NCBI GenBank assembly: GCA_946405625.1
Contig: CAMJHQ010000023.1
Span: forward strand, 1-52,949
Length of the DNA stretch: 52,949 bases
Direction: 5' to 3'
DNA from: an uncultured Lachnospiraceae bacterium
Lineage (GTDB): Bacteria; Bacillota; Clostridia; Lachnospirales; Lachnospiraceae
A program made the position numbers and the translations under genes. The notes under the pieces were generated by a model. It was not told the origin of the DNA. It did not search any database and saw only the letters and a list, made by a program, of their open reading frames with translations. How positions within the stretch are numbered: position 1 is the first letter of the stretch; each line of letters starts with the position of its first letter. Below are positions 1-52,949 of this stretch, piece by piece.

Positions 1-18
1 ACTGATGAATAGGTATAA

Positions 19-402
19 TACGCGCTAATAGTTACTACTGTTAAGGGTGGAAGTGACAGAAAAGTAAAAACTTACCAGACATATACAAAAACTAATCCTG
101 AAACTGGAGAGGTATATTCTGGAAGAACAAGTGGTTATGGTACTCCAGTTGAAAATATCAGAAGAAGAGATGCAAATCATCATATGAATAATAAAGGATT
201 TGATCCGGCTGTATTAGATAAATCATCAACTAATTACAATGCTATACGAGGTAGAGAACAAATGTTGATTAAGAAAAATGGTGGTGCAAAAAAGACGGGA
301 GGAACGTCGGGTAATGCTATTAATGGAATCGGTAAGAATAACAAAAAGAAATCTATATACATTAATTCAGCAATAGAAGAGTTTGGAGGTATTGAAGAAT
401 GA
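19..402 (+). pseudogene. Displaced C-terminal tip of an Rhs-type polymorphic toxin (no start, no shell)
   Basis: The frame is open from base 19, just after in-frame stops at 10 and 16, and runs to the stop at 402. It has no convincing start at its upstream end; the ATG at 184 lies inside the domain and is preceded by residues that continue the same fold. The residues include a 'RRRDANHHM' segment, 'GFDPAVLDKSSTN' and 'IRGREQMLI', followed by a Gly/Asn/Lys-rich C-terminus. I recall this pattern from variable C-terminal tips of Rhs/YD toxins, but I cannot name the family or its activity. The adjacent HH suggests a nuclease-like metal or catalytic site; that is inference. The stop overlaps the ATG of the next gene by 4 bases, as expected for a toxin tip followed by its immunity gene. 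It is probably a silent 'orphan' tip that can be recombined onto an Rhs shell lying to the left of the window. Confidence 0.6.
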
Positions 403-845
403 AAAAAAGATTAAAACTTGGAGATATTTATGAGATTCCTTTACCAAATGGAAAAAACGCATATGGTAGATTATTTAAAGAATATACATTAGCGATATAT
501 GATATGATATGTTCATCATTTGATGAATTGCCTGACACAGAAGATTATCAATTTTTTGTCGGGGTATATAAAGATTTGCTACAAGATGGAGAGTGGAAGA
601 TTGTTGGTAATAGAAAGTTTGAAAAGGAAGAAGATGCATGGGCACCTCCGCAATGTGTTATTGATGCGATTACAAAAATAGGTTCCATATACTATAAAGG
701 AGAAATTATTCCTTGTGAATATGAGGATTGTAAGGATTTAGAAATAGTTTCAGCTTGGGATAGGCAACATGTTGTTGACAGAATAATGGGGGATAAAGAT
801 ATTTTAAAACGTTTAGGCCACCCGATTAATCCGAAAAATAATTAG
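399..845 (+). CDS. Imm26-like immunity protein
   Basis: A 148-residue soluble protein with no signal peptide or membrane segment. The N-terminus (GDIYEIPLPNGKNAYGRL) matches what I know of the Imm26 family of polymorphic-toxin immunity proteins, which begin with a short beta-rich 'G-x-Y-x-I-P-L-x-x-G-x-x-A-Y-G-R' stretch. It would bind and neutralise the toxin tip in the cytoplasm of the producer and its siblings. The start ATG overlaps the toxin-tip stop (ATGA), so the two are translationally coupled. Its gene lies on the opposite strand from the large Rhs gene of this window, so it belongs to a different cassette converging from the left. Family assignment is from memory of the motif; the pairing with the upstream tip is from position only. 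Confidence 0.7.
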   Translation: MKKRLKLGDIYEIPLPNGKNAYGRLFKEYTLAIYDMICSSFDELPDTEDYQFFVGVYKDLLQDGEWKIVGNRKFEKEEDAWAPPQCVIDAITKIGSIYYKGEIIPCEYEDCKDLEIVSAWDRQHVVDRIMGDKDILKRLGHPINPKNN

Positions 846-1105
846 TTAAAGGATTGGCATACTTTAATACAATCACAAACCACCGTCCCGAACCGAATTG
901 ACGATAGATAGTACCGATAAATTAGATGGGGTAGCAAGTTACGGTAGTGATGAGCAAGATATAGTGATATACGTATCGGTTGAGTATATTTATGTAAAGC
1001 GGAATACCCAAATTTATTTAAATTACATTAAACTAGATAACACTATCTTTTATAAAATCTTATATTTTCAAGTCTGCCTGTGGGGAGGCTTGTTTGTAGT
1101 GCCAT
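846..1105. other. Intergenic region between two converging toxin/immunity cassettes
   Basis: About 260 bases with no convincing gene. The plus-strand frame that crosses it runs antisense to the immunity gene at 1106-1573 and has no family features. The AT-rich stretch near 1000-1070 follows the minus-strand immunity gene; a weak imperfect hairpin around 1070-1095 could end its transcription, but its arms are poorly matched. This is the junction where the plus-strand cassette meets the minus-strand cassette array. Confidence 0.5.
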
Positions 1106-1573
1106 TTAAAGTAGTTCTATTTCAAATACCAGTTTATCAAAATCAGTATTTTTACCAGTGTCATTACAATAATACCTATAGATATTCCCTTTTTGTTCAA
1201 GAATCATTCCACTATATGCCATTTGAGAATTTCTTCTCATTATTCCCTGTTCATTCCTCTCAAATATATTGTAAACACTTAAATATCCTTCATCAGATAA
1301 ACACTCAACTTCACATTCTTTAGGACATGTGTCTTCCCATAATACAAATTCTGTTTCCAACTCTCCATTTATTGTCAGATTTCCTTTTCCAACGTCTATG
1401 GCAATTCGTATTCCCTGATGATTTTCAGAATTGGAACTTATGAATCTGACCTTTATGCGTTGCCTATTACGAACAGATAATACTTCCCATTTTATTATCT
1501 CTTTATCAATATCTCCAAAATTCCTATTATATGTTCTTTTCTTTCCAAGCCAATCTGGTAACTTTTGACTCAT
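1106..1573 (-). CDS. Putative immunity protein for the LHH-nuclease tip
   Basis: A soluble protein of 155 residues starting MSQKLPDWLGKKRTYN. The ATG at 1573 is separated by one base from the stop of the upstream nuclease tip, and the purine-rich end of the tip gene supplies the ribosome binding site. A longer frame to 1630 exists but would run back through the toxin domain, so the internal ATG is chosen. The sequence is predicted mainly beta, with several Trp, Cys and acidic residues, and no recognised motif. Its position directly after an HNH/LHH toxin tip is the main evidence that it is the cognate immunity protein. I do not recognise a numbered Imm family. Confidence 0.55.
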   Translation of the reverse strand: MSQKLPDWLGKKRTYNRNFGDIDKEIIKWEVLSVRNRQRIKVRFISSNSENHQGIRIAIDVGKGNLTINGELETEFVLWEDTCPKECEVECLSDEGYLSVYNIFERNEQGIMRRNSQMAYSGMILEQKGNIYRYYCNDTGKNTDFDKLVFEIELL

Positions 1574-1574
1574 T

Positions 1575-1943
1575 TTATTCTCCCTTCGGTCTCGGACCTG
1601 TATAATGCCTAAATATATCAATTGCATCATGTTCCCAAGGCCACACTTCCTGCAAATTATCTATATTGTGTGGATTAGGAATATCCCTGCCATTTATATG
1701 ATGTAATTCCATCGAAGCACCGGTTTCAGGCTCAATTGGGGCTAACCCTTTGCGCATACGTATCAAATCCGAATCCAAATAATCATCAGCATTGTAATAA
1801 GCCTTATTATTCCAATATCTCGCCCTTACTGTACTCCATGATGGTTCATTTCCAGCTTTTGTCAAGTTGTCAATCGGATCGCCTGCTTTCCATCCTTTCG
1901 ATTTTGCAACATTTCCACTTGACTTTCCATAGCTGGTCTTAAT
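1575..1943 (-). pseudogene. Displaced Rhs C-terminal tip with LHH (HNH/Endo VII) nuclease domain
   Basis: The frame opens just after a stop near 1944 and reads '...TSYGKSSGNVAKSKG', 'WKAGDPIDNLTKAGNEPSW', then a nuclease core containing MELHHINGRD and NPHNIDNLQ, ending PRPKGE. The LHH motif and following N/H residues are diagnostic of the LHH branch of the HNH/Endonuclease VII superfamily, common at the tips of Rhs and other polymorphic toxins, which cuts nucleic acid in the target cell. There is no start codon with a ribosome binding site at the true domain boundary; an in-frame TTG at 1865 only yields a truncated product. The 'YG' at its beginning corresponds to the residues just after the Hint domain in the full-length Rhs protein, so it looks like a spare tip ready to be swapped in. 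Its immunity gene follows immediately. Confidence 0.7.
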
Positions 1944-2013
1944 AATACATAGCTATTATTTTTTTACAGCCTTTGTTTCACAGACTCGCAGAAAACGGTA
2001 TTAAGGACAAGGC

Positions 2014-2553
2014 TTAGTCTTCATTTTCATATACCAATTCCATTTTAAAACCCTTTAAATTGTTTTCTATAACACTTTTATAAAAGCATTCTGAAACAAA
2101 AACAACTCCTCGCCGTATATCATTAATCTTAAAAATATTATGTCCTTTAATTATTTCATCTTTAAAGTAATACTTCTTAAAACACATTATTCTTTTTCCA
2201 TCCCTAAAAGTTAAATAGTCAGATAAATCATAATTAATTGCATCTAAAACGGTAATTACATTTATCCCATATAATAATTCATCATTTAAACGCAATGGTA
2301 ATAATTCGACATTATTATGTATTAATGGATACAAAAAATCTAATGCTTTTTTGTTAAATACAGGGATGTTGAATCCAGGGGCATCGCCGTCTAATAATAC
2401 TTCATCTTCATCATATACCTTTACTTTCGGACTTATCCAATGTTCCTTTAAACGTGTTCCATCAAACATTTGATAATAATCAGCATCTACATCATCGCAT
2501 AGTTGAATACTTTTATAATTGTTCACATCAAAATTCAGCAAATAAACTTTCAT
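2014..2553 (-). CDS. Imm11/DUF1629-like immunity protein for the AHH nuclease toxin
   Basis: A 179-residue cytoplasmic protein starting MKVYLLNFDVNNYKS. The ATG at 2553 has a good GGAGAGG site 7 bases upstream; an ATG 24 bases earlier at 2577 has none. The middle contains 'DAPGFNIPVF', 'LPLRLNDELLYGINVI' and 'VLDAINYDLSDY', a pattern I associate with the Imm11 (DUF1629) immunity family found beside contact-dependent and Rhs toxins. It lies 29 bases after the stop of the giant Rhs gene, so it should protect the cell from the AHH nuclease tip of that protein. No membrane segment is seen. Family identity is from memory of motif and length; the pairing follows from gene order. Confidence 0.7.
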   Translation of the reverse strand: MKVYLLNFDVNNYKSIQLCDDVDADYYQMFDGTRLKEHWISPKVKVYDEDEVLLDGDAPGFNIPVFNKKALDFLYPLIHNNVELLPLRLNDELLYGINVITVLDAINYDLSDYLTFRDGKRIMCFKKYYFKDEIIKGHNIFKINDIRRGVVFVSECFYKSVIENNLKGFKMELVYENED

Positions 2554-2582
2554 AGAATAATCCTCTCCGTTTTTCATTATTA

Positions 2583-5500
2583 TTAAAAGGTTCCATCCAA
2601 TAATCCTTCCTTTATCATATTTAATATATCTATAACATCTTCCTTAGAACTTGCATTTTCTAATAAAGTATTTACTTTTCTATAATACTCATCCGTATGT
2701 AAACTAGGGTGATAAGCTACTCCAGTTACATCTTTATCAGTTGGAAGAAAAACGCCATTATCAGCCGAGTTAATATTAATACCATATTTGTCCAATATTG
2801 CCCGTGATTCAGCTGCTTTAGGGGAAGAACCAGCAACAATATGATGGGCGGCATTATTATAGGAGGGTTCCTTTTGTCCAGATGCAATCATATTATCTCT
2901 TAGCTTTTTTGAACTTGGTTTGGTGCTACTTCCACCCTCACTTCCTTGTGTCTGAGGTGTCGTCTGTGGTTGTCCTGCCTCTGGCTGGGTAGTCGTAGTT
3001 TTCTTATCAGCTTTAGTGCTTGTTTTCTTTTTCTCGTCTTCTGTTTTGTTTCCATATGCACTTGAATTTGCATTATGAACAACAATTCCCTCTTCAGATA
3101 CAGCATATGTATGCCATTCGTCGACTTCAAAGTTATATACCTTTACAGGATTGTCAAAGTGCTCGGTTTCTGTAGCTGATACTTCGTAGATGTCACCTGA
3201 TACGCTTCTTAGTTTATCTCCGATCTTAAGTTCTGAAGCATACTTAAAACCATATCCCACTACATAGAAAGGATGTGTTAACGTAGTATCAAGCGTTACC
3301 GATTTCTCACCATCTTCACTTGTTGCCGTCAGATGTACAAGATCATTAGTCTCTTTTATGAAGGTCTGATTTACCGTTTTATATCCTTCTTCTCCTGTTT
3401 CAGGATTATAGGAATATACTTCATCTCCTTCTTCTATGTCTTCAATATTCTTGTCACCCTCTTTGGTCTTTACTATTGTTCCTTCTACAAAGCATTGACC
3501 TACCAGTGCTGTAAAGCCTCCCTTTATAGAGTTCACTCCATATACCATTCCGGCAACATCTCCGAATATACCGGATGAATAATGAATCACATCAAGCCAG
3601 TTGATATCTTCTTTAGAAAACTCATAGAAGAGATCGTACATATTGTTAACAAAATCCCATCCTGAACTTGCTACCGATATTAATCCTGTTCCTATGAGAG
3701 TTACTCCCATAATTACTTTATATGCCTTCTTGCCTCCGCAGAGTGCACCTATTACTGTTCCACCTGCAGGAAGTGCTATTCCTGTAACAAATGCTCGGAA
3801 TGCATAATTTATTGCCATTTCAGCATTACCTTCAAACATATATAATGCTGCATTAGCCATATCCGCAAGTGCACCTATCGGACCTGGCACTATTCCTGCA
3901 ACATTAAGCAGGTCATGCATCGCAGTAATATACGGCTGAAGTATTCTCCTCGGTGATAATCCGAATGGATCGTTATAATTAATCGGATTTCCCTGAACAT
4001 AAGAATATCTGTTAAGGCTTTGGCTATCAGATATACCTCCTGATAGTATATCCTGGTTGATAAATCTCTTTATCTCCGTATCATAGTAGCGCTGACGCAT
4101 ATAGCAGAGTGTGTTATCATCCGTGATTACACCTATCGCTCCGTTATATAAGAATCTCATCGGATGATCTTTGTTTATCGCTTCGACAGACATCTTTCCA
4201 TTATCGCCCTTATGCCATATAGACTGTATCTCTCCATATGCACCATAAGCAAAATGATACATGATCTGTCCCGATTCATCCGTGATCTTTCGAACACTTC
4301 CCAGATGATCATAATGGTATACCATAATACCATCTGCAGAATCTTCATATATCAATCCGATTCCATAATAATAGTTTACTAATTCCGTTCTGCTGTTATC
4401 CTTAGTATTTTCTTTATTCTGTTTATTATTTTCAGTATTGGTATTTTTATAAACTCGTTCAATCTGAAGAACTCTGGAAAGACTACTTACCCTATCGATT
4501 ATATAGTATTCTATATATTCATCCGTTTCGGCTGAGATTCTAACTCCATCCGCATCATACGTATATGATACATCTCCTGCCTTGACCAGCCTGTTCCTAC
4601 AGTCATAACTGAATTCCGTCATTTTTCCATTTAGTGGACCATATATCATATTTCCGTTCTTATCATATTTGATTTCGTTTCCATTAAAACGGATAAGCTG
4701 ATTGGCACTGTTATATTCCATCGATGAATTAATAACAGTTACATCATCGTTTTCAGTCATCTCTGCATCGAGTGCTGAAGTATTTATACTTTCATAATCC
4801 TCTCTATCTTCCAGACAGTTATGAGTGTTGATTATATTGCCGAAATCATCATAAGTATATTCATAATTGAGGATTGCATCCCCTTTGGCATTCAGGACTT
4901 TTTCACTTGTCATATATCCTGAAGCATCATAGGATTTTATATTCTTACTTCCATCCGGTTTTACTACTTCTATAAGTCTTCCTGCTCTGTCATAAGCATA
5001 CTTTGTTACCCTGTTCTTTCCATCTGTTACGGACATAAGTGATCCGTCTGGATTATATTCATATCTAACTATTTCTCCACCCGGATATGTGAGACTGATT
5101 ATATTGCCAATCTCATCATAAGAATACTTTACTGTCTTTCCCCTTACATCGGTGACTTCAATCATTCTGTCAAACTCGTCATACTTATACTTGATTGAAC
5201 CGCTTTTATCAGTAAGTTCGGAAAGATTACTATCCGAATCATAAGTGCAGGTGATAACTCCTTCATCATCCTTTACACTTTCAATTCTACCGTAAGAATC
5301 ATATACATACTTAATCTCTCTTCCTGAATTATCTACTTCACTGATAAGTCTTCCGAGGGTATCGTATTTATAAGTCTTCTCACAGTTAATTGCATTCTTT
5401 TCAGATATAAGTCTTCCTGTATCATCGTAACTGTATGATGTTACTCCTCCTTCAGCGTCTTTAGTAGATGTAATATTCCCAAGGATATCGTAACTTTGTG

Positions 5501-8500
5501 AAGTTTCACTATTCATCGGATCTATTGTAGATACAAGTCTTCCCATCTGATCATAAGAATACTTATATAGTTTTGATTCTCCCTCAATACTGCCTTTTTG
5601 AGTCATAGAAATAACACGTCCCATAGAGTCATACTCCAATGACACGTTTTTTTGATCTGATGAAGTTACTTTTGTGAGATTTCCGAGGCAGTCATAGAAA
5701 TAGCTTATTGTTATTTCATCAGGACCCTTCTCGGTTAAAAGACGATTACACTTATCATATGTGTACGTTGTCACTCTACCCATGGTATCAGTATATGTAA
5801 GCATATTCCCCATACTGTCATAAGAATAAGATTCAGATATCTCTTTACCGCTTACCGTGGTTGATACTTTGCTGACATTATAATTCTTATCATAGGTATA
5901 ATGAATATCGAGACCTGTCGGGAGTTTCTTTTCAATGCAGTTTCCTGCAGCATCATAGAAGTATTCTGTAACATTTCCCCTATAATCAGTTTCCTTTATA
6001 AGCTCATTCCATTCATTATACTCATAACTTGTTATATGTCCCTGAGTGTCTGTTACACCGAGGATATTTCCAGCTATATCATGAGAATAATTATAGTCAA
6101 AACCCTGTGAATGATTTACTGAACTGATATTTCCATTGCTATCAAAATTGTAACTTAGTACATTTCCATATATGTCTTTGAATGATGATGTCTTTTCAAG
6201 AGAATAATCAACTGCATACTCTGTCATATTTCCGTTTTTGTCTTTAGACGCAATCAGATTATTGTTTTTATCATAGATATATTCTTCAACACTTCCATCA
6301 GGATAAGTAATACCTGTATTATTACCGTTAATGTCATAACTAAATCTTATAGAACTTCCATCCGGATATATCATCTCTGATACATTTCCCGCCATATCAT
6401 ATGACAAACTAACTTCTGAATCATCAGGCCTTATCATCTTAGTCAGATTTCCGGCTGTATTATATTCATATCGATATGTATTTCCCAGCGGATCCGTCTC
6501 TGATGTAAGATTATTATATGAATCATATGTATACTTTGTTGTATTACCCAGAGAATCTGTGTATGCGATCTTTTGGTTTATGGCATTATAAGTAAACAGA
6601 TGCTTATTTCCATAAGGATCCGTCAGTTCTGTCAGATTGCCTGCTGCATCATATCTATATATAGTTTTATTTCCGAGTTCATCTACAGTAGAATTAAGTG
6701 AGCCATTCTTTATTTCATACTCCTTCAACCCTTTTCCAACTCGATTTTCAGTCAATACATTTCCGTCCGTATCATACGTATATTGCGTCTCTGCCCCTAG
6801 AATTTTTGATGATATCAATCTGTTTTCAGAATCATAAGTATAGCTTGCATCGTCTCCTTCATTAGTTTTAATGGAGATTACATTGCCATTATCATCATAA
6901 TATATAGAATAGTTCCTTCCTTCGATACCGGAAGATGACACCAGTCTGTCTTCCGAATCATATTCAAGCGTTGTGGTATTTCCATAACTGTTTGTTACGC
7001 TTGTAATATTTCCCTTATTGTCATATGTATATGATTCTTTTGCACCGGAACCATATGTTGTTTCAATAACATTTCCCTTCAGATCTGAGACAACAGTAGT
7101 TACATCATCCGGATATCCGTCAGCTTTCTTAACAGCTGTAACCGTCAGCTTTCCGGAACTATCCTCTATATATGAATAACTAAATGTCGCACCATAAGAA
7201 TCGGTCTGAGTTTCCACTCGGCCGTTATTATCAAAAGTATTTACTATAAATGTTTCACCTTCAGTATTCTTTTCTGAAATTATATGATGATCAGAATCAT
7301 ATTCATAAGTTATAGAATTACCTTGTGCATCGATAATCTTTACCAGATTTCCCGCATCATCATATTCAAAATATGTATTTCTGTCACCTCCATCCGATAC
7401 TGAAGATATCCTGTTTTGTTCATTATAATTTAATATTATCTTAATTCCCGACTGAACTTCTGTTATTTCAGTCTTTTTGTCACTATAGTCAAATACCGTT
7501 ACACTTCCGTTTTCCATTCGGATTTCATTTATTCGACCCTGGTCGTCATAATCAATAGCTTCATCGATCGGTGATTCCAGTGAATATGTGCCATCGGAAT
7601 GCCTAATTATACAGAATCCTTCCATCCCATGTGTAACAGGAACATATTTTTTATCTTTTTTAAAATACTCTGAATCAGAAAGAACTATTTGTGCATTACT
7701 GATTTCGGCATCAGTAGGCGAAGCATTAACGGATACAGCGTCCGATGGCGTCGCATCCGAAGGTGTAGAAGTTTCTTCGTCAGAATCCGATTCACCATAG
7801 ATTATTCCACTATAAGAATCCTCGGTTATAAAGAGTGTATAACAATATGGATTTATATAATATTTTATCAGTCCATTCTGTTCTACTATATGCGAATCAA
7901 AATTACTATACCATCCCTGTCCTACAGAAAGCCTGCTCGGCGAGATATTGCTATCATCCGCAAACAAAGAATCATAGCTGAGGTTATATGTTAATTCAGC
8001 TCTTCCGGACAAAGTTAATGCATTATACCCATCCTGAAAGGCGCCGGTTGTCATATCAACCGGGTCACCTGTTTGGACAACTATATCTTTTTCACGGAAA
8101 AATGTTCTGATCACTTTTGATACATGTGATCCAATAGGTTCAATACGAACCTTTACTCCAAGGTTTGCCCCCTCAATAACTTCAGTTATTGTCTTTGTGA
8201 GTACATAATACTCAGTAACAGGATCTCCTGTCATTCCATATTCCTCGGAATTTCCTTCTCCCTTCTTCCATGTACCCATTATCGGCTGATTCGGATATAG
8301 TACCGGAATAGTAACCGTATCCTCTCCAGATAAAACAGGCATCTGACATATCTGCTCATCCTTTGAAAGAATGAATTTTATTCCTCCACCTGAAATCTCC
8401 GGAGCGCCAATTTCTCCGGTTTTGGGATTCATCGTGCGAACTACACTTTTATCATTCGGAAGTCTGTAATCACCGATACTTGTTGTGAAATTATACAACG

Positions 8501-11500
8501 GTTCATCACCCTTATTGGTGATCATGTAATGTATATAATAATCCTCATCTATATATGCTGCGGATTCAGGCATAACAAGTATCTCGACGTCCGCCTGTTC
8601 AACCTCCATAGTCTGTTCAGCTATAAATGATTTCTCAACATGCACATTAAAAGGTAAAAGTGTTCCGTCAAATCGAGCCTTAATCTGATATGAACCGGAC
8701 TTATCCCCTTTAATCACCCAGCTTACTCGCTTCATTTCCTGACCGGCTATACTTCCCATATCAACTTTTTCTGTATCAGCGGATATTTGAGAACCTGACG
8801 CATCTGATGAACCATCACCAAGGCGCACTAAACTTACACCATCAGGAAGTTCTATGCTTCCCACGGCTTCATCAATAACATATTTACTATCTGCTGCATT
8901 CATTATCGTAAGATTAGCAGAATACATCGTCTTCAACCATGACACAGTCTGAGTTGTTGACATTATCGCAATTATAGGCACCGGCGTAGGCGACGGCACA
9001 CCATTTACCGTCTGATAAATATATGTTGCAGCGACTTTGTCTCCTTCTCCGGGACCATCTCCAAAATGAGGATCTGTAGATCCACCGCTACCGGTTCTGT
9101 CAATATGTGTAGGCGTATACATTTCTCCCGGAGTTTCATCCACAATGATCGGGATCGGTCTTTTTTCAAATGTTAGTGTTGTCTTAAATGTAAAAGTATT
9201 GAGATTTGCAGGATCGCTTACGTCTACTCCAGAATCTACAATCTCCTGAAGTGACATCCTATGAATTTCAAAATCACCTACTACAACCTCACCACTCTCT
9301 AGTTCTATCTTACATATTGAAGTTTCTGTATTGATAATCTCAGTTTCTTCTTCTCTTGGAAGATATCCATCTTTATATGCGGCTATTCTGTATTTTCCGG
9401 CTTTATATGCAAGATAGAGTTCACCTCTTTCATCAGTCATAAAAAAGCGATCACTATCCCCCGGAGCATTTATATAAACATTGGAATAAGGCAACGGTCT
9501 TCCTGAACTATCAGTTACTACGACCTTACATAATCCCGAGTTATTATTCTCTTTAACATCAACATCAATAGTTTTCACTTTACTATTACCTGATGTATCA
9601 GTTACCGTTAACTTTATTTTATACATTCCGGCCTTATCATATTTATATTCAGTATAAGCACCGGAAAGAGGAGCTTTATCTCCGACATCCCAGATAAAAC
9701 TTTTAATCTTAACATTATCTGTTGATGCCCCAGCCGACAGCATAAAGGAGCGTCCGGCTAAAGCGGTTATTTTATCAGTTGTATGGATTACCGGAGCTTC
9801 CCTATCTATCATAATGAATCTATCATTTACGATATTGCTCCAGCTTACATTTCCATTATGATCAAATATTTTAGCAGCATATCTGTAGCGAACACCTGAC
9901 TTTGCTGATTTATCTTCAAATGTATGATCGATGTTATATGATTTGCCTATACTGACAGCTTTCTTTTTAAATTCCAGGTCTGTGGATGCTTCATCAAATT
10001 CACATCTGAAAACTTCAAAATGACTGTAATCCAAGGATGAATCAGTATTAAGATTTAACTTAATAAGATTCTTATTATCATTATCTTCTGTTTTAATAGT
10101 ACCTGTACACGGTGTTTTATCGAGGTAATACGTTCTTATAAACTCATTACCTCTGTTACCCGCCCTATCTTTGACTTCAAACTTAAAATCATATAATCCT
10201 TCATCATAATCAGAGCAATCCTGTATGAATGAATCCTGTACATACATCCCCGAAAGATTATTCTTTTCATATGCTTTAGTCCATTCAGAATCCGACTCTG
10301 ATGGTCTTATATATACAGATAGACTTCCGAGATAACTATTATCAGTAACAAAATATGTTATCTCCGAAACGGGGCCTATAGTCATATGATCTTTTGGAGA
10401 TACTCCTCTAACTTCAGGAATAGTATTATCAGGGAGTGCGGTTACATAAACCGAATCACTTCTCTTACTGATATTGCCTGCAAGATCTATGCATTCAATC
10501 TGGTAACTATATGCTTTTCCACTTTCTATATCAGTATCAAAATAATTAAGACTTTCAACATCTGCTAGTTTTCTGTAAATACCAAAACTATTTGTGTTAT
10601 TTATTTTTTCAGCCTTATATATACGATAAGATGCTATATCTTCCTCGTTGCCCTTGTCCCATGACAGTTCTATATTTCCTTCATTTGCTCTTGCATTAAA
10701 TCCATTTGGTATTCCCGGTGCAGTTCTGTCTATTATATATTCCGCAACTATTTCCCTATCATCTTTCATAAGGGAATTCTTATTTCCCTCAGCATCAAAA
10801 CACTCAGATTTGATGAAGATACTTCCTTCTGGAAACAATTCCCCATCTGATATATCAAATGCATATCTGTAATCAAAAGAAGCTCCTTCACCGGTTTGTC
10901 TGGATAATTCTGTATAATTCTTTCCATCAAAAGACCAGCTCCAGACAGCTTCTTTAAGTGAAGCATTGTCTTTTGCTGAAATCACAAGATTTATTGTATT
11001 ATTTACTCTGCCCTGTGCTGGATAAATACTGTTGATTATCGGTGGTTTATCATCTCTTACTGTTTTTATCCCAACAGCATCCGAATACTCCCCTACATTG
11101 CCGAGATCATCAACGCCTGCAACCTTAAAGGAGTAATTCTTAAGAGGTTCGAGTCCATCTATAGTACATCCTGTATAATCATAAACCTTCTGTATTTCTG
11201 AATAGTTTCCATCATTGCCAAGCTGCAAAACTGAAAAATAAGAAAAATCAGTATCTGATACATCATCCCATGTCAGCTGAACATACGTTGATCCCGCAGA
11301 AGCTTTAATATTTTCAATAGTCGATATACCTGTATTATCAACAACATACCTTCTTGTAAACACTTCTACACAATCATTTCCTGAAGTATCTACAGCTACA
11401 GCTTTTACCTGATAGATTCCATCCGGGATTTCTTTTGTGTTCCACTCGGTTTCCGCATATATACTCTTCTTCGGCTCCGATACACCTACAGTATCAATCA

Positions 11501-14500
11501 GCATACCATCATCAGATAAAATTTCGGACAAATTATTTCCGGTTCCACTGCTGACAACATCATTGAAACCGTTTTCATCAGACCATCTGCAATAAAATCT
11601 GATGCAATCTACCGCTTTATTATCCTTTGCAGATGCAGTGATATGAACGCTGTCAGATACACGCCCTGCAGAAGGTTTCATTCCCACAACCTCTGGCGGA
11701 ACAATATCAGCACCGACAGTTATACTCTCCGGATACTTGAGCTCACTGTGATTTCCTGAATAATCAACCGCAGAAACTATATAATATACATCTTCTCCTT
11801 CAAAAACATCCGAATCTTCATAAGTATTATCATTTACAGATGATGTAGAGCCTATCATCCTGTAAACCATTTTTTCATCATCTTCGTTATAAATGTATCT
11901 GTAAATATCATAGTGGCTTATATCACTCTCAATAGATACATCCCACATTAGATTGATAACTCCGCTTCTATCTTCAATATCTTTTATCTTAACAGGCTGA
12001 GGTGCCGTATTATCAATATAATAATCGATATATTCATTTACAGAGCATCCATCAATGTCAGTCAGTGTATATCTGACAATTATTCTGTTTTCCTTAAGCT
12101 CTGAAGTATCAAATGAGCATACCAATGTAAGCTCCTTTGAATCACTTGGTTTATGTGTCAAAGCAGCTTCATTTATCTTTTTAAATTCAGAATCAGCTTC
12201 ATTATAATATCTGTATTCTATATCTACAGAATTCTTCGAATAAATTCCATAGTTTTTAAAGGTTACTTTTAGTTCATTTTTTCCGTTTAACAGATAATCT
12301 CTTTCATTCGGTGATACGCTTATAATATCCGGTACAGCTTTTTGTGCTGATAATTTTTCGCTTTTCTTTGAATTTCCTGCAGCATCATAAGCTTCGATCT
12401 CATACACATAAGCAGCTTCATTACTCGCATCTATGTCTTCGTCACGATAAGATAGATATCCCTCCGAATCTTCCATTAATAAGTTATCATCATTTTCATC
12501 ATTGTTTTCAGACTTCAGATCTTCAATAAGCTTTCCGTCTCTATATATCCTATACCCCTCTACACCAACATCATCAATCGATTTCCACCATGCAATAGTA
12601 ATGGCTTTTCCGCTTCTTGATTTGATTTTTATTCCATCCGGTGCAGTCGGCGCAGTCGTATCTTTCTGTGTAGTAACAGATATAGTCTCTGACTCAGGAG
12701 ACAAATCTCCATACTTTCCAAATACGACTATTTTATATTCATATTCAGTTTCCGGACTGAGATTTTTATCTACATATTCAGCTGAACTCGTAATGCCAAT
12801 TACCTCTCCGTCTCTCATTATCTGATATCCGGATGTAACATCTATATTTTTATCATCAAATGACAGTTTAACAGAAGTAGCACTTATTTCACTGACATTA
12901 ACATTTTCAACTTTGTTTATAGGCTTTGTCTCATATTCATATATAATCTCATTTGCTGTCTTTTCTGGACTTGTATTCAATTCAAATTCAGATTCATGTC
13001 CACGGAGTATCAATGTATTGAGCTTAGAATCAGCTGTTCTTGGGCCTTTAATGCCGGCTATTCTATCTCTATATCTATTAACTATAATCCTATTACTTCC
13101 TGCAGCCTTAAGATTCTTTGCAGCTGATACATCAAGACCTCCGGTTACTTCTATTGTACCGGCTGTTAGTGTAGTGTTTTGACCCGAAATAGATAAATAA
13201 CCTGATAAGCCCACATAGCTACTGTCATTATCCATTATAAGACAGCCTTTATCTGATTCTATAGTCATACTTTTGGCATATAATGAATATCCATTTGTAT
13301 CGAGTTTATTACTGATCTTAAGATTTCCATTAATCTGTAGATCTTTGGTGAGTTTATCTTCGCCTGAGAGATTAATATTACCATTAAAACCATCTTCTAT
13401 GATATTAAGTGATTTTACATTCAATGCAATACCACTTATATTTCTACATGCCCCCTTAAGTTCGTTCATTACACAAAAATTTGGACCAACATAAACATCA
13501 AATCGTCCTTCGGTATTAATTTCCATACTTGGAATCTTACCATAATGATGAAACTTCTGATCTGTAGTTCCATCAAATATGAACTGTGTATCACCAATTA
13601 GGTAATAGGTCGAATATGATAAAAATTCACCACCAACATATACTTTACCGGAGTTTATCTGGTTTATCGTACTATCATTATAAAGAATCAGATCACCATC
13701 TATGTCCAAAACATCATCGGAATCTTGCATGACAATTACGCCCTTACCTTTTCGAAATTCATCATTGTAAGAGCCTAAATATTTCAAATCCAGTATTTCT
13801 CTTAAACTACCCTTTACTAAGAGCTTTCCGCCGTTAATCTTGATTGTTCCGTTTAAGTGATTAAGGTCACCATCTATTGTCAGTGTATGTCCATTCAGAT
13901 CAAGTACACCTTCAACAAAAAAGCATTCACCTTCATATGTGGTATCTTTTGACAGAATACCTTCTTCGATAATATTTCCATAAGAATACTCAAGTTTTGT
14001 ATTGTTTTTGATAAGCTGCCGATAACCCAGAATTCCTTCACTATAAATTCCTTCTTTGCTTGTATTTGCAAGTTCAAGAATCGAAAGATCAGCGTTATTG
14101 TCTGTAATTACTACCTGTTTTGTATTTCCTGATAGAATAATCTTATTCTGTCCATCTGAGTGATAACCATTTAAGTTTGCATCACCTTTTATTTCAATAG
14201 TACCCTTTGATAATTTCGTATAGCTTCCGTAACCTGTAAAATCACCACCTACATAAATATATGCATCTTCATCTAATATATCCGGTGAAAACATTTTTAC
14301 GTTATTTGAAACAGTAAGTTTAGCTTTGCCGATTTTGGCGTTACTAATATCCGCATCTCCGTTTACTGTTACATCTTCATAAATATATTGAGTACCCTTT
14401 AAAGTACCGTTTACTATGGTATTCTTATTAATTTTACAAAATCCTGAAAGAATTCCATTTACAACAATTCTATTATTAATATTAATATTTTCTCCGTATA

Positions 14501-16814
14501 CTTCTCCGGTCACAGTAAGTATTTCATCAGGAGCAGATACTTCATTTTTATTATAAACTCCGTTAAAATCTGCATTGAAAGTTATGTTTCCATTAATCTT
14601 ATTCCCGATAATATGTGCATTTTTATCAATTGTTATTGCATTCTTAAAGACCGCATCACCGGGATATATAAATGATTTGATGATTAATTTGTTTCCGGAC
14701 ACAAAAAACTCATCATCATCGTCTTCAACTTCTTTATTCTCTTCTACATATAGATTTGTTATGGAAATAGTATTGATATTATATGAACTGAAATTTTTCA
14801 AACTATGATCATTTCTTGTCAATACTAAGCGTGCATTGGTAAATGGATAAAAGAAATAATCTGACGCTCCCTGGCATTCAGTATAATCACCACCAAGTTT
14901 TATCGTTCCATCCGTTATGTTATTGCTCATTCCTTTATTAATCGAATTAAAACAATCCCCACTTATATCAATAATATCTTCCGGATTATTCATTATGATT
15001 TTGCTTTCACATAATCCATATGAATACTCACCGTTATTATCGATTCTGTTCTGTTGTCTGAAATCCTTTTCAACCAACAGTTTTCCTTTATTTATTTTTA
15101 ATGTTCCTGCCATCAGAATAAGATCACCCTTTACGTCTAAAGTGTGACCGTTCAAATCCATCTCTCCACCTACAATGATTAAATCTCCATCTATAGACTC
15201 ATTTTCATCAAGAACATATCCTTCAACACCGGTAAATCCATCATATCTAAAATTGCAGTCAATTATTTCAATTTCATTTTTATTAAAAATATTTTTTGAA
15301 ACAATACCCTCTTCACTGTGATTTTCCAGTCTGATCTTACCAAATTCACAAACATCTTTAACCATTATTGTCTGTAGCCTGTCACCATTAAATACAATTG
15401 TATTTAATGATCTGGCTTTGAAATAGTCGGCCTTAAAATCACCGCCTAAATATAGAGTTCCTCTAGAATAATCTCCGTATTTAGAATCCTTAAAAGATAA
15501 ATCACCATATATAGTTGCTTCAGATGTATCATCCAAAAAATATAAAGAAGCGTAATCATTAAATGATGCATTTCCATTTATTTCAACTTTTCCATTTATA
15601 CCAATAGTTATAGAACCATCTTTTATATCACTATGTTTGTAATATCCATTATAATTTCCTTCAACTGCTAAATTTCCATATACTGATAACTGAGCATTAT
15701 TTTCAATATCACCTTGTACTGTTAATGATTTGTCGCGGTTAATAACGATATTACAATTACATGTAATATTTCCACCAATAATATAATCCGAATCAAAAAT
15801 GGCATTTTCAATAATCAAATCACCGCTAAAACCCGATCCTTTAAAAGAACCATATCTACTTGATTTTATGGTAAGTTGACCTTCATATACATCTTCAATA
15901 TCTGATTCTAGGGTATTAAGAATAGTAATATCTCCGTCAGAGATTATTTTACCTGCAGAATCCAATTTAAGATTGGCTATTGTTATATAATTATATCCAT
16001 TTGATATAATTCTCTGATCTTCTTTTCCGTTCATGCAGAGTTTAAAATCAGTCCAACTTAAAAATGCTTCTGTTCCACATCCTTTATTAAACTCAAGATT
16101 ACCGCCAATATTAAAAACTCCAGCTGTCAGGTTTTTCTTATTACTGTTCTGAATCCAAATGATCATATCCTTTTTGACATTAACGATGTCGTTAGGATTG
16201 TTCATAATAAGATATGAACTTCCATTTTTATACCTGAAGGTTTGTTCTTTAGAGCTAAGTATTTCATAACTCTGCATCCTGTACGATCCATTAACTGTAA
16301 GCACTCCTCCATTTATGTTTATTCTTCCTGACTTGTGTATTAAATCACCTGATATGTTCAGCTCATGCCCATTAAGATTTAATTCACCGGATTCGACAAC
16401 AAGACTTCCATCTATCGTAATGTCATCTTCAAGTGTATAATTCTGATTAATTATTTCATAAGACTCTTCAAATGGATTAAATTCTTTATATTCCTCATTA
16501 TTGTCTTTATTGTCATCCCCCTCAATTCCAATAACTGTATTATCTGTACCTAATGATTTATCCGTATTGTATTTTTTGATAATATCATCCACATCATCGT
16601 AAATATCATTACCATAATCCGGATAGAGCGTATCTGTCGTTTCGTTATCATTGATTTCTATGGCATCGGTGTTAGATGCCGTAGTTTCATCACTGACAAT
16701 ATTAAATTCAACACTTCCAAAATCAAGTCTCAAGTCATTAAAAGAAGACCATGGCAGCATAATAAACGCCATAGTCATCGCAATAATTCTCTGATTAACA
16801 CTCCATAGATTCAT
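2583..16814 (-). CDS. Giant Rhs/YD-repeat polymorphic toxin with Hint and AHH nuclease domains
   Basis: 4743 residues. Order seen: hydrophobic signal-like N-terminus (8-25); three long beta-helix-like repeats starting near 123, 531 and 950 with recurrent 'DLNGHTL..GDL' and 'INGGKLLV' motifs; about ten Fn3/Ig-like segments (about 1305-2338); a PKD-like domain (about 2338-2423); a carboxypeptidase-regulatory-like domain (about 2424-2520); a stalk; the 'GDPVDMTTGAF' shell opening near 2914; YD repeats (about 3085-4165); the Rhs core ending DPFGLS (about 4165-4283); a hydrophobic pre-toxin segment (4284-4440); a Hint domain from C4441 to N4581 ending VVHN; a Lys/Thr/Gln linker; and an AHH nuclease (A4656-H4657-H4658). 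In the known family the shell encloses the tip and delivers it to a neighbouring cell by contact. The start overlaps the upstream mini-YD gene by ATGA. No LPxTG anchor is seen. Confidence 0.93.
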   Translation of the reverse strand: MNLWSVNQRIIAMTMAFIMLPWSSFNDLRLDFGSVEFNIVSDETTASNTDAIEINDNETTDTLYPDYGNDIYDDVDDIIKKYNTDKSLGTDNTVIGIEGDDNKDNNEEYKEFNPFEESYEIINQNYTLEDDITIDGSLVVESGELNLNGHELNISGDLIHKSGRININGGVLTVNGSYRMQSYEILSSKEQTFRYKNGSSYLIMNNPNDIVNVKKDMIIWIQNSNKKNLTAGVFNIGGNLEFNKGCGTEAFLSWTDFKLCMNGKEDQRIISNGYNYITIANLKLDSAGKIISDGDITILNTLESDIEDVYEGQLTIKSSRYGSFKGSGFSGDLIIENAIFDSDYIIGGNITCNCNIVINRDKSLTVQGDIENNAQLSVYGNLAVEGNYNGYYKHSDIKDGSITIGINGKVEINGNASFNDYASLYFLDDTSEATIYGDLSFKDSKYGDYSRGTLYLGGDFKADYFKARSLNTIVFNGDRLQTIMVKDVCEFGKIRLENHSEEGIVSKNIFNKNEIEIIDCNFRYDGFTGVEGYVLDENESIDGDLIIVGGEMDLNGHTLDVKGDLILMAGTLKINKGKLLVEKDFRQQNRIDNNGEYSYGLCESKIIMNNPEDIIDISGDCFNSINKGMSNNITDGTIKLGGDYTECQGASDYFFYPFTNARLVLTRNDHSLKNFSSYNINTISITNLYVEENKEVEDDDDEFFVSGNKLIIKSFIYPGDAVFKNAITIDKNAHIIGNKINGNITFNADFNGVYNKNEVSAPDEILTVTGEVYGENININNRIVVNGILSGFCKINKNTIVNGTLKGTQYIYEDVTVNGDADISNAKIGKAKLTVSNNVKMFSPDILDEDAYIYVGGDFTGYGSYTKLSKGTIEIKGDANLNGYHSDGQNKIILSGNTKQVVITDNNADLSILELANTSKEGIYSEGILGYRQLIKNNTKLEYSYGNIIEEGILSKDTTYEGECFFVEGVLDLNGHTLTIDGDLNHLNGTIKINGGKLLVKGSLREILDLKYLGSYNDEFRKGKGVIVMQDSDDVLDIDGDLILYNDSTINQINSGKVYVGGEFLSYSTYYLIGDTQFIFDGTTDQKFHHYGKIPSMEINTEGRFDVYVGPNFCVMNELKGACRNISGIALNVKSLNIIEDGFNGNINLSGEDKLTKDLQINGNLKISNKLDTNGYSLYAKSMTIESDKGCLIMDNDSSYVGLSGYLSISGQNTTLTAGTIEVTGGLDVSAAKNLKAAGSNRIIVNRYRDRIAGIKGPRTADSKLNTLILRGHESEFELNTSPEKTANEIIYEYETKPINKVENVNVSEISATSVKLSFDDKNIDVTSGYQIMRDGEVIGITSSAEYVDKNLSPETEYEYKIVVFGKYGDLSPESETISVTTQKDTTAPTAPDGIKIKSRSGKAITIAWWKSIDDVGVEGYRIYRDGKLIEDLKSENNDENDDNLLMEDSEGYLSYRDEDIDASNEAAYVYEIEAYDAAGNSKKSEKLSAQKAVPDIISVSPNERDYLLNGKNELKVTFKNYGIYSKNSVDIEYRYYNEADSEFKKINEAALTHKPSDSKELTLVCSFDTSELKENRIIVRYTLTDIDGCSVNEYIDYYIDNTAPQPVKIKDIEDRSGVINLMWDVSIESDISHYDIYRYIYNEDDEKMVYRMIGSTSSVNDNTYEDSDVFEGEDVYYIVSAVDYSGNHSELKYPESITVGADIVPPEVVGMKPSAGRVSDSVHITASAKDNKAVDCIRFYCRWSDENGFNDVVSSGTGNNLSEILSDDGMLIDTVGVSEPKKSIYAETEWNTKEIPDGIYQVKAVAVDTSGNDCVEVFTRRYVVDNTGISTIENIKASAGSTYVQLTWDDVSDTDFSYFSVLQLGNDGNYSEIQKVYDYTGCTIDGLEPLKNYSFKVAGVDDLGNVGEYSDAVGIKTVRDDKPPIINSIYPAQGRVNNTINLVISAKDNASLKEAVWSWSFDGKNYTELSRQTGEGASFDYRYAFDISDGELFPEGSIFIKSECFDAEGNKNSLMKDDREIVAEYIIDRTAPGIPNGFNARANEGNIELSWDKGNEEDIASYRIYKAEKINNTNSFGIYRKLADVESLNYFDTDIESGKAYSYQIECIDLAGNISKRSDSVYVTALPDNTIPEVRGVSPKDHMTIGPVSEITYFVTDNSYLGSLSVYIRPSESDSEWTKAYEKNNLSGMYVQDSFIQDCSDYDEGLYDFKFEVKDRAGNRGNEFIRTYYLDKTPCTGTIKTEDNDNKNLIKLNLNTDSSLDYSHFEVFRCEFDEASTDLEFKKKAVSIGKSYNIDHTFEDKSAKSGVRYRYAAKIFDHNGNVSWSNIVNDRFIMIDREAPVIHTTDKITALAGRSFMLSAGASTDNVKIKSFIWDVGDKAPLSGAYTEYKYDKAGMYKIKLTVTDTSGNSKVKTIDVDVKENNNSGLCKVVVTDSSGRPLPYSNVYINAPGDSDRFFMTDERGELYLAYKAGKYRIAAYKDGYLPREEETEIINTETSICKIELESGEVVVGDFEIHRMSLQEIVDSGVDVSDPANLNTFTFKTTLTFEKRPIPIIVDETPGEMYTPTHIDRTGSGGSTDPHFGDGPGEGDKVAATYIYQTVNGVPSPTPVPIIAIMSTTQTVSWLKTMYSANLTIMNAADSKYVIDEAVGSIELPDGVSLVRLGDGSSDASGSQISADTEKVDMGSIAGQEMKRVSWVIKGDKSGSYQIKARFDGTLLPFNVHVEKSFIAEQTMEVEQADVEILVMPESAAYIDEDYYIHYMITNKGDEPLYNFTTSIGDYRLPNDKSVVRTMNPKTGEIGAPEISGGGIKFILSKDEQICQMPVLSGEDTVTIPVLYPNQPIMGTWKKGEGNSEEYGMTGDPVTEYYVLTKTITEVIEGANLGVKVRIEPIGSHVSKVIRTFFREKDIVVQTGDPVDMTTGAFQDGYNALTLSGRAELTYNLSYDSLFADDSNISPSRLSVGQGWYSNFDSHIVEQNGLIKYYINPYCYTLFITEDSYSGIIYGESDSDEETSTPSDATPSDAVSVNASPTDAEISNAQIVLSDSEYFKKDKKYVPVTHGMEGFCIIRHSDGTYSLESPIDEAIDYDDQGRINEIRMENGSVTVFDYSDKKTEITEVQSGIKIILNYNEQNRISSVSDGGDRNTYFEYDDAGNLVKIIDAQGNSITYEYDSDHHIISEKNTEGETFIVNTFDNNGRVETQTDSYGATFSYSYIEDSSGKLTVTAVKKADGYPDDVTTVVSDLKGNVIETTYGSGAKESYTYDNKGNITSVTNSYGNTTTLEYDSEDRLVSSSGIEGRNYSIYYDDNGNVISIKTNEGDDASYTYDSENRLISSKILGAETQYTYDTDGNVLTENRVGKGLKEYEIKNGSLNSTVDELGNKTIYRYDAAGNLTELTDPYGNKHLFTYNAINQKIAYTDSLGNTTKYTYDSYNNLTSETDPLGNTYRYEYNTAGNLTKMIRPDDSEVSLSYDMAGNVSEMIYPDGSSIRFSYDINGNNTGITYPDGSVEEYIYDKNNNLIASKDKNGNMTEYAVDYSLEKTSSFKDIYGNVLSYNFDSNGNISSVNHSQGFDYNYSHDIAGNILGVTDTQGHITSYEYNEWNELIKETDYRGNVTEYFYDAAGNCIEKKLPTGLDIHYTYDKNYNVSKVSTTVSGKEISESYSYDSMGNMLTYTDTMGRVTTYTYDKCNRLLTEKGPDEITISYFYDCLGNLTKVTSSDQKNVSLEYDSMGRVISMTQKGSIEGESKLYKYSYDQMGRLVSTIDPMNSETSQSYDILGNITSTKDAEGGVTSYSYDDTGRLISEKNAINCEKTYKYDTLGRLISEVDNSGREIKYVYDSYGRIESVKDDEGVITCTYDSDSNLSELTDKSGSIKYKYDEFDRMIEVTDVRGKTVKYSYDEIGNIISLTYPGGEIVRYEYNPDGSLMSVTDGKNRVTKYAYDRAGRLIEVVKPDGSKNIKSYDASGYMTSEKVLNAKGDAILNYEYTYDDFGNIINTHNCLEDREDYESINTSALDAEMTENDDVTVINSSMEYNSANQLIRFNGNEIKYDKNGNMIYGPLNGKMTEFSYDCRNRLVKAGDVSYTYDADGVRISAETDEYIEYYIIDRVSSLSRVLQIERVYKNTNTENNKQNKENTKDNSRTELVNYYYGIGLIYEDSADGIMVYHYDHLGSVRKITDESGQIMYHFAYGAYGEIQSIWHKGDNGKMSVEAINKDHPMRFLYNGAIGVITDDNTLCYMRQRYYDTEIKRFINQDILSGGISDSQSLNRYSYVQGNPINYNDPFGLSPRRILQPYITAMHDLLNVAGIVPGPIGALADMANAALYMFEGNAEMAINYAFRAFVTGIALPAGGTVIGALCGGKKAYKVIMGVTLIGTGLISVASSGWDFVNNMYDLFYEFSKEDINWLDVIHYSSGIFGDVAGMVYGVNSIKGGFTALVGQCFVEGTIVKTKEGDKNIEDIEEGDEVYSYNPETGEEGYKTVNQTFIKETNDLVHLTATSEDGEKSVTLDTTLTHPFYVVGYGFKYASELKIGDKLRSVSGDIYEVSATETEHFDNPVKVYNFEVDEWHTYAVSEEGIVVHNANSSAYGNKTEDEKKKTSTKADKKTTTTQPEAGQPQTTPQTQGSEGGSSTKPSSKKLRDNMIASGQKEPSYNNAAHHIVAGSSPKAAESRAILDKYGININSADNGVFLPTDKDVTGVAYHPSLHTDEYYRKVNTLLENASSKEDVIDILNMIKEGLLDGTF

Positions 16815-17491
16815 TTCTTCTGCTTATCCCTGTCTACCCAATTTTTACTTTTTTTATTTATGATCAATAATACTAAAACTATTGATATTACCATTAACAT
16901 TAACAACAAGACAGGTTGATTGATATCACCTGTCGATGTGTTTGTATCAGATTTATTTCTATTATCAGAATCTGTATTGTTTTTTAAATCTTCTGTCTTC
17001 TTCTCCGTAATAATACTATCCGAATTACCTTCCGTATTATTCTCTGTGATGGTCTCTGAATTATCTGCATTTTTTCCTTCGGTATAATCTTCAGTATTTG
17101 CTTCAGTACTCATTTCCGTAACAGTTGATTTTTCTGTCGTAACATTATCTCTTGTATTCTGTTCATTTGTACTTTGTTCACTTGTATTTTTTTCTTCAGT
17201 ATTACTACTGTCATCCTTTTTCGGAGTTTCAGTATTACTTTCAGATACAGTTTCACTTGTTTGTTCCTGTGATGTCTCTGAATCCTTACTTTGAACATCC
17301 TTTATTGAAATAATGTTTCCATTCGCATCATATTCATACTCTGTATAACTGCCATCATCATGAATAACTTTAGTCAGACGTCCCTCCGGATCATACTCAT
17401 ATTCATCAGCATGAACAATAACTGTTATCATCATGATAGAAAAAAATAACACTATCAGAAAATATGATTTTTTTATTGTTGATTTATTCAT
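16811..17491 (-). CDS. Small membrane-anchored protein with two YD repeats, coupled to the Rhs gene
   Basis: 226 residues from the ATG at 17491, which has a GGTGAA site 5 bases upstream; an ATG at 17503 lacks one. It has an N-terminal signal sequence ending near VHADEYEYD, two consecutive YD repeats ('YDPEGRLTKV', 'YDANGNIISI'), a roughly 120-residue Thr/Ser/Glu/Asn-rich low-complexity stalk, a C-terminal transmembrane helix (QPVLLLMLMVISIVLVLLII) and a basic tail. The predicted topology is outside for the YD repeats, with the C-terminus in the cytoplasm. The stop shares ATGA with the start of the giant Rhs gene, so the two are likely made together. I know no established function for a two-repeat YD protein; a role as membrane anchor, export partner or shell cap for the Rhs protein is inference. 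Confidence 0.8.
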   Translation of the reverse strand: MNKSTIKKSYFLIVLFFSIMMITVIVHADEYEYDPEGRLTKVIHDDGSYTEYEYDANGNIISIKDVQSKDSETSQEQTSETVSESNTETPKKDDSSNTEEKNTSEQSTNEQNTRDNVTTEKSTVTEMSTEANTEDYTEGKNADNSETITENNTEGNSDSIITEKKTEDLKNNTDSDNRNKSDTNTSTGDINQPVLLLMLMVISIVLVLLIINKKSKNWVDRDKQKK

Positions 17492-17530
17492 GAAATTCAC
17501 CATAAACTATAAGATTTCAATGTAGAAAAG

Positions 17531-17559
17531 ATACTAACATATCCACCTTCAAAATACAA
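17531..17559 (-). promoter_or_regulatory. Candidate promoter for the mini-YD/Rhs operon
   Basis: On the minus strand TTGTAT (17559-17554) is followed after 17 bases by TAGTAT (17536-17531), a plausible sigma-A type pair about 40 bases before the mini-YD start. It is the best match in the 100-base gap between rny and this operon. Confidence 0.4.
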
Positions 17560-17608
17560 TATTACCGGATCAATTGAATAAAATATTGTAAAAAAATAAA
17601 TAGAAAAA

Positions 17609-17632
17609 AGGCTGCCGCATAAGCGACAGCCT
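17609..17632 (-). terminator. Rho-independent terminator of rny
   Basis: On the minus strand a 10-bp stem (one G-U pair in RNA) with a 4-base loop is followed by six T residues, directly after the rny stop. Confidence 0.85.
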
Positions 17633-17638
17633 AAAATA

Positions 17639-19189
17639 CTATTTAGCATAATCAGTGATTCTTGATTCCCTGATAAGACTAACCTTGATCTGTCCCGGAT
17701 ATTCGAGTTCATCTTCGATTTTCTTCGAAATATCACGTGCAAGGATTACCATATCAGCATCACTAACCTGTTCAGGAACTACCATTACCCTGATCTCTCT
17801 TCCTGCCTGAATAGCAAAGGATTTATCGACACCATTAAATTCGTTAGCAATATCCTCAAGCTTTGTAAGTCTTGTAGAATATGTCTCAAGTGTCTCTCGT
17901 CTTGCACCAGGTCTTGCTGCTGAAATTGTATCAGCCGCCTGTACTATACATGCTATAAGACTTTCTGCCTCACAATCCCCGTGATGTGAAGCAACTGAAT
18001 TAATGACAACACTATTCTCTTTGTATTTTCTACAAAGATCAACACCGATAGAAACGTGAGATCCTTCCATCTCATGATCAATTGACTTACCGATATCATG
18101 CAGAAGTCCTGCACGTTTAGCAAGTTTTACATCTTCACCTATCTCGCCTGCAATAAGTCCGCTGAGCTGAGCAACTTCTACAGAATGCTTCAGTGCATTC
18201 TGACCATAGCTTGTTCTGAACTTCATTCTTCCGAGAAGCTTTATAAGCTCCGGATGAAGTCCGTGAACACCTACCTCAAGTGCGGCAGCTTCACCTTCCT
18301 CACGCATCATGGTCTCGACTTCTTTCTTAGCCTTCTCAACCATTTCCTCGATTCTGGCAGGATGAATTCTTCCGTCAACGATAAGCTTTTCAAGTGCAAT
18401 ACGTGCAACTTCACGCCTTACAGGATCGAAGCTTGAAAGAACTACTGCTTCCGGAGTATCGTCTATGATAAGATCGACACCGGTAAGCGTCTCGAGAGCT
18501 CTGATGTTACGGCCCTCTCGACCTATGATCCTTCCTTTCATTTCATCTGAAGGAAGCTGTACAAGCGAGATTGTCGATTCTGATACAACATCAGCGGCAC
18601 ATTTCTGTATAGCACCAACGACATACTCCTTAGCCTTTTTATCGGCTTCTTCCTTCGCTCTGGATTCCATTTCCTTGATCATTATCGCTGTTTCGTGTTT
18701 TACATCGTCTTCAACAGACTTAAGCAAGTATTCCTTTGCTTGTTCAGAGGTGAGTCCGGATATTCTTTCCAGTTCCTGTTCTCTCTTTGCCATAAGCTCA
18801 TCAGCGGCAGCAAGTTTCTTTGCAAGATTAGCTTCCTTAGAAGCAAGTGACTGCTCTTTCTTTTCCATAGCATCACTCTTCTTGTCAAGATTCTCCTCAC
18901 GCTGCAGAACCCTTTTCTCCATATGCTGAATCTCTGAACGACGATCCTTAACTTCCTTCTCGATGTCATTCTTCGTCTTGAGAGCTTCTTCCTTTGCAGT
19001 AAGAAGTATATCTCTCTTCTTGGATTCGGCATCCCTGAGAGCTTCATCTATAATATCACGAGCCTTGTCTTCAGCCTTTCCGATCTTTGCTTCAGCGATA
19101 TTTTTTCTGTAAGCAATACCGGCAAACCAGGCAGCGACAGCAGCTACGATAACTACGACAGCACAGATGATAATAGCAACTGTTTCCAC
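17639..19189 (-). CDS. rny: Ribonuclease Y
   Basis: 516 residues, the usual length for RNase Y, the membrane-bound endoribonuclease that starts mRNA decay in Firmicutes. An N-terminal transmembrane helix (about 3-25) is followed by a long charged coiled coil (about 30-200), a KH domain with GREGRN near 220, and an HD domain with H364-D365 in 'LLHDIGKS'. The start is a GTG at 19189 with a strong AGGAGGTG site. It is separated from recX upstream by about 90 bases and has its own terminator downstream, so it is probably transcribed alone or by read-through from recA-recX. Confidence 0.97.
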
Positions 19190-19282
19190 AGGAGCACCTC
19201 CTTTATTTAGTTTTTATTGTACAAAATGTACATATATTCATACCCTTATGTACAACATTTATATATTAAATGCTAAACCACA

Positions 19283-19924
19283 TTATGTCAAGTACGAATT
19301 AATGTCGCTGAAGCTGAAGCCCTTCCTCATAAGAAATGCTGCAACCCTTCTTTTTACCTTCTCATCCTTCAGGTCCTGCCCGCGATAATTCTTCTCGATA
19401 AGGGTTCTTATAACCTCTTCTTTATCTATTCCCTCATCCTCATAGACCTCATCTAAAATATCGTACAGCCAGTCACCTTCAATCCCCTTATACTCAAGCT
19501 CTTTAATAATGAGTGTTCTGCTTTTCGACTTCGAATAGCTTCTTATATAGCTTTCAGCATATCTTTTATCGTCGAGATATCTTTCTCTGTAGAGCGTATC
19601 GATAACCTCATCGATTATCCTTTCACTGTAATTCTTCTGCTTCATTTTAAATCTGATATCGAAAGCCGAATATTCTGCTCCCGCGAGAAGCGCCGCATAT
19701 TTTTCAAATGCCTTGCTGTATACAACGGAATATAGTCTCTCACCTTCAGCATCTTCAATCTCTGCTGTGAGTATGGTTTCAGAGCCCTCCTGAGCCTGAG
19801 ACATCTCATCCTGATCTATTTCCGCCTTCTTCAGATCATTAGAATAAACAGGGCCTATATAGACCTCATCTATATATGCCCTGTAATATTTGAATCTGTT
19901 ACTCTGTATCAGTCTCAGCTGCAT
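19283..19924 (-). CDS. recX: Regulatory protein RecX
   Basis: 213 residues. The three-helix repeats typical of RecX are visible ('[19 protein letters not shown]', '[14 protein letters not shown]', '[19 protein letters not shown]'). RecX binds RecA filaments and limits recombination. The gene begins inside the last 26 bases of recA, and no later start fits the domain, so the two are translationally coupled, which is the usual arrangement. The N-terminal 90 residues are beta-rich and less conserved, as in other long clostridial RecX proteins. Confidence 0.92.
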
Positions 19925-20927
19925 CAGATCCTGCTCCTATTCCGTAATGTGCTCTTACGAGTCCATCGATTTCATTCATTATCTCCGGATTTTCAAGAAG
20001 ATATGCTTTTGTATTTTCTCTTCCCTGTCCGATCTTATTGCCCTGATATGAATACCATGCACCTGACTTAACGATGATGTCGCATGCAGATGCGAGATCT
20101 ACGATGTCACCGACCTTTGAGATACCCTTACCGAACATAATATCGAATTCAGCTTCCTTGAAAGGAGGAGCAACCTTATTCTTTACTACCTTAACTCTTG
20201 TTCTGTTACCTACAACCTCGCCCTGAGCCTTGAGAGATTCGATACGACGAACATCAAGTCTTACAGAAGAATAGAACTTAAGTGCTCGTCCACCTGTTGT
20301 TGTCTCAGGATTTCCGAACATTACACCAACCTTCTCTCGAAGCTGATTGATAAAGATAACTACACAGTTCGTCTTGCTGATAACTGCTGTAAGCTTTCTG
20401 AGTGCCTGAGACATTAGTCTTGCATGAAGACCTACATGGCTGTCTCCCATCTCACCGTCGATTTCTGCCTTCGGAACAAGTGCAGCAACCGAGTCAACGA
20501 TGATAACATCAACCGCACCGGACCTTACCATAGTTTCCGTGATCTCAAGTGCCTGCTCACCGTTATCCGGCTGTGAGATATAAAGATTATCTATATCTAC
20601 GCCTATATTCTTTGCATATACTGGATCGAGTGCATGCTCAGCATCGATGAATCCTGCAATTCCGCCCATTTTCTGAACCTCAGATACAACATGAAGTGCA
20701 ACTGTGGTCTTACCACTTGATTCAGGTCCGTAAATCTCGATGATTCTTCCTCTCGGCATACCACCTACACCAAGTGCGATATCAAGACTGAGCGATCCTG
20801 TCGGAACAACCTCTATATTCATATTCTTGGTATTGTCACCAAGCTTCATAACCGAGCCCTTGCCATACTGCTTTTCAATCTGTGCAAGTGCGGCATCAAG
20901 TGCCTTAATTTTCTCTTCGTTAGCCAT
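19899..20927 (-). CDS. recA: Recombinase RecA
   Basis: 342 residues, full length. Walker A GPESSGKT at 67-74, the 'IIVDSVAAL' Walker B region, the '[20 protein letters not shown]' loop L1/L2 region and the 'MSQALRKL' motif are all present. It forms the ATP-dependent filament on single-stranded DNA that drives homologous recombination and the SOS response. The ATG at 20927 has a GAGGAGG site. It overlaps recX by 26 bases. The acidic C-terminal tail (AAETDTE) is typical. The promoter region lacks an obvious standard LexA box. Confidence 0.98.
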
Positions 20928-21007
20928 CTTGCCTCCTCATAAATACGCGGATAATATTTCCGCAAAAATGTAAATTACAGTTTTTTATCTCCATAAGACA
21001 AAAATCA

Positions 21008-21043
21008 GTATAGCATAGCAGATAAAAAAATGCTATTCTTTTA
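21008..21043 (-). promoter_or_regulatory. Extended -10 promoter of recA with an overlapping inverted repeat
   Basis: On the minus strand a TGC-TATACT extended -10 lies about 80 bases before the recA start. A 7-bp inverted repeat (ATAGCAT / ATGCTAT, spaced 13 bases) overlaps the -10 and the -35 region, which otherwise matches consensus poorly. The repeat could be an operator. Confidence 0.4.
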
Positions 21044-21055
21044 ATAACAAAATAA

Positions 21056-21070
21056 GCTCGAATTTCGAGC
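21056..21070. promoter_or_regulatory. 15-bp palindrome between recA and tmcAL
   Basis: GCTCGAA-T-TTCGAGC is a perfect 7+1+7 palindrome midway between the divergent recA and tmcAL starts. It may be a regulator site or a short hairpin; it is not the known GAAC-N4-GTTC LexA box of Firmicutes. Confidence 0.4.
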
Positions 21071-21127
21071 ATTTTTAGATTTTTTTACTAAATATTGTAG
21101 AATGATATATATTTTTTGGAGAGCATA

Positions 21128-22396
21128 ATGAAGCTTATCGGAGTAATCGCGGAATTCAATCCATTTCATAACGGACATGCATATCTTATTGAAGAAGCCA
21201 GACGTAAGGTCACTGAAGAAACCGGTGAAGAAACCGGCGTCATCATCTGCATGAGCGGAAACTACGTACAACGAGGATCTCTTGCTGTATTCGATAAATA
21301 TACACGTGCAGAGTCTTCCCTCTGCTCCGCCGATATTGTATTTGAAATGCCTGTGATATGGGCAACCTCTGATGCAGGTCGTTTTGCGGCATGCGGAGTA
21401 AACATGCTTTCACAGCTTAATTGCGACTATATAGCATTCGGGATAGAAGAAAACTCCACAGAACACGGATCTGTATCAGCCGAGCTTCAGAAAACAGCAG
21501 ATATCCTTTTTGATGAGCCTGAAGAGTATAAAAGCCTCCTGTCCCAATATCTTTCAGACGGACAGGCTTATCCTCTTGCACGGATAAATGCATTTAAGGA
21601 TTTTACAGGTTCGGACGGTAAATACCTTTCAACCTCAAACAACATACTTGCTCTCGAATATCTTATATCAATAAAGAAATATAACTTAGCTCTGAAGCCT
21701 GTTTTCATACCAAGAAAAGGCGCAGATTACGGAAGCAGCGAAATGGCCGGGAACTATTCCTCTGCTACAGCTATCAGAGAATATATGAATATTACTAAAT
21801 GTGCATCCGAAGGCGGCAGTATAGAGGACACAGCGCTTATAAGTCTTCTCTCAGACAATATGCCGGCTCAGGCTCTTTCCGCTATAGATAAGTATCTTCA
21901 TGCTCCATCTGTAACGGATTCCGATATACTGCCTTACATTATCGGTAAAATTAGGACTTCCGATCCGGAAGAGCTTCAAACCATATACGGAATGAACGAA
22001 GAGCTCTGCAACAGACTTATGAAGCTTAACTATCCGACAGACTACGATTCTTTAAAGGATTATATGAAAACGAGAAATCTCACAATGACAAGAGTCTGCA
22101 GACTGCTACTGCATACAGCCCTTGGAATAAAGGAGCCTCCTGTTCAGTTTGCTCCTATTAAATATGCAAATCTCCTTGCAATGCGGAAAAGTGCATCCAA
22201 GATACTTGAGGAAATATCGAACTCAAACGACCTGACTGTAATAAACAAAAAATCCGCTTATAAAGCGGAGGACAGCCTGTCACGGGATTCATGGCAGATT
22301 GATTGCAGAACTACAGATGTCTATGATCAGATCGTATACGATAAGACAGGAATAACTCTCCCAACCGAACTCAGGTCAAACATAAGGTTCCAATAA
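21128..22396 (+). CDS. tmcAL: tRNA(Met) cytidine acetate ligase
   Basis: 422 residues from the ATG at 21128, which has a TTGGAGAG site; the in-frame TTG at 21116 is too close to that site to be the start. The N-terminus GVIAEFNPFHNGH carries the nucleotidyltransferase HxGH-type motif, and CMSGNYVQRG follows as expected. TmcAL (formerly YlbM, DUF795) uses ATP and acetate to make N4-acetylcytidine at the wobble position of elongator tRNA-Met. It stands alone on the plus strand, divergent from recA, and ends at a bidirectional terminator shared with the next minus-strand gene. Confidence 0.93.
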   Translation: MKLIGVIAEFNPFHNGHAYLIEEARRKVTEETGEETGVIICMSGNYVQRGSLAVFDKYTRAESSLCSADIVFEMPVIWATSDAGRFAACGVNMLSQLNCDYIAFGIEENSTEHGSVSAELQKTADILFDEPEEYKSLLSQYLSDGQAYPLARINAFKDFTGSDGKYLSTSNNILALEYLISIKKYNLALKPVFIPRKGADYGSSEMAGNYSSATAIREYMNITKCASEGGSIEDTALISLLSDNMPAQALSAIDKYLHAPSVTDSDILPYIIGKIRTSDPEELQTIYGMNEELCNRLMKLNYPTDYDSLKDYMKTRNLTMTRVCRLLLHTALGIKEPPVQFAPIKYANLLAMRKSASKILEEISNSNDLTVINKKSAYKAEDSLSRDSWQIDCRTTDVYDQIVYDKTGITLPTELRSNIRFQ

Positions 22397-22468
22397 AATA
22401 TCTGATCTATCTTACAGACAATATAAACATCCAGTTCGTCAAACAGACAATATACCGTTGATATAAAG

Positions 22469-22494
22469 AAAACCCCGCAACATATGCGGGGTTT
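22469..22494. terminator. Bidirectional terminator between tmcAL and the acidic coiled-coil gene
   Basis: AAACCCCGCA-(5)-TGCGGGGTTT stem with an A-run on one side and a T-rich stretch on the other, serving converging genes. Confidence 0.85.
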
Positions 22495-22504
22495 AATAGT
22501 CTAT

Positions 22505-23230
22505 TTACTCATCAAGGAAGTCGTCATCATCATCGTAATCGTCGTCATCATCATAGTCATCATCGTCGAAGTCTTCATCGTCTTCATATTCATCCTCGTC
22601 TTCTTCGTCATATGATGGCTGCTGTGGCTGGCTATACTGCTGCTGCGGCTGCTGTGGAACCTGAATATCATTTCCGTTAATAAGATCGATACTTGTATCA
22701 ATCTCACCGAGATTATTCTCGAGTGTATAAAGATTATTCTCAAGACTGTCACAGAGAGTCTTATAATGCTCATTCTCTGCCTCAAGTGTTGTTGACATGA
22801 AGTCTCTCATTTCCGAAAGCTTCTGCTTTGTATAAGCCATTGCTCCGAGTCTTACTTCCTTAGCCTCTGCATTTGCATCGTCAAGTATCTGCTGTGCCTG
22901 ATTGCGTGCCGCTGTAACGATCTCATCTGCACGAATATTTGCAAGCTCTGTAATATGATTCGTATCAACAAGACGATTTGCCTCATTTACAGACTCTGAA
23001 ATTATAGCGTCTGAACGGGTTCTTGCCGAAGCAAGTATAGCTTCCTTGTTCCTCATTATCTTCTTGCATCTCTCGATCTCACTTGGAAGCTTAAGCTTTA
23101 ATTCGCTGAGCATCCTTTCAAGTTCTTCCTTAGGAACAACAATCTTGTTAGAAGAAAGAGGCTGGTATTTGCAATTACCGATAAATACCTCGATCTCATC
23201 GATCATCTCTTCTACGCCCTTTTTACCCAT
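22505..23230 (-). CDS. Coiled-coil protein with Q-rich linker and poly-Asp tail
   Basis: 241 residues. The first 180 form an Ala/Glu/Arg-rich coiled coil resembling the DivIVA / ATP-synthase b-subunit type ('RTRSDAIISESVNEANRLVD', 'NQAQQILDDANAEAKEVRLG'). This is followed by a Gln/Pro/Tyr linker (about 190-207) and about 35 residues almost wholly Asp/Glu, ending DDDDDFLDE. There is no membrane segment. It lies 25 bases after coaD with a GGAGG site and ends at a terminator, so it is probably the last gene of the recG-rsmD-coaD unit. Similar proteins beside coaD are often named 'ATPase' without evidence; I see no nucleotide-binding motif. A role as cytoplasmic scaffold or division-site protein is only a guess. 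Confidence 0.8.
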   Translation of the reverse strand: MGKKGVEEMIDEIEVFIGNCKYQPLSSNKIVVPKEELERMLSELKLKLPSEIERCKKIMRNKEAILASARTRSDAIISESVNEANRLVDTNHITELANIRADEIVTAARNQAQQILDDANAEAKEVRLGAMAYTKQKLSEMRDFMSTTLEAENEHYKTLCDSLENNLYTLENNLGEIDTSIDLINGNDIQVPQQPQQQYSQPQQPSYDEEDEDEYEDDEDFDDDDYDDDDDYDDDDDFLDE

Positions 23231-23255
23231 TTTTAAATCCTCCTGTGATTTGTAA

Positions 23256-23741
23256 TCATAAGATGTTATACTTTTCCTCTACCTTGTGTAGAACTAATTC
23301 CGGAACCAGATCCTTAACCGACTTTCCGTAGCTGGCAATTTCCTTTACCATAGATGAACTGATATAAGAAAGCCCCGGATCCGTAGCCATGAAAACTGTT
23401 TCAATTTTTGAAGAAATAGTTTTATTGGCCTGAGCCATCGAAAGCTCAAAATCGAAATCATTAACTCCTCTGAGTCCGCGAACGATGATGCTTACATCAT
23501 TCTCCTTCGCAAAATCAACCAGAAGTCCATCCGAACTGGCAACTGTTACATTCGAAAAACCGGACGTAACATCACCTAACATCTTAACACGTTCTTCAAG
23601 AGAAAACAATGGAGATTTTTTTCCGGCATTATTTAATACACATACTATAAGCTCATCAAACACCCTTGCCGACCTCTCGATAAGGTCCATATGCCCCAGA
23701 GTTATAGGGTCGAAACTCCCCGGATATATTGCCCTTATCAT
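23256..23741 (-). CDS. coaD: Pantetheine-phosphate adenylyltransferase
   Basis: 161 residues, standard for CoaD. The N-terminal 'YPGSFDPITLGHMDLI' has the TxGH nucleotidyltransferase motif, and 'YISSSMVKEIA' gives the second conserved motif. It transfers AMP to 4'-phosphopantetheine, the penultimate step of coenzyme A synthesis. The ATG overlaps the rsmD stop (ATGA), the usual rsmD-coaD pair. Confidence 0.97.
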   Translation of the reverse strand: MIRAIYPGSFDPITLGHMDLIERSARVFDELIVCVLNNAGKKSPLFSLEERVKMLGDVTSGFSNVTVASSDGLLVDFAKENDVSIIVRGLRGVNDFDFELSMAQANKTISSKIETVFMATDPGLSYISSSMVKEIASYGKSVKDLVPELVLHKVEEKYNIL

Positions 23742-24298
23742 TTCTCATCCTCCTTGATTCTCATAAAGACATGTTTGTTTGTTCTGTAATTCTTTTCCTT
23801 AAAAATATAAAACTTTGTATCATCCAGATATTCAAAATCTTCATCCCCGATTGCTTCAACTATGATTATGGCATCGGGATTCTTGAATTCTTTCTTGTCG
23901 AGTGCAAGAAGAACATCCCTCTCAAGGCCTTTGCTATAAGGCGGATCGATGAATATTACATCGAAATCAACCTTAGGAAGGCTTCTGACATAACCGACTG
24001 CATCGCTTCTCAGGATATCAGCTTCATCCTCAAATTTTGTAAAATGTACATTTTCCTTTATGCATTTAAGCGCTTCTCTTCCGTTCTCTACAAGAACTGC
24101 ATGCTTTGCTCCTCTCGAAAGCGCCTCGATTCCGATAGCACCGCTCCCGGAGAAAAGATCAAGAAATCTGCTTCCCGGAACATAGTCCTGGATTACATTA
24201 AAAAGTGTTTCTTTATATCTGTCCGCCGTCGGTCTCGTATCCATTCCTTCAACCGATTTAAGTGGAAGACTCCTTCTCGTTCCTGCTATAACTCTCAT
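23738..24298 (-). CDS. rsmD: 16S rRNA (guanine(966)-N(2))-methyltransferase
   Basis: 186 residues. The start MRVIAGTRRSLPL, the SAM-binding loop 'LDLFSGSGAIGIEALSRGA' and the catalytic 'FIDPPY' are the hallmarks of RsmD. It methylates G966 of 16S rRNA in the 30S head. A GGAGGATG site precedes the ATG at 24298. It is coupled to coaD downstream, and a cellulase gene lies 34 bases upstream, which is an unusual neighbour. Confidence 0.95.
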   Translation of the reverse strand: MRVIAGTRRSLPLKSVEGMDTRPTADRYKETLFNVIQDYVPGSRFLDLFSGSGAIGIEALSRGAKHAVLVENGREALKCIKENVHFTKFEDEADILRSDAVGYVRSLPKVDFDVIFIDPPYSKGLERDVLLALDKKEFKNPDAIIIVEAIGDEDFEYLDDTKFYIFKEKNYRTNKHVFMRIKEDEK

Positions 24299-24332
24299 AT
24301 TTCATCCTCCGACATATTTTCCATATGGCATT

Positions 24333-25970
24333 TTACTTCGAGGAAATAGTATCCTTAAGCCACTGTCCTGTCTCTGAAAGCTCATCATCTGTCCAGCCCG
24401 AAGTCTTGCTGCATTCAGGTGCGATCAGAGCTGATGTTTCATTCTTATTACAAAGGCTCCAGCTGGAATATGACAGATTATTTTCATTGATGAAATCCAT
24501 CCATTCATCTGCAGAATCATAATCTATTCCGCCATTTCCCGATGCATCACATATACTGAATTCCGAAATAAATACAGGGATACCGGCATCAAGCGCTGCC
24601 TTTGCCTTGCTTCTTATATTTTCCTTATGAGTTGCGGCATAGAAATGTACCGCATACATTATATTTTCCTGACCTGTTACAGGATCGGAAATTACAGTAT
24701 CTACATCCTGTGACCAGGTCGGTGTACCTACTATAATAATCGCATCCTTATCATTCTTTCTGATGATCGGGATAATGATATCAGCATATTCCTTTATATC
24801 TTCCCATGTTGTACTTCCGTTTGGCTCATTACAGATCTCATAGATCACATTATCATTATCCGCATACTTGGATGACATTTCTTCAAAGAACTTCTTTGCT
24901 TCATCCACATTCTTCATAGGATTAAGATCATGAAGTACATGCCAGTCGATTATAACATACATTCCAAGCTCGGTCGCATAATCTACTCCGTCGGATACAA
25001 GTGACTTAAGCTTATCCTTGTCTCCGTCAGTACAATATCCGCCGCCTTCATCAGTATACATTGCAAGTCTGATCATGTTTGCTCCCCAGTCATCTCTGAG
25101 TGTCTGAAAAGCATCCTTGTTTACATAATCTGGGAACCATGCAATACCGTGAGTACTTACACCTCTGAGCTGGTATTTCTCACCGTTCTTATCAACTATA
25201 TCCGTTCCTTTAACTGAGAGCTTTCCGTGATTATCAAGAGGTGTACCCTCTTCCACAGGTCTCGGCTCTCTCTTAGCTTCACGTTCCTGCTTCTTCTCTT
25301 CACGTATTTTTTCTGCCGCATCTGCTTCGGCGACAACTTCACCGCCTACAAGAAGTGTACCGCCCTTGGCTATATTCTTGCAGTCTTCTTTAGTCTTTAC
25401 ATTAACTATCATTCCCACATCCTTGTATTCACTCTTGGCAGCTATACGCTTATTAAACTCAACCGGAGTGAGTATTATCTCATCTCCTTCGATCTTATAC
25501 TCTGCATTCCATATATTTTCAATCTCAGCGTCCTTAAAACCGGCAACCCTGATCTCCCAGTTCTCGTATTCCGATGATGAATCATTCTTGATCATCACAT
25601 CACACTGAAAACCGTATCCACCGTCCTTTTCCCACGGAGCACCGCTGGTAACCTTAACATAAATGGCACCTTCACCGGCCTTGGATTCCTCTTTATCTTC
25701 TTTTTCTTCCTTATCTTCCTTGCCGTCTTCTTTTTTCGCTTCAGTAGTTTTCTCCTCGGTTGTCTTCTCTTCGGTAATTTCCTCGGTCTCTTCCTCTGAG
25801 TCTGCTGTCGTCACACTTTCTGTAGTAGTCTTTTCGGTAGAAGCTTCATCTGTATTTTCCGCTCTGCCTCTCTTAAGACCGAATATATATCCTAATACTC
25901 CGATAAGCATCGCTGTCGCAATCAGTATCAATAAAATCGAAGTTTTTATCTTTTTGTTGTCACTGTTCAT
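24333..25970 (-). CDS. Membrane-anchored GH5 cellulase (endoglucanase) with CBM-like domain
   Basis: 545 residues. An uncleaved N-terminal transmembrane anchor (about 10-30) is followed by a Thr/Glu/Lys-rich stalk (about 38-95), a carbohydrate-binding-like beta domain (about 98-212, 'VTSGAPWEKDGGYGFQCDV', 'YENWEIRVAGF', resembling CBM2) and a GH5 catalytic domain (about 248-545). The core shows 'LRGVSTHGI', 'YVIIDWHVL', 'YEICNEPNG' with acid/base E382, 'VHFYAATH' and 'VFISEFS' with nucleophile E470, typical of subfamily GH5_2 endo-beta-1,4-glucanases. It should act on cellulose or related beta-glucans outside the cell while tethered to the membrane. Its start overlaps the end of recG by 11 bases, although the two functions are unrelated. 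Confidence 0.92.
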   Translation of the reverse strand: MNSDNKKIKTSILLILIATAMLIGVLGYIFGLKRGRAENTDEASTEKTTTESVTTADSEEETEEITEEKTTEEKTTEAKKEDGKEDKEEKEDKEESKAGEGAIYVKVTSGAPWEKDGGYGFQCDVMIKNDSSSEYENWEIRVAGFKDAEIENIWNAEYKIEGDEIILTPVEFNKRIAAKSEYKDVGMIVNVKTKEDCKNIAKGGTLLVGGEVVAEADAAEKIREEKKQEREAKREPRPVEEGTPLDNHGKLSVKGTDIVDKNGEKYQLRGVSTHGIAWFPDYVNKDAFQTLRDDWGANMIRLAMYTDEGGGYCTDGDKDKLKSLVSDGVDYATELGMYVIIDWHVLHDLNPMKNVDEAKKFFEEMSSKYADNDNVIYEICNEPNGSTTWEDIKEYADIIIPIIRKNDKDAIIIVGTPTWSQDVDTVISDPVTGQENIMYAVHFYAATHKENIRSKAKAALDAGIPVFISEFSICDASGNGGIDYDSADEWMDFINENNLSYSSWSLCNKNETSALIAPECSKTSGWTDDELSETGQWLKDTISSK

Positions 25971-27945
25971 TTCCCAGTATTCCTCCGTATTTAATCGCAG
26001 CCTCCTGTGCCCGTCTCAGAATATCGGCATGGCTGTAAATATCAGCAACTCTGAACGCAATATCTCCGCTCTGTCTGATTCCAAAGAACTCTCCCGGTCC
26101 TCTCAGTTTCAGATCCTCCGCCGCTATATAAAAGCCGTCATTTGAATCCTCAAGAACCTTAAGTCTCTTAACTGATTCATCCGACTTTTTAACATTTATA
26201 AATATACAATAGCTCTGAGCATCTCCTCTTCCCACGCGTCCTCTCAGCTGATGAAGCTGCGCAAGACCGAAACGCTCGGCATTTTCTATCATCATTACAG
26301 TAGCATTCGGATTATTGATTCCGACTTCTATTACTGTAGTAGAAACAAGAACATCCGTCTCATGTTTGAGGAAACTCTCCATTACTTCAAGCTTTTCCTG
26401 CTCCTTCATTCTTCCATGAAGAAACTTTACACGAACCGATCCTCCGAGCGCAGCTGCAAGTTCATCCGCATAATTTACAACATTTTCGGCATCAACCGCT
26501 TCACTCTCCTCAACCATCGGGCATATGACATACGCCTGATGACCGTTTGCAACCTCATTTCTTATAAACTTATAAGCAGAAGGTCTGTAGTCCGTGCCTA
26601 CAACGCAGTTCTTGATACGTTTTCTTCCTGCCGGCAATTCTTTGATAACCGATATATCCATATCAGCATAAAGAATAATAGCAAGAGTTCTCGGAATCGG
26701 TGTAGCACTCATGATAAGCACATGCGGCATATCGCCCTTCAGCCCGAGTCTTTCGCGTTGCTTCACTCCGAATCTGTGCTGCTCATCGGTTATGACAAGT
26801 CCAAGATTCTTATACTCAACCTTTTCCGTAATAAGAGCATGTGTTCCGACGATTATATCTATCTCGCCGTTCTTAAGTCTCTCATAGATCAGTCTTCTTT
26901 CCTTAGCTGCAAGTGAGCCGGTCAGAAGTCCGACGCGCAACTTATATGGTTTAAAAAGCTTTGTAAGTTCGTTAAAATGCTGTTCTGCCAGCACTTCGGT
27001 CGGAACCATCAGTGCTCCCTGATAACCGGATACAGCTGCCATATAAAGTGCTTCTGCAGCAACCACAGTTTTTCCGGAACCTACATCACCCTGAATAAGC
27101 CTGTTCATAACGTGGTCAGAACTCATATCTGCTGCGATATCATCCACAGCAGCTCTCTGACCGTCCGTAAGCGTAAAGCCAAGCCCCGCTTCGAAGCCCG
27201 CTCTTCTCGAAATTGCTTCCTCTGTGACCTTATGGCCATTCGAAAGCATTATAGTCTTCTCTTTAATCTTACTTACATCGATAATAAAATGAAGAAACTC
27301 ATCAAAAGCGAGTCTCTCTATAGCATCTCGAAGTTCTTCTTTATTCTTTGGAAAATGTACTCTGTTCAGAGCTTCTCCAAGTCCTATAACTCCATACTCA
27401 CGTCTGATATCATCGTTAAGCCAGTCGGGAATTGAACCGATCATCCAGGACACTTCCCTGAGAGCTTTCATTACCATATTGTTGGTAAGCCCGCTGACCA
27501 GAGGATATACAGGCTGCATCGTACTGAGCATTTTCTGATAATTGAACTGAGTATAATATTCGGGCATTTCCATAACACGGGATGAACCGACTATCTTGAT
27601 ACTTCCTACGAAGATATATGATTCACCCTTATGGAGTACATTTCTCAGAAACGGCATATTAAACCACAGCATCTTGATCGATCCTGTGTCATCCGCAGCA
27701 GAAAGCGTTACTATCGTAAATCTTCTGCCTCTGTTTACAGCAACACCACTTACTATCTTACAAAATACAGCAGCTCTGTCTCCTTCTGCCAATGAGTTTA
27801 CGGAAACAGGCTGCTCATATACCTTGTAACTTCGAGGATAATACCTGATAAGGTCACCGATACAGTCTACGCCTACCTTATGAAATGTAGCCGCAGTCTT
27901 ATCTCCTATTCCCTTTACCTCGGTTATATTATCCTCAAGTCTCAT
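25960..27945 (-). CDS. recG: ATP-dependent DNA helicase RecG
   Basis: 661 residues, full length. An N-terminal wedge OB-fold ('VFCKIVSGVAVNRGRRFTIV') is followed by the helicase core with Walker A 'QGDVGSGKTVVA', the DEQH box 'VITDEQHRFGVKQR', 'MSATPIPRTLA' and motif VI 'QLRGRVGRG'. RecG remodels stalled forks and branched DNA. The start ATG at 27945 follows the fakA-like stop by 18 bases, so the two are probably in one transcript. Confidence 0.97.
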   Translation of the reverse strand: MRLEDNITEVKGIGDKTAATFHKVGVDCIGDLIRYYPRSYKVYEQPVSVNSLAEGDRAAVFCKIVSGVAVNRGRRFTIVTLSAADDTGSIKMLWFNMPFLRNVLHKGESYIFVGSIKIVGSSRVMEMPEYYTQFNYQKMLSTMQPVYPLVSGLTNNMVMKALREVSWMIGSIPDWLNDDIRREYGVIGLGEALNRVHFPKNKEELRDAIERLAFDEFLHFIIDVSKIKEKTIMLSNGHKVTEEAISRRAGFEAGLGFTLTDGQRAAVDDIAADMSSDHVMNRLIQGDVGSGKTVVAAEALYMAAVSGYQGALMVPTEVLAEQHFNELTKLFKPYKLRVGLLTGSLAAKERRLIYERLKNGEIDIIVGTHALITEKVEYKNLGLVITDEQHRFGVKQRERLGLKGDMPHVLIMSATPIPRTLAIILYADMDISVIKELPAGRKRIKNCVVGTDYRPSAYKFIRNEVANGHQAYVICPMVEESEAVDAENVVNYADELAAALGGSVRVKFLHGRMKEQEKLEVMESFLKHETDVLVSTTVIEVGINNPNATVMMIENAERFGLAQLHQLRGRVGRGDAQSYCIFINVKKSDESVKRLKVLEDSNDGFYIAAEDLKLRGPGEFFGIRQSGDIAFRVADIYSHADILRRAQEAAIKYGGILGNEQ

Positions 27946-27963
27946 ATTATCTCTTCTATTGAA

Positions 27964-29730
27964 TCATTCAACTGATAACAAATAGTAATAAATCGGCTGT
28001 CCACCGTTATGGATCTCGAATTCCATATCCGGATACTTCTCCGACAGCTGTGCTGACAGTGTTTCAGCCGCCTCTTCGGTAATATCAGCTCCGTAATAAA
28101 GTGTACAGAGCGCCGAATCTTCATCAACCATACCACCGATCAGCTCTGTGGTAACCGCTACAATATCACTTCCGACCGCATCGATTCCCTTATCGCTGAT
28201 TCCCATGATATCTCCGTTCTTGATTTCCTTGCCGTCGATCGATGTATCTCTTACAGCATAGGTAACTTCGCCGGATTTTACAGTTTCCATAGCTTCCTTC
28301 ATGTTAGCTGTATTATCTTCAACGGATGCGCCTTCCATAAAATTAAGCATCGCACTGATTCCCTGAGGAACAGATTTCGAAGGAATTACTATAACATTTT
28401 TATCATCGCATATAGATGCTGCCTGATTTGCAGCAAGTATTATATTCTTATTATTCGGGAAAACAAATACATTTTCCGCATTTACAGCGCCGACAGCAAA
28501 AAGGATATCCTCAGTGCTCGGGTTCATGGTCTGTCCGCCCGAAAGAACATGATCAATGCCCATGCCCTTCAGGATCTCACACATTCCGTCACCTACGGAA
28601 ACAGCTATAAATCCGTACTTCTTCTTAGGAGTTTCAGCCACAGGTTCCTTCTTTGCGGTTTCACCCTTTCTCTCGAGCTTCATCTGCTTGAAGGCAGCTT
28701 CCTGCTCCTCTGCGCGCTGCTTTTCAGCTTCTATCAGAACTCTCTCGGAGTGCTCCTCACGCATGTTATCTATCTTCATTCGTGTAAGCGCACCGAAGGT
28801 AAGTGCCTTCTCAAAAGCAAGTCCCGGATGATTTGTATGAACATGAACCTTTACAAGCTCTTCATCCGCAACACATACCAGCGAATCACCGATTGAAAGA
28901 AGGTATTCCTTAAAATCCTCAACTTCCTTATCGCTGAGCTCCTTTTCAAGCATTATGATAAATTCTGTACAATAGCCGAACTTAATATCGGCTGTTGATA
29001 TATTATCATTACCGCTTCCCATAGGATATTTAGGTCTAGCAGTAGGAATCTCCTCAAGAAGTCCTGCTCCTCGCATAGGGGCAGACGGCATTGTCTCAAT
29101 AAGCTCAATCTTCTCACCCTTTAATCCTGCAAGGGCACCACGCATAAACTCAACGAGTCCCTGTCCACCCGAATCAACAACTCCCGCTTCTTTAAGTACC
29201 GGAAGCAGATCCGGAGTCTGAGCCAGAACCTCATTTCCGTAATCAAGCACCTGTTCTATAAATGCTATAACATCATCTTCGAAATCGCAGATCTCTTCTG
29301 CCTTTTCAAACATACCTCTTGCAACCGTAAGGATTGTTCCTTCCTTCGGCTTCATTACGGCTTTATATGCTGTCTCTACGGCTCTTGCAAAGCCTGCAGT
29401 AAGATCGTTAACATCAAGAGTTTCCTTGCCTCTGACATCCTTACAGAAACCTCTGAAAAGCTGTGAAAGTATAACTCCCGAATTTCCTCTGGCACCTCTT
29501 AGAGATCCTCCGGAAATAGCCTTTGCCAGAAGATCGATCGTCGGCTTTTCCACAGCTTCTATTTCAGAAGCCGCTGACATTATCGTAAGAGTCATATTTG
29601 TTCCCGTATCACCATCAGGTACAGGGAAAACATTTAATTCATTAATATATTCCTTATTATTACTGATATTATGAGCTCCCGCAAGAAATGCATTTCTGAG
29701 AAGCTCTGCATCAATACTTGTAAGCGACAT
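27964..29730 (-). CDS. fakA: DAK2-domain fatty-acid kinase (FakA/YloV family)
   Basis: 588 residues from the ATG at 29730 with a GGAGGTAA site; the longer frame would run into the upstream gene. The N-terminal DAK2 domain has 'FPVPDGDTGTNM', whose Asp residues bind Mg-ATP, and 'GGSLRGARGNSGVILSQLFRG'. The C-terminal half (about 370-588) is the DegV-like/FakA C-terminal region. FakA phosphorylates fatty acids held by a FakB protein, feeding phospholipid synthesis. The order gls24-fakA-recG is conserved in many Firmicutes. A fatty-acid role here is inferred from the family. Confidence 0.9.
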   Translation of the reverse strand: MSLTSIDAELLRNAFLAGAHNISNNKEYINELNVFPVPDGDTGTNMTLTIMSAASEIEAVEKPTIDLLAKAISGGSLRGARGNSGVILSQLFRGFCKDVRGKETLDVNDLTAGFARAVETAYKAVMKPKEGTILTVARGMFEKAEEICDFEDDVIAFIEQVLDYGNEVLAQTPDLLPVLKEAGVVDSGGQGLVEFMRGALAGLKGEKIELIETMPSAPMRGAGLLEEIPTARPKYPMGSGNDNISTADIKFGYCTEFIIMLEKELSDKEVEDFKEYLLSIGDSLVCVADEELVKVHVHTNHPGLAFEKALTFGALTRMKIDNMREEHSERVLIEAEKQRAEEQEAAFKQMKLERKGETAKKEPVAETPKKKYGFIAVSVGDGMCEILKGMGIDHVLSGGQTMNPSTEDILFAVGAVNAENVFVFPNNKNIILAANQAASICDDKNVIVIPSKSVPQGISAMLNFMEGASVEDNTANMKEAMETVKSGEVTYAVRDTSIDGKEIKNGDIMGISDKGIDAVGSDIVAVTTELIGGMVDEDSALCTLYYGADITEEAAETLSAQLSEKYPDMEFEIHNGGQPIYYYLLSVE

Positions 29731-29749
29731 TAATAGGTTACCTCCAAAA

Positions 29750-30109
29750 TCAGTCAATGACCCGGACGCCTTCAACATAAACGTTAATGGCCTCCACCGG
29801 CATGGACGTATAATCCTCTATCTGATATTTAACAGTAGAAACAAGATTATTTACTACTGTCTTAATATTAACTCCGTAAGCAACGATTATATGAAAATCT
29901 ATAGTAAGAGCGTTATTCTCTCCGATTTCGACGGTCACACCTCTGCTTACATTATCTCCTTTAAGGAGCTTTGCAAGTCCGTCTCTCATACTGAGCGATG
30001 CCATTCCCACTATACCGAAGCAGTCAAGAGCCGCATGTCCGGCAAACTGAGAAATGACTTCTTCATCAACAGATATGCTTCCATTGCTGTTTTCTACATT
30101 CCCTGTCAT
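29750..30109 (-). CDS. Asp23/Gls24 family envelope-stress protein (YloU type)
   Basis: 119 residues. 'GSISVDEEVISQFAGHAALDC', 'GVTVEIGENNALTIDFHIIV' and 'VNVYVEGV'-like segments ('AINVYVEGVRV') identify the Asp23/Gls24 (DUF322) family. These are small soluble proteins, often linked to cell-envelope stress and paired with the DAK2 kinase gene. The ATG at 30109 has a strong AAAGGAGG site. It heads the gls24-fakA-recG transcript. Confidence 0.93.
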   Translation of the reverse strand: MTGNVENSNGSISVDEEVISQFAGHAALDCFGIVGMASLSMRDGLAKLLKGDNVSRGVTVEIGENNALTIDFHIIVAYGVNIKTVVNNLVSTVKYQIEDYTSMPVEAINVYVEGVRVID

Positions 30110-30149
30110 GAAAAACCTCCTTTATTATTTATCCTATATGCTGTATATT

Positions 30150-30178
30150 GCTATATAAATCTAATGACATACTCTCAA
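30150..30178 (-). promoter_or_regulatory. Candidate promoter of the gls24-fakA-recG unit
   Basis: TTGAGA (30178-30173), 17-base spacer, TATAGC (30155-30150) on the minus strand, about 40 bases before the start codon. Confidence 0.4.
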
Positions 30179-30257
30179 GCGATATTGTTATCTGTCTTTT
30201 GACACTTATGTCATTATATATAAATTTACTCTATTTGACAAATGTTTTAAAAACCGC

Positions 30258-30286
30258 TTGCATTTGATTTTTAATTCTGATACAAT
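30258..30286 (+). promoter_or_regulatory. Promoter of rpmB
   Basis: TTGCAT, a 17-base spacer and TACAAT on the plus strand, about 57 bases upstream of the rpmB start; spacing and hexamers fit a strong vegetative promoter. Confidence 0.7.
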
Positions 30287-30343
30287 ACCACATGTTGTAC
30301 GCCTATGGGCGTTAGTTTATAGTGTCGAAGGAGGTGTTAAGCC

Positions 30344-30529
30344 ATGGCAAAGTGTTATTTTTGTGATAAGTCAGTTCACTTCGGAAATCAGGTGAGCCAT
30401 TCTCATAGAAGATCAAACAGAATCTGGAATTCAAACATTAAGAGAGTTAAGGCTAAGGTCGACGGAACACCAAAGACTATCTATGTATGTACATCATGCC
30501 TCAGATCAGGCAAGGTTGAGAGAGCGTAG
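30344..30529 (+). CDS. rpmB: 50S ribosomal protein L28
   Basis: 61 residues beginning MAKCYFCDKSVHFGNQVSHS. It is the zinc-binding form of L28, with CxxC at 4-7 and a second CxxC ('VCTSCLRSGKV') near the C-terminus. It is part of the large ribosomal subunit. A perfect AAGGAGGTG site precedes the ATG. It is transcribed alone, divergent from the gls24 unit, and ends at a strong hairpin. Confidence 0.98.
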   Translation: MAKCYFCDKSVHFGNQVSHSHRRSNRIWNSNIKRVKAKVDGTPKTIYVCTSCLRSGKVERA

Positions 30530-30563
30530 GACACTCTCATTGTTAATTAATTGTTGCTATACT

Positions 30564-30742
30564 GTTATTCACAGTATAAAAGAACCGCGGACAGTTTGCT
30601 TACTTGTAAGCATTAACTTGTCTGCGGTTCTTTTATGTATGCGTAGCATCAGCTTCAATACATGAAATAACGCGTCTCCGAAGGAGACAGCAAGACACGA
30701 AGTGTCGACGTTTTGAATGTATTGAAGCTGACTGTGAATAAC
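30564..30742. repeat. Nested inverted-repeat element between rpmB and the sortase gene
   Basis: Outer 12-bp perfect arms (30564-30575 and 30731-30742, GTTATTCACAGT / ACTGTGAATAAC) enclose first the rpmB terminator hairpin and then a second stem of 14-bp perfect arms (30650-30663 and 30717-30730). Inside the second stem are two small hairpins, each with a GAA loop on the plus strand (30674-30688 and 30694-30706). The left outer arm can alternatively fold with 30558-30565 into its own 8-bp hairpin. No ORF is present. It could be a structured 3' UTR or a small palindromic mobile element; neither is shown. Confidence 0.7.
30578..30634. terminator. Bidirectional terminator of rpmB and the converging sortase unit
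   Basis: Long stem AAAAGAACCGC...GCGGTTCTTTT with a nested small hairpin (TGCTTA-CTTG-TAAGCA) in its loop. T-runs occur in both directions. Confidence 0.85.
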
Positions 30743-30751
30743 TCTTATTAT

Positions 30752-31624
30752 TTATTTAACTCTCTTTGCAACTACAACATATCTTCCTTCATCGGTATGA
30801 TATGAACAGGTTGAAAGTGTGATCAGCTTATCTCCGTAGGACGCCGTTACCGGAATATCATATGGTGTGAGGTTCTTACAATTAAGAACATAATCATCAA
30901 ACTCCTCAGGTACATCAGCATCAAAAAACTGATAATACTTAAATCCCGTATCATCCACTTCCTTGATATTAGTCTTAAATGCCGCTATAACTTCATATTC
31001 GGCATTTCCGTAAATGGTATTGAAGATGACTGTCTTATGCTCTTTATAGAAATCCTCATTCTCATATTCAAGAAGTGCATGGAACATGGTTCCGGCCTTC
31101 ATATTATGTCCGTAAATTACTACATTGTCAGTCGGTTTCACTACATCGCTGTACTTGCTGACAAACAGAGTTCCCGACATACTGTCCTTCTTATCAAAGT
31201 CACGGCGCAGATAATATTCTTCATCTTCAGGTGTCTGAACTACCGGATAGCTGATAAGCGTTCCCGGAATATACAGCCATCCCACCATATCCTTATTCAT
31301 TTCATACAGCTTTGAATACTTTGTGAGGATCATCTTACCGTCAATCTCGGTAAACATCGCAACCGCCGGAGTTCCCGACTCTGCATCACCTGCCGTTGCA
31401 TAGTAGAATTCCTCATCAACATATTCATCATCCTCGGGGATCATTTCAGACAGTTCCTCTGCTCTCGCCTGTCCCTTATGGATCATATAATAGTAATATC
31501 CCAGATATCCTCCGCATCCGACAAATACCAGGATAAAAAATATGAGCAGGACATCGAGAAGCCTGTCTTTGACAGTCTTCTTTTTCTTCCTGCCCTTAGT
31601 ATGTTTCGTTGTATCTTCCTTCAT
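30752..31624 (-). CDS. Class B sortase
   Basis: 290 residues. A basic N-terminus is followed by a transmembrane helix (about 25-47), a 70-residue linker, and a sortase domain with the catalytic His in 'VVIYGHNMKAG', Cys in 'ITLSTCSYH' and Arg in 'GRYVVVAKR'. The 'GWLYIPGTLISYPVVQ' opening and the length are typical of class B. It would cleave a sorting signal and attach a surface protein to peptidoglycan or a pilin. No substrate with an NPQTN-like signal is evident in the window, so it may be a housekeeping enzyme. The ATG has a GAGGAAAG site. It is followed by the nested inverted repeat. Confidence 0.93.
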   Translation of the reverse strand: MKEDTTKHTKGRKKKKTVKDRLLDVLLIFFILVFVGCGGYLGYYYYMIHKGQARAEELSEMIPEDDEYVDEEFYYATAGDAESGTPAVAMFTEIDGKMILTKYSKLYEMNKDMVGWLYIPGTLISYPVVQTPEDEEYYLRRDFDKKDSMSGTLFVSKYSDVVKPTDNVVIYGHNMKAGTMFHALLEYENEDFYKEHKTVIFNTIYGNAEYEVIAAFKTNIKEVDDTGFKYYQFFDADVPEEFDDYVLNCKNLTPYDIPVTASYGDKLITLSTCSYHTDEGRYVVVAKRVK

Positions 31625-31638
31625 ATCTTTCCTCGACT

Positions 31639-32091
31639 TTAAAAGTATTTACCATGCCCCCACAGATTAGCCTTCTTGATAGCAAGGTATTCTTCGTAAG
31701 CCTGTTCTAATATCTGCTTCTCGTTCGGGAATTTAAGCAGATGATAAGCCTCATGATATTTGTAATAACCGGAATCACAGAAGTATTCCTCTCTCTGAGG
31801 CTTGCTGTAAAAGCTGTCCGACATCATAAGATACCAATGGACATCCTTGTTGATAACATCATTATATGTAGTAAATGTATAGCTGCTCTTTCCGACATAT
31901 TTAACAATAGTCGCCTTAACACCTGTCTCCTCGTGTACCTCCCGGAGAGCTGTCTCATTATACTCCTCTCCCTTTTCCACGGTTCCCTTAGGCAAAACCC
32001 ATCCTTCATACCTGTTCTTGTAATTCTTATAAAGCAGAAGTATCTTGCCTCTGAATATTACTACACCACCACAGCTGGTTGCTTCGGTCAA
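31639..32091 (-). CDS. NUDIX hydrolase
   Basis: About 150 residues. The NUDIX box G-x5-E-x7-REVHEETG is complete ('GTVEKGEEYN...REVHEETGV'). Family members hydrolyse nucleoside diphosphates linked to another group; the substrate cannot be told from sequence. No ATG fits: an AAAGGAGGG site is followed 8 bases later by a TTG at 32091, preferred over the TTG at 32097, which is too close. It lies just upstream of the sortase gene, 14 bases away, so they share a transcript. Confidence 0.88.
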   Translation of the reverse strand: MTEATSCGGVVIFRGKILLLYKNYKNRYEGWVLPKGTVEKGEEYNETALREVHEETGVKATIVKYVGKSSYTFTTYNDVINKDVHWYLMMSDSFYSKPQREEYFCDSGYYKYHEAYHLLKFPNEKQILEQAYEEYLAIKKANLWGHGKYF

Positions 32092-32219
32092 TTGCAATCC
32101 CTCCTTTATCTCTGGCGGAGAATTTTTTTTGTTGCTGTTCTATTACACTCTGAACAGTCCTCTCAATTTAATATTATAGACTTTTGACATTGATAAATCA
32201 ATTATAACAATTAATCCGG

Positions 32220-33731
32220 TCAGTCATAAAACTCATCAAATATCTCTCTCGCAACTGATGTTGCGCTTATTCCGTTTTCACTGTAATCCTCAACAACTAT
32301 GCTTACAACTATATCTGCACCGTCTTCCTTTGAACCGGCGTAACCCACAAACCATGAATTGGTTCTTCCTTCATCATCAACCTCCGCGGTTCCTGTCTTT
32401 CCACCACAGTAATATGACTGGCCTGACAGATAACCGGAAGCAGTTCCATACTCGCAGACAGCCTTAAGAAGCGGCATTATATGCCTCACATCATCCCCTG
32501 TCATAATATTTCCGTAAGTTTTCGGACCAAAGCTTCGGATCTCAGCACCGTCGACATTTTCTATCCTGTCGACCATATAAGGCTTCATCAGAACACCGCC
32601 GTTTGTTATGGCACACATAATAAGCGCATTGTGAAGAGGTGATATCAACGTATCTCCCTGTCCGATAACAGTTCCCGGAATCTCAATATCATCCCTTGAA
32701 GAATTAAGTACATACTGTGATTTCGAATAACGACCGTCATACGGCAGCGGCTTATTGAAAAGAAGCTCGCCTGTTAAAGCATACATTTTATCCATATCAA
32801 GCGTAACTCCCATGTTGGAGAAGCTTGTGTTACAGGAATATGCAAAAGACTCTTCAAGCCCTACCTCACCATGCTCGGTACCGTTAATACATCTTATTTC
32901 TATATTATTAAAGTCATCCTCACCATAACATTCATATGAATAGCTGTCATAGTTCGGATTTTCCCTCATATACTCCAATGCGGTAACTATCTTAAATGTA
33001 GATCCCGGCGTATAGAGACCCTGTGTGGCACGGTTGAGAAGCAGTGCTTCTTCATCGCTGTTCTCATCACTATGAACCGTTTCCCAAACCTCATCTATAT
33101 CCTCAGGATTAAATGAAGGACTGGAAACCATAGCAAGTATACGGCCTGTTGAAGGTTCAATAGCTATCACCGCTCCCCTTGCACCGTAAAGCGCATCGGA
33201 TGCCGCACTCTGAAGATCATATCTGAGACTTGTTACAATCCTGTCGCCCGGCTGCTTGTTTCCCGAAAGGTCATTTCCAACCTTCTCGAAAATGTTTACA
33301 TGCGATCTGAGCAGATTAAAATTCTGTTCAAGCTCAAGTCCGGATCTTCCGTATGAATTATAACCCACTACATGGCAGAACAATTCTCCGTGAGGATATC
33401 TTCTCGTTTCATTACCCTCTTCATCCACTTCGGACGTTGCTATAACCTCATCATCGGATGTAACTATATCACCTCTAACAACAAACTGAGCCATTGCATC
33501 CTGTCTTCTGTTTGCCGTATTGGAAATAACCTTCTCAGCATCATGGATCGTATAGTAAAGAATATACGCGAACATACTCATGAACGTAAGCACGATCACA
33601 TATGCTATGAATACCATAGGCTTGTTCTTTTTTCTGTTTTTCTCTTCTTTAATATTCTCCTTCTCCAGGAACTCCGCCAGCTTTTTCGGCAGCTTTTCGT
33701 TCGTAGTATTGGAGGATGCTTTCTTTTTCAT
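32220..33731 (-). CDS. pbpA: Class B penicillin-binding protein (PbpA type transpeptidase)
   Basis: 503 residues from the ATG at 33731. A basic cytoplasmic N-terminus (about 1-37) and one transmembrane helix (about 39-60) precede a short dimerisation region, and then the transpeptidase domain with 'TPGSTFKIV' (active serine near 244), 'SCN' and 'CGGKTGTAE'. It cross-links peptidoglycan outside the membrane. The upstream SEDS gene overlaps it by 83 bases with this start. An ATG at 33617 would avoid the overlap but starts at the membrane helix, and the TTG at 33761 has no ribosome site. SEDS and class B PBP pairs work as a glycan-polymerising and cross-linking unit. Confidence 0.9.
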   Translation of the reverse strand: MKKKASSNTTNEKLPKKLAEFLEKENIKEEKNRKKNKPMVFIAYVIVLTFMSMFAYILYYTIHDAEKVISNTANRRQDAMAQFVVRGDIVTSDDEVIATSEVDEEGNETRRYPHGELFCHVVGYNSYGRSGLELEQNFNLLRSHVNIFEKVGNDLSGNKQPGDRIVTSLRYDLQSAASDALYGARGAVIAIEPSTGRILAMVSSPSFNPEDIDEVWETVHSDENSDEEALLLNRATQGLYTPGSTFKIVTALEYMRENPNYDSYSYECYGEDDFNNIEIRCINGTEHGEVGLEESFAYSCNTSFSNMGVTLDMDKMYALTGELLFNKPLPYDGRYSKSQYVLNSSRDDIEIPGTVIGQGDTLISPLHNALIMCAITNGGVLMKPYMVDRIENVDGAEIRSFGPKTYGNIMTGDDVRHIMPLLKAVCEYGTASGYLSGQSYYCGGKTGTAEVDDEGRTNSWFVGYAGSKEDGADIVVSIVVEDYSENGISATSVAREIFDEFYD

Positions 33732-35070
33732 CTTCTGCTTCTGACGCCTCTTTGCTAACAAGTATGTATGTATATTGGATCATTGAAAACATGATAAGTG
33801 TACTGAATACACTGCTGAGTCCGTAGCTGACCAGTGGCAGTGTAACTCCGGTTGAAGGAATAAACTTCACAGTTCCGCCGACATTCAGGAAAACCTGAAT
33901 TATATAGCACATTGCCATTCCGAAGGTCATATATTTATAGAACGGCTCCTTGCATCTCATTGCTATATTGATGATTGCGATAAAACTGCTCACATATATA
34001 AGCAGCAGCGCAAGTCCGAAGATAACTCCCATTTCTTCGCAGATAGCCGCGAAAATAAAGTCACTTTCGGCAACCGGAATAAGGTATGGCATTCCCTTCC
34101 CGAGGCCGGTACCCGTAAGTCCTCCTGTACCGATGGCAAAAAGCGACTCACAAACCTGATATCCTCCTGTTGACTGAAATTTAAAAGGATCCTTCCACGC
34201 CTCAACTCTGACAAGAATATGAGAGAAAAACGATGTATCCTTAAATAGTGCATACATTCCGAACACACCACCGACTATAAGTCCTATTCCAAGAATCAGA
34301 ATGGTTGTTCTCGATGTTGCGAGATAGACCATAAGGACATAGCATACATAGAATATAAACATCGCACCGAAGTCCTTCTCCGCTACGAGTATCAGACAGA
34401 ATACCGCTGCCACGATTGCATTTATAAAGAGCTCTTTCACCGTCTCGAGTTTAACAAGTGAAGATGCTATGAAAAGAATGAAAAGTATCTTCACGATCTC
34501 CATCGGCTGAATTCCGAGTCCAAAGAGATTGATCCAGTTTCTTGAACCGTTAACTTCAACACCGACATGAGGAAGGAATACCATAAGCAGAAATGCTATA
34601 CCTGCTATAGCATACCCAACGCCCCATTCCTTCAGCTTCGGAAGACGTTTCATCACTGCAGGCAGAAAGCTTGTTATCACAAGCGCCACTGTTGCAAGTA
34701 TAAACTGCTTTCTCGCAAGCGCCGGAGAAAGTCTGAACAGGATCGTATAACCTATAAGCATCAGGAATGCGATATTATTCGTTATCAGTCTCGACGCTTC
34801 TTTATAAACCTCATGAAATATCAGAATATATAGGATGGCTATCAGAATCTCGACCAGATAATACAGCACTATATCTTTATTCATAGTATTAAAATACATA
34901 CACACATGGCAAAGCGCATGAATTATAAAGATATAGACTATCTGATGATTAAGATTTGACTTTCTCTTTGCTGCCGTATGTGCAGTAAAATAAGAAAAGC
35001 ATTTCCACACATATAGTCCCATGAAAATAAGTATAAGGTATTTTGAAATTATACTGATAATATTTACCAT
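33649..35070 (-). CDS. SEDS peptidoglycan polymerase (FtsW/RodA/SpoVE family)
   Basis: 473 residues, about ten membrane helices. 'GVEVNGSRNWINLFG', 'QPMEIVKILFILF', 'VAEKDFGAMFIFY', 'GTGLGKGMPYLIPVAESDFIFA' and 'GVTLPLVSYGLSS' are the conserved SEDS motifs. It polymerises lipid II into glycan strands together with the PBP encoded directly downstream. The N-terminal 100 residues add two or three extra helices compared with a minimal FtsW, and the charged C-terminal tail overlaps the PBP gene. Which of FtsW or RodA it represents cannot be settled from sequence; the separate PbpA-type partner suggests a lineage-specific elongation or sporulation pair. Confidence 0.92.
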   Translation of the reverse strand: MVNIISIISKYLILIFMGLYVWKCFSYFTAHTAAKRKSNLNHQIVYIFIIHALCHVCMYFNTMNKDIVLYYLVEILIAILYILIFHEVYKEASRLITNNIAFLMLIGYTILFRLSPALARKQFILATVALVITSFLPAVMKRLPKLKEWGVGYAIAGIAFLLMVFLPHVGVEVNGSRNWINLFGLGIQPMEIVKILFILFIASSLVKLETVKELFINAIVAAVFCLILVAEKDFGAMFIFYVCYVLMVYLATSRTTILILGIGLIVGGVFGMYALFKDTSFFSHILVRVEAWKDPFKFQSTGGYQVCESLFAIGTGGLTGTGLGKGMPYLIPVAESDFIFAAICEEMGVIFGLALLLIYVSSFIAIINIAMRCKEPFYKYMTFGMAMCYIIQVFLNVGGTVKFIPSTGVTLPLVSYGLSSVFSTLIMFSMIQYTYILVSKEASEAEDEKESILQYYERKAAEKAGGVPGEGEY

Positions 35071-35073
35071 TAT

Positions 35074-37500
35074 TTATTCAATGCCTCTATAATAATGTCC
35101 TCTTGTATAAGGGAAGTCAGGCTTATAAGCGCCCTTCCCGTATTCCCCGAGAATCCGGACGATCTCATCTGGCTTCTCATCAGTAAAGCATAAAAGCGCA
35201 CTCCTGATATCTGCCTTCTCGGCAAAGAGGCACTCAGCCGTACCGTTCAGAATTAAATTATAATCCAAAATCGAATTCGGAATTATGAAGAATGAATTAA
35301 GCTTATCATCTCTTATCTCATGTTCTCCGCGTCTCATGGCATAGGCAGCCGTGATCATAAGCGCTGTCTTACCGTAGATAAGGCGGATAACACCGGATTC
35401 TTCAGGATATCTCAGACCCATTGCTTCCTTCTTGTTCAGCTCATATGGTGCTTCAAAGATAATCTTATCCGCATAAGCATACATCAGTTCATATAGAAAA
35501 TGTATGGCCTCATCATTATATGCATATAGTGATGCCGCCAGATATATTCTTTCAAAATGTACGCTGTCCTCTCTGCATAAATGAATTATCGCTGCAAGGT
35601 CGTCTACATTCCTAATATATATGCTATCAAAAGATGTTATCATCCTTCTGTAGAAAGATTTATGTCTTAACGAATAAAGATGCGGGAGCATCAGAACTGC
35701 TTTATTCTCTCCCTCCTTAACCATATTAAGACACTTCAAAAGCTCGGAATCATCCATTCCAAACCCTGTATCGATAAATATGCTGTCTGCTTCAAATCCG
35801 GATCCCAAAATTCTTTCAAGCTGATCTATATTCGAAACAGCAACAGAAGTCTCTTCAGATTGGTGTCCTGACATACTTATTCCGCCTGAAGTCTCTTTAG
35901 ATCGGTGTCCCAACATGCTTATGCCGCCTGAATTATCAGCTTTTTCCCCAGATACGGTAACTCTTTCTTCTGAGGATAACTTCGGCCGTCTGTACATTTC
36001 CCTGATTTTTACATAAAGCTCGTCAACGGCTTCTCTTCTCAGATTATTCAGTACCGATACAGGCACAAAGCTGTTTCCGTCATTATATATCCTGCTCTTT
36101 CCGAGAGAAAAATCCGTATCTCCGAGGCGTGACAAGGCTTTCAGAAGAACCTCATCCGATACGGGTGACTTGGAAGCCACTTCTGCTATAGGACCGGTTG
36201 CCTCTGCTTCAATTCTTGTTCCGTCATCCGCCGTAAATATATATGCTATTCTTACAGGCTTTCCGGTCTTCAGCTCAATAAAGCCCTCAACAGGCACTGT
36301 TCTTTTTTCAGCCAGCATACTGTCCAATTCTTCGGATATTATACTGTTTCTGAGTCTTCTTACTTCGTTTCCCAATCTGATATGCTTCGTCATAGGTGCA
36401 TTAAGTCTTACCGTTTTTCCTGCCTTAGCCGAAACATTCGAAGTAAGCCTGATATCCGTTGCTGCATTTATTATAAGCTCATCACCGACATTAAGATCTT
36501 TCTTCAAAGCAACCGTAATGCTTCCTTTACCTGCGGAAATTATCTCTCCGACAGCAACACCCGAATGCCCCTGCCTTCCCGGAAACAGCAGCCCGGCACG
36601 AGACACCTCTTCCGGTTTTCTGGAATTCAGATTAATATAGCCCTCAGTAAACTCGCCTCTGCTGAAAACCTCTTTAAGCCTTTCTTCTAAAGCTTCGGTC
36701 TTTCTTGCATCATATTTACCTGCCAGACAATCATCTCTTACTTCTTTATAACAGCTGACTACTGCAGCCACATAAGCTGCATTTTTCATTCTTCCTTCTA
36801 TCTTGAGGGAATCCACTCCGGCTTCTATCAGTTCAGGTAAATGATTCAGGGTACACATATCCTTCATGGACATGATATATCCTTCATTTTCTTTTCCCTT
36901 ATACAGCTTCCTGCAAGGCTGTGCACATCTGCCTCTGTTTCCGCTTCTTCCACCCGCATACGAGCTGAGCAGACATCTGCCGCTGTATGAAAAACACATA
37001 GCACCATGGACAAACACTTCTGTCTCCACAGGCACCTTGTCTCTGATTTCCTTTACTTCATCGAGTGTGATCTCCCTGTCGAGAACCACTCTTTCAGCTC
37101 CAAGCTCTTTCATCAGAATCGCGCCTTCATAGGAAGTCACATTCATCTGCGTACTGATATGAATCGGAAGATCAGGGAACCTTCTTCTTATAAGAGAAAG
37201 CACGCCAAAATCCTGAACCAGGACCGCATCCAGTCCTGCCTCATAATATGCCTCAAGATAATCTGTCAGCTCTTCTATCTCTTCATTCTTCAAGAGCGTA
37301 TTAACCGTCAGATATACCTTAACGCCAAAAAGATGCGCCCTCTCCAAAGTGGAAAGCAGCACATCTTTACTGAAATTACCCGCATATGCTCTGGCTCCGT
37401 ATTTATCACCCGCCAGATATACTGCATCCGCACCAGCTATTATTGCCGCCTCAAAAGCTTCGGGCGTACCACATGGTGCAAGGATTTCCGGTTTAGTCAT
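35074..37500 (-). CDS. Peptidase U32 family protein (RlhA-like, with DUF3656 region)
   Basis: 808 residues from the ATG at 37500; the longer frame runs into zapA. The N-terminal U32 domain begins 'KPEILAPCGTPEAFEAAI' and has the Cys-rich 'HGAMCFSYSGRCLLSSY...NRGRCAQPCR' signature that binds an iron-sulfur cluster in the hydroxylation branch. A DUF3656-like central part and a C-terminal U32-like half follow. E. coli RlhA of this type hydroxylates C2501 of 23S rRNA; an equivalent role here is inferred. About residue 524-551 are two 14-residue tandem repeats (ETSGGISM.GH.S) in the linker between halves. The start overlaps the zapA stop by 8 bases. Confidence 0.9.
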   Translation of the reverse strand: MTKPEILAPCGTPEAFEAAIIAGADAVYLAGDKYGARAYAGNFSKDVLLSTLERAHLFGVKVYLTVNTLLKNEEIEELTDYLEAYYEAGLDAVLVQDFGVLSLIRRRFPDLPIHISTQMNVTSYEGAILMKELGAERVVLDREITLDEVKEIRDKVPVETEVFVHGAMCFSYSGRCLLSSYAGGRSGNRGRCAQPCRKLYKGKENEGYIMSMKDMCTLNHLPELIEAGVDSLKIEGRMKNAAYVAAVVSCYKEVRDDCLAGKYDARKTEALEERLKEVFSRGEFTEGYINLNSRKPEEVSRAGLLFPGRQGHSGVAVGEIISAGKGSITVALKKDLNVGDELIINAATDIRLTSNVSAKAGKTVRLNAPMTKHIRLGNEVRRLRNSIISEELDSMLAEKRTVPVEGFIELKTGKPVRIAYIFTADDGTRIEAEATGPIAEVASKSPVSDEVLLKALSRLGDTDFSLGKSRIYNDGNSFVPVSVLNNLRREAVDELYVKIREMYRRPKLSSEERVTVSGEKADNSGGISMLGHRSKETSGGISMSGHQSEETSVAVSNIDQLERILGSGFEADSIFIDTGFGMDDSELLKCLNMVKEGENKAVLMLPHLYSLRHKSFYRRMITSFDSIYIRNVDDLAAIIHLCREDSVHFERIYLAASLYAYNDEAIHFLYELMYAYADKIIFEAPYELNKKEAMGLRYPEESGVIRLIYGKTALMITAAYAMRRGEHEIRDDKLNSFFIIPNSILDYNLILNGTAECLFAEKADIRSALLCFTDEKPDEIVRILGEYGKGAYKPDFPYTRGHYYRGIE
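35848..35931 (-). repeat. Two 42-bp in-frame tandem repeats inside the U32 gene
   Basis: Units 35848-35889 and 35890-35931 share most bases and each encodes 14 residues (ETSGGISM-x-GH-x-S-x). They sit in a poorly conserved linker between the two halves of the protein. Confidence 0.8.
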
Positions 37501-37903
37501 TCTTTCTGTCCCTCTCGGCCTCAAGCTGAACAACCTTTCTCTGAAGAGCCGCAACCTGCTCCTTATATTCCTCGACCAGCTTGAGTGCAGCTTCATGCTT
37601 AATCTGAGATTCAATAACCTCATGTCTCAATTCATAAAGCTGTTGTTCTTTGTCTGTATTATCATTTCCTGCTTCATCGGCTCTTGATTTTGCCTTAAAA
37701 TAGTCATCGGCAATATTAAGTGCAAGAAGCACTCCCTGATATTCAGAATTCATCCTTCTGTAATCTTCGGATGCTTTACATTCTGCTATCTTATTATTTA
37801 TATATGTAGCTATGTTCTGAAGATAATCCTCACCCTCATATCCACTGAGAGTGTATACCTTACCGTTAATAACAACAGGAATATCAATCTTTGACTGTGA
37901 CAT
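37493..37903 (-). CDS. zapA: Cell division protein ZapA
   Basis: 136 residues from the ATG at 37903 with a GAAGAGGTG site (an earlier in-frame start 33 bases upstream has none). The N-terminal ZapA fold is seen in 'IPVVINGKVYTLSGYE' and 'YLQNIATYINNKI', followed by a long C-terminal coiled coil rich in Glu/Lys (about 70-136). ZapA bundles FtsZ filaments at the division site. It lies in the ruvA-ruvB-zapA-U32 order common in Clostridia. The C-terminal coil is longer than in the short Proteobacterial form. Confidence 0.9.
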   Translation of the reverse strand: MSQSKIDIPVVINGKVYTLSGYEGEDYLQNIATYINNKIAECKASEDYRRMNSEYQGVLLALNIADDYFKAKSRADEAGNDNTDKEQQLYELRHEVIESQIKHEAALKLVEEYKEQVAALQRKVVQLEAERDRKND

Positions 37904-37916
37904 ATCATTCACCTCT

Positions 37917-38918
37917 TCAGCTATCTTTATTCTCAATTCCGAAATGTCTGTAGGTCATGGCAGTTACCGTTCTGCCCTTCGGCGTTCTGTTAAGGAAGCC
38001 GTTCTTTATAAGATATGGTTCATATACATCCTCTATCGTACCTGTATCTTCTCCGATGGATGCTGCAAGAACCTCAAGTCCTACAGGACCGCCATTATAA
38101 TTCTTAATTATCGTAAGGAGCAGATTTCTGTCTGTATCATCCAGACCATAAACATCCACATCCAGCTTATTAAGTGCATTCTCTGCTACATTATAATCAA
38201 TTTTGCCGGCATGTTCAACCTCTGCAAAGTCTCTGACTCTCTTTAGAAGTCTGTTTGCAAGTCTTGGTGTACCTCTTGATCTCTTAGCTATCTCGAGAGC
38301 GCCCTCATCATCTATATCAATTCCGAGCACAGAAGCAGATCTCATAACTATCATCATAAGCTCGCTGACATTATAGAACTCGAGACGGCTCACGACTCCA
38401 AATCTGTCTCTGAGCGGTGCCGAAAGCATTCCTGCTCTGGTTGTCGCTCCGATCAGTGTGAACTTCGGAAGATCAAGTCTTATGGATCTTGCTCCCTCTC
38501 CCTTACCGATAACAACATCTATTGCATAATCCTCCATAGCAGGATAGAGAACCTCCTCAACCTGACGATTAAGTCTATGGATTTCATCTATGAAAAGAAC
38601 ATCATTCTCCGAAAGATTATTCAGGATTGCCGCAATCTCTCCCGGCTTTTCGATAGCCGGTCCAGATGTAACCTTAATATTAACACCCATTTCCTCCGCA
38701 ACAATTCCGGCAAGAGTAGTTTTACCGAGTCCCGGAGGGCCATACAGCAGAACATGATCAAGCGGTTCATGCCTCTTCTTCGCGGCTTCGATAAATACCT
38801 TCAGGTTCTTCTTAAGCTTATCCTGACCGATATATTCATTCAGACTTGTCGGTCTGAGATTCTTCTCAAGCACTTCATCTTCAATTGTCGCTTCTGTCTG
38901 AATAATTCTCTTCGCCAT
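37917..38918 (-). CDS. ruvB: Holliday junction branch migration ATPase RuvB
   Basis: 333 residues, full length. '[18 protein letters not shown]', Walker A '[17 protein letters not shown]', Walker B '[15 protein letters not shown]' and the arginine-finger region '[19 protein letters not shown]' are present, with the C-terminal winged helix after residue 250. It drives branch migration of Holliday junctions as a hexamer loaded by RuvA, whose gene ends 5 bases upstream. Confidence 0.98.
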
Positions 38919-38923
38919 TACCG

Positions 38924-39520
38924 TCAGCCTTTCATAGCTTTAAGAGCCGCCTTAAGCAGATCCTCTGTATCCATTGCCTCTGCACCGTTGATCTTCCTTA
39001 TTGCCTTAAGAGCTTCGGTCCTTGAAAAACCGAGAGCTTCCAACGCTTCGGCAGTTTCGGAAACACTGTCCGTTCCCGTTTCTCCGAAAACAGTCTCACC
39101 AAAGAGCATTTCACCTGTATATGTGAGCTTATCCTTAAGCTCTATAATAATCTTCTGAGCAGTCTTTGCCCCGATTCCCGGAGCCTTACTGATAGACTTA
39201 ACATCATTCGACATTACGGCATCGGTAAGCTCTGTGAGATTTAATGTATTCATAACAGCAAGTGCACCCTTTGGCCCTACGCTGTTAACTCCTATAAGAT
39301 GTCTGAAGGTATCCTTCTCCATCGAGGAAAGGAATCCATACAGAACCCTTTCATTCTCAGTAACCTGCAAATGTGTGAGAATTTTCACTTCCGAATCAAC
39401 CGCCGGAAGCCTGGACATAGTATCACTGTTTACTCTTATTTCAAAGCCAATACCTGAAGTTTCTACAACCACATATCCATCTGATTTTTCGGTAAGAATA
39501 CCCTTAATATATGAAATCAT
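38924..39520 (-). CDS. ruvA: Holliday junction DNA-binding protein RuvA
   Basis: 198 residues from the ATG at 39520, preceded by a GGTGAT site; the TTG at 39532 is not needed. The N-terminal OB fold begins [20 protein letters not shown]. Two helix-hairpin-helix motifs ('[19 protein letters not shown]', '[20 protein letters not shown]') and the C-terminal RuvB-binding domain (about 150-198) follow. It binds Holliday junctions as a tetramer. ruvC is not adjacent, as usual in Firmicutes. Confidence 0.97.
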
Positions 39521-39584
39521 AATAATCACCAACAGCTATAATATAGCACCCGTAATTCAACATTTTATCATAACAGGTAACATG

Positions 39585-39613
39585 AAAAAAGGCGCCACAG
39601 AAACTGTGGCACC
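39585..39613 (-). terminator. Terminator of the DivIVA-domain gene
   Basis: A 10-bp stem (GGTGCCACAG / CTGTGGCGCC, one G-U pair) with a 3-base loop and six T on the minus strand, right after the gene and before ruvA. Confidence 0.85.
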
Positions 39614-39623
39614 TTGGTAAATC

Positions 39624-40091
39624 TTAAAGGAATTCGAAATCGTCTGATCCCTCTTCTTCGCCATCTCCGATCATGACTTTGTTAGGCTTTCTGTTATCTT
39701 CGATCTCTCCAACGAAAACCTCATCATCATCACCGCCAACCACCTGAACTTCTTCCTCTTCTGTCTGTTTGAAGAACTTGGAAGCTTCAGACTCTACACT
39801 CTTAACGTCCTTTGCAGGTGAAGGCTTTGCAGTATTATCCTTCTTCGAAGATGCACCAAAACCGGAATCCTCAGATTCTTTAACCTGCTTTTCCAGTTCT
39901 AAGATTTTAATGCTATTCTCTTCTACTACCTTACTTAATCTGGCATTCTCTTCACGAAGCTTTGTTACTTCGTTATATGCCTCTTCATAAGATCTGTATA
40001 CTGTTTCAACATATGTATCGACATCAATTTTTTTGTATCCGAAAAGGCCTTTTCCGAAATTTGTCGATCTGACATCAACTGGTTGCATCAT
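39624..40091 (-). CDS. DivIVA-domain protein with acidic tail
   Basis: 155 residues. The N-terminal DivIVA-type motif 'VDVRSTNFGKGLFGYKKIDVDTYV' binds curved membranes in the family, and a short coiled coil follows (about 33-72). The second half is Ser/Lys/Pro then Glu/Asp-rich ('EEEEVQVVGGDDDE'), without known domain. It is likely to localise to poles or septum and to act as a scaffold for division proteins; that is inferred from the N-terminus. It has its own terminator and is separated from ruvA. Confidence 0.82.
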   Translation of the reverse strand: MMQPVDVRSTNFGKGLFGYKKIDVDTYVETVYRSYEEAYNEVTKLREENARLSKVVEENSIKILELEKQVKESEDSGFGASSKKDNTAKPSPAKDVKSVESEASKFFKQTEEEEVQVVGGDDDEVFVGEIEDNRKPNKVMIGDGEEEGSDDFEFL

Positions 40092-40165
40092 AGTCGCTCT
40101 ACCCTCCAGTACAATATAATCTAACTCAATTATAGCATAAAAAATATTAGTTTCAACCCCGAAAT

Positions 40166-40175
40166 AATGTTATAA
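40166..40175 (+). promoter_or_regulatory. Extended -10 promoter of the YprB-like gene
   Basis: TGT-TATAAT on the plus strand about 38 bases before the start; no good -35 is seen, as common with TGn-extended -10 elements. Confidence 0.5.
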
Positions 40176-40213
40176 TTACAACGATTTTGACAGTATCCGG
40201 AGTGAAAACACAA

Positions 40214-41245
40214 ATGCAGATTATTAAAGAAAAAATAAATGAAACACTTATACCATACATCAATATACTCGATAATCTCTATCCTGGCAAGCAAATTATG
40301 ATGTTTGATATAGAAACTACCGGTCTGAGTCCTGACAGGTCGTTTATTTATCTCATCGGAATGAATCTGAAAATAAAAAATGAATGGCACATCGTCCTTC
40401 TCTTCAACGATGACGGCCGCTCGGAGCCTGATATTATAAGTGCATTTCAGAAGGAGCTCTCTATGCATGATATCCTTGTAGAATTTAATGGTGATACATT
40501 TGATATCAACTTCGTCAAGAAAAGAATGGCTGTAATAGCTTCTAAACTGGATATCCACATAGAAAATCACTTCGACGAAGTAAAACCGATCGATCTGATG
40601 AAGCTTATCAGGCCATATAAATTCGCTCTCGGGCTCCCAAACATAAAGCAGAAAACCATTGAACGCTATCTCGGTGTTGACAGAGAAGATAAATATAACG
40701 GCGGGCAGCTGATAGATGTTTACCTCAGCTTTCTGACTGACAAAAGTGATTATTCAAAGAAGCTTGTGCTTCAGCACAACAGAGACGATATGGAGGGAAT
40801 GCTCTATCTTCTGAACATTTTCGCAATCGAAGCACTGACTATGGGACATTTTAAAATTAAAAACATCGGAACCGCAGCGGATTCCGGTGTTCTTAAGTTC
40901 ATTTTGGAGTTAGAGCTCGAAGCCCGGCTTCCCCGAAGGATCTTTTCTTCATCTAACGGGGTTTCTTTTGACGGGGAAGCTTATACAGCGACTATCAAAG
41001 CTCCGATAACAAGCGGTACCCTGAGCTACTTCTATCCCGGTGCCGGAAAAACCGCAGACGAGAAGACCGGCTACTTCATACCTGCTCTCACGTCAATCCT
41101 TATGTCAGTTCCGCAATACAAGAAAGAATATAAGGATAAGATGACCTATATAGAAATGTGCGACAGCTTCCTCAGCAGTGAAGAAAGCCTTATTAACTAT
41201 GCATCAGAAATGTGCAGACTGATACTGAAAAACCTTTGTAAGTGA
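40214..41245 (+). CDS. YprB-like ribonuclease H-fold 3'-5' exonuclease
   Basis: 343 residues from the ATG at 40214, 12 bases after a CGGAGTG site; an in-frame TTG at 40187 lies before that site. The DEDD-type exonuclease core is visible: 'MMFDIETTGLSPD' (DxE), 'LVEFNGDTFDINFVKKR' and 'LQHNRDDMEGMLYLL'. This is the YprB/RNase_H_2 family; its substrate is not established. The last 130 residues hold no motif I recognise. It is an isolated plus-strand gene converging on the ABC operon. No clear terminator lies in the 48 bases between. Confidence 0.85.
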   Translation: MQIIKEKINETLIPYINILDNLYPGKQIMMFDIETTGLSPDRSFIYLIGMNLKIKNEWHIVLLFNDDGRSEPDIISAFQKELSMHDILVEFNGDTFDINFVKKRMAVIASKLDIHIENHFDEVKPIDLMKLIRPYKFALGLPNIKQKTIERYLGVDREDKYNGGQLIDVYLSFLTDKSDYSKKLVLQHNRDDMEGMLYLLNIFAIEALTMGHFKIKNIGTAADSGVLKFILELELEARLPRRIFSSSNGVSFDGEAYTATIKAPITSGTLSYFYPGAGKTADEKTGYFIPALTSILMSVPQYKKEYKDKMTYIEMCDSFLSSEESLINYASEMCRLILKNLCK

Positions 41246-41293
41246 TATGGGGGTGAATCCTCTTGTTTCATTACAGTCAGGCTCCCTGCCCGT

Positions 41294-42028
41294 TTACCAT
41301 CCCATTGATTCAAGCCATCTTAATGTTTTCAGTTCACGCTCTCTTTCTTCATCATGCATGAACTTTCCGAGTTTCATCTCGCCTTTTATCTGTCCGTCCA
41401 GAATATAGATGATCCTTTCGCACATACTTGCAATCCTGCTGTCATGCGTTACCATCAAAATGCTTGCCCCGCTTCTGTTGATGCTGAGAAAAACTTCCAT
41501 TACATCCGAAACCGCAGACTGATTAAGTGCGCCTGTAGGCTCATCCGCAAAAATGATCTCTGGCTCCAAAATCATGCTTCTGCATATACAGGCTCTCTGA
41601 AGCTCACCACCTGACACATCCTTAATTCTCCTATCCGCTATATGCGATATATGAAAATCCTCCATCAGTTTTTTCGCACGATCATAATAATCCTTACGAT
41701 GCTTTTTATCTGCATGGACTGCAGGAAATGTAATATTATCTATGATATTCAGATTAGAGAGCATATTCATCTGCTGGAATACGAATCCCATCCTGTTTAA
41801 TCGCAGACTTGCCTTTTCATCTTCATTCAGACTTGTGATCTCCGTATCACCAAGCCATACCTCTCCGCCATCAGCCTTGTCCATACCTGATACATTATAA
41901 AGCAGCGTTGACTTTCCTGAACCCGAAGGTCCGACAACAGCAACCATTTCTCCGGCCGTCATCTCAAACATTATCCCCTTCAGAATATTTTCCTTTTTAA
42001 GATCCTTAACTCTTAACAAAGCACTCAT
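41294..42028 (-). CDS. ABC transporter ATP-binding protein (LolD/MacB type)
   Basis: 244 residues from the ATG at 42028, with GGAG 6 bases upstream. Walker A 'GPSGSGKST', signature 'VSGGELQRA', Walker B 'IIFADEPTGAL' and the H-loop 'MVTHDSRIA' are intact. It should power the FtsX-type permease encoded just upstream. Such pairs in gut Firmicutes expel peptide antibiotics or move lipids and proteins. The last gene of the TetR-MFS-ABC operon. Confidence 0.93.
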   Translation of the reverse strand: MSALLRVKDLKKENILKGIMFEMTAGEMVAVVGPSGSGKSTLLYNVSGMDKADGGEVWLGDTEITSLNEDEKASLRLNRMGFVFQQMNMLSNLNIIDNITFPAVHADKKHRKDYYDRAKKLMEDFHISHIADRRIKDVSGGELQRACICRSMILEPEIIFADEPTGALNQSAVSDVMEVFLSINRSGASILMVTHDSRIASMCERIIYILDGQIKGEMKLGKFMHDEERERELKTLRWLESMGW

Positions 42029-42065
42029 AATAATCTCCATTTCATATAATGATCAATCGAAACAT

Positions 42066-44342
42066 CTACTCCGTTCCCGAATTCAAGCATTCACAGGACT
42101 TAATCCTCTTAATCTCCACAAGGCTTAATGCTGCCGCAAAACCTGCGGAAGCAATCGTGAGGACCGGTACAAAAACAAATGTAAGTAATGGATTTATAAC
42201 AAACTGAAAGCCTTGGGCTCCGAAGGAGCCAAGCAGCACCCCTGTCATTTTCTGCCCGGGAATCACTCCGAATACTACCCCTATTACTATACCCGGAATT
42301 ATATAAAGAAATGCTTTCTTTAAATATTCCTTTCGTATATCTGAGGTTTTTAACCCAAGTGCTTTCTTTAACGAACTGTCCTTCCTTTCCCTCCATATAA
42401 TCAGACGTACCAGAAGTACGACTACAATAATTATGATGAAGTTTGCTAAGATCAAAGCAACTACGTATGCATTTGATATATTCTCTATCGTCTGACCGTA
42501 TACTCCCTTAAGATAATCCGATATCTCAGTAGCCTTTATGCCTTCATCAAAGGATGAATATCTGCTCCGATATTCATTAACCCAGTCTCCTGCGAGTTCC
42601 GCATCCTTTAGTGATATATATATAACACTCCACATGATCGGCGTTCTGTCATTTTCATCCCTTATACAACCTTTAGCTGTTTTTCCGCCGTTGGTTATAT
42701 CCGAATAAATGCCGCATACCGTACAAGTATACTGTTCCGAACTACCGTTCCCTGTATCTTTACTAACAACAAGCATATCCCCGACATCCAGACCCATATC
42801 TTCAGCATTGAGTATCGAAAGAGCAATATCATTCTCACTTTTCGGATAACTGCCTTTGATATAATTCACAGGGAATCTGCCATGATCACCGCATTCGATC
42901 ATCAGGTTATATGAATTTCTATTTTCCAGCATAACCTTATATGAACCGGTCTGCATTACAGAATAACTATCAACTCTCTCATCCTGTTCTATCGCAGATG
43001 CCAGATTCTCAGTTACTTTATCTATATCCTCGGTCTGTCTTACATCCATACGTATCTGACTGTTTCCGATTCCCATATATGTAACAAATTCGGGATTTCC
43101 AAGTGTAGTCTTCATACTCTGGGGTACTATGATCATAAATGCAGCCGCAGCAACAACTATCATTACCGATACCCACAGATTCTTCTTTTTCCCTGAACCA
43201 TCTCGTCCGCATAATGCCGAAACAGCTGATTCCTTCTCTGTCTTACGAAGCGTACGGCGAACAGAAAGAAGAATTATCACTTCCGCAAGTATTGCCCCGA
43301 TAAACATCAGTATATAAACGAGAGCCGCATTCTCCGTTTCTCCGTACAGTTCTCTCATACCTTCTCCGAGCGGTTTAGCAATGAATAGTGCTGTAACTAT
43401 TCCCACAAGACATCCGATTGCTGAAAGAATAAGATATTTTGACATATACAGATTCCTGATATCTTTTCTTGAAATGCCGACCGCCTTAAGCATACCGATT
43501 TCGCGTCTGTCCTTCTCCATCTGCGTAAGAATTATATATCTGATACAGAGTATTGAAATAAAGAGAACCACTACACTGACAAGCAGTATGACCAGGATCA
43601 TTATTCCGTCAGACAGAGCATTCATAGTTTTGATCAGCGGATATGTTATGGTCGGTCCGTTATCCGGAAGGCCCGAATCCTTATACGCTGTTGCGAATGC
43701 ATTTACATCACTGCCATCCTTAAGGCGGAATTCTATCAGATATTCTTCACTTCCCAGAGATCTGATTCTTTCATAGTCCGATTCACATACCAGAAACCTC
43801 TTGGATGAAGCCATCATTGAATTCATCTGTGAATCCCTCAGAAATCCGGCAACAGTAAGAGTCTCCGTACCTATCCTCATTTCATCTGATATTTTTATGT
43901 CATATTCGTTCTTATAGCAGACCGGTACATAGACTTCTCCGGGCAAAACCTCTATAACAGCACCATCTGCGTCCAGTAAATAATCAAATGACTCGCTCTG
44001 GCAGCATAAACCGTTGTCCTGCATATTTCCTTCAAACGATCTGCCACCGATCGATATCTGACTGTTCTGCAGATTAAGGAAATTGCAGACCTGCATTTTT
44101 TCCACATCACTTCGAGCCCGAGTAAAATCATTCAGCTTCTCTTCATCCAATTCACCTGTATGCATCTGCAGAAAGCTCGGTGTTTCTGCTTTTTTCATCA
44201 ACGAATCAATCGATGCATAAAGCCGTGCAAAAAGAAGTATAGCCAGTCCCAGCAGCATCGCCGTTACAGCCATAAATGCAGAGGTTGATATCGTTATTAT
44301 TTTATTTGCCTTAAAATCATTTATTATCAATCGTTTTAGCAT
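42066..44342 (-). CDS. FtsX-type ABC transporter permease
   Basis: 758 residues from the ATG at 44342, which has a GGAGTGG site inside the end of the MFS gene (26-base overlap); longer starts lack one. A first membrane helix (about 16-40), a large extracellular domain (about 45-235), three or four helices (about 240-380), a second extracellular domain (about 410-610) and three C-terminal helices give the duplicated FtsX topology. It pairs with the ATPase downstream to form a MacB-like exporter or a mechanotransmitter. The substrate is unknown; co-control with an MFS pump suggests resistance to a toxic compound. Confidence 0.9.
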   Translation of the reverse strand: MLKRLIINDFKANKIITISTSAFMAVTAMLLGLAILLFARLYASIDSLMKKAETPSFLQMHTGELDEEKLNDFTRARSDVEKMQVCNFLNLQNSQISIGGRSFEGNMQDNGLCCQSESFDYLLDADGAVIEVLPGEVYVPVCYKNEYDIKISDEMRIGTETLTVAGFLRDSQMNSMMASSKRFLVCESDYERIRSLGSEEYLIEFRLKDGSDVNAFATAYKDSGLPDNGPTITYPLIKTMNALSDGIMILVILLVSVVVLFISILCIRYIILTQMEKDRREIGMLKAVGISRKDIRNLYMSKYLILSAIGCLVGIVTALFIAKPLGEGMRELYGETENAALVYILMFIGAILAEVIILLSVRRTLRKTEKESAVSALCGRDGSGKKKNLWVSVMIVVAAAAFMIIVPQSMKTTLGNPEFVTYMGIGNSQIRMDVRQTEDIDKVTENLASAIEQDERVDSYSVMQTGSYKVMLENRNSYNLMIECGDHGRFPVNYIKGSYPKSENDIALSILNAEDMGLDVGDMLVVSKDTGNGSSEQYTCTVCGIYSDITNGGKTAKGCIRDENDRTPIMWSVIYISLKDAELAGDWVNEYRSRYSSFDEGIKATEISDYLKGVYGQTIENISNAYVVALILANFIIIIVVVLLVRLIIWRERKDSSLKKALGLKTSDIRKEYLKKAFLYIIPGIVIGVVFGVIPGQKMTGVLLGSFGAQGFQFVINPLLTFVFVPVLTIASAGFAAALSLVEIKRIKSCECLNSGTE

Positions 44343-45576
44343 TTTCCACTCCATTTTCGAGTTCTCTGACGGATTTAAATCCTGATATAGAAACTGCAAA
44401 TATCATCATCAGAACGCCGGATATCATGATCACCATCGCTGCACCGCGTCCCACTCCTACATTTCTGATTTCAGCAATCTTATCTGCAAGAATTCCCGCA
44501 ACTCCGTATGCAAACACATAACCGATCTGTGACAGGAAACTTATCAGTCCCCATGCTCTTCCCTGCTTATCTGCATCAATATTGGTTCTCGTAAGATAAT
44601 CCAGGCAGTTATTTGCGAAAGGAAGCATGAAGAAAAAGAGGAAGCCGAATAAACATATAATAATTATATTTTCTTTGAATCCGAAACCGATCATAGCCAG
44701 TCCGCAAAATGTAAGCGACATACTGAGAATCCTTGTGAAATTCTTCTTCAGGCCCGCTATTCCGATAATTACGCTTGAAACAAGCATTCCGCTTGCACAG
44801 ACTGTTTCTGCGATTCCAAGCACCTTAGGTGTTTGAAAGTCCAGGATCATCGGTTCAACAAGTATCTGAATCGCACCCATAAAGCAGGTAATAACCGATG
44901 AAACGATTATGAGAATGAATATTCCGCGCTTCTCTGTTATCGCAGCCCAGCCTTCTTTAAAGCTTTTCTTAAAGGATTTTTCTGAGCTTGTATGGTTCGG
45001 TATACGGCTTTTTCTTACAACTGCGGTGCATATTACAGTCAGAATAAAAGTACAGATATCAATGATGATCAAAAGCTTAACATCACTGATTGAAAGAAGC
45101 ATTCCCGCAATCAAAGGCGAGATCAGGTATCTTGCACTACCCGCAATACTCATCATTCCGCTGGCTTTTGAATATTCATCCTTTGTAAGCATATCGGTAA
45201 CGATTGCCCTATACGCCGGATCAAGTAATGACGAAAATACAGAACTTATAAAAACTCCGATGCATATCTGATAAACTTGGGCTTCACCGATAAACATACA
45301 TACCAGAATAAAAATAAGTCCGATTCCCGACATACCGTCTCCTATCATCATGAGAAGACATCTGTCATATCTGTCAGCAAGAACTCCTGCTATGGGACTC
45401 AGAAGAAGTACCGGAAGAAATGCAAGCAGTGCAACAAGCGATGCACTTGCCGCACTTCCTGTTTTCTGAAGTACGTATACACTAAGTCCAAAACTTGTGA
45501 GTCCTCCACCGATTGAGGAAATAAACTCACCACTCCACATAAGTAAAAATTTTTTATAATTTGATCTTTGTTCCAT
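44317..45576 (-). CDS. MFS transporter (multidrug/macrolide efflux type)
   Basis: 419 residues with about 12 hydrophobic helices. The N-terminus 'RSNYKKFLLMWSGEFISSIGGGLTSFGLSVYV' and 'AGVLADRYDRCLLMMIGD' (motif A) are typical of the MFS_3/Enterobactin-exporter-like group that includes macrolide efflux proteins. It is expected to export a small molecule in exchange for protons. A perfect 17-bp operator-like palindrome lies 19 bases upstream of the start, matching those in front of the tetR gene, so it is probably repressed by that TetR. Confidence 0.92.
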   Translation of the reverse strand: MEQRSNYKKFLLMWSGEFISSIGGGLTSFGLSVYVLQKTGSAASASLVALLAFLPVLLLSPIAGVLADRYDRCLLMMIGDGMSGIGLIFILVCMFIGEAQVYQICIGVFISSVFSSLLDPAYRAIVTDMLTKDEYSKASGMMSIAGSARYLISPLIAGMLLSISDVKLLIIIDICTFILTVICTAVVRKSRIPNHTSSEKSFKKSFKEGWAAITEKRGIFILIIVSSVITCFMGAIQILVEPMILDFQTPKVLGIAETVCASGMLVSSVIIGIAGLKKNFTRILSMSLTFCGLAMIGFGFKENIIIICLFGFLFFFMLPFANNCLDYLTRTNIDADKQGRAWGLISFLSQIGYVFAYGVAGILADKIAEIRNVGVGRGAAMVIMISGVLMMIFAVSISGFKSVRELENGVENAKTIDNK

Positions 45577-45594
45577 TATTCCATCCTTTTAAAT

Positions 45595-45611
45595 ACCGAC
45601 AGATTGTCGGT
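45595..45611. promoter_or_regulatory. TetR-type operator before the MFS gene
   Basis: ACCGACA-GAT-TGTCGGT, a perfect 7-3-7 palindrome just upstream of the MFS start. The same half-sites appear upstream of the tetR gene. Confidence 0.75.
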
Positions 45612-45675
45612 CATGATTTAAAATATATGAGGTCCCTAAGACCTCACATACAAAATATTTATTTAATCAATTCAG

Positions 45676-46302
45676 TTACTTTAATATTATATTCATGATA
45701 GTTTTAGCAAGACTGTTTTCCTTTGCACCGAGAAGACGTTCAGTATGATAAATAAAAGCTTTTGTCTTCCTCTCTTTTTCTTCGGGAGACAGTTCAAGCA
45801 GATCATCAAATGCACTGCTTGAATAGATCATTATCATTTCAGCAGCATCAAGAGGATATTTAGTATTAAATATCTTCTCCTTATTCCCCTCTTCTATAAG
45901 CTCAGCTATAAGAGGAACAACACCCGAAAGCAGTCCTTCCTGCATTTTCTGATGAAGAAGAGCATTCTGAGGTTTATGCATCTGCTCAAGAACTTCAGCA
46001 CCAACACCGTTGTTGATATTGAGCACAAGCATCGATCCTGTAAGTCTTTCAAATATTGGAATAGTTTTATCTTTGATTATTGCTCGTGCACGAGCGATAC
46101 TATCATTCATCATCCTTTCAACTATCGCATCCAGTATCTCTTCTTTAGACTTAAAATGATGATATAACGTACCTCTAGCTATACCTATTTTCTTGATAAT
46201 GTCATTTGTACTTGCATTATCAAACCCCTTCTCAGCGAACAGTTGTTCCGCAACATCAAGGATTTCGCCCTTTCTTTCATCAGCTGATTTAACAATTCTC
46301 AT
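45676..46302 (-). CDS. TetR family transcriptional regulator
   Basis: 208 residues. The N-terminal TetR helix-turn-helix is clear (about 10-56: 'ILDVAEQLFAEKGFDNASTN', 'IARGTLYHHFKSKEEILD'). The helical C-terminal domain would bind an unknown ligand. Two palindromic operator sites lie in its promoter region and one before the MFS gene downstream, so it very likely represses itself and the export operon until the inducer appears. A gap of 99 bases separates it from the MFS gene. Confidence 0.94.
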   Translation of the reverse strand: MRIVKSADERKGEILDVAEQLFAEKGFDNASTNDIIKKIGIARGTLYHHFKSKEEILDAIVERMMNDSIARARAIIKDKTIPIFERLTGSMLVLNINNGVGAEVLEQMHKPQNALLHQKMQEGLLSGVVPLIAELIEEGNKEKIFNTKYPLDAAEMIMIYSSSAFDDLLELSPEEKERKTKAFIYHTERLLGAKENSLAKTIMNIILK

Positions 46303-46333
46303 GATATTTACCTTTCAAATTTAAGCCGGCTCA

Positions 46334-46350
46334 ACCGACAGGTTGTCGGT
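46334..46350. promoter_or_regulatory. TetR-type operator before tetR (perfect copy)
   Basis: ACCGACA-GGT-TGTCGGT, 32 bases upstream of the tetR start, identical in half-sites to the site before the MFS gene. Confidence 0.75.
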
Positions 46351-46370
46351 TAAGATAAATATATCATCAT

Positions 46371-46387
46371 ACCGACAGGTTGTCAAT
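46371..46387. promoter_or_regulatory. Second, degenerate TetR-type operator before tetR
   Basis: ACCGACA-GGT-TGTCAAT: the left half is perfect and the right half loses two outer bases. Its centre is 37 bases from the first site. Confidence 0.6.
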
Positions 46388-46417
46388 CCCTATTTTCCGC
46401 TACTCCATGAAAAATGG

Positions 46418-46528
46418 TAGCGGGGAATCCCACCGACGGCTCGGCCGCCTTTCAGGCCGGGCTTCGACCCGAACAGTACACCGTACTGTTCTCTCGGTGC
46501 AAGCACCGAGGTCTCGCCGTTCGATTCC
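46418..46528 (-). repeat. 111-bp structured repeat, copy A, near the ssrA 3' end
   Basis: Differs from copy B at only two positions. Its ends are the inverted GGGAATC / GATTCC of a tRNA-like T-arm, and it contains strong internal hairpins (CTCGGTGC/GCACCGAG, GAACAGTAC/GTACTGTTC, and a GGCC-rich stem). The left edge carries TAGCGGGGAATC, a slightly damaged copy of the tmRNA 3' terminus. Its translations in all frames are low-complexity Arg/Ser/Thr stretches, so it is non-coding. Confidence 0.85.
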
Positions 46529-46544
46529 TCGATGTATAATCCAC

Positions 46545-46590
46545 GAAAAAAGGATGGGAGAAACATAAAAGTTTCTACCATCCTTTTTTC
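46545..46590 (-). terminator. Hairpin terminator between the two 111-bp repeats
   Basis: GAAAAAAGGATGG...CCATCCTTTTTTC stem with an inner GAAAC/GTTTC stem. On the minus strand it directly follows the copy of the tmRNA 3' terminus at the end of repeat B. Confidence 0.8.
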
Positions 46591-46596
46591 ATGGAG

Positions 46597-46707
46597 TAGC
46601 GGGGAATCCCACCGGCGGCTCGGCCGCCTTTCAGGCCGGGCTTCGACTCGAACAGTACACCGTACTGTTCTCTCGGTGCAAGCACCGAGGTCTCGCCGTT
46701 CGATTCC
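46597..46707 (-). repeat. 111-bp structured repeat, copy B, near the ssrA 3' end
   Basis: Begins TAGCGGGGAATCC (part of ATGGAGTAGCGGGGAATC, identical to the tmRNA 3' end) and ends GTTCGATTCC. Same hairpins as copy A; 109 of 111 positions identical; start-to-start spacing 179 bases. It lies between the true ssrA terminator and a second terminator. Confidence 0.85.
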
Positions 46708-46722
46708 CTTTATACCAAAAAA

Positions 46723-46749
46723 AACGGAAGGGAAAAACTCCCTTCCGTT
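46723..46749 (-). terminator. ssrA terminator
   Basis: AACGGAAGGGA-(5)-TCCCTTCCGTT stem flanked by A- and T-runs, starting a few bases after the tmRNA 3' end. Confidence 0.85.
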
Positions 46750-46754
46750 TTTTA

Positions 46755-47094
46755 TGGAGTAGCGGGGAATCGAACCCCGGTCCAAAGACCCATCCATTAC
46801 GGTATCTCCCATCACAGGCAGTCAATTAACATTCCCTACGTCATACGCCGTCTGCCAGGCTTATGATTTCAGTAGCTTCATGATTCTTCCCTGCCCTCAA
46901 AGCTTTGGGAGGAAGTGCTCCGACTCTTCGATGCCCGTATCACATGCATCGGATGACACGTGGCGGACAGCTGCCATTAGGCAGCGAGTGCTACTCTATC
47001 GTTAGCGTTTATTTTTTTTAAAGGTTTTTACGAGGTCCCTCACCTCGGATGGCTGCCCTAATTTCCAAATCCCTGTCGAAACCAGTACTACCCC
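46755..47094 (-). ncRNA. ssrA: Transfer-messenger RNA (tmRNA)
   Basis: About 340 bases on the minus strand. The 5' end GGGGTAG pairs with the 3' CTACTCC to form the alanine-type acceptor stem, and the T-arm GGGGTTCGATTCCCC is intact. 'GGTTTCGACAGGG' follows the 5' end as in other tmRNAs. The CCA is not encoded. The resume codon GCT lies at 47006-47004, and the tag reads ANDRVALAA before a TAA at 46979-46977, ending in the usual hydrophobic LAA. With SmpB, encoded nearby, it frees stalled ribosomes and tags the nascent chain for proteolysis. Confidence 0.93.
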
Positions 47095-47103
47095 GGTTAC
47101 GCA

Positions 47104-47436
47104 TTATTCAGCGGCATCTGTTGTTGAGCCGTCTGCATCCGTTGCAGATGCATCATCAGCTCCGACAAAATCCATACCTGCATAAAGGTCTGAATACTCT
47201 TCTGCCCACATATTATCAAACCATGTATTATACTGAAGAGATGAAACTGTCTTGTTCTGTTCCGCTTTCCTCTTCTGATACTTATATATACCTCTTCCGA
47301 GAGGTATACCTACCAAAGCACCTAAGCCAACGGAAAGAACTACAACCCAGAGTGCTGTCTTAAGCTTCTGTTTTCTTATTTCTTTCGCTCTGTTCTTCTT
47401 CTCTTTCTTATGCTTATCAACCTTTGCCTGACTCAT
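47104..47436 (-). CDS. Small single-pass membrane protein, unknown function
   Basis: 110 residues from the ATG at 47436, with AAAGGTGATC upstream. A very basic N-terminus (residues 4-26, mainly Lys/Arg) is followed by one transmembrane helix ('TALWVVVLSVGLGALVGIPL') and an extracytoplasmic tail ending in an Asp/Ala/Thr-rich stretch (ADDASATDADGSTTDAAE). By the positive-inside rule the N-terminus is in the cytoplasm. I do not recognise a family. It sits 10 bases upstream of the tmRNA 5' end, so tmRNA may be read from its promoter or from one within it. Confidence 0.75.
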   Translation of the reverse strand: MSQAKVDKHKKEKKNRAKEIRKQKLKTALWVVVLSVGLGALVGIPLGRGIYKYQKRKAEQNKTVSSLQYNTWFDNMWAEEYSDLYAGMDFVGADDASATDADGSTTDAAE

Positions 47437-47505
47437 AACGATCACCTTTTATAATCCCATGCAGCTTAAGTTATCTGCAGGACTAATATCCTTATTTTTG
47501 TGTAT

Positions 47506-47529
47506 CAATCATATAACTGTTTATGATTG
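47506..47529. other. Small inverted repeat upstream of the small membrane protein gene
   Basis: CAATCATA / TATGATTG, 8-bp arms, in the 170-base gap between smpB and the small membrane protein; an ATTGGCACCAAT palindrome overlaps its right edge. It may be an operator for the following genes or the smpB transcript end; no T-run follows. Confidence 0.3.
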
Positions 47530-47610
47530 GCACCAATTAGTTATTTTACATATAATACAAACGAAAATCAAGTCAAAAAGCGCATTTCAGATTTTATATA
47601 AGTTCAAAAC

Positions 47611-48081
47611 TTATTTCAGATTTCTTACCTTAAACTCTCTTGCAGCTTCCCTTTGCTGATCTTTCTTTGCAATATCCGCTCTCTTATCATATAGCTTCTT
47701 ACCTCTTGCCAGTCCGATCTCAACCTTGACATTGCTTCCGTTCCAGTAAACCTTGAGCGGCATGATAGTATAGCCTTTCTCTTTGATCTTTCCGGCAAGT
47801 CGGTTTATCTCATACTTGTGAAGCAGGAGTTTTCTTTTTCTGAGCGGATCCTTGTTGAATATATTTCCCTTCTCATATGGATTGATATTCATTTTATAGA
47901 TAAATATCTCACCATTCTCTATTCCCACATATGACTCCTTTATGGAACAGTTTCCCTGTCTCAGGGACTTAACCTCTGTACCGAAAAGTTCGATTCCCGC
48001 TTCAAAGGATTCGTCTATAAAGAAATCATGATATGCTTTCTTGTTGTTCGCTATGAGCCTGATGCCCTTCTCTTTAGCCAT
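47611..48081 (-). CDS. smpB: SsrA-binding protein SmpB
   Basis: 156 residues from the ATG at 48081, with GGAG 8 bases before it and an 8-base overlap with the end of rnr. 'IANNKKAYHDFFIDESFEAGIELFGTEVKSLRQG' (in part), 'NINPYEKGN' and the C-terminal 'ARGKKLYDKRADIAKKDQQR' are standard SmpB features. It escorts tmRNA to stalled ribosomes; its tail reads the empty mRNA channel. Confidence 0.98.
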   Translation of the reverse strand: MAKEKGIRLIANNKKAYHDFFIDESFEAGIELFGTEVKSLRQGNCSIKESYVGIENGEIFIYKMNINPYEKGNIFNKDPLRKRKLLLHKYEINRLAGKIKEKGYTIMPLKVYWNGSNVKVEIGLARGKKLYDKRADIAKKDQQREAAREFKVRNLK

Positions 48082-50251
48082 TACTTGTCTCCGTAAATTC
48101 AAAGTCTATTACTCTGTCTATCTTGTCGCAGCGTACAACAGATACTCTGACTCTGTCACCGAGTCTGAACTTTCTACCCGTAGCCGCTCCGACCATTTCC
48201 ATTTTGCTTTCGTTGTAATTATAGAAATCATCATTAAGAGTTGCAACACTAACTGCACCCTCAATGGTATTATCAAGTTCAACAAATATATTCTGTGATG
48301 TAAAGCCTGAAATCATTCCGTCAAATTCCTCGCCCAGATGAAGTGACATATACTCGATTTCCTTGAGCTTTTCAACATCACGCTCCGCATTTTCAGCTCT
48401 TCTCTCCTTGAAAGAATTATCCTCTGCAACCTTCGGTAAAAGCTTCTTATAATGACGAAGCCTCTTCTCATCAAGCTTTCCGTGAAGATTCTCCTTGATG
48501 ATCCTGTGAATCTGAAGATCGGGATATCTTCTTATAGGTGAAGTAAAATGACAATAATACTTACAACCCAGGCCAAAATGTCCCGAACAATCCGTACTGT
48601 ATCTTGCCTGCTGCATGCTTCTGAGTGTAAGTCTTGTAACGAGCGCCTCATACGGTTTTCCGGAAATGTTATCCAGAAGCTTCTGAAATTCCATAGGATG
48701 CATCTTATCACGGCTGACCTTGAAGTAAAGTCCGAAGCTTCTGATCACAGCCCTGAGTGCATCAACCTTCTCTTCATTCGGAACCTCATGGATTCTATAC
48801 TCGAAAGGAATATCTGCCCAGAAATACTCTTCAGCAACCGTTTCGTTCGCTATTAGCATAAAGTCTTCAATGATCCTGGTTGCATCATTTCTCTCATACG
48901 GCTTTACTTCGATAGGCTTATGCTCTTCATCAACTATGATCTTCGTTTCGGAAACATCAAAATCTATAGAACCACGTCTACGTCTGTTTTCTCTTAGCTT
49001 TAGAGAAAGTTCAAGCATAAGTCTGAACATAGGGATCAGCTTCTCATATCTTTCGACAGGTGCTCCTTCTCTATCTTCAAGAATCGCTGCAACATCCGTA
49101 TAGTTCATTCTCTCGTTAACATTTATAAGGCCCTCACATATCTCATGTGATACAACTCTGCCCTTGTCATCGATATCCATCATGACAGAAAGCGTAAGTC
49201 TGTCCTCATCATGATTCAGCGAGCAGATACCGTTTGAAAGCTGATGAGGCAGCATCGGAATCACGCTGTCAATAAGATAATTGCTGGTACCACGTCTAAG
49301 AGCCTCCTTATCAAGCGGAGAATTTTCCTTAACATACTCCGAAACATCTGCAATATGAACTCCGAGATGATAGATTCCGTCCTCATAACTGAGCGATATC
49401 GCATCATCAAGATCCTTCGCATCCTCACCGTCTATCGTAACAGTATCAAGGTCGCGGAAATCACGGCGTCCTTCCTTCTGTTCGGGAAGTACGCTGTCAG
49501 GAATACTCTTCAGCTCATATTCAACATCATCCGGAAATTCTACCGGAATGTTATAGCTTTTTATAACAGATAAAATGTCCGTCGCCGGATCATCTATATG
49601 CCCAATAACCTCTGTAACTACTCCTGTCGGAGATTTCTTTCCCGAACCGTAATCCTGAAGTTCTACTATAACAAGACTTCCTGTTACCGCTCCGAGGCTG
49701 GCCTTCTCAGGTATGAAGATATCATCAGCTATCTTCTTATTGTTCGGAATGACAAAACCATATCCGTCACATGCTTCGTATACACCGATCAGCCCTGTTA
49801 TGCCTCTGTTAAGTATTCTTACAACACGTGCCTCGGTTTTCATATCACCGTATCGTGCACTCTTAGTTATCTGGATAAGAACCTTATCATCATGAAATGC
49901 ATTCAGCGAATCTCTTTCGGAAACAAAGAAATCATCCTTATATCCATCAACTCTTACAAATCCGAAGCCTCTTCTTGTACTCATATAAGTTCCGACAAGA
50001 ACATTATCCGGTGGAAGCATGTATCTGTTATTCTTTGTCTTAACTATACTTACTTCATCTTCCATATCATTAAGAAGCCTCAGGAAAAAATCCTCTTCCT
50101 CGGCTCTTATATCAAAAAGGCTTTTAAGGTCTTTGAACCTTAATGGTCTGTAATCCTTCAACGCCATAGCGTCAAGCAGCTTCTCATGCATTTCATCACG
50201 AAACTGCTGTTCTTCTTCCGAATATTCTATTTCTTTAAATTCTCTATCCAT
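48074..50251 (-). CDS. rnr: Ribonuclease R
   Basis: 725 residues from the ATG at 50251 with a GGGGG-rich site; a longer frame upstream has no site. The order is an N-terminal winged helix (about 15-75), two cold-shock OB folds (about 80-225), the RNB catalytic domain with 'TIDGEDAKDLDDAISL' (Mg-binding Asp residues), and an S1 domain (about 635-715). It is a processive 3'-5' exoribonuclease, able to unwind structured RNA. It works with tmRNA-SmpB in decay of faulty mRNA, and the genes are adjacent. Confidence 0.97.
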   Translation of the reverse strand: MDREFKEIEYSEEEQQFRDEMHEKLLDAMALKDYRPLRFKDLKSLFDIRAEEEDFFLRLLNDMEDEVSIVKTKNNRYMLPPDNVLVGTYMSTRRGFGFVRVDGYKDDFFVSERDSLNAFHDDKVLIQITKSARYGDMKTEARVVRILNRGITGLIGVYEACDGYGFVIPNNKKIADDIFIPEKASLGAVTGSLVIVELQDYGSGKKSPTGVVTEVIGHIDDPATDILSVIKSYNIPVEFPDDVEYELKSIPDSVLPEQKEGRRDFRDLDTVTIDGEDAKDLDDAISLSYEDGIYHLGVHIADVSEYVKENSPLDKEALRRGTSNYLIDSVIPMLPHQLSNGICSLNHDEDRLTLSVMMDIDDKGRVVSHEICEGLINVNERMNYTDVAAILEDREGAPVERYEKLIPMFRLMLELSLKLRENRRRRGSIDFDVSETKIIVDEEHKPIEVKPYERNDATRIIEDFMLIANETVAEEYFWADIPFEYRIHEVPNEEKVDALRAVIRSFGLYFKVSRDKMHPMEFQKLLDNISGKPYEALVTRLTLRSMQQARYSTDCSGHFGLGCKYYCHFTSPIRRYPDLQIHRIIKENLHGKLDEKRLRHYKKLLPKVAEDNSFKERRAENAERDVEKLKEIEYMSLHLGEEFDGMISGFTSQNIFVELDNTIEGAVSVATLNDDFYNYNESKMEMVGAATGRKFRLGDRVRVSVVRCDKIDRVIDFEFTETSNG

Positions 50252-50315
50252 AAATACCCCCAACGATGTGCAAATACCTCCATCATGCAACATATAGATT
50301 ATATCACACAAATAC

Positions 50316-50379
50316 GTTCAAATTCCACTACGCTCAATTTCCACTGTGCTCAATTTCCACTGTGTTCAAATCACGCTAT
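50316..50379. repeat. Four 16-bp tandem repeats upstream of rnr
   Basis: Units 50316-50331, 50332-50347, 50348-50363 and 50364-50379 follow the pattern GYTCAAWTTCCACTRY. The middle two are identical, the outer two vary. They lie 65-128 bases before the rnr start, between secG and rnr. Confidence 0.8.
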
Positions 50380-50457
50380 TCACGGGTATGCACCATCGGC
50401 TGTTCCTGATCATTTTTTCGCAGCAGACTAAGTTTACCTTAAATGCATAAAAAATAA

Positions 50458-50482
50458 GGTGCTCTGAATTAACAGAGCACCC
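50458..50482 (-). terminator. secG terminator
   Basis: GGTGCTCTG-(6)-CAGAGCACC stem followed on the minus strand by a T-rich run; 16 bases after the secG stop. Confidence 0.8.
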
Positions 50483-50497
50483 GTATTATCAGTTATT

Positions 50498-50749
50498 TCA
50501 TCGTAACCACTTTGAACCAAGAGCAGCGGCAAGTATAATAAAGAGAACACCCAGAACTGCTGTAAGTCTCTTGATAACAGCTTCCTTAGAATGCTTCTTG
50601 TTCTTGCTCCAATATGTATCAACTGTTCCTGTCATAGCGGAACCAAATCCGTTGTCCTTTCCTTCCTGTGAAAGAACTATTATTGTAAGTGCAACTGCAA
50701 CTATTATAAATGCGATCGTTAATGCGATTTTCAAATCTAATCCCTCCAA
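50498..50749 (-). CDS. secG: Preprotein translocase subunit SecG
   Basis: 83 residues with two membrane helices (about 6-25 and 60-80) joined by the conserved 'VLSQEGKDNGFGSAMTG' loop. SecG supports SecYEG-mediated secretion. Being first in the secG-rnr-smpB-ssrA order is the usual arrangement in Firmicutes. It ends at its own terminator, so rnr is probably read from a second promoter near the tandem repeats. Confidence 0.95.
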   Translation of the reverse strand: MEGLDLKIALTIAFIIVAVALTIIVLSQEGKDNGFGSAMTGTVDTYWSKNKKHSKEAVIKRLTAVLGVLFIILAAALGSKWLR

Positions 50750-50810
50750 AAAAGCGCCATTCAGCGACTATCTAAAATCATACTGTGCTATATTATCACA
50801 ATATAATTTA

Positions 50811-52949
50811 TCAGTCAAGCCTGAAAAGATGATAATTTTCAGAATCATATTTTTCATATATCGCATAATCTACATCCTCACCGGCATTCGTGGAAACTCC
50901 CGAAACAAGACCATTATATCCGCTAGGACAAAGTATCATAACTTCAGGTCTTGAATACCAGTGATCCTCCTGACTATGATTCCACTCTACCCAGTAATAT
51001 ACAGGTTTCTGTTCACCGTTAACTATTACATCAAATGTAGAGTAATCTTCTCCGTAAGAGTCTGTGCCCGAGTCATATGTAGAATCAACAATTTCAGGAT
51101 GGAAATAATCATCAACCCACAAGCTATAATGGAATCCGTTATCATCAAATACCTGATCTTCGAATTTAATATCAAAATGAAGATATTTCTTAACATAGCC
51201 GGTAAGGTCCATATCATTTTCTGTGCCAAACTGAATAACATCATCAGTAAGTTCTTCCGTCGTATACTCTACAAGTGCAACACTTGCTGTTCCATAAAGT
51301 GTATTATCATCATATGCAGCAGTCGAGAAGTCATAATACTCATTAAGCTTCATATCTGTCTTAATTCCATACTTCTCAAATCCCGGCTGTTCATCACCTC
51401 CCGATAATCCACCTGTCACTTCGGTTGTAGATTCAGTTGTAGATTCAGTTGTAGCTTCGGTCGTAGGATCTTCAGGATCTCCGCCGTAAATATCTTCTTC
51501 ATTAAAATCAGCTACATACCATTTGTCGCCTTGCTTTACAAGAGTCACAATATAAACAATAGGCTCATCAAAAGGTTCGCCGTCCAGATCCATATGCATA
51601 TCCATGGAACACTTTATTGTTGCCGCATCATCAGCTGCAACATCAGCACCAAACTGCTCTTTCAGGCTCTGCTTAACTGTATCGATATCTGCTTTTTCAA
51701 CATCACCTACACTGATATTACGGAATTCAACTCCGTAATCTTTAAACTGGTCTAATGCAGCCTGAAGTTCTTCCATTGAGCCATCATCAGTAGCTGCAAC
51801 TTCAGGTGCCAGACACTCTTTCATTTTGCCCGCATCCAAGCCAGCATAACTATCCATGAAGTTCTTTGCAACTTCCTTAATTGCCTCTTCGGAATCAGAA
51901 TCAGAACCACCGATTTCAGGATCTTCTCCGCCTATTCCTATCGGATCTTCTCCACCATCATCCTGTCCTATTTCTTCCATATTGGCAACGTACCACTTAC
52001 TGCCCTGTTTAACTACGATAAGATCTAATTCAGTTACTTCATCCATGGTTTCACCCATGAAATCCATATGCATATTGAATGAGCATCTTATCTTTGCTGC
52101 ATCCTTGACAACTATATCCAGTCCCGTCTGTGTCTTTAAATCCTGTTTAGCCTTTTCTGCATCAAGCATTTCAGGCTCTCCGATCTTTATATCAGTAAAT
52201 TTAACACCGAAGCCCTTGAGCATATCAAAGGAACTCTGAACTTCTTCAACCGATCCGCCCATCCCGAGTTCATCAATATTATTCTTAACTTCCGGTGCCA
52301 ATGTATCGATCATCTTCTGAGCATCCATCTCAGTATATGCATTAATAAACGCTTCTGCTGCTTTCTCAGGTTTTCCGCCCTTGAGTCCGAATACATCAAA
52401 TACAAAGATAAGCAGAACGGCTGCTATAAGAACTGCCGCACCGGATATAAGTCCTATTACAAGCCCCTTGTTTACAGGCTTCTTAAATTCAGCCGAACCT
52501 GATGATCCACCCGGTGCCGGAGGCTGAGGTGAACTATACTGCTGCGGTCTGTTCTGCGGTGCACTCGGCTGTGGCTGACTTCCGTACTGGGATGCTCCCT
52601 GCGATGCACTTGGCTGCTGGCTGTACTGCTGCGGTCTGTTCTGTGATGAACCTGACTGTTGCTGGCTGTACTGCGGTGCACTCTGCTGCGGCTGGCTTCC
52701 GTACTGTGATGCCCCCTGCGGTGTGCTTGGCTGCGGCTGACTGTACTGCTGCGGTCTGTTCTGTGATGAACCTGACTGCTGCTGGCTGTACTGCGGTGTG
52801 CTCTGCTGTGGCTGGCTTCCGTACTGGGATGCTCCCTGTGGTGCACTTGGCTGCGGCTGACTGTACTGCTGCGGCGTACTCTGCATTGCACTCGGCTGTG
52901 GCTGACTGTACTGCTGCGGCGTACTCTGCGGTGCACCCTGCTGTGGCTG
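50811..52949 (-). CDS. Large membrane protein with Q/P-rich N-terminus and duplicated NTF2-like domain (5' end missing)
   Basis: At least 712 residues; the frame stays open to the window edge, so the true start lies beyond 52949. From the N-terminal side: a Gln/Pro/Ser/Gly-rich low-complexity stretch built from near-identical repeats of about 39 residues (SQPQPS.PQGASQYGSQ type), one transmembrane helix ('GLVIGLISGAAVLIAAVLLI'), and then two copies of a roughly 125-residue DUF4878/NTF2-like domain, each starting 'A..F...Y..MD/LDA.KM' and ending 'VKQG.KWYVA'. A Thr/Glu linker ('TEATTESTTESTTEV') and a C-terminal domain follow, without a known family. The Q-rich part should be cytoplasmic and the rest outside. 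Function unknown. A zinc ribbon often starts such proteins, but it is out of sight here. Confidence 0.8.
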   Translation of the reverse strand, partial: QPQQGAPQSTPQQYSQPQPSAMQSTPQQYSQPQPSAPQGASQYGSQPQQSTPQYSQQQSGSSQNRPQQYSQPQPSTPQGASQYGSQPQQSAPQYSQQQSGSSQNRPQQYSQQPSASQGASQYGSQPQPSAPQNRPQQYSSPQPPAPGGSSGSAEFKKPVNKGLVIGLISGAAVLIAAVLLIFVFDVFGLKGGKPEKAAEAFINAYTEMDAQKMIDTLAPEVKNNIDELGMGGSVEEVQSSFDMLKGFGVKFTDIKIGEPEMLDAEKAKQDLKTQTGLDIVVKDAAKIRCSFNMHMDFMGETMDEVTELDLIVVKQGSKWYVANMEEIGQDDGGEDPIGIGGEDPEIGGSDSDSEEAIKEVAKNFMDSYAGLDAGKMKECLAPEVAATDDGSMEELQAALDQFKDYGVEFRNISVGDVEKADIDTVKQSLKEQFGADVAADDAATIKCSMDMHMDLDGEPFDEPIVYIVTLVKQGDKWYVADFNEEDIYGGDPEDPTTEATTESTTESTTEVTGGLSGGDEQPGFEKYGIKTDMKLNEYYDFSTAAYDDNTLYGTASVALVEYTTEELTDDVIQFGTENDMDLTGYVKKYLHFDIKFEDQVFDDNGFHYSLWVDDYFHPEIVDSTYDSGTDSYGEDYSTFDVIVNGEQKPVYYWVEWNHSQEDHWYSRPEVMILCPSGYNGLVSGVSTNAGEDVDYAIYEKYDSENYHLFRLD
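52500..52949 (-). repeat. Coding tandem repeats of the Q/P-rich region
   Basis: About 117-bp units, strongly alike at DNA level, encode the Gln/Pro/Ser/Tyr repeats of the partial gene. They continue beyond the window and are prone to length variation. Confidence 0.75.

What the first reader, a model, noticed from the sequence alone, without database searches (positions are those of the whole stretch)
46390..46775. Two 98%-identical 111-bp structured elements stacked at the tmRNA 3' end, each recreating the tmRNA 3' terminus and a terminator
On the minus strand ssrA ends ...GATTCCCCGCTACTCCA, then a terminator. That is followed by a 111-bp multi-hairpin element (copy B) ending in the same GATTCCCCGCTACTCCAT, a second terminator, copy A ending GATTCCCCGCTAC, and a third hairpin (about 46394-46426). 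The element has T-arm half-sites at both ends (GGAATC...GATTCC) and no ORF. Seen: sequence identity, hairpins, repeated 3' end. Known: tmRNA 3' ends are integration sites for genetic elements that duplicate the att site. Inference: a tiny non-coding element that targets or copies T-arm sequences, or tandem tmRNA-tail-derived small RNAs, each with its own terminator.
Basis: partly seen in the sequence, partly recalled or inferred. Interest (0 to 1): 0.75.

Follow-up and report, generated by a model that had tools for sequence, protein, structure and literature searches.

The report
Hairpin element copying its tRNA target
Behind the tmRNA gene sit two copies of a tiny non-coding, apparently mobile element that, in many related gut bacteria, lies right behind tRNA and tmRNA genes and carries at both of its ends a copy of the end of whichever gene it sits behind, which no mobile element known to us does.

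Summary
In detail: two 112-nt copies, 98% identical, follow ssrA and rebuild its 3' end. They belong to a large family without Rfam, phage or plasmid match. A core pattern finds 66 contigs of mostly ruminant-gut Lachnospiraceae; 71 of 80 elements lie just downstream, same strand, of tmRNA or one of 13 tRNA kinds. The right end repeats nt 57 onward of that very tRNA (15.8/17 own match, 10.1/17 for other tRNA types); the left end is an inverted copy of it (603, permutation maximum 406). One genome has seven copies, five at five identified genes, each wearing its own target's sequence. The core is a covarying multi-hairpin almost without G.U pairs, as if folded or copied as DNA. No reverse transcriptase, Y1 transposase or neighbouring gene goes with it consistently. 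Best reading: a non-autonomous mobile hairpin with target-copied ends, perhaps made by hairpin-primed template switching at the terminator; the enzyme is unknown. The small-RNA reading is not supported. Relatives behind rpsI and fabG show that tRNA is not the only target; at rpsI the copy does not match the present gene end, which speaks against local copying there.

The parts
46755..47094 (-). tmRNA (ssrA), the target gene; T-loop G53-C56 = 46775-46772, nt 57 to 3' end = 46771-46755
   Evidence: ARAGORN, Rfam RF00023, sequence
46717..46754 (-). terminator-like hairpin 1; its stem continues towards an inverted acceptor (arms 46706-46733 / 46739-46766)
   Evidence: inverted repeat I4, 82% complementary
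46698..46708 (-). left arm of copy B: GGGAATCGAAC, inverted copy of tmRNA nt 53-63
   Evidence: family-wide test
46609..46698 (-). core of copy B (P2, HP1, HP2, HP3)
   Evidence: CM R1 84.9 bits, E 2.1e-18; helices by covariation
46592..46608 (-). right arm of copy B: GATTCCCCGCTACTCCA, direct copy of tmRNA nt 57 to 3' end
   Evidence: family-wide test
46546..46590 (-). terminator-like hairpin 2; larger arms 46537-46564 / 46571-46598 reach into the acceptor copy
   Evidence: inverted repeat I1, 89% complementary
46519..46528 (-). left arm of copy A: GGAATCGAAC (inverted T-loop/T-stem)
46430..46519 (-). core of copy A
   Evidence: CM R1 79.4 bits
46417..46429 (-). right arm of copy A: GATTCCCCGCTAC (truncated tmRNA 3' end)
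46397..46407 (-). distal inverted remnant of the tmRNA 3' end (TGGAGTAGCGG) closing the array
   Evidence: inverted repeats I2 and I3

Best explanation
The two repeats are members of a new family of about 110-nt, non-coding, non-autonomous mobile DNA elements of Lachnospiraceae and relatives. SHOWN: a covarying multi-hairpin core sits immediately 3' of a gene, nearly always a tRNA or tmRNA, on the same strand; its right end is a direct copy, and its left end an inverted copy, of the 3' part (from nt 57) of that same tRNA; similar cores stand behind different tRNA genes of one genome; copies form tandem arrays of the unit [nt 57-76, terminator, inverted 76-57, core]. The tRNA stays intact. No dedicated enzyme was found; host replication/repair or an unlinked enzyme would act in trans.
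For: (1) Linkage: of 80 elements, 71 have a tRNA/tmRNA upstream on the same strand within 520 nt; a core-only model, with tRNA-derived ends left out, gave 24 matches (E up to 0.001) in 12 of 397 family genomes, own included: 21 behind a tRNA/tmRNA, 2 at contig ends, 1 (L110) without (the window's two). (2) Target-derived ends: right tail 15.8/17 own against 10.1/17 other-type tRNAs, own strictly best in 64 of 70; acceptor strand 66-72 identical in 53 of 70, and where it differs the gene's own copy pairs better with the tRNA 5' end in 13 of 17, equally in 3, worse in 1; inverted left arm summed score 603 against a maximum of 406 in 302 permutations; T-loop variants are copied (Leu-CAG GTTCAACTCC, Leu-AAG GTTCAAGTCC, G350 tmRNA GTTCGACTCC, Lys GTTCGAGCCC). 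(4) Full, truncated and empty versions at one tmRNA-next-gene locus in different species of the genus: L050 full, L144 and L137 truncated, L136, L141, L145, L151 empty. (5) Truncated distal copies run into what looks like the native terminator side: L040, L061, L093. (6) Core structure: 22 of 36 pairs change on both sides, 238 such cells against 77 shuffled, 93.4% paired. (7) Present in five isolates, incl. a single-contig genome (AC2029, JNLK01000001.1), so not a MAG artefact.
Against: No enzyme identified and no insertion seen to happen; the copying steps are read from end products. Behind rpsI the element's copies of the gene end (CAGTTCTCAAAGAGAT) match the rpsI ends of relatives (all 8 read) and not the present gene end of the window's genome or of G058, which use AGT for the same serine: there the present end, not the distal copy, looks new, as after an island-type insertion. 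The own tRNA is strictly the best match of the inverted arm in only 30 of 70, since many arms are lost beyond the T-stem. Terminators on the two sides match in some loci (L035, L066, L073) but look unrelated in others (window, L007, L008). Nine elements have no called tRNA: L039, L052, L059, L065, L080, L097, L106 lie within 300 nt of a contig end (L052 behind a cut tmRNA); L047 and L095 have room (L047: a tRNA-Ser 3' fragment upstream; L095: a tRNA-like sequence); L080 and L110 are unexplained. The tree rests on 92 columns with many open forks; the seven G353 cores do not form one clade, sit in a supported group of 16 with nine other cores, and the AU test of one clade gives p 0.255. In one search the number of further pair types (52) does not exceed shuffles (53.5). 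Divergent relatives with other ends exist (G502 Met; rpsI; fabG), so 'nt 57' is a rule of the main class only.
Confidence: 0.72

Rival explanations
1. The element is a single-strand DNA transposon substrate (MITE/REP-like) moved in trans by a HUH/Y1 or other hairpin-reading nuclease that cuts the T-arm hairpin in its loop between nt 56 and 57; the target-derived arms arise during repair of the cut end, which the core caps as a hairpin.
For: Hairpins with DNA-like pairing; a constant tetranucleotide GTTC in the target and GAAC at the core's left end; right junction at nt 56|57.
Against: Y1_Tnp is absent from 7 of the 19 genomes searched, all seven carriers: G353 with 7 copies, G314, G502, G264, G350, G368, G599; no gene family recurs beside copies at different tRNAs apart from a few general ones. 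Other nuclease families were not searched.
Confidence: 0.25
2. The units are mini-cassettes or att scars of tyrosine integrases that use gene 3' ends (tRNA T-loop) as attB and supply the new gene end.
For: Recreated tRNA 3' ends are the hallmark of such islands (Islander, PMC4383910, abstract start seen); Phage_integrase is in all 14 genomes searched; behind rpsI the present gene end differs from the distal copy as if supplied with the insertion; in L047 a tRNA-Ser tail fragment follows unrelated sequence as an att site would.
Against: In one genome five identified targets each keep their own tRNA's half although the cores are alike; the inverted left copy has no place in integrase recombination; the unit has no gene, and G353 has one integrase hit, on another contig than its copies.
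Confidence: 0.12
3. RNA-mediated: a transcript ending in the terminator primes itself, a reverse transcriptase copies the tRNA 3' end and switches to a core RNA (a bacterial SINE-like element).
For: The duplication ends about at the terminator T-run in L035, L066 and L073, as a transcript end would; tandem G.A pairs of HP1 favour the sense strand (52 G.A against 1 C.T cells in HP1); six carriers searched do have an RVT_1 gene (G000, G002, G057, G314, G214, G502).
Against: No RVT_1 in carriers G353 (7 copies), G215, G291, G050; G.U pairs nearly absent. The enzyme may have been lost, or lie outside RVT_1 or outside the assembly (G353 is about 90% complete).
Confidence: 0.12
4. A functional small RNA or processing/termination element of tRNA operons, duplicated with its gene and not mobile.
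For: Conservation and covariation of the core; sense to the gene in the main class.
Against: Patchy presence: 24 of 61 same-genus genomes have a match at E up to 1e-6; element-free loci with the same next gene; same core behind unrelated tRNAs; pairs keep Watson-Crick almost without G.U.
Confidence: 0.1

Closest known systems
REP/BIME/REPIN repeats with RAYT (TnpA-REP) transposases
   Same: short non-coding palindromic DNA outside genes, judged mobile, acting through folded single strands
   Different: at most 7 copies seen in a genome instead of high copy number; ends follow the target rather than being fixed; site beside tRNA genes; no Y1 transposase in seven carriers. Papers PMC3116915, PMC2817692, PMC8266576, PMC3733652: search listing with start of abstract only
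tRNA/tmRNA-integrated genomic islands (tyrosine integrases)
   Same: tRNA stays intact and a copy of its 3' end lies on the far side
   Different: no gene, about 110 nt, inverted copy at the near end, similar cores in one genome fit different tRNAs. PMC4383910 and PMC1762012 (T-loop attB of phage Ms6): search listing with start of abstract only
Casposons / Cas1-type integration
   Same: recalled: insertion at tRNA 3' ends with duplication of target sequence
   Different: no gene in the element, repeated stretch of very variable length, inverted arm. PMC4046053, PMC6614799, PMC6977970: search listing with start of abstract only
Group IIC introns
   Same: recalled: insertion behind terminator hairpins
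   Different: no intron match in Rfam scans of the window or of 11 loci, no RVT_1 in four carriers
Quasipalindrome template-switch mutations
   Same: hairpin arms made perfect by copying the other arm; few mismatches or wobble pairs
   Different: a conserved 90-nt core is carried along and spreads to new genes (recalled concept; only review listings seen)

Membership tests
REP/REPIN-RAYT | high copy number in the genome | tested here: not met
   2 good copies in the window's genome; at most 7 in any of 397 family genomes searched with the core model, strict filters
REP/REPIN-RAYT | Y1/RAYT transposase in the genome | tested here: not met
   no Y1_Tnp at E up to 1e-4 in 7 of 19 genomes searched, all seven being carriers
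REP/REPIN-RAYT | fixed terminal sequence (GTAG-type tag, recalled) | tested here: not met
   both ends follow the target tRNA; no search for the tag itself was run
tyrosine-integrase island | tRNA intact, displaced copy of its 3' end at the far end | tested here: met
tyrosine-integrase island | integrase gene inside the element | tested here: not met
   element of about 110 nt; no recurrent neighbour gene across tRNA types
tyrosine-integrase island | gene half supplied by the element, fixed per element | tested here: inconclusive
   not met in the tRNA class: in G353 five similar cores carry five different tRNA/tmRNA halves; but at rpsI the present gene end looks supplied
casposon | cas1 gene and its own DNA polymerase | not tested
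   no room for a gene inside the element; Cas1 in trans was not searched
group II intron | intron domains and RT | tested here: not met
   no Rfam intron match; no RVT_1 in carriers G353, G215, G291, G050
trans-acting or cis RNA family (Rfam) | match to a curated model | tested here: not met
trans-acting or cis RNA family (Rfam) | RNA expressed as a distinct transcript | not testable with these tools
   no RNA-seq available
integron attC cassette | attC core boxes and IntI integrase | not tested
   considered only from memory

The most novel reading that the evidence does not exclude
A class of transposase-free 'copying hairpins': a conserved folding core that spreads by hairpin-primed template switching wherever a gene ends in a terminator, each time building its own terminal stem from a direct and an inverted copy of the host gene's 3' end, so that the gene is never broken and the element fits any tRNA.
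Probability: 0.33. Interest if true: 0.92.

Novelty: categorically new. Interest (0 to 1): 0.8.

Why it matters
Mobile elements normally carry their own ends and leave a short target duplication. Here the ends belong to the target, in both orientations, which lets one small core sit behind many different tRNA genes without harming them and makes a tRNA-gene parasite possible with no coding capacity. If the copying route is right, these loci are a natural record of template switching at terminators. It also explains unannotated repeats behind tRNA, tmRNA, rpsI and fabG genes of rumen bacteria.

Tried and rejected
Phage and plasmid collections: no phage match; 5 plasmid matches over 12% of the query, annotated as malate dehydrogenase, taken as chance. 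Viral contigs: 0 matches to the core pattern. Rfam at loose threshold: besides tmRNA only matches below the families' gathering scores, mostly miRNA and sRNA models, taken as chance. Alternative local hairpin GYCG/CGGC instead of long-range P2: fits the pairing (97.5%) but has no double change, while P2 pair 18-66 is G-C in 24 and A-U in 16 of 40 rows with no miss; both may form. Strand by folding energy: inconclusive (sense lower in 54 of 65, mean z -3.64 sense, -3.95 antisense). RT, integrase and Y1 as linked partners: not consistent in the 14 to 19 genomes searched. Neighbour genes: the largest shared ORF clusters are syntenic genes of one tRNA locus. Simple deletion of right halves cannot be told from early end of copying, since the tRNA-proximal side is protected. 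Weak order-level matches without a tRNA (G623, G123, G551, G187, G169, G680; L173 at class level) are taken as chance. Rows left out: three pattern hits (L052, L059, L080) had no recognisable left end and were not in the element set; 64 distinct cores remained, 59 went into alignment A1 (5 short ones left out); the covariation alignment A2 holds 37 of these plus 3 later ones, i.e. the main class only. L087 was dropped from the end tests because its T-loop lacks GTTC, and the T-loop of L060 was misplaced by the script but kept. Literature: eight searches listed nothing describing such an element; no paper was opened, and the library lacks most subscription papers.

Full report
OBSERVATION. On the minus strand tmRNA (46755-47094) is followed by a terminator-like hairpin, copy B (core 46609-46698), a second such hairpin, copy A (core 46430-46519) and a short inverted remnant. 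The copies are 112 nt, 98% identical. Copy B folds better than 200 of 200 shuffles on either strand. On the minus strand the gene order is an RNB-domain gene, smpB, a small ORF without Pfam match, ssrA, the elements, a TetR-family gene, an MFS transporter.

THE UNIT ELSEWHERE. A BLAST search of 195 genomes found a match at E up to 1e-6 in 24 of the 61 same-genus genomes (own included, counted from the list; the genus size is that) and in no other genus at that level; some of these matches are partial. A pattern of the conserved part found 66 contigs among GTDB species genomes, titled Lachnospiraceae, Eubacterium, Acetatifactor, Blautia, Clostridiales, Eubacteriales or Bacillota, mostly MAGs from ruminants by their titles, and none among viral contigs. 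A core-only covariance model (R1: 59 sequences, tRNA-derived ends left out) hit 12 of 397 family genomes (own included) with 24 matches at E up to 0.001: 21 have a tRNA/tmRNA upstream on the same strand, 2 lie at contig ends, 1 (L110) has none (the window's two). In 295 genomes of the order, 16 had a match at E up to 0.01; strong new ones are in another family (f22): G599 behind Leu-CAG, G173 behind Leu-CAA, Leu-TAG and Leu-CAG, G164 behind tmRNA, and G638 with no tRNA called. Weaker matches (E 0.0009 to 0.008) were partly beside tRNAs (Leu-AAG in G659, G629, G395, in the opposite sense; Lys in G558) and partly chance. In 391 genomes of the class, two further weak matches: one beside tRNA-Ser-GGA in the opposite sense (L174), one without a tRNA.

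WHERE IT SITS. Of 80 elements (69 on the 66 contigs, the window's two and 9 extra model hits; tandem copies counted apart; L039 and L044, from one genome, may be one locus cut by contig ends), 71 have tmRNA or a tRNA upstream on the same strand within 520 nt; targets among the 70 with a readable T-loop were tmRNA 27, Ser-CGA 14, Arg-CCG 7, Ser-TGA 7, Glu-CTC 6 and one each of Trp-CCA, Ser-GCT, Gly-CCC, Ala-CGC, Leu-AAG, Leu-CAG, Leu-CAA, Val-GAC, Lys-CTT. Of the nine others, L039, L052, L059, L065, L080, L097 and L106 lie within 300 nt of a contig end, L052 behind a cut tmRNA; L047 has a lone tRNA-Ser 3' end fragment upstream, and L097 a GAATCCCTCCGTCTGCG copy after similar upstream sequence, as if an island had slipped between (inference); L095 follows a tRNA-like sequence that ARAGORN does not call; L080 stays unexplained.

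ENDS COPIED FROM THE TARGET. The right end is nt 57 onward of the neighbouring tRNA: 15.8 of 17 letters match on average, against 10.1 for other tRNA types, own strictly best in 64 of 70. Exact direct repeats run from 0 to 161 nt; 15 of 70 are 45 nt or longer and so take in what follows the tRNA, usually its terminator. The acceptor strand 66-72 is identical in 53 of 70; of the 17 that differ, the gene's own strand pairs better with the tRNA 5' end in 13, equally in 3, worse in 1. The left end is the reverse complement of nt 53 onward: 603 summed score against at most 406 in 302 permutations; own strictly best in 30 of 70, because many arms have decayed past the T-stem. Odd T-loops are copied too: Leu-CAG GTTCAACTCC, Leu-AAG GTTCAAGTCC, tmRNA variants GTTCAATTCC and GTTCGACTCC. 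Some loci form one long hairpin of tRNA 3' end, (terminator) and inverted tRNA 3' end (e.g. L098, L103, L024). A rough test found an inverted tRNA end (score 11 or more) in 55 of 68 loci with the core motif and 13 of 55 without; the 13 include full copies the motif missed (L006, L120) and truncated ones (e.g. L026, L029, L130, L137).

MOVEMENT. On a tree of 68 cores (92 columns, 26 of 65 inner branches open) they cluster (3 changes against 6.8 shuffled, 0 of 500) inside a supported group of 16 rows that also holds nine cores of other genomes; an AU test of one clade gives p 0.255; on that tree the tRNA-type label changes at least 22 times, a figure that poor resolution may inflate. At the tmRNA locus followed by a gene with the same start, different species of the genus have a full element (NE2001, L050), truncated ones (G005, G032) or none (G055, G059, G007, G053). 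Truncated distal copies end at different core positions and continue in what looks like the native terminator side (L040, L061, L093).

STRUCTURE. In 40 full elements of the main class a structure of P1 (the tRNA-derived ends), P2, HP1, HP2 (loop GGTG/AGTG) and HP3 has 93.4% of cells paired, 22 of 36 pairs with double changes and 238 such cells against 77 after shuffling; sliding partners by one column drops pairing to 37-46%; the number of further pair types (52) does not exceed shuffles (53.5); HP1 is paired in only 78.9% because half the rows have tandem G.A there. The alignment is MAFFT's, not fitted to the structure, but the structure was drawn with these sequences in view. RNA helices usually drift through G.U (established knowledge), so this points to folding or copying at the DNA level. 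HP1 shows 52 G.A cells against 1 C.T, which favours the sense strand as the folded one, though related rows share it.

AGENT. In 14 genomes RVT_1 is absent from G353, G215, G291, G050, G005 and G022 (the first four carriers, G005 with a truncated copy) and present in eight, six of them carriers. Y1_Tnp is absent from 7 of 19 genomes, all carriers, and present in 12. Phage_integrase is in all 14 searched, but G353 has one hit, on another contig than its seven copies. The largest ORF clusters near elements are syntenic genes of one tRNA locus; a few small clusters span tRNA types.

MECHANISM. The net insert is [57-76, terminator, 76'-57', GAAC, core, GG] between nt 56 and 57 or, read otherwise, [inverted arm, core, direct arm, terminator] inside the terminator. 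Snap-back at the terminator gives the inverted arm; the shared GAAC gives a hop to the core; priming by the core's folded 3' end on the new inverted arm gives a direct arm that starts exactly at nt 57; repetition gives arrays with nearly identical terminators (L051, L061, L066, L156/L170); return at the native T-run gives full or truncated ends. This route is inference; a nuclease-made break capped by the core would leave the same product.

WIDER KIN, AND A RESULT AGAINST. In the window's own genome two divergent relatives follow rpsI (S9), each ending in a copy of an rpsI 3' end. Of 61 genus genomes 29 match this stretch at E up to 0.001; by my count of the listed places 19 (own included) match the hairpin part and 10 match only the rpsI end itself. 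Places looked at include tRNA-Leu-AAG (L189, L190, L193), tRNA-Pro-CGG (L183, L184, L196), rpsI (L180, L181) and the spot directly after the fabG stop codon, where ATGAGCTGTTAA returns behind the core, with small changes in three of four (L185, L186, L192, L194; fabG named by model for two). The copies at rpsI read CAGTTCTCAAAGAGAT, as do the gene ends of relatives (8 of 8 read), while the present gene ends of the window's genome and of G058 use AGT for that serine. There the gene end next to the element, not the distal copy, seems to be the newcomer; this fits an island-like supply and not local copying, and is the best argument for the integrase-type rival.

VERDICT. A real, wide, unannotated family of apparently mobile non-coding elements whose ends, in the tRNA class, match their target; the mode of spread is proposed, not shown.

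Noticed in passing
G000:C1 160699-161059 (L175:900-1260): Two divergent relatives behind rpsI in the window's own genome, each ending in a copy of an rpsI 3' end that matches relatives' rpsI rather than the present gene.
   Followed up: partly
L185, L186, L192, L194: Related hairpin directly after the fabG stop codon, with the gene end ATGAGCTGTTAA (small changes in three) again behind it.
   Followed up: partly
L182/L208, L183, L184, L188, L196: Related hairpins with pieces that resemble the T-arm and anticodon arm of tRNA-Pro; tRNA-Pro(CGG) is called in L183, L184, L196; L182/L208 repeat at 195 bp.
   Followed up: no
L020, L024, L027: A second multi-hairpin sequence of roughly 110 nt sits inside the element at the conserved GGCCTGA^AAGG loop, i.e. 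an element within an element.
   Followed up: no
L013, L017, L021 (tRNA-Arg CCG): Another multi-hairpin block with many GCTTCGC/GCTCCGC loops stands beside the element at tRNA-Arg.
   Followed up: no
window 45593-45619, 46332-46358, 46369-46395: Three near-palindromic ACCGACAGRTTGTC sites around the TetR-family gene 45676-46302, possibly its operators; two lie just beyond the distal end of copy A.
   Followed up: no
L047 and L097: A copy of the tRNA-Ser(CGA) 3' end precedes the element after similar unrelated sequence, as if an integrated island had separated tRNA and element.
   Followed up: partly
L119 (G502): A 162-bp unit repeated behind tRNA-Met, in which the T-arm 5' strand looks like a direct rather than inverted copy.
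   Followed up: no
L068, L069: Tandem repeats of about 63 bp follow the element at tRNA-Ser(CGA).
   Followed up: no
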